The translations under genes and the position numbers were made by a program. DNA of 64,000 nucleotides from Owenia fusiformis (Eukaryota > Annelida > Polychaeta > Sabellida > Oweniidae), in assembly GCA_903813345.2 (NCBI GenBank), contig CAIIXF020000007.1:25283564-25347563 (forward strand). Direction: 5' to 3'. The first letter of the stretch is position 1. Each line of letters starts with the position of its first letter. The notes beneath the pieces were generated by a model. It searched no databases. It had not been told where the DNA came from and saw nothing but the letters and a program-made list of their open reading frames with translations. Below are positions 1 through 64,000 of this stretch, one piece after another.

Positions 1-1906
1 TAGCTCATATTTAAGCAATTGACATGGCCAGATGAGCTAAATGATCCCACTGCATAATATGGTAACCTTATTTTTCAATTCAATATTCTGAGATCAAATA
101 TTTGACAAGACCAATAATATGCCAAACTCTAATAACATTAATTCTAGTTATAAATGACTGAAACTTTAAATCTTGTACTTGACAAACCCTCAAAATTGAT
201 GACTCTTAACACTTTGAACTCAAAAGATTCTGACTTAATATTTCTCATGAACTCGTAAAACCTCTACTATCTCCGAAAGAGAGCTGATCTCTCACAAGCT
301 TTTGACGAAGAGGTAGTCTGAAAGATCAAAATGTGAAATAACCAATAACGAGAAATAACCATAAAGGATAAATAACCAAAATGAGAAATAACCAAGAATG
401 TTGAGAAATAACCAAATATGATGAGAAATATTCAAATATGATGAGAAATAACCAAGTATGTTGAGAAATAACCGAATATGATGAGAAATAACCAAATATG
501 ATTAGAAATAACTGATGTCCTTACCATAGGTAACAAGTTCATCTATCCTGTAACAATCATACGTCAGGAGTTCGCGAATAAGGCTAATATTCACTTTGTA
601 CGACATGATTTCTTATATAAAATCTTATTACTAATTGTTTATTTTTCTACCAAAGTAAATGTCTGTCAGTCTGTCCACATCTCTCGTCTGATGCAAAATG
701 AACGGGAGTATCCAGGGTGGTGAACGTGCAAGCATCAATATATGTTTATGTGGTATAAAATCTCCTATGGCACATTGCAATTTAACCAATTAAAATCCAT
801 CAATTTCTCTTTGTCCATTCTATTCCAATTGCTTAAATTATAGACGAAACTTCGTTCCAGGAAATGCATAAACACAAAAGTCTCCGAATTGTTTTCGTCT
901 CTATGGTCGCTATTTATCCATCAAAATAAATCCTCGCAAAATTGAACTGCATTTTTATGTCGTTCAATATTGAATAATTTGTATCCTTGTTTATCAAGCT
1001 TTGCATCAACAAAAAAGTCCTGGATTCAGATTGCTCATTTTTTGCAGTACAGTTATTTTAACCTAGCAACATATTATAATATTCCCACGATTAAAACATC
1101 TATCTGTTCATATTAATTTCATATGATTTCTCTATAAAATTAAAAGGAACAGTCTTATTTCTTCTAATTCTACATTGTCCATTGTGTTTACTTCATGCTT
1201 TTTTAATTAATTTCTTCCTAATTTCAATCTTCTCGACTCTACGATCAATTTTAAACCAAATTTTACATCCGTGTGTGGTGCTTTACCGTCATTTGCAAGT
1301 TTCAGTAAATAATATAAAACATCTAGTCATTGTATGGTCTACGTGAATCTATGAACGCACACATTGAATGTTTGTGTATATATCACACACTTTAACTGTG
1401 TTACTTAGAACTTATGGATTCAATTGATAAACAGCATAAGTAGAGCTTCATCCAATCATTTGATTCAGTCACCTGCTCTTTGAACCTTCTTAAAAAAACA
1501 AATAATGGGAGGCAATAATTGTCCAAGGTGTGGAGTGGGGTTTATTTCATAACTGAAGTTTTCAAATATTAACTCATAAATACTAAGTAAACAGTCTTGC
1601 GATAGTTTGTTTTTTACGTTGTAGTTGTATCTCAAGTATTATTACTGTATTTTATAAAGGTTTTATGCAAGTCATTAGTATTACACTTGCATTAAGATAT
1701 TTATGCTTGCATTAAGAAAATTTTAGAATATGGCAATTTTCTTTTTATTTTAGATTTGTTTTTTACTTACTAAACATAAATTAAATAGTACTTAGGTATA
1801 ACATCAGTGATCCTATCTATGATATTTCTACATTTTCAATGTTTATAAATCAAATTTCCATTTGCACGTCTGAGAGTTATTTCTTTTAATGAAACATGTA
1901 CAAGCA
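1..1906. other. AT-rich noncoding stretch with one minisatellite
   Basis: No coding region is recognisable. Apart from the 20-bp minisatellite listed separately, it is simple AT-rich sequence with short, frequently stopped frames. Because the TRAK gene is read leftwards and its next exon was not found here, this is probably intron of that gene. Confidence 0.5.
333..513. repeat. 20-bp minisatellite, about 9 copies
   Basis: A tandem array with unit close to ATGAGAAATAACCAAATATG. The right-hand copies are nearly identical and the left-hand copies decay. It is open in one minus-strand frame only because the repeat lacks stops there; the predicted Phe/Ile/Tyr-rich peptide is not a believable gene. 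Confidence 0.9.
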
Positions 1907-2037
1907 CTCATCCCAAGACAACTCATCCCAAGACATCTCATCCCAAGACATCTCATCCCAAGACAACTCATCCCAAGACATCTCATCCCAAGACATCTCA
2001 TCCCAAGACAACTCATCCCCAAGACAACTCTTCCCAA
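1907..2037. repeat. 15-bp minisatellite, array 1
   Basis: About nine tandem copies of CTCATCCCAAGACAW. The same unit recurs in reverse orientation at 2904-3070, so the two arrays form a long imperfect inverted repeat. The Leu-Gly-Met-rich open frame through it is a by-product of the 15-bp period. Confidence 0.92.
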
Positions 2038-2903
2038 CTTGAAATACAACATAATTTTATATAATTAATTTCAACTTTTGAAAGAATATTTGAAACATAT
2101 TTAGAGATTTTAGCAGTTAGAACACAGTTTTTGGCCATGGAATATCTCTTGTATTTTGCAGTTAGTAGAGCCTAGTTTTAGTTCATTTTTGTTGCTTGAT
2201 TGGGATAAAGATAAACATGTTCAAATTAATATATACTTTGATTATCAAATCAAAGATAGATCATCAAGGGTGTCAGAAAAAACTACATAAAAAACTCTGG
2301 ACGTTTTCCATGATAATCGTCAAACACACTTACTAATTTAAACTTCAATTATTATACTATATTCCAACATCTCTAATTATAATGTAAATAATAAAGAGAG
2401 GAGAGCCCCTCGATAAGCGAAATGCTTCTGGGCAATCCTCTTAAAATAAATACATTTTAAACAACAAAAAAAAGGGTGTCAGATTAGGACTTATGCAGTA
2501 AGAATGTATTATCTGGGGTATTATCAGAAGAATTCTCCCAGATTAATGCAGTCTTTGTTTTAAAATATTTTGTTTAATTCCAATATGTCATATTTGGCTT
2601 ATTCTTAAATAAGATTTCCAATTTTAAACATTAAGAATCATGATGATTGAATTTGGAAATTATGTCTTTGACTTTTATCTTCAATTCTATATTCTCAAAT
2701 ATATTGAGAATTTGAAAATAATCCAAAATAAATAAAAAATACCGATACTTGATGTAGAACATAACTTTCAAGTGCCTTTTCGAAATGCTAAAAATTATCA
2801 ATATTAAAAATTGAGTGTATAATCAAATATCACTTTGTAATCTTAAAAATGAAAAAGGGATATACTATAGAGGACAAATTAAATAATTTATCAATTTTAC
2901 TAG
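2038..2903. other. Unique AT-rich spacer between inverted minisatellites
   Basis: No gene or recognisable transposon ORF. The spacer separates two oppositely oriented arrays of one 15-bp unit, so it may be the interior of a non-autonomous element whose ends carry tandem repeats. No clear target duplication was found outside the arrays. Confidence 0.5.
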
Positions 2904-3070
2904 TGGGATGAGTTGTCTTGGGATGCGATGTCTTGGGATGAGTTGTCTTGGGATGAGATGTCTTGGGATGAGATGTCTTGGGATGAGTTGTCTTAGGGAT
3001 GACTTGTCTCGGGATGAGTTGTCTTAGGGATGACTTGTCTTGGGATGAGTTGTCTTGGGATGAGTTGTCT
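2904..3070. repeat. 15-bp minisatellite, array 2 (inverted)
   Basis: About eleven copies of GGGATGAGTTGTCTT, the reverse complement of the unit at 1907-2037. Some copies carry one extra base, giving 16-bp variants such as TTAGGGATGACTTGTC. Confidence 0.92.
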
Positions 3071-5897
3071 AGAAACCGTCACCTTACTTAGAAATTAAGG
3101 TGAGAGGTGATAGAGTTATTTCCGTTCAGACTTAGGAGGGACACCTTCAGAATATAGATTGATAATTTACTTACTTAGAAATTATACACTGATATGCCAA
3201 AATATTTCTAAAGATTTCCTGCTCAATTTAGCTAAAATACAGTCTAACTAGAGAAGGAGCAGCTCCCTGGAGAAGCAAATCCCTCTGAACAAAACACATT
3301 TCATCACAGCACTATTTACTTTTCTCAAGTATAACTTTGCTTGAATAAAATGAAAATTGATATTAACATAATGATTTATGTTTACATACCCTTTTCAAAA
3401 GTCTGATTTCTCATCTTTAAGAGAGTTTTACCTCTACTCTTTGGATAAGAGATAATCCTTTAATCCAGCTTCAGCCATTCAGGTTAAACTGATCCTCAAT
3501 TAAAAAGGCATTAACAGAATGTTATGGGTAGTTTTTATTACATGTCAGATTTTTATTTTATATTCCACCATCCATGAAATCCCATGACATCTCATTTGAG
3601 GTCATTGAGACCCTTTTAGCATCAAAACTGTGAATTTGTTTATCCTAATCAAAGGGAAGTAAATATTTTGAGTCTCTTTAATGCGTCTACATAATTCTTG
3701 AAATGACAATATCAGGACATCAACAACAAAGAACTGCAATATTGTAGATAACCTTATCTTTAACAATGTACATGTAACACACTTAGGAATGTTTGTGACC
3801 TAAAATAATGATGTCATGTAAACTTTAATAATCTAGAGACCTCCTTATTAAGAGACAATGGGCTGCACATGTATGTATACTGTCCCTTTTGAATGTCAAC
3901 TGCCCCTACAGAAATTTGCGTTTCTGCGATCGCAATGCAATTCCGCAAATTCAGGTGGCATTCACGAAATTCCCAATTTGATGCAAAAAATGAAAAAAGC
4001 AAGAAATCTTAAGTTTTTTTTACTGTAGTTGATGCATAAAATTGCAAAATCAAAATATTTCATTACCTCCTTGAACACTCTTTTCTTCAATTTCAATTTT
4101 TTATGCAAAATCCTCGCGAAATACATAGTTTTTAAATCACAAAATTTTGATTCAAAATCCTTAGTTTTTAAATCGCAAGATCCACAATTTTCTAATCACA
4201 AAATCTTGATTCAAAATCCTTAGTTTTTTATATCGCAAAATCCACAATCTCATTCGCAAAATTTTGAAAAAATGCAAATTTCTGAAGGGACAGTGTTAAG
4301 AAGTTTCTCCTTTGAATAATAGTATACAGATCATTGTGGACGGAAGCCTTCAATAAAAAATTCTCTCCCGGCTATATAAACCCAGAGAGTTCTCCTTTAG
4401 GAGATAATGGGATGTACTTTATATAGCTGCACCGAATAATGAACACACAAACGTGAATTAAAAATCATAATTTGGGTGTATAAGCAATTTACTCCCAACT
4501 TTCTATGAAATGAATAAACATTTCTGTTCATTTATGATTAATTTAAACTATATAATTAATTACAAAAGTAATATTGGAGTTTTTTCTTTTATTTTGACAA
4601 TTTAAAGTACCACTTATTTTTTTATTTGATTTCTAGCTTAAATCCACTCTTAACACTCTATTTTACATTTAAAATATGACCATCACAGCAATATTTCAAA
4701 ATATTTCAGTTTTTTACCTGTACAGTTGTTCATGACCAAGATACATCCCTCTATAAATCTCCAAATATATACCTCCTATTCCTGTTGATATTTTAATATT
4801 TAGAGATGTAAAATCTTGTTTCTCTATCAATTCTTCTCAATTTCAATTTGGTATGTTTAGTTAGCACTAAGTATACATTTATTCTGAGACTATTCATTCA
4901 ATCGCAACATTTACTTTCTTCATACCTGACCTTGCTTTCACTTAGTGACTCAATTCAACTAGTTATATTTATTTTTCTTGTATTCTATAGATGCAATATA
5001 ATGGTATGTACACACATTATTTTATAAGCCCTCATAAGCATGTTGTGCAAACACATTGTTTTATAAGTTTGCTATTAAGCTTGTTATTTCAAAGCCGTGG
5101 TCCCCAAAAGTATATTTACCATTTGGACCCTCGTTCAAAAGGAAAAATTACTCAATCTAAATCCAATATGGTATTATCCTAAAACATCTTGTTACAATTT
5201 CAAAGCTGAATTATTCAAAAGTTAATAAGATTCAAGGTCATACTTTATGATTTTTGCAAAACAAATCAAAAATACACAAAGTTCTATATAAAAATATATT
5301 TCCTTTGGAAATGTGATATACTAATACTTGGCACAATAACAATGTTGTATTGTCTCTAATCCATCACAAAGTGTTATCTTAATCTATCAGATTTCAAGTT
5401 AATTCTATAAGTTACATATGATATTAACTGAGTTTTCATAAGTTTCACATGTTTCACCATGTTTCCTACAGTAATAATTCTTGAGCATTTTACACTAAAA
5501 CCTCCTCCCCTGAAAAGAGAATGTAGTTCCTGAGTGAAATGTAAGATATTCATTTCCTTCTGTTGAGCTTAAAGACACAGAACCAAGACCCTGGGTCCTG
5601 TTATCCAATCAAAAAGTAGTTTTCATTAACCAATAGAAATTCACACCGATTGAGCCAATCACAGCCTTCAAAACAAGATTTTTAAAAATGGCCACCAAAA
5701 TAGTAAACAATAACATAGCAGTAAAATTTTGTACTCACATATATATGCATTGGTTTCTCATTTAATAATCCACTAAACAATATTATAAGAGCATATAATC
5801 CAAATAGTAGTTACTATAGTTAATGTGTATACTATTATATTTAATTAATCCGAATAAGAATATTTCATTGTGTAAGTCTAGCTGAACTTATATCCAT
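3071..5897. other. Noncoding stretch with one MITE-like element
   Basis: AT-rich sequence with no supported gene. It contains the inverted-ended element at 3879-4294. The part from about 5480 to 5897 may belong to the 3' flank of the transposon gene that ends at 5898; it holds CCAAT-type motifs (for example at 5655) but no termini that I can define. Confidence 0.45.
3879..4294. mobile_element. MITE-like element with imperfect inverted ends
   Basis: It begins ACTGTCCC, with CAGAAATTTGCG about 30 bases in, and ends GCAAATTTCTGAAGGGACAGT. The termini are inverted copies apart from an extra 18 bases in the left end. The interior at 4135-4250 holds two direct copies of a roughly 60-bp AT-rich unit. 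No target duplication was identified, so the superfamily is open. Confidence 0.55.
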
Positions 5898-6596
5898 TCA
5901 CTGGTAAACATGTCCTTTATATTCAATGCCAGGTGGATTCGGGAACCATTCTCTCACTTGTGTGACAACACATGTGGGCATTATCTCCCTTTTATGGTAT
6001 ATTATACTTCTGTCACTACTTTTGGAAGCTGCCTTTTTGGTTAAATAGTTAGGATGTCTCCATAGTCCTAGATTGTTTATCATTCTCCAAAATTCCTTGT
6101 ACAGTTTTCTCCTTGTTATAATGTTTGACAATGATGGAGTTGCATTTGTTGTCCTCCAAAATGGCTCATACTTGGCTTCATTGACAACACATGGGTTCCA
6201 GAAACAATGCGGACAATCATGTGACTCTTCATTAGAACTAGGGGAATCATTGTTAGGAGGCTGCGGAGGCTCTGTAGATACATGTTGTGGTATCATACCA
6301 GTCAAAATGCTGATTGACTGACTTGCTTGACTTTCGTCTTCTGTTGAAGAATCAGTGGCTACTGTTTCTAAAGAACAAATTGCTACTGTTTCTGAAGAGA
6401 TACTAGCTGATGTTTTCCTCTTTGCTGCTTTTCTTCTATTCACATTTACTGTTTTTTCTGTATTATTCAACCTACTGTTCTTGTAGCTGTCCTCAATGGG
6501 GTCAAAGTTCCAGTCATAGTGATCATATAGGGATTCTATCACTAACCTCTGTTCCTCAGTTACATTTATCTTCAAGCTGTAAGTTCTGCTTTCCAT
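5898..6596 (-). CDS. Transposon-associated protein with P2X7-tail-like C terminus
   Basis: A 232-residue protein starting at an ATG, divergent from the transposase ORF 836 bases away. Residues 1-35 form a short charged N terminus and 36-125 a low-complexity Ser/Thr/Glu linker. A Cys cluster follows (C128, C131, C136 with the Phe-Trp-Asn-Pro-Cys motif). The conserved-looking C terminus at 203-229 has Arg-Glu-Ile-Met-Pro-x-Cys followed by Val-Arg-x-x-Phe-Pro-Asn-Pro and Tyr-x-Gly-His. This tail resembles the zinc-binding intracellular C-terminal domain of P2X7 receptors, which also occurs as a stand-alone domain in invertebrates. There are no P2X channel or membrane segments, so this is not a receptor. 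I infer a zinc-binding accessory protein carried with the neighbouring transposase. The family call is tentative; reality of the ORF is more secure. Confidence 0.5.
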   Translation of the reverse strand: MESRTYSLKINVTEEQRLVIESLYDHYDWNFDPIEDSYKNSRLNNTEKTVNVNRRKAAKRKTSASISSETVAICSLETVATDSSTEDESQASQSISILTGMIPQHVSTEPPQPPNNDSPSSNEESHDCPHCFWNPCVVNEAKYEPFWRTTNATPSLSNIITRRKLYKEFWRMINNLGLWRHPNYLTKKAASKSSDRSIIYHKREIMPTCVVTQVREWFPNPPGIEYKGHVYQ

Positions 6597-7431
6597 TTCA
6601 CTGCTTGAACTTCAAACATAAAATGACACTGTTTCTTGGATCATAGATTTAGTTTTTAGAATCTGAAAGACCAGTGAAATGCAGCTTGATAAATGTATAT
6701 TACTATGGGAAAACCAAGGCTTTCTCCAATTCTTGGAGGTTTTAATAATAAATACTCTCTGGTGGATTCATCATCTGGAATCTCAGATATACTCACTCGG
6801 GAAGGTACATTAAATGTTGAATGTCACCAGAAATCTAACATATAATCTTCATATGTGGAAGAGTGTAATTTGTTCACCCCTGTGTTCATGATATGGTACA
6901 TCCACATGAACTCTTGTAAGGTCCAAATCTAGGTTTCTATTGATGTGACCATGATTGATAATTAATAAACATGACTCCCTGACTTTGTCAATGAGGCATG
7001 TAGAAAATCTCTTGAATTTCCCAATTTTTCAATTTTATAGCTAAGTGGTGAAAGCAGGCAAATCCTAGACCTCTGAGATTTTTAATTGGGGCTGTACCAC
7101 TTATGTGCCTCATGGCATAAGTTGCAAACAGTTACCTGGATTTTTTATTTTTCTGAACTTTCATCATTAAATTATGGCTAGAATTTGAGTAAGAACAAAA
7201 AAGAAATGTGGTTATAATGCAACAATAAAATATGGCTTATCATTTTTGCACTCCCTAGCTTAATAACTAAAATAAATATAATTATGGTTATATATTTCCC
7301 ACACTGTCACATCCCTAAGGTACACCCTTTGCCTAAATTGCCATGTGTTTTCAACTGTTACATTTGTGCCTTTTCACATATCTTACTAACAGTTACTAGG
7401 CAAGACACACATTGTAGCAATCCTAAACTGT
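6597..7431. other. Spacer between divergent transposon ORFs
   Basis: This 836-bp stretch lies between the two start codons and is expected to hold both promoters. A stop-free minus-strand stretch at about 6670-6830 has coding-like composition (Glu-Ile-Pro-Asp-Asp-Glu and Pro-Pro-Arg-Ile-Gly-Glu), and could be a further exon or eroded coding sequence of the minus-strand gene. I cannot assign splice sites. Confidence 0.4.
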
Positions 7432-9069
7432 ATGATGGCAAGTAAAGCTAAGAAAAAGAAGGAATATAGAGAAAAGCATGGGCGTTCCTCAAGATTCTCA
7501 ATTGAATGTGCAGGAGGTCAAGAGAAGAAGGAAACTTTGCTTGGAAAAACGAGTAAAATAAAGAAGTTTTTACACCTGAATGGCAATGTAGATGCCATAG
7601 AAATAGCATTAGACTATTGGCTAACACACAATATGCCATCTGCAAGTAGCAACACACATACTTCAGCATCATCTGAAGGCAATCTTGAGCCAGAGTCTTG
7701 GTACACACCACTAGAGAGACATGAAACTGAGCAACCAATATTTTTTACAACTGAAAAAACTGTCAAAAAACTTGTAAGTTTAGTTGAACATCATAGCAGA
7801 ATATGTCAAGCGGAACTTCAGTTGCAAGAAGTAGTATTACATGGACATGCAGCAACAATTGCCTTTAAATGCCAGGTCAGCGAACATTATGTAAGATGGC
7901 CTTCCTCACCCCACTTACCAAATAGCGAGGCTTACGTCAATCTTCGTTTTTTCTTTGGACAGTTGACAAGTGGGCTACTGCCTTCACAATATGAGAATGT
8001 TGTTAAAGCAGTCGGTATGGGCCATCTAGGTTGGAGAAAAGAGAAGACTTATACAAATGAATTATCTTCTCATATCAGTGAAGCGATGAAAGAATCTTGC
8101 AAAGCTGCCTTAGATGAAGAAAAGGGGACGTATCCTGATGTCGAGGCAAATGGTATCAATATCATGACGGATGCTCGACATGGTGGTAGAAGAAATGCGT
8201 TTGATTGTGATGTGATATGTTTGGGCCACAACAAACACAGAGTTATACGTTCTGAACATGTTTCAAAGGAAGATGAAATGTCATCTCAAAAGCATGAGGC
8301 ATTGGGTACTAAACGGATGTATGAATTTTTTGATGCTGAACAAGTTAAAATAAATATTCATGCCCATGACAACAACGGTACAATCAATAAAATAATCCGT
8401 GAGCACAGAGGACCTGGTGGCAAGGAAACTTTAAACCAGAATGACACATGGCATGCGGCAAAGTCATTCAGTCGTGAAATAAACAAAGTTTGTAAGGGGC
8501 CCAAATATAAAGATGGCGAGACGTGGCACTCGGAACTCATAGACAAACCCGATGGGGCACGAAAAAGAGCACAGCAAGTTATTCGAAACTGTGATAAGAA
8601 TCCGAATACAATCAGGATGAAACTAGAGCAAATTCCAAACCATTATAAGGACAACCATTTAAATTGCGATGCCATATCAAGCTGTAAAACAAATATCAAC
8701 TACAGATTAGAGAAAATTAGAATCACCTCACCCATTGCAGAACAATTATTATTATCATCAATTAAAAAAACAGAAATTTATAGACACGCTGAACATTATA
8801 CAGAAGCTATGGACACATTTTATGTTGAGAGCTTCAACAATACGTTGAATATTTTCCATGATAAGCGTGTTGTCTTTAAAAAGCAACAATTCGAAATAAG
8901 AACTAATCTAGCTGTCGTCCACTGGAATGAAAATGTAGACCGTGATTATTCCAGCATTACTGAAATTGATGATCCACTGAATCCCTTCAAACAAAGAAAA
9001 GTTTTGAAGGACTACACAACTAATTACAAAAACAATATTTGGAACAAATGGATGGATTCTATATTTTAA
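7432..9069 (+). CDS. DDE transposase, IS4/Kolobok-like group
   Basis: A 545-residue intact ORF beginning with ATG-ATG. The first 70 residues are Lys/Arg-rich, fitting DNA binding and nuclear entry. The C-terminal half reads as an RNase H-fold transposase: D247 in Thr-Asp-Ala-Arg-His-Gly-Gly, D313 in His-Ala-His-Asp, an Asn-Asp-Thr-Trp-His-Ala-Ala-Lys motif at 337-344, and E466 in Tyr-Val-Glu-Ser-Phe-Asn-Asn. An insertion with Cys residues (Asn-Cys and Ser-Ser-Cys-Lys) lies between the second Asp and the Glu. Spacing and the Trp-His motif resemble cut-and-paste transposases of the IS4-derived and Kolobok types; the exact superfamily is inferred. It has no stops or frameshifts, so the copy may be young. 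Element ends were not found. Confidence 0.72.
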   Translation: MMASKAKKKKEYREKHGRSSRFSIECAGGQEKKETLLGKTSKIKKFLHLNGNVDAIEIALDYWLTHNMPSASSNTHTSASSEGNLEPESWYTPLERHETEQPIFFTTEKTVKKLVSLVEHHSRICQAELQLQEVVLHGHAATIAFKCQVSEHYVRWPSSPHLPNSEAYVNLRFFFGQLTSGLLPSQYENVVKAVGMGHLGWRKEKTYTNELSSHISEAMKESCKAALDEEKGTYPDVEANGINIMTDARHGGRRNAFDCDVICLGHNKHRVIRSEHVSKEDEMSSQKHEALGTKRMYEFFDAEQVKINIHAHDNNGTINKIIREHRGPGGKETLNQNDTWHAAKSFSREINKVCKGPKYKDGETWHSELIDKPDGARKRAQQVIRNCDKNPNTIRMKLEQIPNHYKDNHLNCDAISSCKTNINYRLEKIRITSPIAEQLLLSSIKKTEIYRHAEHYTEAMDTFYVESFNNTLNIFHDKRVVFKKQQFEIRTNLAVVHWNENVDRDYSSITEIDDPLNPFKQRKVLKDYTTNYKNNIWNKWMDSIF

Positions 9070-12000
9070 TTATACAATATACTTATACTTTACCACATTC
9101 CATAGATTATTTACAAGATTAATAACATATAAATACAACATGACTATGTGCATGTAATTGGATTAACTATCACTGTTGGATATATAAAGATCACATCACT
9201 TGAAATGCCTCAGCCAGGATCAGGGTAAGTTAATATCAATAATACTTCATTTACTGCAGATATTTTAGGCCATGTGCTTTTGTTGACCTCTAAATATGCA
9301 CGGATCGCCTGTTGTGATTGGCTCATTTCAAAATAGGCTCCTCCTTCTCAGTTGTTCCAATATCAGAAATTAAACAGTAATAATTACAAAAGTAAATAAT
9401 ATCTTGGACTGGATTTAACATGTTTCAATGCCTCCTATATTCATAGATAACTGTGACAATTTATAGAGTGATAGGGTTTCTATAACTAGAGAAAATGAGG
9501 AAAATGTCAGTGAGCTCAGATTTTGTCTAAATTTTGAATTCAGCCATGTTTTTTCAACTGATTCAGGCCTTTTATAGCGGGGGTGAGTCTTTAACATGTA
9601 TGTGAGATTTCTACATTCAGTCTGTAGCAGGATACTTTGTAAGGTTGGAGAACTTGATGTTATTGTAAAGTTACCCCTTTCGGGGTTAGAAAAATAAGTC
9701 TATAGACTCATTATAATGTTCCTCTCCACGGAAATCTTTAGTAAAAGGCGAAAGATTTATGCGTGGATGAAGAGAAACCAGAGTAATTAGAAAAGGTTCC
9801 AAATGATATAAGTAGTTGGAATTAAAAGTATTAAATATGGGCTGAGGTATTTGCATGTAAAAAGTAATTTCTCGCTTTAATTCCAACAGTTTTGGATTTT
9901 AACATTCAAAACTTTCTCAGCTTATTTGTGCAAGTTATACTTCCATTTTGCTTAAAAACATAAAAATTATAACTTAAAAGATTATTTACTATTAAAGATT
10001 TATTGGTTTTTCACATTGTATTTAATAAACTACATATAATAGTGCACTGATACCCATGCTGCCATCTTTATGTGAACGACAACACTTAAATCAATAATTT
10101 TATCGCTACAATGACTTAGCATATTAAATAAACCCTTACAAAATTTTTGATCATAAACAAAACAATAAAAACCCTTATAATAAGAATCAGAAATCCCTGA
10201 TTTTCTTGAAATATCTTCTTGTACAATAGTTTGAGAGAAATCCTTTGAGAGTGGTTTTTCTTGACTTGATTCATAACGGTATTTTACTTGATATTTGATT
10301 AAGTGGCAATGACATTTGGATTGTCTACATGTGAGATCACACGTAGCTTGAACGCTGCAGGTGTTTTAAATGAACCGGTGACCATAACTTTGAAATGCTT
10401 TTTACTTCTACTAGAAATAAAATTTCATGGTTGTCATGTTTTAAAATACAAAATAGAGAAAAAGAGTGAAATCAGCAAGGAATAAAATAAACAGGCATGT
10501 AGACAACATTCTAAATTGTATAAGATTGCAAGAAATTGGTGCAGTTTATTCAAATTTTAGAGAGGAAACCCCAAAAATAGTTGAGACTTAAATACGATTT
10601 TATGTACTGGTACTTTGAATTGGGTTTTAGTACTTTAGAGCACTGTAACAGACATGAGCTTGTAAATCTTAAATTTTGAGGCAAAAACGTCATTTGAATT
10701 GAAAACAAAGTTGTTTGCATTATTTAATCTAGCTATTTTTGAATGCAGCCCATGTCTTTCAATTAGTATGATCAGAAGGTCAAACTGATCAAAATGTATC
10801 ATTTTCAACCCTGGAAGTTTTTATCACTTGTTTTGTTATGATTCACATGAATGATGATTAAATTGAACTACATAATATGCAAATGCACTCTAGCATACGC
10901 ATTAACCTGTTATTTTTATATTGTCATGATGTTTTTGTTGTCTTGTAATTAATGTTATTTTGACAATTAAGAGTACACATGATTCAAGCAGACATTTTAA
11001 TTCAAAAATTGACTAATTCATTAATTGATTTATATTCCATAATGATAGAACACACTTGGATGGTATCTCACAAGACATTGTTTTCCCCCAGAAAAAAAAT
11101 TAAAAATTCAGTTTTGACAAAATGTACCAATTTTTCATAATATTCCTCATTTTTTACTGAATGCAAAACTATTTTCAAACCTTGAGAAGGTGGTGCATCC
11201 CTACCTACTTCATTACTGCAGGGCGTTTGGTGTAACCACTTTTATGTTTGACAATGACCAGCAAAATTTATAGCAACTTTTATGACAAACTATCTGATAG
11301 TCAACATGTATGCCATTTTATGGGAAAATTAAAACTAACTTCATGACAATTTGTCCGTAATTCATTCCGCCATTTAGATTTGAATTATGTGGAATCCTGA
11401 ATACCTGGATAATAACCTTAACATGACTCCGTAAACATCACGTAAGCATGCAATTTCAATATATTCAATGAAATATGCAGGGCAGTATAAGTCACCAATA
11501 GGTGGCGTGTATGCATGAAATCATGACTGAGTGTAATCTCGATAATATCTGCAGATAAAAATGCAAACAACATGTATGTTAATCAGTAAGTATACTTTGA
11601 TTATTAAAAAAAATGTTTCACGTTTTTAGTTAATTACATAACATCACGTTTGTAAACAGCACTGCAGATATCAGCAATGAGTAAAAAACCATGAGATCAT
11701 GTTTTAAAATGCAAAATAGAGTGGAAAAGAGTGGAATCCGTAAGAAAATGGGTAAACAAGCATGTAGCCAAGACTCAAAATTGTATAGACACAGCAGAAA
11801 ATGATGAATTTCGTTCAAATTTTACAGAGAAAAAGAGTGAAATAGAGCAAGAGCAGAGAAATAATTTAGATTTGCTTTGATAGCAGACTTCTGTGCAGTG
11901 CTAACTATGTGTGACCGAAGCTATGAAAGTTCACAGAAAGCGCTTTGTTTTTGTTATCATTAAGCAAACAATTTAGCTCTCTCAAACTTGATTTTTCCAA

Positions 12001-12474
12001 GGTATGAAATTCAAAATCAAACTGTTAAATTATGTATCAGGGAGATATCATACATATTGAATCCCCTAAGGTGGTCCAAGAGGCCTAATATTTAGACATC
12101 AGTATGCATGCCGAACTAACCATGATTATTTGTTCTAGGCCTCCCTAAATAAGCCAGATTACATACTCTACCAGGCCCCCCTTACACTATCCCTTACAGA
12201 TCACACTATATCCCAGGAAATATCCGTCCCTCATATCCAGAAGTTGATCTAAGGTTCTGAGAGCAGCTGGTCAAAATGGAAAAAACACATCAAAAATAGC
12301 CAGCTTAAAATAGACTGACCCAACAAGCCCAATAACTAAAGCAACAGTTCTAGATTGTCAAACCAAGAAACATCCCCGAAAATTCAAATCAATCAAATCA
12401 AATTAAATCAATTCATCGACCAGTTTGTCTGGAAATGCACAGGCAAGAAAAATGAGGTTTGGTAAATGACTTAC
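9070..12474. other. Probable TRAK intron with dispersed repeats
   Basis: No additional TRAK exon or other gene was seen. Two minus-orientation copies of the dispersed core repeat are at 10433-10503 and 11698-11769. The rest is AT-rich with short noncoding frames. A CCAAT-like GTGATTGGCTCA at 9313 mirrors a site near 5652 and may belong to the transposon flank. Confidence 0.5.
10433..10503 (-). repeat. Dispersed core repeat, minus copy
   Basis: One of about twelve copies of a short repeat whose plus-sense core reads roughly TTGCTGATTTCACTCTTTTC followed by CACTCTATTTTGCATTTTAA. Similarity extends into the flanking GCATGTAGACAAC side. Other copies: 11698-11769 (-), 13938-13985, 14620-14675, 15841-15895, 17745-17805, 23011-23074, 29536-29575 (-), 34429-34493, 39760-39830, 41918-41967 (-), 43139-43200. 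Confidence 0.75.
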
Positions 12475-12678
12475 TGAAATACTGCAGAGTTGCATCAATC
12501 TGATCATGTGTCAGGTCTAAATCAATGTCTTGCTGCAGAACGGGTGTTTGAATCCAATCTTCGTTGTTATAGCCCCCAAATTCTGTGAGGGTGTCAGCTC
12601 GTAGTTTGTATTTTGGAATCTGTTCTTCTACGAGGGATACAATCTCGACTTCTGGTAAATCTCCACTATTACACACGT
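12475..12678 (-). CDS. TRAK: TRAK/milton exon: start of HAP1 N-terminal domain
   Basis: This exon encodes 67 full codons plus split codons at each end. The residues Asp-Val-Cys-Asn-Ser, Asp-Leu-Pro-Glu-Val-Glu-Ile, Lys-Leu-Arg-Ala-Asp-Thr, Asp-Trp-Ile-x-Thr-Pro, and a C-terminal Leu-x-Tyr-Phe follow the conserved start of the HAP1_N coiled-coil region of TRAK1/2 (milton, GRIF-1, OIP106). TRAK proteins link mitochondria, via Miro, to kinesin-1 and dynein for transport along microtubules. The acceptor is a pyrimidine tract ending TTTTGTTTTCAG and the donor is GTAAGT. The incoming phase (needs one base, G, to complete Asp) matches the outgoing phase of the exon at 21183-21433. The coiled coil itself would continue in exons beyond the left edge. 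An in-frame Met in the intron just upstream makes the open frame look longer than the exon. Confidence 0.88.
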
Positions 12679-15600
12679 CTGAAAACAAAAAAGTATGATT
12701 GAAATATTTTGAACTTTCACGTATTTTCTGATGCTATCCATAATAAGTTTAGTTAAGTTGATTGTTCTTCCAATAATTTCAAACAAGCAAACTATTACTG
12801 TATCGATATGTCATAAAACAAATATAGTGGTGAATACAACATCAAACAACAATATTTGTAAATGCTAAAGTCTAATTTGTTCTATTCACTAAAACTTCTA
12901 CAGTGTTCTTTGAATCACAGAGCCTAGAGTTGTAGAACTATGTGATTGATCACTGCGCAACTTAGGGGCTTGATTAATATAAGTCTAATAGGATTAATCT
13001 ATGTGATTTTGGCATTTAATATCACATTATTACACAATAATGGCTTTAATCGCAAAATAATATCAAGGATGAGCACTGAAATGCTTTAATGATCATTAAT
13101 CTTCTATTGTTTTGGAATGACTCGTAATAATCCCTGATTTTACTTTTGCTGTAATATTTATTGTTACTATGGCAACCGTATCTCTTGAGAAATTTCAGTT
13201 TGTAAAGAAAAGTGATTTGCAGCAAGTAAAACATATTCATATAGTAACACATGAAATGCCCTATTAGGTAGAAGTCTTGTATCAAGTCCTGGTCAATACA
13301 GGGGCTTGATGCAATGCTAATTATGAAGCTTTGGTAAGCATACGTTTCTCAAAGTAAACACCTCTTACTATTGAAATCTGAATTCTTTAGATTCTTACAT
13401 AAAATCCTGAATCTAAAAGAACCTACAGTATAGGTTCTTCTGAAAATAGAATTTGTAATGTTTTTTTTTTTAAATATTTAAAATCAGATCATAATCAAAT
13501 ATTAAGTGTTTGTAAACCAACATTGCTCGAACTGACTAAAGGTGTTCGTACATATGACAGGTGTTTGTTCATATGACAGTATGACAGGTGTTCACATTCA
13601 TTGATTTTACTTTTTCATACATTTCTCAATTTTAGATTTTGCCTTAAGCTGTGAATTGTGATACAGCATCTCTGTCGTGCAAAAATGCAACTACAAAGGA
13701 ACTTATATATGAGGCTGTGATGTTTCACATGTAAGTTGTGATACTTTTTATTTGGTCACCTAGTACACCCATTTATTCAAAACCATAACAACTATGTGGT
13801 TTTCCTCAGGGAAGGGTGTATGATTCAGATGATTATATTCTATATTAATGAAGATCTGCTTCAATGAATTATTTCTATGAGAAAACAAATATTTCCTGGG
13901 CCTAGATCTTAACTTTGGTCATGTCGAATCTATGCATATTTTCCTTGCTGATTTCACTCTTTTCCACTCTAATTTGCATTTCAAGCAATGGAAATTGTGA
14001 GGTTTTCTCATTGGTTGCAAAAAGCAATAACAGGATTCCGAAAAACTATTAATTAATGCCATTAATCTATCTCTTTTTTTCCCTTTGGCACAAGTGCTTA
14101 TAATACACATGATGTCCATGATAAAATACAGATAAAACTAAATTGTATAATCTTTAAAATCAAAAAAATTTTCCTTTCGTCTGAAGAAAAATATATGAAG
14201 ATACTATAAAGGTTTTAAGATTATTAGAAAACACAGGAACCTTTGTGTTTCTAAATCCCTCTAATTACACAGATCTGCAAATAATGCTTTATATTTAACA
14301 TGTGTTTACATCAAAGCTATTGAGAAGTAGTTCACAGCATTATGGTGTTTATGACTGCCATTGATTCTATGTCTTATTATAGTGTCATTGTAAAAATCAT
14401 TAGGATAAATAAAGGATATTGCGCATCAAATAGGTGTGAATGTCATAACTAATCATGTTTTATGAATAAAATGTCAGATTAACCATATATATAATTGATA
14501 ATGTTTGACACATGTGAACAGAGACATAAAACAATTAATTATATGTGAATGATTTTTTTTATGATTGTGCCCATTTCACACATTTTTCCCCTAAATGTGA
14601 AGGAGCTGTTTGATTTTTATGCTTGTTTACTTTATACCTTGCTCATTTCACACTCTTCATATCACTTTGCTTTTCAAAAAATAACTGTCAAAAAGTGCTT
14701 AGATTGAATATTAAGTAACCAATACAGTTGCATTTTATTATGTCACAATATTCCAAACTCTCGTATGACCCTCTAGAGATCAATGTTGAATGTCTTAAAA
14801 CATGAGGCCATTAGTATGCAGTCTACTATGGAAAAGTATTACACTTCCTTTTGTGATACCAAAAGTAGAATTATGAACCAGAGTATTTCAGGTCTGTCCC
14901 CAAAGAGATGCATCAATCAGAAATGAAAAAGTAAAGCTTCATTGGATAACATTCCATTTTAATTAACATTACATCTACTAACATTCCATTGACAATTAGA
15001 CCATCAATCTGATTCAGAGTCGATTGATCAACTTTCAATTGATTAAACATTCCAACTATTCAGGTTATTTTTTCATTTGTTGAGGTCTTGGAGGGATATA
15101 TTTTCAATGTATACATGATGGTCTATTGGTCTACCTTATAGTTGAAGAAAAGATTACAGTAAAACCTGTCTAATCTGAACGTCACTGGAGCCAATCCAGT
15201 GTTTGGGTTAGCAGGTCTTCACATTTTAAGGTTCTCTTGATATGTAAGTCTGTAATGTGAGATAACAAAATTGGGACCAAGAAAATTGTTCAGCTTGAGA
15301 GGTGTTCAGTTTAGTGAGGTGTTCAGATATACAGTATACAATTGTAGACCTCTCTTGAGGTCAACTGGCAAAATTTTATACCGATACTGTAAACCTTGAA
15401 AGTACTGTTGACCAAGACCGGAGTAGCAGTCAACAGTACATATTGTTGACCGGTTATCAACCAGTCGGAATTGAGTATTTCAATTGAGGTACTAACAAAT
15501 TTCACTGTACACTGCTAACTTATGCATCTGGATTGATGTAAGAAGTGTCCACATGTGCATCAATTGATTTGATTAGATGTTTAATTAGTTGTATCTGTAC

Positions 15601-18572
15601 ACATTTAATAGATCTCAAAAATCAATATTATTGTGATATATGCTATAATTGCAATTCTACTGCCCTCCAAGCTAAAATAAATATGCTTTTAGTACCACAT
15701 CCGATATTCAGTTATTCAATGTATAATGCATACTATATAACCCCTACATAAATATAAATCTGATCTTGCTTTTTTTTTAATTTGAATAAGTAAACCATTT
15801 TTCAGTCAGTTCTATATTGATAGAGTCAACTACACACTTGTTGGGTTTATTATTTGCTGATTTCACTCTTTCCAAAGATATTTTAAAATACAAAATATGA
15901 ATTCAGTTACACTTCTTGAATAGGTATATTTGATTGATAAAAATATACTGGTATGTATTACCATAGATTCTGAATCTGATACTCATCACATTTTTCTGTT
16001 TTATGAGCTAAGAACAAATGAGATACCATGGATTTTCATATATAACATAGATACTTTGTTCCTTTCCCTTACCATACAAGTATACCTACCGTACATATAT
16101 TTCTAACGCATGTGGTAATTCCGGATAGCTGTTTAACGTGGTATTTCCATATATAACTGAAGTCCAGGTTAAAATGAACTTAGAAAGCGGATATTTCGTC
16201 TTTATAATCCTCTTATACATAATGAATGTTAACAATTTGATTAATTTCCAATTATGATCTTATCTCAGGATTTATATGAATTATTCCATGTATCCAGCTG
16301 CATTTTTTACAGGTACACATCACAATTTTTATTTTTAATCCTCTCTGTTATAGAAACATTATACATGATCTTAATGATCATCCATGAATCCCAAATATGA
16401 GTGACTCGAAAAAATGTAGCTTACTGTTTTAGGCTATATGTACAGTTATGCCACAAGTCTATATATATTTTCTACCTCTCTTTAGCTAACAGATAAAGCA
16501 AAGTATAAGCATCGAGCTTATTTCTGATAATACTGCTTTTAATAGAACCCTCTAGAATACTGATCATTTGCTCCTCTTGTAGTATCGACTGACGAAATCC
16601 AATTTGCGGCATCTAACGAAGTATATCAGTTTGCTGATGAAATATCCTTGAACTGTTTCCATTTCATTCTCTCAGGAACGGTTAAATCAAGTAATAACGG
16701 CCAATCTTTCGTAGCAATCTTGCCTATATCTTTTTTCTCTCAGGATTAATTGAAAGAAGTATCAACCTTTTCTTTTCATTTTCGTAAAGATCAATATATA
16801 AGCTTTATGTGTGAATGTGTTTATTTCCTTCTGAACCTTTTCTTCTTTGATAAAGTCAGAGAACACAAAAGGCCAATGTTTTATGTAATGCAAATGAAAT
16901 GGTAATCTATGATGTAGAGAGAATTTGGAGGCAAGGCGCATGGCACAGTAATATATCAATGGTCTATTACTATGCCTGATACTGATGTACATGGAAACTA
17001 TTGATTCCTGATAATTGCAAAACCAAAAGCTCACATTAACTCGATGTCATTTAAAGATGGCAGCACGACTCACGAGTCGAGACATTTTATTTTCAATTTC
17101 AATTATCAGACTATTGATTCCTGATAATTACAAAACCAGAGTTCTGATTAACTTAATATGTCATTTAAAGATGGCAGCACGAGTCACAATATTTTTATCT
17201 TTTTATTTTCAATTTTAATTTTCAGCATTGTATTTGTGGTTTCATTTATGATAAAGAGATGGCAGCATAAACGTGTGAACATAAAAAATATGAGGACAAT
17301 TACCCAAATGCGAGTAAGTTTGAATTTTTAATGACGTAAATCAAGATTATTTCTACTCGCATCTGGGTTATTGCCTAAAGTAAAACCTGCCTCAAGTGCA
17401 CACTGGAAGAAAAGGCTAATAGTGTTCAAAGTTAGGGCTTTTCACCGAACAGAGATTTTGATAACCAGATACTTTCTGCATAATTACAAAGATAATGTTA
17501 AAGAACATCTCATGAGAAAAAATAGAATACAACATTTGACCTCTAATGAACAACATTGTGAGACAATTGCACTGGGAACTAAGCCAAGAACAACATTGAC
17601 ATGACAATGCTCTGGCCCTATGCCAAGACATTAATATCTGGCCATTCCAATTATACACTTATTTGCTTTAAAATTTAAGAGAAATGCAAACATTTTCAGC
17701 CAATTCTATCTTATTAAGAGTACCGCGTTAAATAGAAATCTGTTTCCTTTTTCCTTGTTTCTCCTCTTTTCTCCTCTATTTCACATTTTAAAACATAGGC
17801 ATCGTGAAGTCTGACACGACATCATGTAATATTATGACAACTGAATCATTCACTGTCACCAGGGGCAAGTTAAGAACTAGGGTCAGGTTCAAGGTACATT
17901 AACATAAAAAATTGTGACTGACACATCGAAAGTTATTTGGTTTAGAAAAAATCTGGAAAGTACTTAAAGATATCACTTGATTTTTATAATTGTGACTTAT
18001 GTTGTAATCATCAAACAGCCATGAATCATTTGAATTGCACTTTACATTTGTCAATTCCTTTCGAGAAAATGAATAAAAAACCCAATTGTTTTAAGAGGTA
18101 AAATGATACTGAATTGTTTGAAGTTTACAGTAGCTTTTCAAGTTTTACATATATGGTGATGTACAGGTACTTAGGGATTTCGAAATCGTGTCAGGTAATT
18201 ATTTAGGTAAACTGATCTCATTTCTGGTTTCATTTTGAAATGTTTACATTTTAGAGATTAAATGAGACTTTTTTCTGAAACCCATCTGACTCTGAAACCT
18301 ACAATTTTGAATGCACTACATCTGAAACCTGTATCTTGGAAGTATATAACAATTACAGAATAACTAAAACCTATTATTTTAAAGTATACCTATTTATTAA
18401 AAAGGCTATTCAGCTGTAATTAAATCCAACAAGCCACCTATGTGACAATGTGTAGTTGCATTATAAAATAGTGAGAACTTTAAAGGATCAGCCCTTGATT
18501 CATTGAAAAGGTGACCATTGATGCATTGTTTTTTAAAATGAAAACTTTTCACAAATTAAATTTTTTTTATCT
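12679..18572. other. TRAK intron, right part, repeat-bearing
   Basis: Noncoding AT-rich intron. It holds four plus-orientation copies of the dispersed core repeat (13938, 14620, 15841, 17745), a fragment of the ACAGTAAAACCTG repeat family at 15159, the 113-bp tandem duplication at 16998-17223, and a small hairpin (ACCCAAATGCGAGTA at 17302 against TACTCGCATCTGGGT at 17354). No credible ORF. Confidence 0.55.
16998..17223. repeat. 113-bp tandem duplication
   Basis: Two copies start at 16998 and 17111 with CTATTGATTCCTGATAATT, and each contains CATTTAAAGATGGCAGCACG (17048 and 17161). The second copy is diverged towards its end. Confidence 0.8.
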
Positions 18573-19999
18573 AAAGGAGTGGTATCGATATGGAGAACTG
18601 AATTCAACAATGTTTTTGTTTTAAACCAATCATTGAAAACATTCTGTAAAAAAACACGTTTTTTTATGTAATGTTGACTCATTGACAACAATTTAATGCG
18701 AAAATTATTTAGAAATATTTTATATAACTGTTTTTGTTAACATTTTTTTTTGTGCAATTGGTTTTGCTCCTTTCTACCAATTCTTGAGAATGAAATAAAA
18801 TGTCTCTCCGAACCTTGTTGGAACAAAATAGCATAAACAACATGTTTTTAGACTTCTCAATATTATAGTTATACAAAGGAATTTTTGGTGATTTTAAAAA
18901 AAGTATTCAAAAAATTAAAACAAAATCCCCCAAAATAGATAAAAATCAAGATAAACCTTTTATTTCATTAACAAGATACTTTTTTAACCTTTACCATGCT
19001 GCCTTATTTCAGCAAATATATCCCACGCAACTGGCTTATTTTTCAAAGAGTGCAAAAAATGATATGCCTGGACTAAATAATTAATATCTCAATAACTACT
19101 GAATGAATCTGGATAAAATTTTCACAAAGGGAAGACACAGTGGCCTGGCTCATGAAAAAAATGTTCTCATGAATTTTTTCGTACATTAACACGACTGGGC
19201 ATAAATATACCATGAATACTCCTCCGGAATCCGCCGCTCCGCCTCTTCGTCTGGTCAGAATCCAAATCTGAATTTGCAGCGATCAAATGTTCAATTTTTC
19301 AATTCAGAAAATATTCTAGCTTCTATTTTCGATGACCGTTATCGGCTTCCAAGAGCCTAAAGAGCTCGAAATCGTAATCCATTTCCTCCACATTTTCGTT
19401 GTGATCGTATTTGTCCACCATTTTGTACGATTCGTTCACTAAAAACGACTTAAACACTGTTTAAATTGTTGAATTGAGAATTATTTTTCGAAATATCGCA
19501 TTTCTAGGTCAACAGGAAGTCATGTTAGGCACTGAATAAATCGGGCAATCTAATTGGACAATACGAATTGCGCGAAAAAGTAAAGTTTTTAAAAGTTTGA
19601 AATCGGGCGTACGGGTCCGCCGGCAGTTGTGAGAGACATTTTAGTCTCGGCGGACGAGTCCGCCGGCAGCACGCTAAAGGTTAAAATCAACCCAAATTTC
19701 CTTTGTACAATTACAATATTGAGAGACCTAAACATGTTGTGTATATGTCGTTTTGTTCCAATGGGGTTCGGAAAGATGTTTCATTTCACTCTGGAAACAT
19801 GATACCAAGAACAAAACAAGTGTTTGATGTGTTTCTAAAACAATATAGATGAAAGTATATATATGTTTTTCAAATTATATTGTTACCATTCAAAATATGA
19901 CCATTAAATTGACGATGTGTTAAATTTTTAGATTTTTTCAATGACTGGTTTAAGAAAAACGTGTGTTCAAAAAGTTCTCCATATCGATACCACTCCTTT
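18573..19999. mobile_element. Foldback element with about 340-bp arms, host of a piggyBac
   Basis: Ends are AAAGGAGTGGTATCGATATG on the left and its complement at the right (CATATCGATACCACTCCTTT). The inverted similarity continues through both arms, 18573-18900 and 19690-19999, with matching blocks such as GGAACAAAA and TTGGTGATTTTAA-like text. Subtracting the nested piggyBac, nearly the whole element is inverted repeat, a foldback or long-armed MITE. No protein and no clear target duplication. Confidence 0.75.
18988..19680 (-). mobile_element. Non-autonomous piggyBac-like element (693 bp)
   Basis: It is flanked by TTAA at 18984-18987 and 19681-19684, the target site of piggyBac transposases. 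Termini CCTTTACCATGCTGCC and GGCAGCACGCTAAAGG are inverted copies with two mismatches. The right end has a subterminal GC-rich palindrome built on GTCCGCCGGCAG and CGGCGGACGAGTCCGCCGG. On the minus strand, an ATG near 19422 opens about 32 codons of acidic sequence (Glu-Asn-Val-Glu-Glu-Met-Asp-Tyr-Asp), like the acidic N terminus of piggyBac transposases, and then stops. I read this as an internally deleted copy inserted into the foldback element. Confidence 0.82.
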
Positions 20000-20054
20000 T
20001 GCGAGGTAGTATGGTGTCATGATAGTATTTAGTATTGCCCAAATAAGTATAATA

Positions 20055-21030
20055 CAGGGTGGTCAAAAAAAACGGCAACCCTAGTTTTTCCTAATATCTT
20101 TGTCATTCTAAGGAATAACTCCCTGATATTTTACACATTTGTACATCATTCAATTTCCTACCAACCTACCATATTTCATGACCATCGGACTGATAGTCAC
20201 AATATTACTGCATTTTAAGCAACATACCCCAGATGGCCACTTTCGGGCTGTCTGAGCTGGACTGTTATCCAAATGGACTCCATTTCCAACTTGATGCACT
20301 GGTAAACTATAACAATTATGTATTCTTGGGGAGCAAAGCACTTTATGAAGTAGTGGGGAGGCACCTTCACATAGACAGATGCACAGTTTAGTGTGTTCTC
20401 AGAAGATAGGGTCCTTTACCTTTGGTGATGCTAACAGATATGCAATAACTGTCAACATCAAACTCTATTTTGTGATTCCCATGGAGTTCTTGGGGACTTT
20501 AGGTGAACCCAGGGGGGTTGAAAGGCAGCAACAGTGGTTCCAATAAGACAGAACCATACCCTATACACCAAATGATGCACAATATTGGCTTTAAGACCAC
20601 TTAAATGACCACATTATCAGCAGTACAACAGACAGTGAATGGGTACCCCATAGCCCAGATATGGCCCCATTTAATCTTTACCAGTGGGGATACCCCAAAG
20701 ATAGAGTGTAATGTAATTACACCAGAAAGACATTTGACCTCAAAATAAAGATCACATGTGTCATTCAGGCCATACTTGCTGAGGGATGCTGTTATGTCAT
20801 TGACAGGTTTGGAAAACATGTGCAGGTTTGCCTACAGCACGATATTGGAAAACTGGGGCACCTTGTTTAAAGTGCTGTAACATTGCGACTATCAGACCAA
20901 TGTTCATAAAATTACACAGTCTAGTACTAAATTGAATGATCTACATGTGTGCCAAATATCAGGACCAAATTTCCAAAAATGACAAAGATATGAGGAAAAA
21001 TTAGGGTTGCCGTTTTTTTTGACCACCCTG
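20055..21030 (+). mobile_element. Mariner/Tc1-type transposon, degenerate
   Basis: TA dinucleotides flank it (20053-20054, 21031-21032). The terminal inverted repeats start CAGGGTGGTCAAAAAAAACG and run for about 53 bp with two mismatches. Length (976 bp) is somewhat below the usual 1.3 kb, suggesting internal loss as well as point decay. It sits in or beside the GTAGTATTTAGTATGACCTT array. Confidence 0.9.
20335..20880 (+). pseudogene. Mariner-type transposase remnant
   Basis: Plus-strand translation shows a broken C-terminal half of a DDE transposase of the IS630-Tc1-mariner superfamily. There is a Trp-Phe-Gln-stop-Asp stretch where functional proteins have the second Asp block, and Pro-His-Ser-Pro-Asp-Met-Ala-Pro-Phe-Asn-Leu-Tyr with Trp-Gly-Tyr following near 20646-20695, the region holding the third catalytic acid. 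At least two in-frame stops interrupt it and the N-terminal helix-turn-helix region is not recognisable. It cannot encode active transposase. Confidence 0.8.
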
Positions 21031-21058
21031 TACTAAATGATTTTAAGTGTAATTCAAT

Positions 21059-21143
21059 TTAGTATTTAGTATGACCTTATGTAGTATTTAGTATGACCTT
21101 ATGTAGTATTTAGTATGACCTTATGTAGTATTTAGTATGACCT
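21059..21143. repeat. 22-bp tandem repeat
   Basis: Four copies of TATGTAGTATTTAGTATGAC(CT). Similar text (GTATTTAGTATTG) lies just left of the mariner element, so the mariner may have landed in this array. Confidence 0.85.
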
Positions 21144-21182
21144 AGGATGACCCCATAGTATTCAGATAGTATGAATATTCAC

Positions 21183-21433
21183 CTGTTAACGTGCCCGCTT
21201 CAGCTGTACCGCTTTTCACGGTCCCATCATGCTTTGCTGCAATGGTATCATCATTTAAATCGGAGTCTTTTTCATCAATTGTTCCGTCATCCGCTGATGC
21301 CAGTTTGCTGCCAGGTTGCCAGAGACCTCTAGAGGCAGGAACTGGAAGTGCTGGTTCTGGGACTACTATATCGGGCAGATCAGGCTCCCTGGACTTTTCA
21401 TTGTATACATAGGCTACTGTTGTACTGATAAAT
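21183..21433 (-). CDS. TRAK: TRAK/milton upstream exon (acidic N-terminal region)
   Basis: A 251-base exon: one base completing an incoming codon, 83 codons, then a single G. The acceptor is TTTCTACTTTCAG and the donor is ACAG followed by GTGAATA. The trailing G joins AC at the start of the exon at 12678 to make Asp, so the two exons are in register. The encoded region is rich in Pro, Asp and Glu (for example Glu-Pro-Asp-Leu-Pro-Asp and Asp-Glu-Lys-Asp-Ser-Asp) with no conserved domain. TRAK proteins have poorly conserved N termini, so the assignment rests on exon phase, strand and spacing rather than similarity. No in-frame start codon was found, so at least one further 5' exon must lie to the right. 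Confidence 0.72.
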
Positions 21434-24400
21434 CTGAAAGTAGAAAATAAAATGTGTAAGTCAGTTAAGTTCAGGACTTTGTCCCTTTAAAGTATTCTTT
21501 ATTAGTATGTCCAAAATATTTTGTAAACACATGTTTTAACCAATCAAAAATATCTCTTGATTAGAAAATCCTTGATTTTTATTTTTGACACTGTGTACTA
21601 TTTATATTCAAGCATGTATTTTATCTCAGGTTAAATCTTTGGATATATACCTCCTTCCAAATACTGTATGCCATATGTGGTATAAAAATGTTACAACAAC
21701 TAGTTTTAATGAAGGGTCGTGTAATTCACCAAAAATCATGTTTTACACCATATAATATTTTGTATTTTCTCCTAAAATCTGAGCATATCAAAAATACCTT
21801 TGTAGAGATTGCAGCAAATTCATTTGTATTGTATATTACCATCATTGTTCAAAAATCTCCATAATCCTACATGTTAATTTCAAAATTGGAATTTTTGTGA
21901 ACGAGCTAAATTTTTTCTATGTTTCAATTGTGACTTAAGAATTTTCAAAACACATACACTATATATCAAGATAGTTAGGACAGTATGCAATAAAAATCAA
22001 CAAGATACCACCATAGCCTATCACCAATTTTATCGCCAATTTTAATTGGTTTGATATTTTTATAGTTCAAGTATTTTAGGTAATCTTTAACTGACCCAAG
22101 TATTAAGCTGTCATTGTGGAAATTACAAATTGAATTTTCTAGATTTTTTTATTTCGTTTTTAACTACATGTAGGCTTTATATAATATCCATCAGCTCTCC
22201 CCACTATGATATATCAGATACTCTATGTGATCTTAATTTCTCAACAATTATTTTTCACGCAGTAGCACTTTAATTTTTGCACATTTCAGATCATTTAGTT
22301 CAGTTCATCTAGCAAGAAGGTTACATTGTTAGTGCAAACTTAAAGCGCGGCCCCAGGGTTACCAGAAAATTTTCAAATCCAAATTTTGTTTTCCTCGTAT
22401 TTTTCCTGACCTTGGCTACTTCATTGACTTTTGAGATTTGTCAAGCTAGTTGTCAATTTGTAGCTATTACAATTGGCAGCAAAAGTGCTAAATTTGGCCA
22501 TCTTGCTTCATCAAGTTTTGGACCAGTCCTCACCCATACACCTTAATCAAAAATCCCCATGATTTTGGAATTTGGGACACCTCCTCAAGGAGAATTTGGG
22601 AGATGAACTGTGTGTTTAACTTAGCGAATAAGCTATGTCACAATATGATATTTACCATCTACTCTATGCTTGATTTGTGATAAAACATCGTGATTGAGTG
22701 TGGGAACCAACGATGAATGACCCAAATAAAGCAAAATCACACAGCAAAATCAAAGTGACACATAATAAAGACAAGCTACACATTGTGAATACCCTCCCCA
22801 ACAAAAACAGTCTCAGGAAGACAATGATGCATAATTAGCAAGCAGTCAGGACAACCTTGAATGGCAATGAATGCCTCATTATGTTGTCCTTGCTCAAGGT
22901 TTATATAACTTATGGACATATTATCTTATTCCTAATTACACTTCTCTTGATTAAGAAATCTGAAATATGTTCCTGGTTTTCTATGTAATTAAGAATGTTG
23001 ACTATATTTTCGCTTACTTTATTTCCTGCTCATTCCACTCCTTTTGACTCTATTCTAAATTTTTAAATGTGACCCGTCGATGATAATTTTCTCTCAGGAA
23101 AAATCTGATGAATCAGAGGTGAACATGACACATGGGTCGCTTAATCCCAATATTTCTTCAAGACTGAATTCTTTCCATCAATACTCTGAGTCAGATATGG
23201 TATTATCCCTCAGGAAAACCCATATACAATCCCTCCAAGTAAATAACCTCTATTTCATACTTGTTAGGATTTTGGTATAACAGCAGGATGTTATATAATG
23301 ACCAATAATGCTATTTTTATCATTCTTTAAGCAATGACATCCAGGTCATATATTGCATATGCTTCTAAATAGATAAACCCTATATCTGAAACTCCCCAGT
23401 ACATAATCAGATTATCTCATGCTTCCCTTTCATCAAATATTTCTTCCGTAATCTAAACAAATCAATATTTTCAACAACAGCCTACCTTAGCATAAGAAAC
23501 AACATTTGTGCGTTTCATTGACCTTTCCGTACTAATCCATGAATCGCATTTGTGCCTTTCTAACCATCACCTCTACTGAACTCGTACCAATTCGAGACAT
23601 ATCATTTTGATCTGAGGATCTCAATTCAGATATCTACATATCCAGTATCATCAACAGATACATTTAGTTTGTGTTTAGATCCATGATTTATGTGTCCCGA
23701 TTATCCTATTCTATGGTTGGCCCTATCAGTAACATTTTCGATTTTCATATAAATAGTTCGACTAGTTATTCTAATGTACTGATATAAGGCTATAAAATCG
23801 TGCAATTTTCTGGAATGAAGATTGAAATTGGCATCAAAGATGTCCTAATACGACCTCACTTCATCAGAAATCAATCAAATAACCTCAAAATTATCCAATT
23901 ATATGTTGGGTTCTTCCGTGTTTATGTTATGATCCTATAAGATAGATGAGAGCATTCACGTTGTTATGATCAGAATAGAAACTCCCGAAAAAAAATATCC
24001 GTCTCCTGGTGGTATTTTCACGATTTCTTTCTTACAAAAATGACCATGAAACCCTGAATTTCTGTTCTCTCATATAGTCCAGAGTGGTAACTGTTAACTA
24101 TGTCTCTCCCCTCTAGTCCATATTCCTTTAGACCGTGTCTGTCCAAGTCAGAGAAATGTTATGCATACCAAACACTTAAGAGCCAAGAATGTATCATATT
24201 GAAGGTTGCCGATTGATCTAACGCTGCAAAGGCTAATGCCAGTTGCAGGAGTTGAGTGGATATAAACAGAGTTTATTACCATAATAGCGCCAAATTGTGC
24301 ATTGACATAATACAAAGTTTTAATAATTAGACACTATAGTTTCAACCTGAACAGTTTTTTCTGCAGTGTTTCAAGACACGAATAGAGATTGTTTGAAATT

Positions 24401-26058
24401 GATAGTTTATTAGTGTTCCTTGACATTTCATTCATTCAAAAGCATGATCTAGTATATTAAATTCACATTGATGGACATCATGAATTATCAATATTTCTGG
24501 TTTCATTCAACCTTTTACTGTACTCCTACTTAATTTGGTGCTACTAATTATTTTGGTGGATTTGCTGCTTTGAACAATTGACCTTTTGCGATCAGAATTC
24601 AGGAATTTTGTTTATGGATACTGTTGTCACGTATTTCGTCTTATTGGTATGACGTCATATAGAAATGATATTAGACATGATGGAATCACGAAATGGCGGA
24701 CACGTGGCAGTTTTGAGCTAAAAATATTGTCGTTTCTTATATAAAAACCATGGGTCGGATATTTACCAGGTATGCCTATTTGACTAGATCATGAGTATGT
24801 CTATATATATGCGAAGTTTGGGTGAAATTCATACTAAACATCGATGCCTATAAGCGCCCCCCGTTTTTGTCAAAATCGGGGGGCGCTAAACCGCTATCTA
24901 AATCATGTCAGTAAGACCTTAGACTTGGTATGTGCTTAGCATGAATGTTGATCTAGTCAAATAGAACGCTTTCGTGAAAAATAAATCAATAAAGCACATA
25001 ATATAGAAGATAATCTCTCAAAATCAAGCATCTAAAGCTGTGTGACCTAATTGTGACGTCACTAAAAGACAGAATCCATTCGGTGATCGCAAATCATCAA
25101 TTGGCAGCTACTTAACTTGGCAGATTTGCAGTATTGAAAAATTTGGCTGATCTTCAAAATTGAAAAATCTGGTGAACTTCAGAGGATGCACTTATGAGCC
25201 AAAATTTATCCTTGTTGCTATCTATCTGTTTGATAGTTCTTTTTAAGTAGTCGAGAATGGAAATATTGTTGTTTCTATTGTATGATTAAAATGGCTGCCA
25301 AATACAGTATGGTTTTACCAAAATGAACTGTTGGACATGTTATGTATTATTGGGTTCATTGGAGTTTCTGCAAACAGGCAAAATGTATGAAAACAACAGT
25401 AAAAAGATGATTGAAACTTATAATTTTAACATAGAGAGTTTGGTAAAAAACAACTAGAGAAATCGCTTTTTGCATTCTGCATATGAATATGAAACCCCTG
25501 GATCATTGCAAAGCCATAAGGCAATTCAAATCATTATGCAATCTGAAAATGCAATATAGATTTACTCAATAATACAGTTTTGATCTCTAACGACTGTTTC
25601 ATATCTGCAAGAACCAAAATTCCAAGTGCGATACTTGGAACGAATATGGTAGCCTTGATTGCCAAAAATATACTTGGTCTATTGCTAGGCAACTGAAATA
25701 AATGTGAAAAATAGCAGAAACAGTGAAGCAATCAATACAAGAGGAGGCTGAGGTCATGCTTGTTATGGTTAACTCTTAAACTCCTAGATGTCTGATCTTG
25801 CCATTACTGTTTTCATATTTCTTTCCCAAAACAAGAAAATAACATTGTTTATGAATTAAAATAGAGAATATATACTGTAATATGGAGACATTTTGCGAGG
25901 TACATGAACATGTATATCAAATGAACAGAGATGGGCTTTATGAATTATCCATATTTCTGGTTTCATTCAACTTTTTATGGCTTTATCAAAAGGACCATTT
26001 GCATGTGACTGATTATTGGTTTTGACCGTTGATGTCAATTTGAGTTTTGTTTGTATTT
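21434..26058. other. Noncoding stretch, probably TRAK 5' intron
   Basis: No ORF is recognisable. It contains a dispersed core repeat (23011-23074), a foldback element with a GC-rich hairpin (about 24650-25070), and an ACTGTACTCC fragment at 24519 related to the MITE at 58.2 kb. The first exon and promoter of TRAK may lie here or further right, but I cannot place them. Confidence 0.45.
24650..25070. mobile_element. Foldback MITE with GC-rich central hairpin
   Basis: CTATTTGACTAGATCA at about 24776 pairs with TGATCTAGTCAAATAG at about 24948. TGACGTCA-type motifs lie near both outer ends (24651, 25057). The centre, 24854-24886, is a 10-bp perfect GC stem (GCGCCCCCCG with CGGGGGGCGC) around a 13-base loop that can itself pair further. 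This GC content is exceptional here. No ORF. Confidence 0.6.
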
Positions 26059-26890
26059 ACAGTAAAACCTGCGAACAGGGAATGCTCTTCGGACTGGAGG
26101 AAAGTTTCCTTGTTTAGAGGTTTTCCCTATAGAGAGGGGCCACACTTTCAGCAAACTCAGAATTGCCGAATAAGCATTTTTTGTATATATTTGGGCATTT
26201 ATTGATTTTACCAATGCAGACTCCATACTTGGTTGCTAGAACTTTGTTTTGACATCTTGGAAGATGTATGAAGGTCACCCACCTCCCTCCTTTAGCTGAG
26301 GGTAAGGAGCATTCTCCTGATGTTGATTTTAGCCGCTGCTGCTGGCGTATGATGATGTCTAGTTGAAATTGTTGATAGATTTGGCTCAACATGACACATG
26401 TACTTATCTGTTATCTCCATAAAACAATTGTGCCAATCCCTAGATTATCAAAACTGATTTGATGCAATTATGTTTATTGAAAGGAAGAATTAGTGTCATG
26501 ATAATTAGTAACAAACAGATTAGTATTAGTTTTAAAATATATCAGGGTAATTAACAGTGGGTGGGATGCTACATCTTGTAAACAATTGGCTTATCTTAAT
26601 CTCAATCATATTAATCCAAGCTTTTTAGAATCAGATATTGGCTTAAGACTTTCACACCTCTGAAGAATAATGGAATATACAGTGTCACCAATATTCCATA
26701 TTCCTTGTTCACAGGTGAATTTTCATAATTTTCACAAAAATAGTGTTCCTTGTTCCCTGTTCACAGGTTTTCCCTACAGAGAGGGTCTGTTAACATGTAA
26801 GTCAATGGAAAAATATTTGGTTCTTTTGAAAAGCATTCCTTGTTCGTAGGTTTTCCCTACAGAGAGGTATTCCATCGGACAGGTTTTACT

Positions 26891-27858
26891 TTGAAGAACA
26901 CATTAACAGTATAATTGTTAAATGTAACAGGATGTTGAACCCACTTATGGCACTAAAACATAACTTAAGATCACAACATCTAGAGAAGATTTATATGGCA
27001 TTTATACTACCTCACTTAGAATATGGGAATATCATTTTTGATTGTGCAAACTTAAATTTACTTTCTAAATTGGATAGTATTCAGTATAGGGCAGCATTGA
27101 TTGTCAGTGGATGTACCCAAGGTACAAATGCAACCAAAGTCACCTCATGCTTAGGTTGGAGGTCCCTAGGGGCCAGGAGGGATGAAAAGAAACTATTGTT
27201 TACTTATGACGTCATAAATAACAACAAAATGCCTTCCTATGTAAACCAGGCCTTTTCTTTATATAGAAATCATAATGTAATGAATAATGGAAATCGGTTA
27301 CGCAGAGTCAGATCTTTTAGAATACCAGCTCACTGTAAGGCCAAGATCAGAAAGGGTACAGTGATATCTTGTATAACAGCATGGGAGAAACTGCCTGGTG
27401 ATTTGAAAGCTATCCAATCTAGAAATTGTTTTAAGTTTAACCTGAGGAAACATATTCAAAATTCTAAAATAAAGCTACCTACTCCAAAATTGCATCTTGA
27501 TAGGAAGACTGAATCAACTTTGAATAAGACTCGATGTGACTTTATTTTTAGGCAGCATTTATTCACACATAATTTTAGAAACATTGATATTCCAAGTTGT
27601 AATTGTGGCTTTAGATCACAGTCTACAATGCACCTATTATTACACTGCCCTCTATTCATTGTTCAGCGAAACTTGTTTTTGGAAGAACTTGGGGAACTGC
27701 CATCCTTTGATTTAACCGTGTTTGGTCAACTCAGACAGCAAGACAGGGTAAATTATTTGTTATACGGTGATTGCTCATTATCGTATCTGACAAATCAGAA
27801 AATTGTTGAAATGACTGCAGGTTTTCTGCAGTTAATTGTTACTATTTTAAATGAGTAA
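26891..27858 (+). pseudogene. LINE ORF2 C-terminal fragment (reverse transcriptase end)
   Basis: About 320 codons, open from the truncation point; the first Met is at 26932. The N-terminal 60 residues (Ile-Tyr-x-x-Phe-Ile-Leu-Pro-His-Leu-Glu-Tyr-Gly-Asn) match the region after the reverse transcriptase catalytic core, where the thumb lies. Near the C terminus a Cys-x-Cys-Gly with a downstream His-Leu-Leu-Leu-His-Cys-Pro forms the Cys/His cluster found at the end of CR1, L2 and Jockey-like ORF2 proteins. The endonuclease and the catalytic YxDD part are missing. It is dead on arrival. Clade is not determined. Confidence 0.85.
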
Positions 27859-28035
27859 GTTTTTATTTTTATATACTGTTCTGCATTACCGAGTTGATCC
27901 TTAAATCTCATTGCAACTTCACTTTACATTATATAAATTCTTGACTACCAGGGCCAATAATGCATTGCTTCGGCCCTTGCTGTGTTTGTAATTTGTTTTG
28001 TTTAAATGATAATAAAAAACTTTAAACCTAAAAAA
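26891..28035 (+). mobile_element. 5'-truncated non-LTR retrotransposon
   Basis: The direct repeat ACAGGTTTTACT flanks it at 26879-26890 and 28036-28047, a 12-bp target duplication typical of LINE insertion. The coding frame is open right up to the 5' junction, so truncation happened on insertion. The 3' part is a roughly 180-base UTR containing AATAAA near 28010 and an A-rich end. Confidence 0.88.
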
Positions 28036-28048
28036 ACAGGTTTTACTG

Positions 28049-29859
28049 TATACTCTAAAAATAATTGTTTATTTTTTGGTAATCTGTCAGAAAAGCCATT
28101 TTTCATATGAATCTTTTTTGCAATGGCAATATTCCAAAACTTAAAAAAAGAAATTCTAAATATGAAAGTCCACATTCATAGCCAGCAAGAATAGTCCCAA
28201 CAATTTCATGAATTGAAACATATCCATAGTTTAATAATATATGAGCCGGGCCATAGGAAAACCGGTCTTATCACAAAAATGTAAATTGTGCTACAGAGCC
28301 CAAAATGTGCCCAACATTAAGAGGAAAATGTGCTAAATTCAAATCCGACTTTCTGTTCTGCTGGTCTATATATGCAAGGAAAAATTATTAAGACATAAGC
28401 CATGCCTCATTTGAAAGGTCTCTTTGTTCTTTTTAAGATCATTTTTTTATTTCTATAATTTTATTTTAAATTTTTTGATATCACGTCATATGGATCGGAT
28501 ACGATTTTAGTGGCGTATGATCTTATGTTGGTTTCCCCATATATATTTAGTATCCATTGGATAAAATATGATATTACATAATAACAATCTCTATTTTCAG
28601 CTCGCATAAGCCAGTGGACAAAGCATGGCCAGAAAGAATTCTTCCAGTTAAATAGCTAATAAATGGTAAGTGTACAATTCATATTTTATTTAATTTCAAT
28701 GTACCTTGGCCCTTGTGGTTTGGGGACCATATATCCACATTCAATAAGTGATCTCCCAGTATTGAGCAACTGGGCTGTATCCCATTGAAAATTTGAAAAT
28801 GGTGCTTACCTAAAATAATGGTCATTAGAGACAAATATCAGAATAGAAGAAAAAGACATGAAACAGTAAAAATTAAAATATCACAAAAAATCATACTCGC
28901 ATTATTTCATAACACATAACACAACATAACCACTGAGATGTCCTTTGAGCAAACTCTATGTCCCATTTGCCCCCCCCCCCGCCTGTTTGCCTTAAACCAT
29001 TACAATATCCACCTTCTTATATTTCTTATAATTTACCTTTTTGGTGATTTAAGAATTGAGAACCTTATATGTATATTGATTGTACTTGAAAAAATAAGGA
29101 TAAAAAGTCTTGAATCAAAACTTTGTATTACCCTAGTCTCCATCATAGAAAAAAGAATACAAGATATAAGATAGAGGGTTAAAGACAATAAGATAGAGGG
29201 TTAGAGACCATAAGATAGAGGGTTAGAGAAAAGGTTTAAACAGCACCATTTCCATCTATCTTCTGCAACAAGTAACAAAAATACTTCTTTTTGAGGAAAC
29301 CAAACATCAAAGTACTAGTTCTAAAACCAAATTCGTGTTGAGCAACAATTTAGGAAGATAATCAATGCAATACTTCTTGTAAATGCTATTTATATCTCAC
29401 ATCTGTCTACAAGAATTTCAGAACACAATCTGGGTATATTCACATTGAGATAACATTCATCTTTGTTTTTTCTTCATTTAAAGCAGTCTTTACTGTCTTA
29501 AACTGTAATAGCCCAGAAACCAAGTCATGGATGTTGCTTTTTAAAATGAAAAAGAGTGGAATTAGTAGGAAATATTATTTAATAATTCAAAATGGTCAAA
29601 CAGATATTGGGGGAACGATCAGATTATTCTGCGTTCAATGCAGCAAGAGACCTAACCCAGGATGTAAAAATTAATTTTAAAGAAACATTCTGAAAATAGC
29701 TATCATTTCCAAAAGTGTTTTTGTTTCTACAAAAGAGAGCTACCTAATTTACTGGGCTGGAATAATCAGAAAATAAAAATAAAATGGAATTTATACAAAT
29801 GTAAATCTTCCTTGTAGTTCATCTGTACTAAATGTCTGCTGTTGGGTAACTCTATATCA
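28049..29859. other. Noncoding stretch
   Basis: It contains an exon-like segment at 28600-28669, a poly-C run at 28971, a 24-bp tandem repeat at 29167-29229 and a minus-orientation core repeat at 29536-29575. No supported protein. Confidence 0.5.
29167..29229. repeat. 24-bp tandem repeat
   Basis: Three copies of ATAAGATAGAGGGTTAGAGA plus four variable bases. Confidence 0.85.
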
Positions 29860-32800
29860 CACTGTTCCACAACTGGATGACTCTAACTGCAGTTAGCTTC
29901 ATTCAAGATGGTGGACAAAATTCGTTCGTTTTCGATAAATCTCCAATTACAGCCAAACCAAGCTGAATCTTGATCCCAAAAGTTTCGCCATGCAAACTAA
30001 AAAATATATAATTGTAAACAACCACAAATCAAGGCTCAAGCACCCGCGATATTAGAGAAATTGAAAGAAAACGGCTTCACTTAGAATGACTCTAACTGAG
30101 GTTGATAAGAAGCTAACTCCAACACAGATTTCACCATTGATGACTCTAACTGAATGGAGATTTATAATGGGCTATACAAATTAACAATAAGCAGTTCCGT
30201 AACCAGGGGAAGCTGGAGGTTCGGTAGTTTCCCCCTCCCTGGCCAGAAATTATTTCAAATTCCCGCAGGTTTTCACCACTCTGAGCACTTTTCGCACGAT
30301 TTTCTAAACAAAACTATCAAAAAGCACCCCCCCCCCCCGATTCAAATAGCACCGGAGAATATTATCATTCTAAATTGTAAGCGAATGATGGATAAAAAGG
30401 GTTTCTTTTATCGTGAAGCAACAATATTGTATACAATGATGTAACAACCTGAATATTGAAGACATGCAGTTAAAGGCAATGTTCATTTTTATTTGTTCAG
30501 TCAGTGCATTATCAAAATAATATAAGTGTATACGGTTTACTAAATTATTGCTTATGACAGAATTCACCTTCTTATTATCCCTTTTTTAAACTTCGAACAC
30601 ATTTCCTTAATTAATTCGATTATTTGTGAGAGACTGTGTTTTGCCATACGCACTGGGCTTTGTCTTGTTATGTAACCACGTGACCACAGGTGATGTCTTC
30701 CCATGATACTGGTGGTTAATTTTTCTGTGTAAATATTAAGTAGTTGGTGTGGTGTATAGTGTTGGGAGTGGTGGCTTAGACCATGTCTTGAGACATTACC
30801 TTTTATGGACACGCATGGTCATGCAATCTGTGTCAATTGGTTAGAGGTCTCGTTGATTGGACCTGGGAGATATGGTCTAGTATCTAAGTTTCCCCAAACC
30901 ATTGTCAGTTCTTATGTGACAGGTAGAGTATATTTAGTTGATCCTAGGATGATGCCATTAGTGGTGACATCTCCTATTGTCATTAATGTAGAGCGGCCGG
31001 ACATCTCGATCCTGTTGCGGATCCTCTCCCTTATATGTTGGTCATAATAAGGGCCCGAGATGTTTCGAACTCATGGGGGTATTCCATGATATGTTTCTCA
31101 TCAGCGGCCAAAGAAAAAAGGTTAAGAATATAGTGAGGGCTACTTTTTCCTGTTCAGGTTACGCGTTTCGCGGGATTGTTATTGGTTTCTAGAGAATGTT
31201 GTTTTGCTGGGTTAGGTTTTGTTTTGGGATTGTCTCCAGTTGGAGACAGTTAGTTGGGTGCTAAGTAAATTGGTATCATAGTTTGGTTGTGTTTGTAGAT
31301 TGTGCCTGATTGTATTTAATAGTGTAATTTAATTGATTTAGTATTGGGTTGTGACTGACTCTGTTACTGTGGTTGGTGTCAGGTTGTGTTGTAATGATTC
31401 AACAATGGGTTGATTTGAATTCGGTCTCGTTGGCTATGTTGTATTGTGTTGGTTTGTTGTTTGGTTGTGTTCCATTGTGTTAGTTTGATAGTCGATTGTG
31501 TTTTGGTGGTTGTTTGTCTGGTTGAGCCTGGATGTGTTGTGTAAGTTTGGTATCGGGTTGTGTCTCATTAAGTTATGTTAATTTCAAAGTGGTTGTGTTA
31601 TGTTGTAATTGTGTTGTGCTGGTCGGTAGCGGGTTGTGCCCAGTAGGATGAAGTATGTGGTTGTGTCAGATTGTGTTGCGTGATTGGTGTTGTTTTCAGA
31701 GAGTGTTGGTTGGGTGTTTTTGTGTTCCAGTTCGGTTGTGCCTGATTGTGTTTTGATTGTTTTGTGTAAAATTGTGTTGTTCTTCGTCCATTATGGGTTG
31801 TGTTTTGGTTTTGTTGTTTTATTATTTGGTTGTGCCAAATTGTGTTGCGTATATTTGACAATTGGTTGTGTTTTCGGAGGTTAAACTAAGGTTGTAGTAT
31901 TGGGTTGTGTCGTATTGTGTTGTTGGCTTGTAGTTGGGTTGTGTCTGGTTGTTTATTTAGCCTGGTTTCGAGTTGTGCCTTATTGTGTTATGTTAATTTT
32001 AAAATGCGTTGTGTTATGTTGTGATTTTGTTATGCTGGTCGGGGGGCAGGTTGTGCCCAGTCAGGTTAGGTATCTGGTTGAGTCCGATTGTGTTATGTGG
32101 TTGGTTGTGCCTGATCGTTAAATGAGGGGTGGTGGCGGGTTGTGCCCGATTATGTTAAGATAGGTGGTCGGTTGTGCCTAGTCGGGTGAGTTTATTTGGT
32201 TGTGTTCGGTTGTGTTGTGTGATCTCTCTGTGTTGGGGTTTTAGTTTGGTTGTTCCTATCCGTTGGAGTCTGGTCTCTGTATCTGTCTTCAGTAAACCTA
32301 AAATAAGAATACTGCAATGTTCCATGGTGGCGTTTTTTAGTTACAGGTCGTGTAGACCATTCTTGCTTGACTAGCAAAACATTGACTTTCGGACGTTTGC
32401 GGCATTTCGCCTTTTACATCATATACTTTAATCCTAGAATACTTACAATATTTTACCATACCGTAAGCCTATTCATTTGGCCATTCAATCGTAAACTAAA
32501 TTTTGTCTTGAAAAAGTAAATTTTCTAGATTTGTTGAAATTTCTACCAGAATTTGTCTGCTCCCCCTCCGTCCAATTTCTACGATCACCGGCCATGGGAT
32601 TGAATAGAAACTCACTCCATGTCAAAATACAAATGGCTACAACCAATAACAACAGTCAATAACATTTAGATATCTTATAACAACAGACAGGGCCGTCCAT
32701 ATATTCATCCCATTGAGTTAGCTTCATTCCCCGTTTCAGTTAGCTTCATTCCTACGTCATCACTAACTTCAGTTAGAGTCATTCTAAGTGAAGCCGTTTT

Positions 32801-33008
32801 CTTTCAATTTCTCTAATATCGCGGGTGCGTGAGCCTTTATTTGTGGTTGTTTACAATCATATCTTTATTAGTTTGCATGGCGAAACTTTTGGGATCAAGA
32901 TTCAGCTTGGTTTGGCTGTAATTGGAGATTTATCGAAAACGAACGAATTTTGTCCACCATCTTGAATGAAGCTAACTGCAGTTAGAGTCATCCAGTTGTG
33001 GAACAGTG
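29860..33008. mobile_element. 3.15-kb element with about 270-bp terminal inverted repeats
   Basis: It starts CACTGTTCCACAACTGGATG and ends with the exact complement. The inverted arms run through about 29860-30120 and 32735-33008 with few mismatches. ATATCA occurs directly on both sides (29854-29859, 33009-33014), a 6-bp target duplication. Arms contain repeated GACTCTAACTG and AGTTAGCTTCATTC motifs. There is no transposase gene inside; the interior holds a Family-B MITE (about 30195-30345) and the G/T-rich module (about 30800-32290). Non-autonomous; 6-bp duplication and long inverted repeats recall Polinton-type ends, but no Polinton gene is present. Confidence 0.85.
30800..32290. repeat. 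G/T-rich module, copy 1
   Basis: The plus strand is strikingly G/T-rich and C-poor from 31190 onward, built from degenerate units like GGTTGTGTCTGATTGTGTTG with TTAGTTTGACATTGGGTTG spacers, about 45-60 bases per unit. A less skewed 350-base leader (about 30805-31110) matches 51915-52150. Long open frames on both strands are by-products of low complexity. Confidence 0.8.
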
Positions 33009-35163
33009 ATATCAAAGACCAAATGTTATTCAAGACCACTGTTATGATAACAAAGCATTATTAATGCCCACTGTTACGACAAAGCAATATTAAGGCCCAC
33101 TATTATTATATCACTGCTGTTTTAACAGAAGACTGTTAAAAACCACTGTTATTTCATAGCACTCCTAATGACCACTGTTATTTTTTAGCACTGTATCACT
33201 GTTATTTCATAGCAATGTCAATGACCAATGCTTCGTAAAATAGGAGGGGATATGTGCAAGCATAAGTTTGATGGTAGAGCAAAATATGTAATACAGAATT
33301 CCAATAATAAAATGGATTGCTTGTACATTATTATGATCAGGCTGAGTGATGTTAATCAAGCGCTTATTCACAAATCAATTTTGTTATGAAAGAAAATCGA
33401 TTTAATATAGACTATAGGAAGTATTTAGTAATTATGATGTACCCTTTTCTAGTAAAGATCCCCCCTCCTCCCTAAAAATAACACTAAGCTTTTTCTATAT
33501 TCATTTTCTGATTGAAAAATTGGGTTTAGATCGATATTACAAATAAAGAAAGACATTAAGGTGGCTAGAATATGACACATTTTGGTCTCATATGTAAAGG
33601 GTCCAAGTTAATCAGCCAGATTTCTCATTCTATCCAGCCAACCTTAAGGTTTTAATGCAACGAGACATACCTGTCTGTATTGGCCGCTATCATTTTATTG
33701 TCTATCTCTATATGAGTATTCCTTACTATCTTATCATTAGGTAATAAGATACCATCTTTGATTATCTTACTCGGTTTGTATATTTCATTGACCATCTTGA
33801 ATTTACTTTCGTTTCAGTTTGTTTCAATGTACCTGAAACTGTTTCAACATAACTGTATTGTTCTGTTGGATGGCAGTTAAAATACCTCATTTCTATGATT
33901 TCAACATAGGTCATTTCGCCTCTGTAATTTTGCAATAAAAAATGTTCATTTATGTTACACGTGTACTAGACCAATAGCATTTCAGTTCCTGATTTAACCG
34001 GTGTTCAAAAAATCCCTCCTTGATTAAGATATGGTTTCTCTTTCATTTTTAAATAAAGAGATCCAAGATTTCTACATTGGCTGAGACCAACTTTGGAATA
34101 ATTTAGACTAATTCTTGGATGCCAAAACCAGGATTACGTGCAATTTTTCACATAAATGGAGAATGTCCAAAACTGACTTGAAATTGACACTTTAGGCATA
34201 CAATTATTCAAACAGAAATGTTCATCCAATATTTACATTTTTACTTTATCTAAATCGCTATCGTGTATTCTCTTCAAGGTAGCATTGGTGACAGTCAACA
34301 GAGAAAAAAAACTCCCATGTCTAAATCTTTCCTTTGGTCATGCCCATTTTACACTTTTTTGAAAACGAAATCAAATAGTATCGGATTTTCTAGCATTTCT
34401 CTTTAATCTAGTATGTCACTCATATTTCTGTTTACTTTATTGCTTGTTGATTGCACTCTTTCCTATTCTATTTTGCATTTTCAAATTTGACCACTCTGGT
34501 ATTTTTCTCTTGGGCGATCATGGCCATTTACACAATTCTTCCCAAAACTAACTAATCTTTTTGTTTAGATTTTTATAATCTTTATATCAAATAAAATGGT
34601 TCAGTAAGTTAATGCTCCTATGTGTAAAATTATTGGAAACTATTCATGGGTTAGATAAAAATACAAATGTAAAATTCAATTTGAGATGATCCTTAATTTA
34701 TTGAATATTATACTGGTATATATTTTCATATATATAGGTTATTTACTGGGAGGGCTTGACTATGGGTTTTATTCCAAGGGACAATATGATATTGACCTTG
34801 AGCATTATGATATTGACACTCAGTTGCTGCGCTCCCTCAGTCAATATCATATATTACCCTTCGGGGACAATACAACTTTTTCATGTAATGCAATTCAATA
34901 CAATTTTTATTCCTTCATATTTCCCTGGGAAAAAAGTAGTATTATGGAATAAATTATTTTATAGAATGATTAAGATATTGAGGCTTTTCATTTGTCTTCA
35001 GGTTTGCCCCAAAGTCTGAACTTAAATAAAAAAATTAGTCAGAAACAATTTTGTGGTACTATTCAGTATTTCAATATTCATCTACTATATATTGCTAAAT
35101 ACATGATTAGCTATTTGTTACTGTTGAAAAGTACAGTGCCTATAGCCTACACCTCTGTTATAT

Positions 35164-35297
35164 CTGGGTCACATTTGCTCCAATTCATCAGCCAGCGCGG
35201 GCTGATTGAGTATCCTGTTCACAAATGTATTCAATTTTGAACAGAATACACAATCGGCCGAGCACCGGCTGATGAGTCGCAGCAAATGTGACCCAGG
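35164..35297. mobile_element. Palindromic MITE, 134 bp
   Basis: CTGGGTCACATTTGCT on the left pairs with AGCAAATGTGACCCAG on the right. Inner blocks TTCATCAGCC with GGCTGATGAG, and GTATCCTGTTCA with TGAACAGAATAC, continue the palindrome to a short loop. Confidence 0.8.
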
Positions 35298-35690
35298 CAT
35301 TAGTAGATCACCTTCATAAGTGGAACACTTATGGTCACATGACCAACTGACTTAAATGAACCTCTAAAAGTGAACACCTCCCAAGTGAAACACTTTGAGG
35401 TCCTAAAGGTGTTCCACTTACATAGGTTGGTTCCACTTAAACACATTCCCTTGTGCCTAAACAATAGTCACCACTCCAAGTATTCTCTTTGCATATATCA
35501 CATTTTCTCTCAAAAAACTAGAACTTGCACAAAGTGTCCCAATCTTAACTTTCTCTTGGCATAAGCAAACACATAAAAAGCCCCCTAACACCTAGACATT
35601 GTATGTTTACGTCATAACAGTGGGTCGTAGTAATGGAGGACCATAATGAACATTTGAAACATTTTGGTGAGTTTTCATGTTCAAATCCTA

Positions 35691-35818
35691 ATATAGACCT
35701 CAGAGCAGGGGTAATATTGTTGAATACAGCCCTTAGGACTCGGGGTACAGAAAATGTTTGTGCCAAGTCATGCGGTGTATATTCAACAATATTAACCCTG
35801 CTCTTCAGTCTATATGTC
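35691..35818. mobile_element. Foldback hairpin, about 38-bp arms
   Basis: The left arm 35691-35729 contains GCAGGGGTAATATTGTTGAA; the right arm about 35778-35818 is its complement with a few mismatches. The loop is about 48 bases. Two opposite-strand ORFs overlap it and are not credible. Confidence 0.8.
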
Positions 35819-36955
35819 TTAATTATGGAAGGGGTCGGGATGATAGATACGGTTTATTCATGTAAGATCATTATTTGGGATATTGGGTTTTGTTTTCTAG
35901 TGACTGGTTAAATTTCTTATATTCCTTTTGTAAGTTCATGCTTTTTGTACTTTAAATTTTACGCTTATGACACCTGTGCTCATAGATTCACGTGTGCATA
36001 TGTCACACCTGCATGTATGTAGGTACCAACCTCAAATCAATTTGAACTTTAATTAATACTAATGATAAAGCAAACTGACTAAAGGGTAATGCAACACATG
36101 TACAGAGTCACATATACAAATGTAATGTACTTTTCTTCATGATCTGAAGTACCAGATAGTGCACTGTTTTTAGAATGAATTGTAGTTCTGTTGAATATAC
36201 ATGTAGTTTGGCATCAATTTTCTTCTATCTGATCATACCCCCATACTAACTAGATCTTAACAGAATGTGTGCATTTCATGTTTCAGCTAATCATACCGCC
36301 GAGTTTGCAAATAAATATAGCCCCGCAATAGCTATAATACCACTGAGTAAACTCAAGGTATCATCGGATCTAACCTGCACCCACGCCCCTTTCTCATATC
36401 TATTTTTCAATCATTGAGAGAATGGAAGGGGAAATATCAGGTGGGCTTAATGAAAGACTATGTTAGACACCAATTGCAATATATCAATTATCTAAAATAG
36501 CATATGAAAAAATCAAAATCTGATGCAATCCATTCAATGATTTCCTCACATTAGAGCAACTAGATTCTGCACCCTATTTAAACTGGTTTCATCATGTCAA
36601 AAGGGTGAAATAATCAGATATTCAAAGCCAATATTCAAACCCAAACTCAATCCAAATTCAAGCTGCAGATACATTAAGATTTAGCTCACTATTAAGAAAA
36701 AACTAAGTAGATCACTGGCTTTTATAATGGTTACCTATATCTAGATGCTTCATTGGAATAAAAATAAACTACTTTTTGTCACTTGTCACGTTTAAAGGAT
36801 AAAAAATTTCAGCTGAAACGTGACTTAAAATGGACAGAATATTTAAGTTTGCCCATTAAAAATAATTATGATCAAATTCAGTTATAAAGTAGAAACCAGT
36901 TCAATCGAGAAAGAATTAAATAAACAAACACTACATATTAATTAGTCAACTAACA

Positions 36956-38006
36956 CAGTGTGTCGGATAAGCGGTCGCCATTCGCCAAATGCCATCAGAA
37001 AATACATCTGGCGAACAGTTTTAATGGAGCACTTGCCATAGTGGCGATCTGGGATCAAATCAGACTTGAAAACCCGAAGATAATGGCATATTTCTGCCGA
37101 GGAACTCACCGAGATCGAAAATCCAGAACATCCGGATATTCCTTCTTCATCGATCCCGAAACGTTTTCTATTGTGGATTCTGATTGGCCGTGCTCTCGAC
37201 TTCTTTATTCGAGAGTTCTGATTGGTCGAAGAGATCATATATATGCGCATAAAAACTGCGCAGAAGATATCGCCGAAAAAATCTTTTTAAACTCGGGACA
37301 TTTCCTTCTTCAATCATCAAAATATTGGTTTAGTATAATGTAGAAAGCACCAAATGATAGATATTTATCGTGATGATGCACTGAATTACAAAATGTGCCA
37401 CTTTTTCCGCATTTTAGTGTAAGTAATGATGAAGTACTCTATTATCGCCCACTGATTTCTTTCGGAAAATATTTTTTCTGTGTGTTCGGTAATAATACTT
37501 GGTTATTCCTTGATTTTTCTTGAACTTTGTGAAGCGGGGTGAATGGTTATTAGGGGGTCGGCGCTAAAAACGGCAATTACTGTTACTAAGCAACGTGTAT
37601 TTTTTGTTCTTCATTAATTTTTCTGTGTAGATCTATATATAGGGCCTAAAATTTGACTTTTATGAGGAATATCATGCTCAGCTTGCACAAAAGAGGTTCT
37701 AAATATCAATAATTTTCTGGAGGGGGAATGCTACCACCCCCCTACCCCAGTCCGTGATACATTTTTAATAATCATCATATCATAGTGTTATTATTAGGAA
37801 ATTAAATGATACTTTGATATAGTTGGATGCACAAGTTTGACAAATTGCAGATTCTTTACCTTTTTAGATAAAATAAATGATTTTCGTAAAAATTTGCGAT
37901 GTTAGCGTAATTTTATACTGGCTAGTGAAAAATCTGTTTGGCCAGTGGTATCTGAAATCCAGTGGCCAAAATGGCTACCAGAAAAAAATCCTTATCTGAC
38001 ACACTG
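36956..38006. mobile_element. 1.05-kb DNA element with TAACA target duplication
   Basis: Termini CAGTGTGTCGGATAAG and CTTATCTGACACACTG are inverted copies with one mismatch, followed inside by GCCATT-GCCA blocks. TAACA is duplicated at 36951-36955 and 38007-38011. The flanks are both GTCAACAAACACTA-type minisatellite, so the element landed inside that array. Sequence near 37180-37260 has a CCAAT-type TGATTGG and a TATATATG box, promoter-like. A 127-codon plus-strand ORF (36960-37343) matches nothing I recognise. Confidence 0.82.
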
Positions 38007-38011
38007 TAACA

Positions 38012-38260
38012 TTATAGAAAAGTCAACAAACACTTTAACACTACATATTGTCAATTAACATGATACAAAATTGAACACAAACATAAATAAATCAACAAAC
38101 ATTATACATAAATCAACAAACACTACACAGAAGTCAACAAACCTATATAGAAGTCAACAAACACTTACATTATATATAAGTCAACAAACACTTTAATAAG
38201 TCAACAAACACTACATAGAAGTCAACAATCACTATGTATAAATCAACAAAAATTAATTCA
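38012..38260. repeat. GTCAACAAACAC minisatellite
   Basis: Degenerate tandem units of about 20-25 bp with core AGTCAACAAACACTACATA. Part of the array continues left of the inserted element at about 36920-36955. Confidence 0.8.
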
Positions 38261-38782
38261 ATTTCTCCTTAGCTGTAGTCTCTGAACCCCCAAAGCACTT
38301 TTTATAACATTATGTGAACTTGCCACATTGACTGAACCAAGAGTTCATAAATACCATTTTATTAGACAGTTAAAAATATTCATTTAACTATATAAAATCT
38401 AAATCACTGGCTCGTCATTTAAATCTTACTAAAAGAAATTTATTACAAAAAACAATGATTTAGATCAGTTTATGCATAAAAACAAAAGTCAGGGAGAAAA
38501 AGGTCAGACATTTTGAATCGAAAATTACATGTGAATTCCGATATCCCTAATCAGAGAATATGAAAAAGAATGATAATGAATCGTTATTTAGATTATGATT
38601 GAATTATAGAAGACAGTCAATAACTAGGTATTGTATTATTGACATTTCAGAATTGATATGGTTTATATATTACTATAATGATCAACTACACAATAAATAT
38701 AACATTATGTACATATGATTATATACAACTAACTCAAGAATCAAATTGACAGTCTTTCGTTAATATTATAAAGATGTTATAA

Positions 38783-38925
38783 TAGTACAATAACGTCATT
38801 TCAAAAGGGAAATATAGTAAATATATATTTCTGCGGGCAATATAGTGAAATATTGGACCTTGGACCTCCGGCCCTCGGTCCAATATTTCACTATATTGCC
38901 CTTCGAAATGACGTTATTGCACTAT
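38783..38925. mobile_element. Nested palindromic element
   Basis: Outer arms (TAGTACAATAACGTCATTTC and its near complement ending at 38925) enclose a perfect 25-bp inner stem, 38835-38859 with 38877-38901, around a 17-base loop. The GC-rich loop (GGACCTCCGGCCCTC) contrasts with the AT-rich surroundings. Confidence 0.85.
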
Positions 38926-39944
38926 TGACCGGCAATATGGCCCGCCAATATGACGTCACATACTGCTAAGGACGATAGAGTAAAATAAATGCCTCCTAAA
39001 CAAGCACTAATACCCCTAGAACAGGCCCGGTAAGGTGGTAATAATATAATATAATTCAATTACATATACTATATCTTAGATTAATATATGAATGAACACT
39101 TACCGATTTTCTGTAAATTTACACATACCGTTGTGTAACTTAGAAGGTAAATTAAAATCAGATATGAATTTTTAATATTCCACAAAATACTGTTTAATCC
39201 TAATTTTTTTAGCTTGTTCTCTGGCAATCTGGCTTGATAGTAATTAGTTAACAACGAAACTACTGATTTTTTCACAGTCTTTAGGTCAATGTCAAAATGA
39301 ACTTCAAACATATAACACCTGTCGAAATGATTACATTTCAAATTTAAATTATGAAGAAAATCATGTAACAATAGAGAAATTGGCATGAAATTGAGAGAAT
39401 GAAATTATGTCAATTCTTGTACATAATTATAATAATAAAAACGGGGAGAAATTGTGATATTTATAAAATTTTAGGGAGAAATTGAGTTTAACGATTATTT
39501 TACAAGGGACAGATCAATTATTGATTGGCGTTTGAATCATGGGAAGATAATTGAACAGTCGTGTATTTGTTTTGCGTCATGTTAGCCACAACACTCTACA
39601 TGCACATAGACATGTACAGCCTAGCGTCCATTTCACAATCTCTCCCATACATATAACCTCTTCTCTCGGTCAAGGGTTTAGATAATCACATTTTTTTCTT
39701 TAAAACTTGAACGAAGTATATGATTTTTTGGTATTTCTGTACAATTTAGAGTGTTAACTACATGCTTGTTTACTTTATTTTTTGAAAAGTCCTCTCTTTA
39801 CCACTATATTTTACATTTGAAAACATAACCATAATTTCCCAATAACCACATTTTGCATGGCGTTCGATATATAGGTAGGTGTTTTAATATGATCATTTTA
39901 ACTTGTTCGATAGATTAAGCATACATAATATCATTTACTTAGAG

Positions 39945-40056
39945 GTTATGTCACTATGACGTGAAATATGCCTGAGTTCTCCCAATATAGGCCGACCTTG
40001 GGAGGCTCTATATTTGGGCAAGAACAAAGGCATATTTCACGTCATAGTGACATAAC
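39945..40056. mobile_element. Perfect 28-bp inverted repeat element
   Basis: 39945-39972 and 40029-40056 are exact reverse complements, beginning GTTATGTCACTATGACGTGA. The 56-base loop has its own partial pairing (CCCAATATAG with CTATATTTGGG). Perfect arms suggest recent origin or gene conversion. Confidence 0.88.
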
Positions 40057-40589
40057 TGATGTATTACATGCCTTTGTTCCCATGGTTACTTTGTATCAAT
40101 GACGTGACGTCATGATATTTTCATGGTTATTAAAGAAATCTAATATCAAAACGAGGTAAGCGGGCTATATCGGGGTAATCGGGCAATATCGGTGGATATA
40201 GCTCGCTAACTTTCCCATTGACTTCCATACAAATGCTTCGCTAGGTATGTAATACTACATCATATTGCCTATATGTGATTTGAGTTTTATATTTCTTTAA
40301 ATAAATTTAATTCAAAAGGTTAACTAAGTGCAGCAATTGAGAAATTAAATAAATATAAAACAGTTTCTGGTTTCTATCTCAAAATGAGGCAATCCCCTTT
40401 TAAATTATTTATTATTCCATGATCACATTTTACATGATATCATATGAGAAGGGCACCATTATGAAGATCCCAATGCCTGAAATGTTTTTTTGAATAATGT
40501 TTTTAACCCAAATCAAGGGTTTTAAGTCATTCCAGGAGTTTTTTACAATCCAGACAATTAAATTAGGCTCGTTATTTAATTAAAGATGC

Positions 40590-41747
40590 AGACCCCTAGC
40601 CAGCGTTTGCCAAGGGGGGTTTACTTAAAAAAAGTCCAGGTGGTTAACATTTGACAATATTGGCCCAAAATCATTTGAAAAGTGCTGAGAATGTTGAAAA
40701 ACTGCATGATTTGGAAAGAATGTTAGGCTGGGATGGGGGGGGGGTTTGCTCATATCCCCTGAACAACACCTTGGCTATAGGCCTGGGAGGCAACCTTTTA
40801 AGACTTATTTCTATTTCAAGTTTTGCTAAATAAAGATGAGTAAATGCGGACCTAACGATGACAAATCATAATACTAATACCTATACTACCCTGAAGCCAA
40901 GATACGTGTTATTACTCCCATCTGATGAAAACAGATTTACAGTTATGATACTGATAAGATCTACCCTTTGCATTCGTTTGACTTCACTTCTTAAAAGAGA
41001 GCTTCGTCTTCACTCTTTCAAACTAAAATAAACCTGTGAACTCACCGCGCCAATCAGTGTTCGTCGGCCTAATTTGACCGACGTTCTATATATGGTTATT
41101 CCTTCTGACGTCATCGTTGAGCCCGAAATTGACCAATGACATGCGCATATTTAATTAGAACGCATTTGGCGTATGTTTCTTCAAGCTCGCCGATTGGTGG
41201 AAGAAAGGTCAGCGCGTAAGTCAAAAGTGATTTATTACCCAAACTGTCACCGGTACCCGTCGTGGGGGCGGGGCCACTAAACTGTAATATGGTCTCTCCT
41301 AGGCAGAGTGTAGTTTAACTAGACTCTGCACGCAGGGTAGATAAGATCCTAATGACCCTTTAAGTAGCTACCATGGTCATTAAATTAATGGGAATTTCAG
41401 GCCCGAAGCCAGGATTTACAAGGGGGGAGCGGTTTTACAAAAGGAGCAGCTTTTTCCATGGGGAGGAGCTTTTTGACATTTTTGGCAAAAAAATCATGTG
41501 AAAGTGCTCAAAATGATGAAAAACTGCAAGATTTTGAAGCGGGACGCCCTCCTAGCTACCGGCCTGAATTTGCATATAAATAAATGCTATCTGATTGGGT
41601 AGGGCTAGATCCAGGCCCGTAACCCATAGCCAGTGGGGTCAGCTTTCAAAATTATGTAATTTTCCCCATTCTGTGCATATCTCAAGTGATTTTGGGACAA
41701 AGTTGTCAAATGTGACTCACCCTTGGCAAACTTGACTACAGGCCTGA
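40590..41747. repeat. Cluster of Family-B MITEs (AGGCCCGTAGCCAGG)
   Basis: Three related copies lie at about 40590-40790, 41398-41574 and 41613-41747. The middle copy has clear inverted ends, TCAGGCCCGAAGCCAGGA and TCCTAGCTACCGGCCTGA. Shared interior text includes a G-run, TTTTGACA-TTTTGG and AATGATGAAAAACTGCA. More copies or fragments: about 30195-30345 (-), 42366, 51780-51885. Confidence 0.7.
40962..41339. mobile_element. MITE with 9-bp target duplication, copy 1
   Basis: TACCCTTTGCATTCG on the left and TGCACGCAGGGTA on the right have short inverted ends (TACCC/GGGTA). GATAAGATC is directly repeated at 40953-40961 and 41340-41348. The interior looks like a promoter: GCGCCAATCAG, TCTATATATGG, TGACGTCA, and GGGGGCGGGGCC. 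No ORF. A second copy lies inverted at 63075-63443. A 9-bp duplication suits Mutator-like transposition (inference). Confidence 0.9.
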
Positions 41748-44229
41748 GATCTGTTCCTCGAGAGTTTAGTTTTAAAGATGCAAAATTAAACTCTTTAAAA
41801 GGGTATACTGCACTCTGAGATAAAAACCTTTAGTTTTCTAGTTGACAGATGTTGTTGAAAGGGAGATAACGTCCCAAGACAAAAATATCATGATTGACAT
41901 TTTTTAAGGGAAAATACCATGAAAAATAGTAGAATCAGCAAGGAATAACATAAACAGATATGTAGTTAACAATAACAAATATATTGAAAGGTCGAAATTA
42001 TTTTGTTAGTTCAGCTTTTAGAGGAAAAATTAGAACAAGCATGACCAAAAAGAGGAATATTCAGACATGGGCAACGGTGACTTTAATTGTTTTACCAAAG
42101 GCAAGGTTAAAAGGTATAACAACACATATGCATGTAGGACAAACTAAAAATGATGATATATTATAAAATGTTTATTTTTATTTAATATTTCAAGAATAGA
42201 AACTTGATTAAACTGGTCCAAAGATCAAGTTCAATGACCGTCAACACATCAAGAGATTTCAAAAAGCCTTGACAGACTAGAGTCATTAACATTGATTATT
42301 AAAAACCCATATGAATTCTGGATACCTATTGGCTTATCTATGGTCACATGATATAAACTAGATCATGCCCGTAGCCAGAGGGTCGGTATGTTAAACAAAA
42401 CACAAAGCCTCCGAAACTTGTCAGTGGACAGAATATTTCTACTCAGTCGGGAAAAATATTTTGCGTTATCTCCCTCTATGGCAGTCACTATTTATATACT
42501 AACATAATAACTAGTAATACTGTACTCCTGGTTAATTTCACAAGTTTTAATTTCGCGAATTTTGAAAAAAACGAATTTGTGGCTTTTTAATTTCGCGAAT
42601 TTTACTTACTACTATGTCATCTTGGTCAACGACGAGCTGGACCTATTAAAATATTGCATCTATACTGCATTCAGCTTAACAATATAAGCACATGTATACA
42701 ACAATATTTTGCATTATCTCCTTCCATGGCAGTCACTATTTGTACACTAACATAACTAATATAGTATTAGAGCCATTTAGAGGGAGTCCTATTAAAACAT
42801 TGCATCTCTACTGCATTCAGCATAACAATATAAGAATACAATAAAAATGCTACTAATCTAAAACATTATAAGGAAGCACTTTAGTATAACTCAGAATGTA
42901 ACATGACATTTATGATTCATTCATTTATCATTAATTTAATGAGATTTTCCTTGAGTTTTTCCCTAAACTCTATCTTTTTTCTGGAACACAAAGATACGTG
43001 TAGGCATGTAGTGTCTGGCATTTCTATAAAATCAAGAGTGTTAATGAACTCCATGCCACTGTTTACTTTCACTGTTTAAAAAGAGTTAGAATTCGCATCT
43101 AGTGAAGAGATTTCACTGCTAGCCTTCAAGTTCTGGGGTTGTCTACTTTATTCTTTGCTGATTCTACACTTATCCACTCTATTTTTATTTTAAAACATGT
43201 CCTGAGACAATTTTTCATGGGAAGGCTTCTTCAGTGTTCAGTAGATAATTGGATATACATGTGCAGTCATTATGAATTTATAACAATCATCTCATTTAGA
43301 TTAATGAAGCAAATAACTAACTTACAGAATATGGATTCAGGAATTAATTTATTGTGTAAGGTTATAGCATATGTAAATCATAATGAATTATATACTTGCC
43401 TTCAAAATTGAAAAATCTTCAATAAGTGAAAAGCAAAATACTTTGGCTAAAACTGTAAATCAATATCCCCTCCCCGGACTCCCTCCCTATTATATACGAT
43501 CGTACAAAGGAAACCAAATGAATAGAAATATTGCCAAAATTTTACAATATTATTCCCAAGATTACATGTATATAACAGCTGTAGTTGATTGGCAATTAAA
43601 TTCCAGTGACAGCTAGTATTGACAAGTATGTATCTGGTCTGTATTTTCTGTAGATGATTAACTCCAAGTGTTTCTTAAAATAACAACTCAAGTACAACAT
43701 ACTTGGTTAGTTATAAAAATCTTTCTTATCTAATGAAATAGGGGGAACACAGGAGCTTGATGCAAAACTGAATTGATGCATTGAATACTGAAAGGTGATT
43801 TTCCCTGACCTTGAGTTCTTCTGTTTTGCAACGAGCAACTTGCTCTGATGTAATAATGACTTTTCTTAATTTTGATGGGAGGAGTTATAACAAAATGTGA
43901 TGGTTATCATTATTGGCTATAGAGGAAAATGTTTCTTTTAATCATAATCATTAGTTGTCTTGGACATCTTGAAAAAGCTTTACACCATCTATATATATTT
44001 TCAATGGAAAATAATAGGTCCAAAGGATGATTCGGGAGAAAGACCAAAAGATTTTTGTTTAGGACCAAGAGTTTCTAGAACAAAACAATGAAAACATTGA
44101 TGATCATTCCAGTTCCCTTTTCCAGATTGAAAATACTTACGCAAAATAATTTAAACTTTTTCCAACGCTGTTTGCAAGAAGCAAGAGATACTATTTATAA
44201 TCCCTCTTATTCTCATGTCCAAACTGCGT
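41748..44229. other. Noncoding stretch with a partial duplication
   Basis: No gene supported. Core repeats are at 41918-41967 (-) and 43139-43200 (+). A block around 42445-42690 recurs at 42700-42840 (see separate entry). Small ORFs here are unsupported. Confidence 0.5.
42445..42840. repeat. Tandem duplication, one copy carrying a MITE fragment
   Basis: ATCTCCCTCTATGGCAGTCA (42467) recurs as ATCTCCTTCCATGGCAGTCA (42716), and GCATCTATACTGCATTCAGC recurs near 42797. In the first copy about 110 extra bases begin ATACTGTACTCCTGGTTAAT, the end of the MITE family seen at 58.2 kb. Confidence 0.75.
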
Positions 44230-45079
44230 CCCCCCATAAATGTGGGGATATTTTGATTTTTTTTTTATATTTAGGACATTTGTTTCTCAAAACAACCCCA
44301 CAAATTGATTCTTTGCGGATTTGCTAAAAAAAATCAAATTCTAGATATACATGTACATAGAATTTGTACTAATATTATTAGAATTTACTCACCTTTTTAC
44401 GTTTTTTGTATCGACAAGACATTAATTTTCACCATGCTACCAAATATAGCCCTCTAAGTGTTGTATTCATTCTTGTAATGACAATTTAATACGGATGACA
44501 GATATTTCTAAAAAAAATTTCAATTTTGTACTTTCGGGCATGCGCAGTCAATATTTTTTATCTAAATAACAAACTTCGCGTAAACACTAAATCCAAAAGT
44601 TAAAATAGAGGGAAATTTTGAAAAATGTTTTGGGGTGTATTAGAAGGACTTTCAACCTCAAGTTTGGCCGCTGTACCATCTATGGCCTTTGTGTTCCTGA
44701 ACTTAGACATAAGCAATAGTTTTGTTACTAATTTGACAGGTGATTTCGTTTGGCACTGTTAAGTTTCCCATCTACCACAAACTTCCTCCCACAATGCAAC
44801 GTGCGAAAAATCAAAAAATGCCCAAAATTTGAATAGATTTTGAGAGTCAAAGATTAAAGCAAATTGTTCAAGTTATAAAGCATCGTTTCATTGGAAAAAG
44901 AATCTCCTTCACAGAAGAGAAGAAAAAAGGTAAGGAAACTGCCGATATTGTCAGAGCTTGAATCTTCAAATCATATGAAAAGAACGCAATGAATCAAAGC
45001 CTTAAATTAGTGGGGTTACTTTGAGAAACAAATGTCCTAAATATAAAAAAAACTCAAAATAACCCCACATTTATGGGGG
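44230..45079. mobile_element. Element with about 72-bp terminal inverted repeats
   Basis: CCCCCCATAAATGTGGGG at the left pairs with CCCCACATTTATGGGGG at the right. Similarity continues through TATATTTAGGACATTTGTTT and a second CCCCAC. Arms are about 44230-44303 and 45008-45079. The interior has no protein. Confidence 0.82.
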
Positions 45080-45150
45080 TAAAACCGCAAAGTTTACTTC
45101 CTGCGAAAGCTATGTGGATTTTGATATAATAGCTTTCCCACGGAGCATTT

Positions 45151-45523
45151 GGACAGCTGAATGATTGTGACCTTTGAAATCGAATTAAGTCGATCAGCGG
45201 CTTACTTTTGGTCTCTAACTGTGTCTTCCATCAGCATCATCAATCCGTGCAAGTATTGGAGCGCTGAAATACTTCTTTTTCGATCAAGACTTGTAAATTG
45301 TTCATCGAGTGAATGTTTTTTCGAACCATTTCCAATATAGCGGTTTGCTAGGAGCGATATACGCAACAAATGAAATGAATTTTGAGAATGAGTTAGGTTC
45401 GGACAACCTCTTGCACGGAAGAATGATAATGATGTATGACATAGTTAGAGAACAAAAGTAAGCCGCTGGTCGACGCTGATCGACTTAATTTGTGTTTCAA
45501 AGGTCACTATTATTCAGCTGTCC
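45151..45523. mobile_element. Foldback element with 70-80-bp arms
   Basis: GGACAGCTGAATGATTGTGA at 45151 is inverted at the right end (ending GCTGTCC, 45523). The arms also share AATTAAGTCGATCAGCG and GCGGCTTACTTTTG. The right arm holds about 10 extra bases (GGTCGACGCT) relative to the left. Confidence 0.82.
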
Positions 45524-45790
45524 ATTTACCCGTTCGAGAGCCATAAGTTTCAAAATCTAACATGGGAGTAACGCGAAGTGACATTGAATAAATTTGAGTT
45601 ACACAATTTGTAAGCCCACATCTCCCAACTCCCAGTCCAAGTTTCCTCAAAGATTCATTGGTTTGGAAAATGATAATTGTGAATATGACAGTCATAACAG
45701 TTCTTCTATTGATCTCTGGTGATTCACATGTCCTATTCAGTTTTACTTCGGTCCAAAGCCTTCTCTATATTCCGGCTTTGAGGAGGAAGA

Positions 45791-46672
45791 TTGAGCTGCC
45801 TTAGTATTATAAATATTGTTGTGGGGCTTCCAACTCGCAAAAAGTTGCAGCCTAGTAAAAAACGCTATCGTGTGAGATCTTCGGAATCTATTAAAGGACA
45901 GATGCTCTCTAACCTGGACAGTGATGGCAGTGCCGAAGCCAGCTATAGTCACTCCTCTAGCAAAGGAAAGGGCGACAAAAATCTAGCGCACCTGTTCAAT
46001 GCCTTAGAGGAAAAACTGGATAGCGCATTTGAATCCAGATTTAACAAATTTGAAGTAATGATGGAGCGTATTATTGAGAAATCTGTTACCGCAGCTCTTA
46101 AATCAGCTAATAAGAAAATTGCTGAGCTCGAATCCTCTCATGCTTTACTTGAAAATAAATGCAAAGCGATGTCCGACCAAATAAAGCAGCTGACACTTGA
46201 GTCTAACCATTCTGCTCAATACTCTAGGAAGTCAACAGTTCGAATCCTGGGGATACCTGAAGCTGAGATTGGTGAACAGGAAAGCACTACCAAGTGTATT
46301 GAATCTGTCGTATCTACACTTAATGCCAAGCTGCCTAATATATCCACCGATGACATCGAAATTGCCCATCGTGTACCAGGCAGACGTGATCCTCAAATTA
46401 CAAGACCAAGATCTATGATTGTCAAATTTTTTGACCGCAAGACCAAGGATAACTTGATGAAAACCAAATCGAGGCTTAAAGGCTCCGGTATAGTTATGTT
46501 TGACGACCTTAGCCCGGGTAACAGACAGCTGCTGTACAACCTTAAACAGTATGAATGTATTGATCAGGCTTGGTCCAGTAATGGCAAGATCTTTGGAAAG
46601 TCCAAATCTGGTAGTATTAGAGTATTTACAGTTGTAGATGACTTATCTCTGCTTGGAGCAAAAGTAGAGTAA
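45791..46672 (+). CDS. LINE ORF1-like protein (coiled coil plus RRM-like)
   Basis: A continuous frame to the stop at 46672; the most likely ATG is at 45903 (Met-Leu-Ser-Asn-Leu-Asp), giving about 256 residues. Order: Ser/Lys-rich start, a heptad-like coiled coil through the Glu-Glu-Lys-Leu-Asp to Gln-Ile-Lys-Gln-Leu-Thr-Leu region, then Arg-Lys-Ser-Thr-Val-Arg-Ile-Leu-Gly-Ile-Pro-Glu, typical of the RNA-binding domain of L1-type ORF1p, and a C-terminal domain with Ile-Ala-His-Arg-Val-Pro-Gly and Ile-Val-Lys-Phe. Such proteins coat LINE RNA and act as chaperones in target-primed reverse transcription. No ORF2 follows; tandem repeats do, so the element is incomplete. The relation to the LINE fragment at 26.9 kb is unknown. 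Confidence 0.8.
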   Translation: MSCLSIINIVVGLPTRKKLQPSKKRYRVRSSESIKGQMLSNLDSDGSAEASYSHSSSKGKGDKNLAHLFNALEEKLDSAFESRFNKFEVMMERIIEKSVTAALKSANKKIAELESSHALLENKCKAMSDQIKQLTLESNHSAQYSRKSTVRILGIPEAEIGEQESTTKCIESVVSTLNAKLPNISTDDIEIAHRVPGRRDPQITRPRSMIVKFFDRKTKDNLMKTKSRLKGSGIVMFDDLSPGNRQLLYNLKQYECIDQAWSSNGKIFGKSKSGSIRVFTVVDDLSLLGAKVE

Positions 46673-46675
46673 CTA

Positions 46676-49586
46676 TTTTTGTCAGTGTAACCACATTGCC
46701 CAACTAACAATTCACTTACAACTTTGAAAACAACAAATTGACAGTTTGATTATACTTATGGAGAGTCATATGTCCATGAACTGGTGAATCTCATAATACA
46801 AGTATGCTGCCACTTAAATACGTGCTCATTTAGTTGTCATGAACTATTATTATCACTGAGCATCATTGTGGACCTTTTGTTGTTGGATGATAATGACTAT
46901 TATTGTTTGATGTGTGACGTAGGTCTTAATGCTTGAATGACTCAATTAGTTAACATTGCTTGACTAAGTTTGACTTAAAGAACTGTTGAATCTCATAATA
47001 CAAGTATGCTGCCACTTAAATACGTGCTCATTTAGTTGTCATGAACTATTATTATCACTGAGCATCATTGTGGACCTTTTGTTGTTTGATGATAATGACT
47101 ATTATTGTTTGATGTGTGACGTAGGTCTTAATGCCTGAATGACTCAATTAGTTAACATTGCTTGACTAAGTTTGACTTAAAGCTAGTTTTGATTGATTAA
47201 ATGTGATTTAGGTCATCATTTTTTGAATGACACATTTAGTGACTAATGGGTGATCTAGGTCTTAATGTTTGTAAGACACAATTAGTTAACTTTGCTTGAC
47301 TAATGTGTGACTTAGGTCTTAATGTTTGAATGACACATTTAGCTAGGTTTGCTTGATTAAATGTGATTTAGGTCATCATTTTTGATTGACACATTTAGTT
47401 AGTTATGGCATAATAATATGAAATATACCTTTATGTATAGATTTGAAGAACATCAGCTCACATCCCCGTCTGAATCTATTGTTATATTTGATTTCTTTAA
47501 GCGAGAATAATTTCAAATGTTATTCACGTCCAGAACCGGAAGCCATTTTTAGCTACAGCGAAAAAATTTCACCATTTGTCAAACTCCGAAATGAAATTTT
47601 GAAATATCTAAATCCAGACAAGCAACGCTTCATCCTAAATATTATTAATATTCTTAAAAATATTTATAAAATTTATTAAAAATGAGTTCTAGGTGCGTGT
47701 AGGTGCGTGTAGCACATTACATACGAAATCAATGAAGTTTCGTCTAGCTGTAAGCTAGAGACTCGAGTAAATTCAGTTGATTTGCCATGCCAAAAAATAA
47801 AAAGAATTCAGGGTCATTCATTTACATGAAATTGATGAGTAAAAATGCATTAGAATTCAGTTGAAAAATATCTTGGTAGTATAACTTACCTCGAGTCTTT
47901 AGTTTTGTAACACTAAATCATTCCTAATGGCTCTAGATGACCTAGAAATAATAATAATTTATAAATGAATGAAAATTTTCCTGGCAGCCATTGAATGTCA
48001 GAGGTCAAATCGGGGTCCTTTCGTTTTACCCCTGATTCTGACCCCTGATTAAACCCTTGGTTTATATCGAAAACAAATGCGTTTTTTATATTGAAAATGT
48101 ACTTTTTTCGAATAAATTTTGTCTTGGACATACAGATTGCATTACTATCTTTAATAATATCTGAAGGTTTGAGGAAAATATATCCAGATGTCTTAGAAAA
48201 CTGTCACCAAACGTACCGTATTTTCATCAATTTTTTTCAAAACCCTGGATTAGACCCTTGGTCGGCGTTGGAAAAAAGGATCAATTCCTCATAAAATATC
48301 CCAATTTATAACAACTAGTAATTTGAAATGTTAAAAATACATCTAACTTTGAAATATAAAGCAAAAATAATTCCCATATCTTCAAGTTTATTACCTAAAA
48401 ACAGCTTATCAAAAACAAGTCAAATTATCATGGAAATTTTCAACTTAGCCTACTTGATTAGTGCTGCCATCTATTGATAGTGATTCAGAGTTCATAGCCT
48501 TTATCAAGGTTTTTATGTAACATAGACATGTGCTTCAATACTATTTATTTATTACATTGAATATGATATATCCATTCCTCACCACACCCATTCCAGAAGT
48601 TTTCGCTAATATGACTGATGGTGCCCAGGATCTAAGCGCAAATAATAGGCTAGGAAGATGGACTCCTTTCACGTATATGAACACCTCCTAACACATGAAC
48701 ACCTGAAGTCCTATTGTATGAATCATAAGGCCATCCATACCAATCCTTCATTTGCCACCTAGGTAATATGCTTCATCTATTTCTTAGTTCAGTTTTGTAT
48801 TTGCCCATACTGTGCTTCCATGCTTCATGGTTTTTTGTTGCATGATGAGTTTCCAGGTTAAAAAGCAAAAAACTAAAGGAATACAGAGTGGCTTGAATAA
48901 CACACAGACCACCTATATCAGTCAGTCATTTGCCACCTAGATAATATGCTTCATCTAACAATTCTTAGTTCAGTTTTGTATACATTGTGCTTGATTATTC
49001 TTTGGAAAATTATAATGAATTCATAAGAGTTTTGTCTCTCTTATAATACACTTGAGTTTGTAAATTAAAGGTTCATTATGGAATCAAACTGCCTCATGCA
49101 TTTCAAATATGCAGTCTTGTTCAGGAGAAAAACATGATGCTTTCATTGATAAAGTAGCCTATTTAAGATCATATTTGAAATGAAATTCATGCTTGTTTAT
49201 AAGTTTCTTATTTTTGTTGATAAAGTATGCATCAAGTTTTTCTTTCGATCAATTCAGATCTCATCAGCTGAACTCTACTGAAAATGTTACTGATTAAAAG
49301 TTCATGTTAACCAACATATTACAAATTATTAAACAAAACATATTATTAACATTTCATGATTTATTCAAAATATACATACATGTACATTATACATAAATAC
49401 ATACATTATAGATACAGAATTGCAAAATACACTTAAAAATATACACAATGTTAAAATCCACCGAGATCTACAAATATGACATATTATAATACATCATTGC
49501 CAAACATACTAAAATCTAAATTCAAAAGTTTTAAAATACATCTATGTAATCTGCCAACCTACTTATATGAGCATGCCTACTATCAA
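46676..49586. other. Repeat-rich noncoding stretch
   Basis: It includes the 202-bp duplication at 46786-47190, degenerate shorter units to 47420, and a weaker duplication (TCATTTGCCACCTAGRTAATATG at 48750 and 48926). The rest is AT-rich. A 72-codon and a 67-codon ORF overlap on opposite strands near 48.0-48.3 kb and are not credible. A minus-strand AATAAA at about 49360-49365 could serve the composite gene that ends at 49587. Confidence 0.5.
46786..47420. repeat. 202-bp tandem duplication and degenerate satellite
   Basis: GAATCTCATAATACAAGTAT occurs at 46786 and 46988, and about 200 bases downstream are nearly identical between the two copies. The sequence then dissolves into 60-70-bp units with core GTGACTTAGGTCTTAATGTT and TTAGTTAACTTTGCTTGACT. 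Confidence 0.85.
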
Positions 49587-50877
49587 TTAATGATCAGGAC
49601 AATACATCTTCTTTGAAACTTTCTTAAGCTTAGAACATTTTTTATGATACCATGTTTGACATTCATGCTTTTTACTCACAAACTCACAGCCAGCCCAACC
49701 ATATCTTGTACTACATCAGCTTGGCCACATGGACAAAAACAACTTACTTGGAATGTTGATGTGGCAACTTTGGATAATTTTAATTTTTTCTTAGTCTGTT
49801 TTGGAAAGGGAAGAATTTTTTTCTCTGTTAAACAGGATACCAAATGTGATCTCATTTCTTTTGCTTCAAATACGACTCTACTTGTCCCATTGAAACCATT
49901 GAAGCAAAACTCAGTCATAAATGCAATAGAGAAGAGGCCACAATCATAGCCATTATTTTGTTTTTGAACAGCTGGAATAATAACATCAAAATGGTTTACC
50001 CTATCTGGTTTATAAATCTGAGTTAATTGAATTTGTAAACTACTGTTAATGTCTTTTTTATTTAAGCTATCTAATAAATATACTTTGCCATCAGAATCTT
50101 GAATTGAAGTTACCCAATGAGAATTGCCATTATGATGAATCTGCACAGAAGGACCATTAGTTGAAATCATTGGAGTACACCAAGTGAACATATTTTTATT
50201 TGCTACATAAATGGGAGCATAGTTTGTTAATTGGAATCCAGAAATATTTTCAAATTGTCCCATTAGAACTGACTGAGCTGCATTAATTATCTGGTCATCT
50301 AACCATCCCTTTGGATTAAGAATAAGTTCATAATGTTGAGTTTTAAGAAAGTTAATATTATCTGCACCTTTGTCGACTGATTGAATTTCATTTTTTTCCA
50401 TTTCATTACTATCTTTACTACTATTTTCACATTTTAATTGAACATCTGATTTATTACTTAAATTATCATCACTGGCCATTTCATTGATTAAACTATTTGA
50501 AATTTCATCATGATTTTCAACTAAATTATCAACAAGGGTTTTCATTTTTTTAATGTTTGTATCATTCATAACTGGCTCAGACTGCTCAAATCTTAATCGT
50601 TTTCTAGATTGGCTTGATTTACGAATGTGAGGAGATTTTAATATTGATTTGATTTCTGAGTTGCAAAGATTAGTTTTTAATTTAGGGGTTGAAGTAGCAT
50701 TATCATTAATAGAAATATGTTCATTAAAATCATTTTCATTCATAGTAATATTAGCAACAGAGGAGTCAGGGGCTGGAATTATATCAAAATCACTGGGTTT
50801 GGGCTTTTTTCCACCTATTTTTTTTGCTGACCTTTTCCTACTATTTTTACGTAATACTGTTAAGTTCTTAATTCTTT
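49587..50877 (-). pseudogene. Composite MULE element gene, 3' part: Ulp1 protease and PHD-like tail
   Basis: This is the C-terminal part of the gene that starts at 57545. After a Lys/Ser-rich linker comes a C48 (Ulp1/SENP-type) cysteine protease domain. Gly-Trp-Leu-Asp-Asp-Gln near 50310 is the substrate-binding start; the catalytic His is in Ser-His-Trp (50117-50119), Asp in Leu-Leu-Asp-Ser (50068-50070), Gln and Cys in Gln-Asn-Asn-Gly-Tyr-Asp-Cys-Gly (Cys at 49940-49942). All catalytic residues are present. Such proteases normally remove SUMO-like modifiers. The frame ends at 49676, but shifting by one at about 49700 reveals Ala-Gly-Cys, Trp-Tyr-His-Lys-Lys-Cys and Tyr-Cys-Pro-Asp-His ending at a stop at 49587, the rest of a PHD-like zinc finger that begins Cys-Phe-Cys-Pro-Cys-Gly. 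A small deletion therefore truncates the protein. At the 5' side, residues before Asn-Lys-Arg-Ile come from the inserted element. Confidence 0.75.
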
Positions 50878-50882
50878 TATTA

Positions 50883-53800
50883 GAGAGGTTTCGCAAAACG
50901 TTTTTTAGCTCCACGGATCCGTATCCGTAACGTATTTATCAGATTTATGCGTAGTCAGTTCAATTTATACGTGAAATGATACGGAAAACACGAAAAATGA
51001 GGCTTTTGTACGTTGGTCATTTACGTATCCGATTTTACCCTTCGATTATATTGTTTTTAGTTCTAAAGGTATCACTATATGAACAACCACAATGTGCTGT
51101 GTATAATTTGACTAAAATTTGGTGAATGAATTTGTTTATTGTTTGAAATAAATTGAGTTTTTCAAATAGTATGTTCAATTCATTTTACACTGTATGGAAT
51201 GGTATTGCAATAATTACAGTGTACATGTTTCGCACAACGTTTTAGCTACCCGTATCAAAATCCGTAACGCATCGATGGAGTAAAAGTGTATTCAATACGT
51301 TTGTGATACCAACAGCAATACCGAAAGTACGTAAACTAACACTTTCTGTGCGTAGTTGTCTCCGTATCTATTTTGTCCTTCAAATCTTGATAAATTTTTC
51401 CCTAAATGTATAATTTTAGTAACACACATATGTTATCATGTGTGTCGTGCTAATTTTGATGAAGTAATAACCTTATCTGCCGATAAATTTGATTATAAGC
51501 GATGGGCCTGCAATTTTTACAAATAAAGCTTTAGTCACATTTGCTAATAGGCAGATGTAAGGTCTATCGTTTCTGGGGTCAATAGTAATACCGTAGTCAA
51601 TTTCTTAGGGACATCAAACCAATGGTTAGCAGATAGGCCACCTGAATATATATTTTGTGCCTTAAGTCACGCTCGGAATTCATATAGAGCAGGGTCTTGG
51701 GCTTAGTTTGAGTATAGTAGCTTGTTCCTGACCTCGACAATGAATGTGATATTGGGTCTAAAGATGGCGCCCCGAATCAATCTTGCCCGTATCCAGCTTG
51801 TGGCAAGGGGGGGGGGGGGGGCTTTTTTGGTTTAAAACTCCCGAGAAGTGCTCAGTATGATGAAAAACTGAATGATTTTCAGGTAGCTTCTTCCCGTGGT
51901 ATGACTTGAACACGCATCAAGTCATGCGATCTATGTCAAATAGTAAGCGGCCTCGTTTGGGGGTCCAGGGAGACTAGTGCCCTAAAGTTTAGTGTCCAAG
52001 CTTCCCCGAACCACCGTATCATTTCCTATTTTCATTTTTGTAAAGACAGGCCTGACATCCAGATCCTGTAACGGATCTTCTCTCTTACATATGAGTCACG
52101 GTAGGGGCCCCAGATGTTCCTAACTCTTGGGTAGTGGTCCATGATGTGTTCTTCATTAGCAGCTTTGTGATGATAGGGAAGGGGGGAGGTTGTAATTCAA
52201 GTACATATTCAGTAGATATCGGGTTGTCCCCGATTGTTTTGTGCGGTTGTCTCCAGTTGGAATAACTTAGTTGAGTAAATGGGTATCAACGTTTCGTTGT
52301 GGTTTATTGGTTGTGCCTGATTGTGTTTTGATGGGTTGAGTAAATCGATTGAGTATTTGACTAAGCCTGGTTGTGTAATGGTGGGTTAGTGTCAAGTAGG
52401 TATAGGTTTTGCCGAAATGTGTTGTGTACGTTTGAGACTAGGTTCTCTTTTGATGGTTGTTAGTCTGGTGATTTAGTATCGGGTTGTGTCCCATTGTGTT
52501 ATGTTAATCTTATAATGGGTTGTTTTCTCTTGTGAATATGTTCTGTTGGTTGGCTAGCTGGTTGTGGCTAGTCGGGTGAGGTATCTTGTTTTGTCTGATT
52601 GTGTTGTGTGATTGGCGTTGTCTCCAATTGGGTTAAGTTAGTTGTGTATCTCGGTATTACAATTTTAATGTGTTTTTTTGCCTGTGCCTGATTTTGCTTT
52701 GATTGTTTGGTTTTGGGTTTTGAAAAATTGTGTTGTGCTACTTGAACAATGGGCTGTGTTTGCTTTTGTTGGTTTAACATTGGGTTGTGCCAAATTGTGT
52801 GGTGATAATTTCACAGTTCGATGTGTTTTCATGGTTGTTAGTTTAGTTGTGTTTTATTGGTTGTGCCTGATTGTGTTTTTATTGTTTAGTGTTGGATTGT
52901 GCACAATGGTGTTGAGTTAATTCAACACTTGGTTGTGTTTGTCTTTGTTGTCTTATTATTGGGTTGTGACATATTGTGTTAATCTGACAGTTGGTTGTGT
53001 TTTGGTGGTTGTAAGTCAGGTTGCGCCATGCTGGCTTTGGTGCCGGGTTATGCTATATTGCGTTCTGAGTATATTGACACTGGGTTATGTTCTATTGTAC
53101 TGTTGCATGATTGGTGATCTAGGTTGTGTTTGGTTGTAATAGGTTATATATGTCGAGTTGTGGGCTGTGTCCGATCAGGCTGTGGTGTTTATTGGGATAA
53201 GAAACAAATGGCCGGTTTAGGGTAATTTGTTGTTGGTTTATCAGTTGATTCTATGTAGACCCCAAAGGAGATATAGGGTATTATGATGGTGAGATATTCA
53301 ACTGGCATGTTAGGCGTTAGTTTCGCGTCGTTCTCTGATGAGCTGGTCCCATGTTGTTCAATGAATTCAAGAAAAACAATGCTAATTTATCTTTTTACAT
53401 AATATATTTTTTGTTGATTTCTCATACAAAACATACTTTTATTGCATAACTGATATATTTGTGTCGCTTTCTATGATCAAATATGTTACTTTGTTCCCCT
53501 CCTTAGTTTATATGAGGCATGGGTTTTCAACTAAAGCCCATGTATGAGGAAAGGGGGGGGGGGGTGGCTTATGTGAAAACGTATGGTTTCCGAATGCCTT
53601 GGCCTTGCCCAAGTCGCTATTTTTTTTTTATCTTGAATTATTACCAAAATATACAGCTGCAAAAACATGAAATTAAAGGTCCATGTGCAGCATGGCAAGT
53701 GATTTTAGAAATGTTTACGCATTTTGTGGCATAATGCAGTCACTGCACGTCACTTAATGACCACTATTCAGCCTATTTGTTTTCAAACCCTTAAATATTC

Positions 53801-54199
53801 CCAAAAGAATAATTTGACACTGAATTGGTTATTGTAAACCGAGAAATAACCTTTTCTGGCCTAAAGGATATTCTTCATTTTGAAATTGATGTCATGAAAT
53901 TAATAAATGACACCTTAGGGATGAAAGGGTTAATATGTATTTTTGCACTCACCAAAATTTCTTTTGGAGTTGTGATTCTGAAAGCTGACACTCCCAATGG
54001 TGTTTTGAAATCTAAGTGCAGATGAAGCCTTTTATTTGACCCTAGTTTTCACTACTATTAAACACGGATTGAGATGCGTTTATAATTACGTACTTCAAAA
54101 AACGCACTGCGAAACGAAAATTATCGATATACGTATCCGTAAACGTAACGAGATACGGATGCGGATACGTTTTAGCTAATTCGTTTTGCGAAACCTCTC
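50883..54199. mobile_element. 3317-bp element interrupting the composite gene
   Basis: Termini GAGAGGTTTCGCAAAACG are perfect inverted copies; TATTA is duplicated at 50878-50882 and 54200-54204. Both ends then carry TTAGCT and repeated ACGGATCCGTATC/CGTAACG-type motifs. A second, diverged copy of the left end begins near 51229 (GTTTCGCACAACGTTTTAGC), so the left 345 bp are tandemly duplicated. Inside are a Family-B MITE with a long G-run (about 51780-51885) and the G/T-rich module (about 51915-53340). There is no transposase, so it is non-autonomous. The 5-bp target duplication does not point to one superfamily with confidence. Confidence 0.9.
51915..53340. repeat. G/T-rich module, copy 2
   Basis: Leader (about 51915-52150) and G/T-rich body match 30800-32290 in order and orientation: shared phrases include GACACGCAT-like starts, GATCCTGT-GCGGATC-TCTC, GGGCCC-GATGTT, and the GGTTGTGTC units. 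The plus strand again is C-poor. Small ORFs on either strand are compositional. Confidence 0.78.
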
Positions 54200-57100
54200 T
54201 ATTATCATTTAACGTCTGACCTAAGGAAAGTTTCACTGCAATTATATGGTAACAAGTATTTGTTGAAGGACACTGACACTTTTCTTTTGGATGAATAGTA
54301 ACTGCATATTTTTCCTCTCTGATTCCACGGACAATAAAGCAACCCATCTCAGGAATATGTTTAACACCATTTGAATTGATAACTGCTTTGGCCATAGCTA
54401 CTTGAGACATTGATTGTTTGCTATTGTTTTGACTCTTTATTATATCATTACTTTCTAACTTGACTGGTACGTTTGAGCCTAACACAGTATCATTAACTGG
54501 ATGGGGAGACATTGGTGATTGACATTGATTAGACTGTTCCTCTACAGGAATTTGGCTTATTTCTGCCTGTATTTGATTATCAGGAATATCACATTTTGTC
54601 AACTGAGATGTTTGGAGCTTCTCTACACTTTCATTGTTAATATCATTTACACTATTGCTAGGACTATTTAACTGCTGGACTTCACTTTCATTAGACTGAA
54701 CTTCCTGACTATTTGAACCTATTTCCCCAACATAACACCTATTGTTTTTAACCATTTCAATTATGTCTTCAGATTTGTATATATGATTTGGCATCACTAA
54801 TTCATCAATTTGAATTGAACAATTCGAAAATTCTGGCAAAAGCAAGTAATTTCCAATCCCCGCTCTACCTCTGAGACACTCTGCCTGGTAAGAATTTTGT
54901 AGAAAATATAACGCAAGAACCATTTGATCAATGGGAGCTTGTTTACATTCTTGTAGTCTTTTCAAAACTGCATTATGAGATTCAGCACTATTGTTTGTAA
55001 CACCAGAGAAAGGATTGTACATGTTATGTCCCTCTAACACCCAACGAACAGAATGGTTCAAAATGTCTGACCTAATATGAGCCCTAAAGTATTCTATCAT
55101 AGCTTGACTCCATTGAGGAAAGAATTTTTCTTCCAGATCTTCAAATTCTTCTAAATTACAAGCCTTCAGCAAACTTCTAACCTGGGAGATGTATACAGTA
55201 ATGTCATCAGATGTTGCACCATGACCTATCAGCCAGCGTTTAACATCGCTAATAATGTGGTTCCAGCAGTGTAACACAGAGAACATTCCTGTATTCACCA
55301 GTGCATTCTTTATACCACGTTCTCTATCAATGACTATTGGGATATTTTTTTGTTTACCAAGAGCAGGAATTTGATCTTTTAAAATTGAGAAAAAACGCTC
55401 GTGGTATTTCTGATCTTTTTTTTCATGAATAACATAGGCCAAACGTATAATTTTGTTGCCTTTGTACAAAATATGTCGAAATGTTAAGGGAGAAATCCAA
55501 AAGTCGCCTAAATTATAAGTCGAATCATAGTTCATGTAAAAAGGAATTTCGGTGGTTTTTTGAATTGAAAGTATATCTGAAAGTTCGGAGAATGTGGTAT
55601 TAAGACCTACACAGCATAGCAAATTAGGATATACGTCAACATTCATTATGTAACCTCCAAGGTGATATGCTAATTCTATCAAATTATAAACTGCATCTTT
55701 GCCTAACATTTTTTCTTTCTTAAAGTTGTGCAAATGGCGCTGAACTTGGCGCAAGTTCCTTGGATTACCTATGCCCTGTTCTGTGCCTACAGTATTAGAA
55801 GCCAAAAGATCCTGATAAACAGCATTTGGAACATTACTAGAATGGGATTTGATATCATTAAGTACTGAAGGTTTTGTTCTTCGAAATTCAATTTCCTTAT
55901 TTTTACTGTTACCATGTGCCAGTGGTATATACAATTTTTCATCCCCAAGATAATGTACCAAAACAAATGTTTTATTTGATATGAGTGAAATTTCAAATTT
56001 TCGAAACTGCGATGATCCCTTTTTAAGAGGTTTTCCATCTTTCCCCATTACTTTTATGTTGAAAGCTGTTTTAGTTATACATGCCCTTGGATCCGATCCT
56101 CTATTGGACCATGAGTACCCATCACAACGCCAATCCTTTTCAAAGATCTGATCCCTGTTGAATATGTATATATCACCTGCACGGGGTTTAATGGGAGGTT
56201 TAGTTGATAAGAGAGTGTTATCAACGCTAGAAAGAAAACTGGCATATCTATTGGTAGACCATGGGATATTTTCATTTGCAACAACAATGGATTTACCATC
56301 ACCACCACCCACCTGTGAATAAAGAGGGACATGAACACCACTGACCCATTCACTGTCTTTCGCTCTAGTAGTTGCACTGTCCCGCGAAGTAACAGAGTTA
56401 CGTAATGGGGCAGTACTGCTACCGGAACCAGACAGGTCAGAGCCAGATGGCACCTTAACAATGTTACCCTTGGTTAAGCCAGGGGAACGCCTAACACCAC
56501 TGGTTCGTCCACTGTCTTTCGCTCCTGTAGTCGCACTGTCCCGCGAAGTAACAGAGTTACGTAACGGGGCAGTACTGCTACCAGAACCAGACAGGTCAGA
56601 GCCAGATGGCACCTTAACAATGTTACCCTTGGTTAAGCCAGGGGAACGCCTAACACCACTGGTTCGTCCACTGTCTTTTGCTCCAGTAGTCGCACTGTCC
56701 CGCGAAGTAACTGAGTTACGTAACGGGGCAGTACTGCTACCAGAACCAGACAGGTCAGAGCCAGATGGCACCTTAACAATGTTACCCTTGGTTAAGCCAG
56801 GGGAACGCCTAACACCATTGGTTCGTCCACTGTCTTTTGCTCCAGTAGTCGCACTGTCCCGCGAAGTAACAGAGTTACGTAACGGGGCAGTACTGCTACC
56901 GGAACTAGACAGGTCAGAGCCAGATGGCACCTTAACACTGTAACCCTTGGTTAAGCCAATGGTAGATTCAACAGTACTGACAGCTGAAAATAAGTTATGA
57001 CATAAAACAGCCTGTCCCCGGGCATTAATATGGTGACCATCCCGGCTCAACATCCCACGTACTATTTTGCCATGTTTGGCAAAATCAATATGTGGAATAT

Positions 57101-57545
57101 ATGTTACGCGGGGTGTTTCACCACAGTAATGTCTGAGGAGCAGGTTTACCATCCTTGCAGTAGTGTTCATGTTGTAAAGCGCCTCATCTGATGGATGTAC
57201 TCTGCATTCTTCTCCGTACCTCTGGCATCTGCTGCATGTCTCCTTTGGGAAATGGCTCCTAGCACGTGGCAGAATCCCCGAAACATAAACATGACAAAAC
57301 TGTTTAGACAATGTACTGAAAACTAGTTTTTGAAACTTTCTCATAATTTGGGTGACAGTTTCATTGCTGGAATTGTTAGTCCCAACATGGTAAATGATGT
57401 TGTCGAAAGATGGAAGGATATCCGATACCTTTTCAAGTAAATCTTCAATTTTGCAACCACTATAAGAAAGAACTACTGCTTCATCCACATCGAAAAACTT
57501 TTGAACATATTTCAACTGACTGTCACCCACAATCAGAGTAGCCAT
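54200..57545 (-). CDS. Composite MULE element gene, 5' part: SGNH-like, repeats, DDE transposase, SWIM
   Basis: The ATG at 57545 (Met-Ala-Thr-Leu-Ile-Val-Gly-Asp-Ser) is preferred over an upstream TTG. Residues 1-185 look like an SGNH hydrolase: Gly-Asp-Ser9, Gly55-Thr-Asn57-Asn, and Asp169-Gly-His-His172. Residues about 200-410 are four 53-residue Ser/Thr-rich repeats. Residues about 640-870 form a MULE-type transposase with D674 (Asp-Ser-Thr-Tyr-Asn-Leu-Gly), D740 (Val-Ile-Asp-Arg-Glu) and E855 (Asn-Ser-Ala-Glu-Ser-His-Asn), plus His-Cys-Trp-Asn-His. A SWIM zinc finger follows: C1090-x-C1092-x5-C1098-x-H1100, common in Mutator transposases. After codon 1115 the frame enters the inserted element and stops at 54042. 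Removing the insert and one TATTA gives about 1515 codons in frame with the Ulp1 part. Presumed role: transposition of its own element; the roles of the SGNH and protease parts are unknown. Confidence 0.8.
56325..56960 (-). repeat. 159-bp in-frame tandem repeat, 4 copies
   Basis: TTGGTTAAGCC recurs at 56470, 56629, 56788 and 56947, exactly or nearly 159 bases apart. Each unit encodes 53 residues starting Gly-Leu-Thr-Lys-Gly and containing Pro-Ser-Gly-Ser-Asp-Leu-Ser. Copies are almost identical at DNA level except the last (C-terminal) one. The opposite strand is also open through the array (56461-56943), a consequence of repeat composition. Confidence 0.93.
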
Positions 57546-58165
57546 TTCAACTAGTGTATCGATTTTCAATAATAATTAATTGAATGATGATTTTGCTTCT
57601 GTTCGATTTGTAGAGTAAGATTCAGCAATATATGTTATCAAGAACAAGTATCTCGCTTCATCTGATGAAACTAAGATTTGATGGTATTTTAAAGATGTTC
57701 AAGAGAAAGCTCATTGGTTGTAATTGAACACTCCTACATTTCAAGCAATCTTATTGGATGCTATAACTATATTCAAACACCTTTGAAGGTATCATATCAT
57801 TATATTATAATCTTATTAAGATGTCTCATCATTGAAAACATTAGACTCCAGAACTGTGTAATTCCAATGTTTGTAAAAATCAATAGAAATTGTTTTTTTG
57901 CTAATCTAATACTATCTTTGAAGGTAGGATCAATTAAAACATCAGATAATCCCATGTGATAATATCCCAGAACTTTGAGAGATGATTCCAATGTTTGGAA
58001 AAATCAAAAGTGTATTGTTCACTATTGTTCCTCTAATCACACCTTTGAAGGTATGATCAATGAAAATAATTAAATCTTAAAGGTAATAGGCCAAATAAAT
58101 GGTCCGAATATCAATTGTCCAAATCCCTTTGGTCAGAAACCTAATGATCCTAAAATTAACAATTG

Positions 58166-58493
58166 TTGATATGATATTTAAATTTCAATACTGTACTCCT
58201 GGTCAATTTAGCAAGTTTTAATTCTGCAAATTTTGAGAAATCACAATTTCGTGGCACTATTTCACAAGTTTCAATTTCATATTCTCTGAATCCTCAAGCT
58301 CTGTAAACAAAGTTACCCTATGAACAGTAATTACACCTACCCAATATATTTGGATATGGTACGATATACAATTACTTGCACCTCAGACTTAAAATGGGAA
58401 ATTTGCGAAGATTATTTTTCTGCGAAACAAAATCAAACAAAATCCAAATGAAAATTATCTGGAGTACAGTGTTTAAATTTAAATATCATGACA
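58166..58493. mobile_element. MITE with ACTGTACTCC ends
   Basis: ACTGTACTCCTGG at 58190 and CTGGAGTACAGT ending at 58470 are inverted. Outside these, ATGATATTTAAATTT on the left and AAATTTAAATATCAT on the right extend the inverted repeat to about 30 bp. Internal AATTTCG/CGAAAT motifs resemble a fragment at 42520. Confidence 0.75.
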
Positions 58494-59799
58494 GAAAGAC
58501 TTAATATAAGATTTTAGCTCAACCTATCTAAAACCTACATTCAATTCCATTTACCTAATCTATTCGAATGATGTTAATCCCCTAAGTGCAGATTGGCATG
58601 TAGGGAGTACGGCAACCACAAGAAAAGCGAAATGTAATATTTTGAATAAGCATGGCTAAATGGATAATCTAAATATATGTTATTCAATAAACACACATCA
58701 ATGTGATGTATTCCATGTTCATACATTTCTTGCATCTTTATCTTGATATTAAAATTAAGTTCAGACCAATGGAAATCAGACTATTGGAGTTTGGATGAAT
58801 GGGATTTAGACCAATGAGGCGACCCCTATGATAGACTAATACTTATAGATTAAGAGGATGGCAATTCTGTCACAGAGATTTGACAAACTAAAGCCACTAA
58901 ACAAATAGAAGTAAGGGAGTAGAAGAGATAATATAGACATCATACATGGAGCAAAGAAAGTTTGCATATACTGAGTTACATGTGTAGCCTACAGGGGCCC
59001 ACTTTGGACAAGACAAATTTGTCCCAATGCAATATGACCACCGTTTCATACGAAACAGACATTATGACCTTCACCGACACCGATTCATACGAAACAGTTA
59101 TACATTACAAAACTTTTCGACAGGGTCCTCACTCTCTTTTTCCTTGGTACACAGATTGGAGGGCAGTGGAGATATTTATTTCGGTCAATTCTACTTGTCC
59201 CGATGCCAGGTGTGGTCCCGCCTTGTGGTCCAAATCGTTAGGGAGCTAGAGAAAATCCTAATGGTCTGACCTCATGGCATGATGTGTCTAGGCTCTCTAC
59301 TGATTTATTGAAACCCAATTTTAGCTGAAATAACATTAGAAATAGGTTATGCTTCATACAGTATATTCAATTCCTATATAGGCCTATGCATAAAATTGAA
59401 ATTTATGATTTTTTGTGGAAAATATTAGAGTTAGCCTAGACTAGGATTACAAATCTAAAAAACTAAATACAAACTGATTTTATTTCCAATGTTACATGTC
59501 TAGATATCGAAGTTAGGTCTTCCGACAACAGATATTGCAGAATTTGCGTGTACAGGACGAATATATCGTACTAGCAGTTTGACTTTGAAAATTTCAATAA
59601 AAAATGGCGACCCGAAAATTTTAACTCGTAACCGTTTCAAAATTTTAGTATTTTCTGCACAAATACATAATGCAGCGACTTATCCTTGACAATATTTATA
59701 ATTAATATATTTACTTATATGTACACATTAAAATCTCTCGAGTAAAACACCAAACTTTCATGGTATTACTATTCCATTTCCAAGGGTCAAATCATGTGA

Positions 59800-60130
59800 A
59801 AATAAACCATGTGGCTTTTCTAATCGCGGGTCCAATCAGGGGGAAAACGAAACGTCCCGTCAAATCGCTCATAGGCAGCCGGAAGAAACTTGTCACTTTT
59901 CCTGCTTGGAAATAAGTGGATTATTTGGTATATTTTTATTATTTCGAGGGGAATGTTGAAATCGTTGTAATAGGCAACTCAAAATGAAGAATAATTAGCC
60001 CACACTTTGGTTTTCTTTCAGAGAGATATTTATCTTATGATTCCTGTTGCCTATTGCTGCTCTTTAAATGAGGAGATAAGAAAAAAAATCAATTCGTGGA
60101 AAGATCGCCCGAAAATTTGAATTATCAAAA
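59800..60130 (+). promoter_or_regulatory. Probable RBM45 promoter and 5' UTR
   Basis: The 330 bases before the ATG hold a CCAAT box in GGTCCAATCAGG (59830) and an ETS-type site CCGGAAG (59879), both common in TATA-less housekeeping promoters. No TATA box is evident. Transcription start not determined; this is motif-based inference. Confidence 0.45.
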
Positions 60131-60290
60131 ATGGCTCGAGGAGGACATAGCGATGACCCTCCATTCAGTAGACTATTTGTACTTTGTGGCAAGAAAACCG
60201 AGGAAGATGAATTGAAGCAGCTTTTTGGCGACTATGGCACCCTCGAGGATGTATGGTTGGTCAAAGATCGAGCCACTGGAATTTTCAAAG
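60131..60290 (+). CDS. RBM45: RBM45-like protein, exon 1 (RRM1 first half)
   Basis: Begins at ATG 60131, preceded by CAAAA. It encodes 53 codons plus one base: a short Gly/Asp/Pro leader, Phe-Ser-Arg then RNP2 (Leu-Phe-Val-Leu-Cys-Gly, residues 15-20), Phe-Gly-Asp-Tyr-Gly-x-Leu-Glu-Asp-Val-Trp-Leu-Val-Lys-Asp (32-46) and the beginning of RNP1 at Lys53. The pattern Pro-Pro-x-Ser-Arg-x-Phe and Asp-Val-Trp-x-Val-x-Asp matches RBM45 (DRB1), an RNA-binding protein with three to four RRMs, expressed strongly in developing nervous system in vertebrates and linked to RNA processing. The donor is GTGAGA at 60291. Reading on into the intron adds spurious residues ending at 60322. Confidence 0.85.
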
Positions 60291-62425
60291 GTGAGACACG
60301 CGAAATAAAGATGGCGTCCTAACAGGAATTTTAAGCTCACCCAAATTGGGTGTCGACTTTTGGCTTGCAACTTTTTTTTTATTAGATAAATTTATTTCAT
60401 TCATTGGCTTGCAACTGAAGATACCTCAAGAAAAGCCTGAGACTGCCGAAGATTTTCTTTGCAAACGAAGTGGGCCGAGGGTACCAGGAATGTGAAGAGG
60501 ACGTCTCTAATTGGTCAAAAAAGAGAAGCTCGGCATTCTCCGTCAGATTGAATCAGCAAATTCTGTAGTCCAACAACATTAGACCTAGCCCGGGCCTCAT
60601 TTCTTATCTGACATGTGTTATGGCCCGGCTAGGTCTAACCTCCATGACCATTTTGCCTTTGATGCGTTAATTTAATCCTTCAGCAGGTTTCGACAAGCGG
60701 AACAAATTAAACCCTGAAAACATGGCAATATTACACAAAGAATGTGATTCAAACATGCATACATACCTTATAAACACATACACCCCGTCCCGTATCCCCC
60801 TTAGACCCTATTGATGCATAATTACGAAAATATTGGAGACAGGTTTGGAAATGACGAAAATGTCGGTCAGTTTCGGTAACATCGAAATTGCAAATCGTTT
60901 CAGGAATTAACCGTCATCACGGCACTGCATTAACGAACAGTGGGTTTGCAATTAATAACTATTTTGCGTGTATACACGCGCTATATAAATCAATCAAAGA
61001 TACCTGTTATCCTCAAAATTTATCTTTTAATGCAAGTAATCGCGATAATAATTATCAATCTATTTGACAACAATTTCGTTTCGCTGGTAGTTTAATTTTA
61101 CGATCCGGGACACTCAGACGAACAGACACAATGACGGACATGCGGAATGTCACTTTAGAGATTGGTAAGTGTAGCCTCATTTTACTCGTATAAATGAACA
61201 TTTAACACAAAAATATTGTGTTAAATCGCTCAATGTTATGTGTTTTTATATTATTGTCAAGTATCACTTGCACGTTATCGCGGAAAAATGGTTTCGATGG
61301 ATTCAGAACTTGCATCAAAGGAAAGAATAGTAAGGAGGTTAAACTCAATAAGGGCCCCAAGAAAATTCCTAATAATAAAGAACGCCGTTATTGAGTTTAA
61401 CGACGTTGAACTACAAATTCTGCTGCATGGCCCTAGTCATATAAATCCGACCATCGTATGCTTTATTTGTCATTATTTTTTGATAATTTGGATATTTATT
61501 TTTTGTTATTTTCTTGCATACTAGGGTCGTACACACTTCCCGATTGTAAATTGAGGGAAATGCTTTCCTGGCCTGTTTAGGCAACCAAAATCACACAAAT
61601 TATGTATTAGAATATGCTCTTCATCGATAATGTATTTAATCCTACCTTACACACGTCAAACGCTTGATAATTGAAGAAGTATAAGAATTTTTCTGGAAAT
61701 TTTTTTTTTCCCCATGTGTAGATGCATTCTGGGTAATGATTGTGTAAAAGTAAAACTCTAGGTGAAGCGAAAAAACGAAATTACAATAAATAACAGCAGC
61801 CATATTGAGATCGAGATTTCAACTCGAAAGTTTATCATCGTCTTATGACAATTGAATCGCCTTCTCAGACACCAAGGAGGGTGAAGAAACCGAAAACAGA
61901 TATGTTGGTAATAAATAATTACGATTTTCGTTTTGGTTGCATGGTTTCACATTTAGACAGTATTCAGTGACCTTGAGTGACCTTGAGAACCATATTGGAA
62001 ATTGGTTCAAACTTATACGAAAATGATTACATTTCTTCAATTATCAAGTATTTCCTGTGTTTAAGGTAAGAGTTAATACATTCTAGTTGAAGCATTGGAT
62101 CAATTATCTTATCTGTGTAACTTTTGTTGAGCATAGAGGGCAGAAAAGCATTTACCGCAATATACAGGGCTTAATATCCTCGACGCAAATGTTGAAAACA
62201 AAAATAAAAAACAAATATCCAAATCGTCAAAAAGAAACGTGAAACAACAACATTAAGTCGAGTTCACTTGACTACATGGCCCAACCTCAAATGAATGGAA
62301 AAGTTGCTGTCCACACCCAAATTATCCAGTATTACATACCTGTATCCAAATTCTATCATATTTATACCAGGTGATTCGGTAATTTAGGTAAATTTGGTAA
62401 TTTTTCATCATGTTCTGTATTTCAG
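60291..62425. other. RBM45 intron 1
   Basis: GT at 60291, AG at 62424-62425 after TTCTGTATTTCAG. It contains a possible short coding exon of another transcript (ATG 61131 to 61164, donor GTAAGTG) and a 61.26-61.52 kb open stretch holding an inverted repeat (TTAAACTCAATAAGGGC at 61338 against the GCCGTTATTGAGTTTAA near 61384). Otherwise nothing recognisable. Confidence 0.7.
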
Positions 62426-62523
62426 GTGTGGCTTATATCAAGTTTTCCAAAGCGTCGGAAGCTGCAAGTGCAATGGAGGCCCTCAATGGAAAGTTTGTGG
62501 ATTCTGCTCCCAAAGGTCTCAAG
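62426..62523 (+). CDS. RBM45: RBM45-like protein, exon 2 (RRM1 second half)
   Basis: A 98-base exon, phase matching exon 1 (G plus GT gives Gly54). RNP1 is Lys-Gly-Val-Ala-Tyr-Ile-Lys-Phe (53-60), followed by Ala-Ser-x-Ala-Met-Glu-Ala-Leu-Asn-Gly-Lys, the second helix and loop of an RRM. The donor is AAG/GTACAG. Residues 54-86. Confidence 0.88.
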
Positions 62524-63839
62524 GTACAGTTTATTATACAAAACTTTTTCACAGGTGAATTGGACTGTTATTGTATTATATTTTATTATATACAAAGTAC
62601 TATTATAAACGTTGTTAGATGGGGCTGCCCAGCACACTTTGACAGTTTGTTACTCATGACATGGGGCTTTAAGGTACAGTGGTACTTAGTAGGAAATGAC
62701 TAAAACAGGAAGTGACAATACCATGCTTGATTTCAAACATTTTTTGAACCAAGATAACAGAGTTCTGTATTGACCTCCAGTCAGTTTAATTTAAGCTCCA
62801 CATGTCATTTATATGACCAGGATCACAATATGTATGGTCAGAATGATGAAATACCCTTTTCAGCACTAAGAAAATGTGACTGAAAAATAGCTAAAAGTAG
62901 GCGCTTAGGAAAGGTCACTGAACAGAGTCTTTTGAATTTTTCAGAAAATGTGCCCAATATATTGCTCTAAATGATACAATCTTTGAAAATTTGATGTCAT
63001 TCATAGAAAAGAAAAATATGAAAAAAAACAGAATTGAAAAGCGATCTATTTTCCTTTTAATGACCGCCATTTTTTACCCTGCGTGCAGAGTCTAGTTAAA
63101 CTACACTCTGCCTAGTACAAACCGTATTACAGTTAAGTAGCCCCGCCCACATGACGGGTGCCGGTGACAGTTTGGGTAATAAATCACTTCTGACCTACGC
63201 GCTGACCTTTCTTCCACCAATCAGCAAGCCTGAAGAACCACGCACCAAAATAAATTCTTAATTGTCATTGATCAATTCCGGGCTTAACGATGATGTCAGA
63301 AGGAATGACCATATATAGAACGTCGGTCAAATTTGGCTGACGAGCACTGATTGGCGCGGTGAGTTCACAGGTTTATTTTAGTTTGAAAGAGTGAAGACTT
63401 AGCTCTCTTTTTAAGAAGTGAAGTCGAACGAATGCAAAGGGTAGCCATTTTTGTTTCAGACAATTTTCAAAAATTTCAAAGATTAATAAGTTTTAAGTTA
63501 TTTTTGTTCAACATCAATACAAAAAATTCCCCAATGACTCTTGGTTCAAAAGCTTGCCTAGCCTATTTTCGAAATGGTCGCCATTTTTGTCTCGCGAAAT
63601 TCACTTTTGGCCCATTTCCTAGCTTTACAAATAATTTAAGGTGTCCTGCATTGTAAAAAGCCATGTCTTTGTAAAGAGTAGTTGTATGAAATAATTTTGT
63701 TACAAAAAATCTGCAAAAAATTATATCCTTTTTTTATTTGTTGTCATTTTAGCCATCATTCACTTTTGAGCCCAGTACCCACAGTACTATTTTTTAGATA
63801 ATCTTACCCTATATCTAATGAATATTTTAATGTTTTCAG
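62524..63839. other. RBM45 intron 2, with a MITE
   Basis: GTACAG at the 5' side, TTTTCAG at 63833-63839. It holds the second 9-bp-duplication MITE (63075-63443). The 74-codon ORF at 63432-63656 straddles the MITE edge and is not a gene. Confidence 0.8.
63075..63443. mobile_element. MITE with 9-bp target duplication, copy 2 (inverted)
   Basis: TACCCTGCGTGCAGAG to TGCAAAGGGTA, the reverse complement of 40962-41339 along its length. GCCATTTTT is duplicated at 63066-63074 and 63444-63452. It keeps the TATATATAG, CCAATCAG and GCGCGGTGAG motifs. It lies inside RBM45 intron 2. Confidence 0.92.
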
Positions 63840-63965
63840 GTCATTCTTGCCAATAAAAAAGAGGAGGGCTCCCGAGTTGACAATAAAGAAGAAGAGAAGA
63901 TGCTCAGATTGTTTTGTATCATACCTTCAGAAGACACAAAAGAAGATGTTAAAGAACATTTTGAG
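63840..63965 (+). CDS. RBM45: RBM45-like protein, exon 3 (start of RRM2)
   Basis: A 126-base, 42-codon exon in phase with exon 2. It completes RRM1 with Val-Ile-Leu-Ala-Asn, runs through an acidic Glu-rich linker, and opens RRM2 with Leu-Arg-Leu-Phe-Cys-Ile-Ile-Pro and Thr-Lys-Glu-Asp-Val-Lys-Glu-His-Phe. In RBM45 the RRM1-RRM2 linker is likewise short and acidic. The donor is GAG/GTAAAA at 63966. The gene continues past the window. Confidence 0.85.
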
Positions 63966-64000
63966 GTAAAAATCAAGATTAATGTCACATATAGTAGATA

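What the first reader, a model, noticed from the sequence alone, without database searches (positions are those of the whole stretch)
49587..57545. Composite transposon protein joining SGNH-like, MULE transposase, SWIM, Ulp1 protease and PHD-like modules
Seen: one reading frame (once a later insertion is removed) encodes a Gly-Asp-Ser/Gly-x-Asn/Asp-x-x-His set of SGNH hydrolase blocks, a DDE triad with MULE-type context, a CxCx5CxH SWIM finger, an intact His-Asp-Gln-Cys Ulp1 set and a Cys/His-rich tail. Known: Mutator elements often carry SWIM fingers, and plant Kaonashi-type MULEs carry Ulp1 domains; SGNH-type esterase domains occur in some LINE ORF1 proteins. Inference: combining all of these in one animal MULE protein may be an undescribed architecture, possibly using deSUMOylation and an esterase in transposition.
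Basis: partly seen in the sequence, partly recalled or inferred. Interest (0 to 1): 0.85.

Follow-up and report, generated by a model that had tools for sequence, protein, structure and literature searches.

The report
Mutator-like transposon with grafted esterase domain
This stretch is a broken copy of a cut-and-paste jumping gene whose very long transposase also carries an esterase domain of the kind found in retrotransposons, a CAMTA-like DNA-binding domain and a SUMO-protease domain, showing how freely mobile elements swap parts.

Summary
The fusion is real. The window holds a Mutator-type element (48013-59858, minus strand) with ~39-bp terminal inverted repeats and a 9-bp target duplication. 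Six long copies with such ends lie in the genome; 6 of 6 have 8-9 bp duplications. A second copy on contig C1 (mostly 97-98% identical DNA) has the modules in one frame without the insert: SGNH, 53-residue repeats, CG-1, MULE DDE, SWIM, Ulp1, PHD-like tail; that frame has one stop. In the window a separate 3.3-kb element interrupts the gene, and a 5-bp insertion puts the tail out of frame.

SGNH is homologous to retroelement ORF1-type esterases. Ulp1 is less new than claimed: PMC2836005 reports Ulp1 in Mutator elements of hydra and lancelet, and two more SWIM-Ulp1-PHD loci exist in this genome.

In the paper listings I saw, nothing describes SGNH or CG-1 inside a DDE transposase. I file it as a new variant of a known kind. 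Roles of SGNH and Ulp1 are inference.

The parts
48013..59858 (-). whole Mutator-like element, including a later 3.3-kb insert
   Evidence: DNA homology to the C1 and C5 copies ends here; TIR and TSD at both ends
48013..48051 (+). 3'-side terminal inverted repeat, GGGTCCTTTCGTTTTACCCCTGATT...
   Evidence: 82% over 39 bp with the other end; TIR pattern at 19 sites genome-wide with up to 2 mismatches, 0 for the reversed-pattern control
59821..59858 (-). 5'-side terminal inverted repeat
48004..48012 (.). target site duplication GTCAAATCG
59859..59867 (.). target site duplication GTCAAATCG
56961..57545 (-). SGNH hydrolase-like domain, residues 1-195 (S9, G30, N57, D169/H172)
   Evidence: HMM of 5 SGNH domains of this genome: 48.2 bits, best of 200 shuffles 3.6; hhalign probability 98.6%, E 4.8e-16; Pfam Lipase_GDSL_2 E 0.0066, below cut-off
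56322..56957 (-). four tandem 53-residue (159-bp) Ser/Thr-rich repeats; 17 in the C1 copy
55947..56234 (-). CG-1 domain (CAMTA-type DNA-binding), residues 438-533
   Evidence: PF03859 E 4.3e-6, 26.9 bits over cut-off 23.5
54981..55532 (-). MULE DDE core: D674, D740, C760-x2-H, E855
   Evidence: PF10551 19.4 bits in P0001 and 20.4 in a shorter piece, cut-off 27.6; ISH6 transposase model E 1.2e-4, also under its cut-off; triad invariant against 3 other MULE ORFs
54222..54299 (-). SWIM zinc finger CQCPSTNTCYH
   Evidence: PF04434 weak, E 0.026 in a short piece, below cut-off
50883..54199 (.). later insertion: short-TIR element with no stop-to-stop frame of 100 residues or more inside it; 5-bp duplication TATTA at 50878-50882 and 54200-54204
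   Evidence: empty site in the C1 copy
49856..50338 (-). Ulp1/C48 SUMO-protease-like domain, H-D-Q-C set complete
   Evidence: PF02902 E 7.7e-7, 29.6 bits over cut-off 20.7
49587..49741 (-). PHD-like Cys/His tail, out of frame here by a 5-bp insertion near 49690; in frame in the C1 copy
   Evidence: PHD of the C1 tail E 0.0041, below cut-off

Best explanation
It is a dead copy of what was probably an autonomous Mutator-superfamily DNA transposon with one gene, without introns as far as the C1 copy shows, for a very long transposase. Shown: module order, ends, target duplications, a second copy with the same fusion, and a past of selection on the protein as a whole. Inferred: the CG-1 domain binds the element's ends; the DDE core cuts and joins, giving 8-9 bp duplications; SWIM and PHD tether the protein to DNA or chromatin; Ulp1 removes SUMO from the transposase or from host silencing factors near it. 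The SGNH domain came from a retroelement-type esterase and most likely serves as a localisation or lipid/acyl-binding module, possibly with weak esterase activity, as reported for a LINE ORF1 protein (PMC3905857, abstract).
For: Six long TIR-paired copies, 6 of 6 with exact 8-9 bp duplications. The C1 copy has all modules in one frame of 2231 codons with one stop. DDE triad invariant with 3 other MULE ORFs. SGNH homology; the best solved structure of the retroelement SGNH profile is 4c1b, recorded as an ORF1-encoded protein, which I recall as the ZfL2-1 LINE esterase. Between window and C1 copies 23 of 45 coding differences outside the repeats are synonymous where about 9 are expected, dN/dS 0.25 over 1301 codons (binomial p 5e-6). 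Catalytic residues of SGNH and Ulp1 are kept in the window, those of SGNH also in the C1 copy.
Against: MULE, SWIM and PHD scores stay below Pfam cut-offs. The genome-wide CG-1 scan, which scored 5 candidates, did not list the transposon copies (4 matches). Only 2 of 6 long copies carry SGNH. SGNH alone shows 3 differences, 1 synonymous, too few to show selection. The structure model failed. No functional or expression data. No other animal genome could be searched; 3 viral-contig scans had pattern matches (2, 14 and 6) but no confirmed relative.
Confidence: 0.62

Rival explanations
1. The SGNH part is passenger sequence: an accidental fusion of a retroelement ORF1 fragment to the transposase start, carried along without function.
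For: Only 2 of 6 long copies have it. Selection on SGNH alone cannot be shown (1 synonymous and 2 non-synonymous differences). SGNH domains abound in this genome (86 matches), so accidental capture is plausible.
Against: All four blocks are intact in both copies, in frame with the transposase, in two separate insertions with different target duplications. The frame is open from the ATG through SGNH in both.
Confidence: 0.25
2. Polyprotein model: the Ulp1-type protease cuts the long chain into esterase, transposase and protease-PHD products, as adenovirus protease (recalled) cuts viral precursors.
For: A weak, sub-cut-off Peptidase_C5 match (E 0.014). Low-complexity linkers and repeats separate the modules. 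Derivative copies with only Ulp1-PHD keep the same ends.
Against: No cleavage sites identified; weak cross-matching between related protease families is expected; Ulp1 enzymes are known for cutting after the GG of SUMO (recalled).
Confidence: 0.08
3. The element is not a MULE but belongs to another superfamily (for example Zisupton-like or Rehavkus) that shares SWIM, Ulp1 or PHD.
For: PF10551 below cut-off; 5 of 6 copies have 8-bp duplications, the length given for Zisupton (PMC12730594 passages); PHD and minisatellite recall Rehavkus (PMC6446971 passages).
Against: Both catalytic Asp residues and the TNNxxE glutamate are invariant with three MULE ORFs of this genome that pass the Pfam cut-off; the PF10551 match is colinear over profile positions 3-96 of 99. 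The repeats lie inside the ORF, not before the 3' TIR.
Confidence: 0.08

Closest known systems
Ulp1-bearing Mutator elements of hydra and lancelet (Repbase reports cited in PMC2836005)
   Same: Animal Mutator elements encoding Ulp1; the figure legend there names an alignment of Ulp1 and PHD of Mutator transposases (passages)
   Different: No SGNH or CG-1 in the passages I saw; their sequences could not be compared here
Plant KI-MULE (Kaonashi) elements
   Same: MULE with a Ulp1-like protease (PMC2528002 passages)
   Different: Non-TIR, and protease in reverse orientation; [quoted passage not shown]
Rehavkus elements
   Same: PHD finger, minisatellite, 9-bp duplications (PMC6446971 passages and section 8)
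   Different: Minisatellite before the 3' TIR there, inside the ORF here; SGNH, CG-1 and Ulp1 not mentioned in what I saw; DDE relationship not tested
SGNH esterases of CR1/RTEX LINE ORF1 proteins and other retroelements (PDB 4c1b)
   Same: Homologous SGNH domain; [quoted passage not shown]
   Different: There in retroelements (PMC3905857, PMC5408684 passages); here at the start of a DDE transposase
texim SGNH gene associated with fish Helitrons (PMC4021074, abstract)
   Same: CR1-related SGNH gene carried by a DNA transposon
   Different: Described there as a gene captured by a Helitron, not as part of a DDE transposase
Ginger1 transposons (PMC2836005 passages)
   Same: DDE transposase with C-terminal Ulp1, in one listed family with PHD
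   Different: Integrase-type DDE with GPY/F motif, not MULE

Membership tests
Mutator superfamily (MULE) | DDE triad with C-x2-H and TNNxxE context | tested here: met
   the three acidic residues invariant with L055, L056, L057; C-x2-H read in the window sequence
Mutator superfamily (MULE) | Pfam PF10551 over curated cut-off | tested here: not met
   19.4-21.8 bits against 27.6; a score threshold, not an anatomical feature
Mutator superfamily (MULE) | target site duplications of about 8-11 bp | tested here: met
   6 of 6 long copies, 9 bp in one and 8 bp in five; range from PMC6446971 table passages
Mutator superfamily (MULE) | terminal inverted repeats | tested here: met
   39 bp at 82%; 6 long pairs and 1 short pair in the genome
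Mutator superfamily (MULE) | placement within MULEs in a DDE tree | not tested
   no reference element sequences held
Rehavkus | minisatellite before the 3' TIR | tested here: not met
   repeats are at 56322-56957, inside the ORF on the 5' side
KI-MULE (Kaonashi) | non-TIR element with reverse-orientation protease | tested here: not met
   TIRs present, same strand and frame
SGNH hydrolase superfamily | S, G, N and D-x-x-H blocks in order | tested here: met
SGNH hydrolase superfamily | flavodoxin-like fold | tested here: inconclusive
   single-sequence model, mean pLDDT 37
SGNH hydrolase superfamily | Pfam PF13472 over cut-off | tested here: not met
   17.4 bits against 32.9; also absent from the genome-wide list of 86
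Peptidase C48 (Ulp1) | H-D-Q-C set and PF02902 over cut-off | tested here: met
   29.6 bits over 20.7
CG-1 (CAMTA DNA-binding) | PF03859 over cut-off | tested here: met
   26.9 bits over 23.5; related gene L009 58.1 bits. The six-frame genome scan did not list the transposon copies
PHD finger | PF00628 over cut-off | tested here: not met
   17.5 bits against 24 for the C1 tail; related tails at C6 and C12 reach 26.5 and 32.1
SWIM zinc finger | CxCxnCxH and PF04434 over cut-off | tested here: inconclusive
   motif present; 10-14.5 bits against 19.6

The most novel reading that the evidence does not exclude
A DDE transposase polypeptide has built in a retroelement-type SGNH esterase and a CAMTA-type CG-1 DNA-binding domain on top of the SWIM-Ulp1-PHD tail, and all modules work in one chain: the esterase places the protein at membranes or germ-granule-like bodies, CG-1 finds the ends, and Ulp1 strips SUMO-dependent silencing at the donor or target site. 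The genome would then show one esterase module shared among LINE-like, DIRS/Ngaro-like, DUF6589-type and Mutator elements.
Probability: 0.35. Interest if true: 0.7.

Novelty: new variant of a known kind. Interest (0 to 1): 0.5.

Why it matters
It shows an enzyme module known from retroelements sitting inside a cut-and-paste transposase, so module exchange crosses the two great classes of mobile elements. It also offers a DNA-binding domain (CG-1) shared with a host transcription factor family and with another gene of the same genome, which makes the question whether such genes come from transposases, or the reverse, directly testable. If the esterase matters for a DNA element too, an RNA-packaging role cannot be its only use.

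Tried and rejected
Structure prediction of residues 1-195 without an alignment failed (pLDDT 37), so I ran no fold search. phmmer of P0001 against solved structures gave 5 weak, unrelated-looking matches (best E 0.17); P0004 gave none. For the SGNH piece Pfam also listed unrelated families at E 0.028-0.25 (fungal Zn cluster, F-actin binding, tachystatin and others), better or no worse than OSK at 0.067, so OSK is no evidence; NCBIfam listed one unrelated family at 0.052. PHROGs gave one family of unknown function, phrog_14008, E 3.5e-5, not followed up. Pairwise BLAST of the SGNH piece is good with some SGNH ORFs (L051 3.8e-8, L042 7.5e-7, L053 1e-7, L054 6e-5) and poor with others (L049 0.044, L048 0.24, L052 0.20; E-values for tiny databases). 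Viral contigs held no confirmed relative. An intron reading of the 3.3-kb gap was rejected: it has TIRs and a 5-bp duplication, its end recurs in the genome, and the C1 copy lacks it. That the Ulp1-only copies (C4, C10, C7:28.97 Mb) are a first form of the element was rejected as less simple than deletion: they share both ends and showed no transposase match. Paper searches found no paper with CG-1 domain, MULE and transposase together and none with DUF6589 and transposon.
Full report
What was checked. The finding lies on the minus strand. From the ATG at 57545 one frame runs 1167 codons; after a gap, the frame with the protease runs from 50935 to 49679. The gap is a separate element, 50883-54199: its outer 18 bases are perfect inverted repeats found at no other place in the window with up to two mismatches, flanked by TATTA on both sides. 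Inside it I saw only two stop-to-stop frames of 80 or more residues, 80 and 83. Its end accounts for residues from ~1116 of the first half, and 29 of the 41 matches cover only that end (40 of 309 candidates were scored).

Second copy. A search of the same genome (G000, 498 Mb, 525 contigs) found a colinear copy at C1:9.445-9.453 Mb, 97-98% identical in DNA over most of its length and 93% in its last 0.6 kb. Its frame has 1312 residues, one TAA, then 928 residues in the same frame: 2231 codons from the ATG, one stop, 17 repeats against 4 in the window. There the gap is absent and the PHD-like tail is in frame. In the window a 5-bp insertion shifts the tail. So each copy has its own lesion, which fits an intact common ancestor.

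Ends. DNA homology among window, C1 and C5 copies stops at 48013 and 59858. These ends are inverted repeats, 82% over 39 bp, flanked by GTCAAATCG on both sides. A pattern made from the ends occurs at 19 places with up to two mismatches, with 0 for the reversed-pattern control: by my pairing 12 in six long pairs, 2 in one pair ~0.6 kb apart, 5 single. Duplications, read by eye from the printed flanks, are exact in 6 of 6 long copies: 9 bp in the window, 8 bp in the others. All six keep the protease part; two keep SGNH; a third (C5) keeps only fragments of the CG-1/MULE part. The Ulp1-only copies on C4 and C10 share one junction (window 57878 to 50513) with ~0.27 and ~0.57 kb of other sequence between, which I did not compare; their protease frames carry stops.

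SGNH. Pfam gave Lipase_GDSL_2 at E 0.0066, under cut-off. The genome has 86 matches to Lipase_GDSL_2 (114 candidates, all scored), and the window's domain is not among them. I cut SGNH domains from five of ten fetched ORFs, built an HMM and scored the window: 48.2 bits, against 3.6 for the best of 200 shuffles and 0.5 for the rest of the protein. hhalign of the two transposon copies with six such domains gave probability 98.6%, E 4.8e-16, over residues 3-189. That second alignment's best solved structure is 4c1b, recorded as an ORF1-encoded protein. Several of these ORFs carry zinc knuckles or a reverse transcriptase (L042, L045, L051, L052, L054), which marks them as retroelement genes. Structure prediction was useless.

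CG-1. Residues 438-533 match PF03859 over its cut-off; the six-frame genome scan (5 candidates) did not list the transposon copies. Over 250 residues the region is 39% identical to a 581-residue open frame at C1:30.34 Mb (L009), which has two CG-1 copies and no MULE match. Another CG-1 gene in two exons, at C1:19.01 Mb, is probably the host CAMTA (the name is my inference). Whether L009 was born from a transposase or gave its domain to one is open.

MULE core. PF10551 is under cut-off; an archaeal ISH6 transposase model matches at E 1.2e-4, far under its own cut-off; D674, D740 and E855 are invariant with three other MULE ORFs of this genome. Of the eight PF10551 matches I fetched four loci and scanned three; these three show no SGNH, CG-1 or Ulp1 in Pfam at E 0.1, two have FLYWCH, and one a PHD under cut-off.

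Ulp1 and PHD. Peptidase_C48 is over its cut-off. Two other loci, at C6:16.65 Mb and C12:16.78 Mb, have SWIM, C48 and PHD in that order over their cut-offs, spread over more than one frame (C48 at C12 only just, 20.9 against 20.7). They are 31-34% identical to this family where they align, with a TNNxxER-like fragment upstream that resembles the MULE third-acid motif only weakly (E 0.007 for C12, 0.26 for C6). So a SWIM-Ulp1-PHD tail is not confined to this element.

Selection. Between window and C1 copies, outside the repeats, 23 differences are synonymous and 22 not over 1301 codons, dN/dS 0.25, binomial p 5e-6 (simple site counts, no transition correction). The part with CG-1, MULE and SWIM: 12 of 23 synonymous, p 0.0008. 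The Ulp1 half: 10 of 19, p 0.001. SGNH alone: 1 of 3, p 0.52, uninformative.

Literature, as seen. PMC2836005 (passages): Ulp1 in Mutator elements of hydra and lancelet; legend naming an alignment of Ulp1 and PHD with Mutator transposases; this removes the claim that Ulp1 in an animal MULE is new. PMC6446971 (passages with parts of its table, and section 8): extra motifs of MULE groups include OTU, SET, FAR1 and PMD; the word protease does not occur in the main text. PMC13359780 (passages): no SWIM, PHD, protease or Ulp in the main text. PMC3905857 (abstract and passages) and PMC5408684 (passages): SGNH in LINE, Penelope-like and LTR elements. PMC4021074 (abstract): SGNH gene carried by fish Helitrons. 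PMC6431247, PMC5718144, PMC12730594 and PMC2528002: passages. Ten searches listed no paper whose title or abstract start describes SGNH or CG-1 inside a DDE transposase; four of them listed only the top of a longer result (20 of 39, 20 of 141, 12 of 29, 15 of 163). The library lacks most subscription papers, and I saw no Repbase report.

Verdict. A real, formerly selected, six-module Mutator-type transposase. New, as far as I could see, are the SGNH and CG-1 additions; the protease, and by a figure legend the PHD, are known in Mutator elements. Function of the added modules is inference.

Noticed in passing
L053 and L059 (G000:C11:7742900-7753500): Another DNA-transposon-like element: an SGNH ORF (Pfam E 2.6e-6, under cut-off) with long Ser/Pro repeats, followed by ORFs with a DUF6589 domain (E 4e-10) and a weak tesmin-like CXC domain. 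That DUF6589 marks a transposase is my recall. A second case of SGNH next to a possible transposase.
   Followed up: partly
L009:1423-3147 (G000:C1:30340640-30342178): One locus with an open 581-residue frame holding two CG-1 domains, 39% identical to the transposase over 250 residues and continuing past CG-1 toward the MULE core; possible domesticated transposase part or donor.
   Followed up: partly
L022, L035, L037 (G000:C6:16.65 Mb, C12:16.78 Mb): Further SWIM-Ulp1-PHD loci, seemingly in exons or broken frames, with a TNNxxER-like fragment upstream.
   Followed up: partly
L054:93-2789: Reverse transcriptase ORF with an SGNH-like domain (under Pfam cut-off) at its C-terminus, looking like a DIRS/Ngaro-type element (superfamily name recalled).
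   Followed up: no
window 50883-54199: Short-TIR element whose end recurs at 29 or more genome places, with an inner stretch of degenerate direct repeats at about 52290-53000.
   Followed up: no
L039, L040, L041: Three derivative copies keep both ends and the Ulp1-PHD part but lack SGNH to SWIM; two share the same internal junction, suggesting that a Ulp1-only derivative itself moved.
   Followed up: partly
window 56322-56957 versus L025: The 53-residue repeat array differs greatly between copies, 4 versus 17 units, in frame in both.
   Followed up: no
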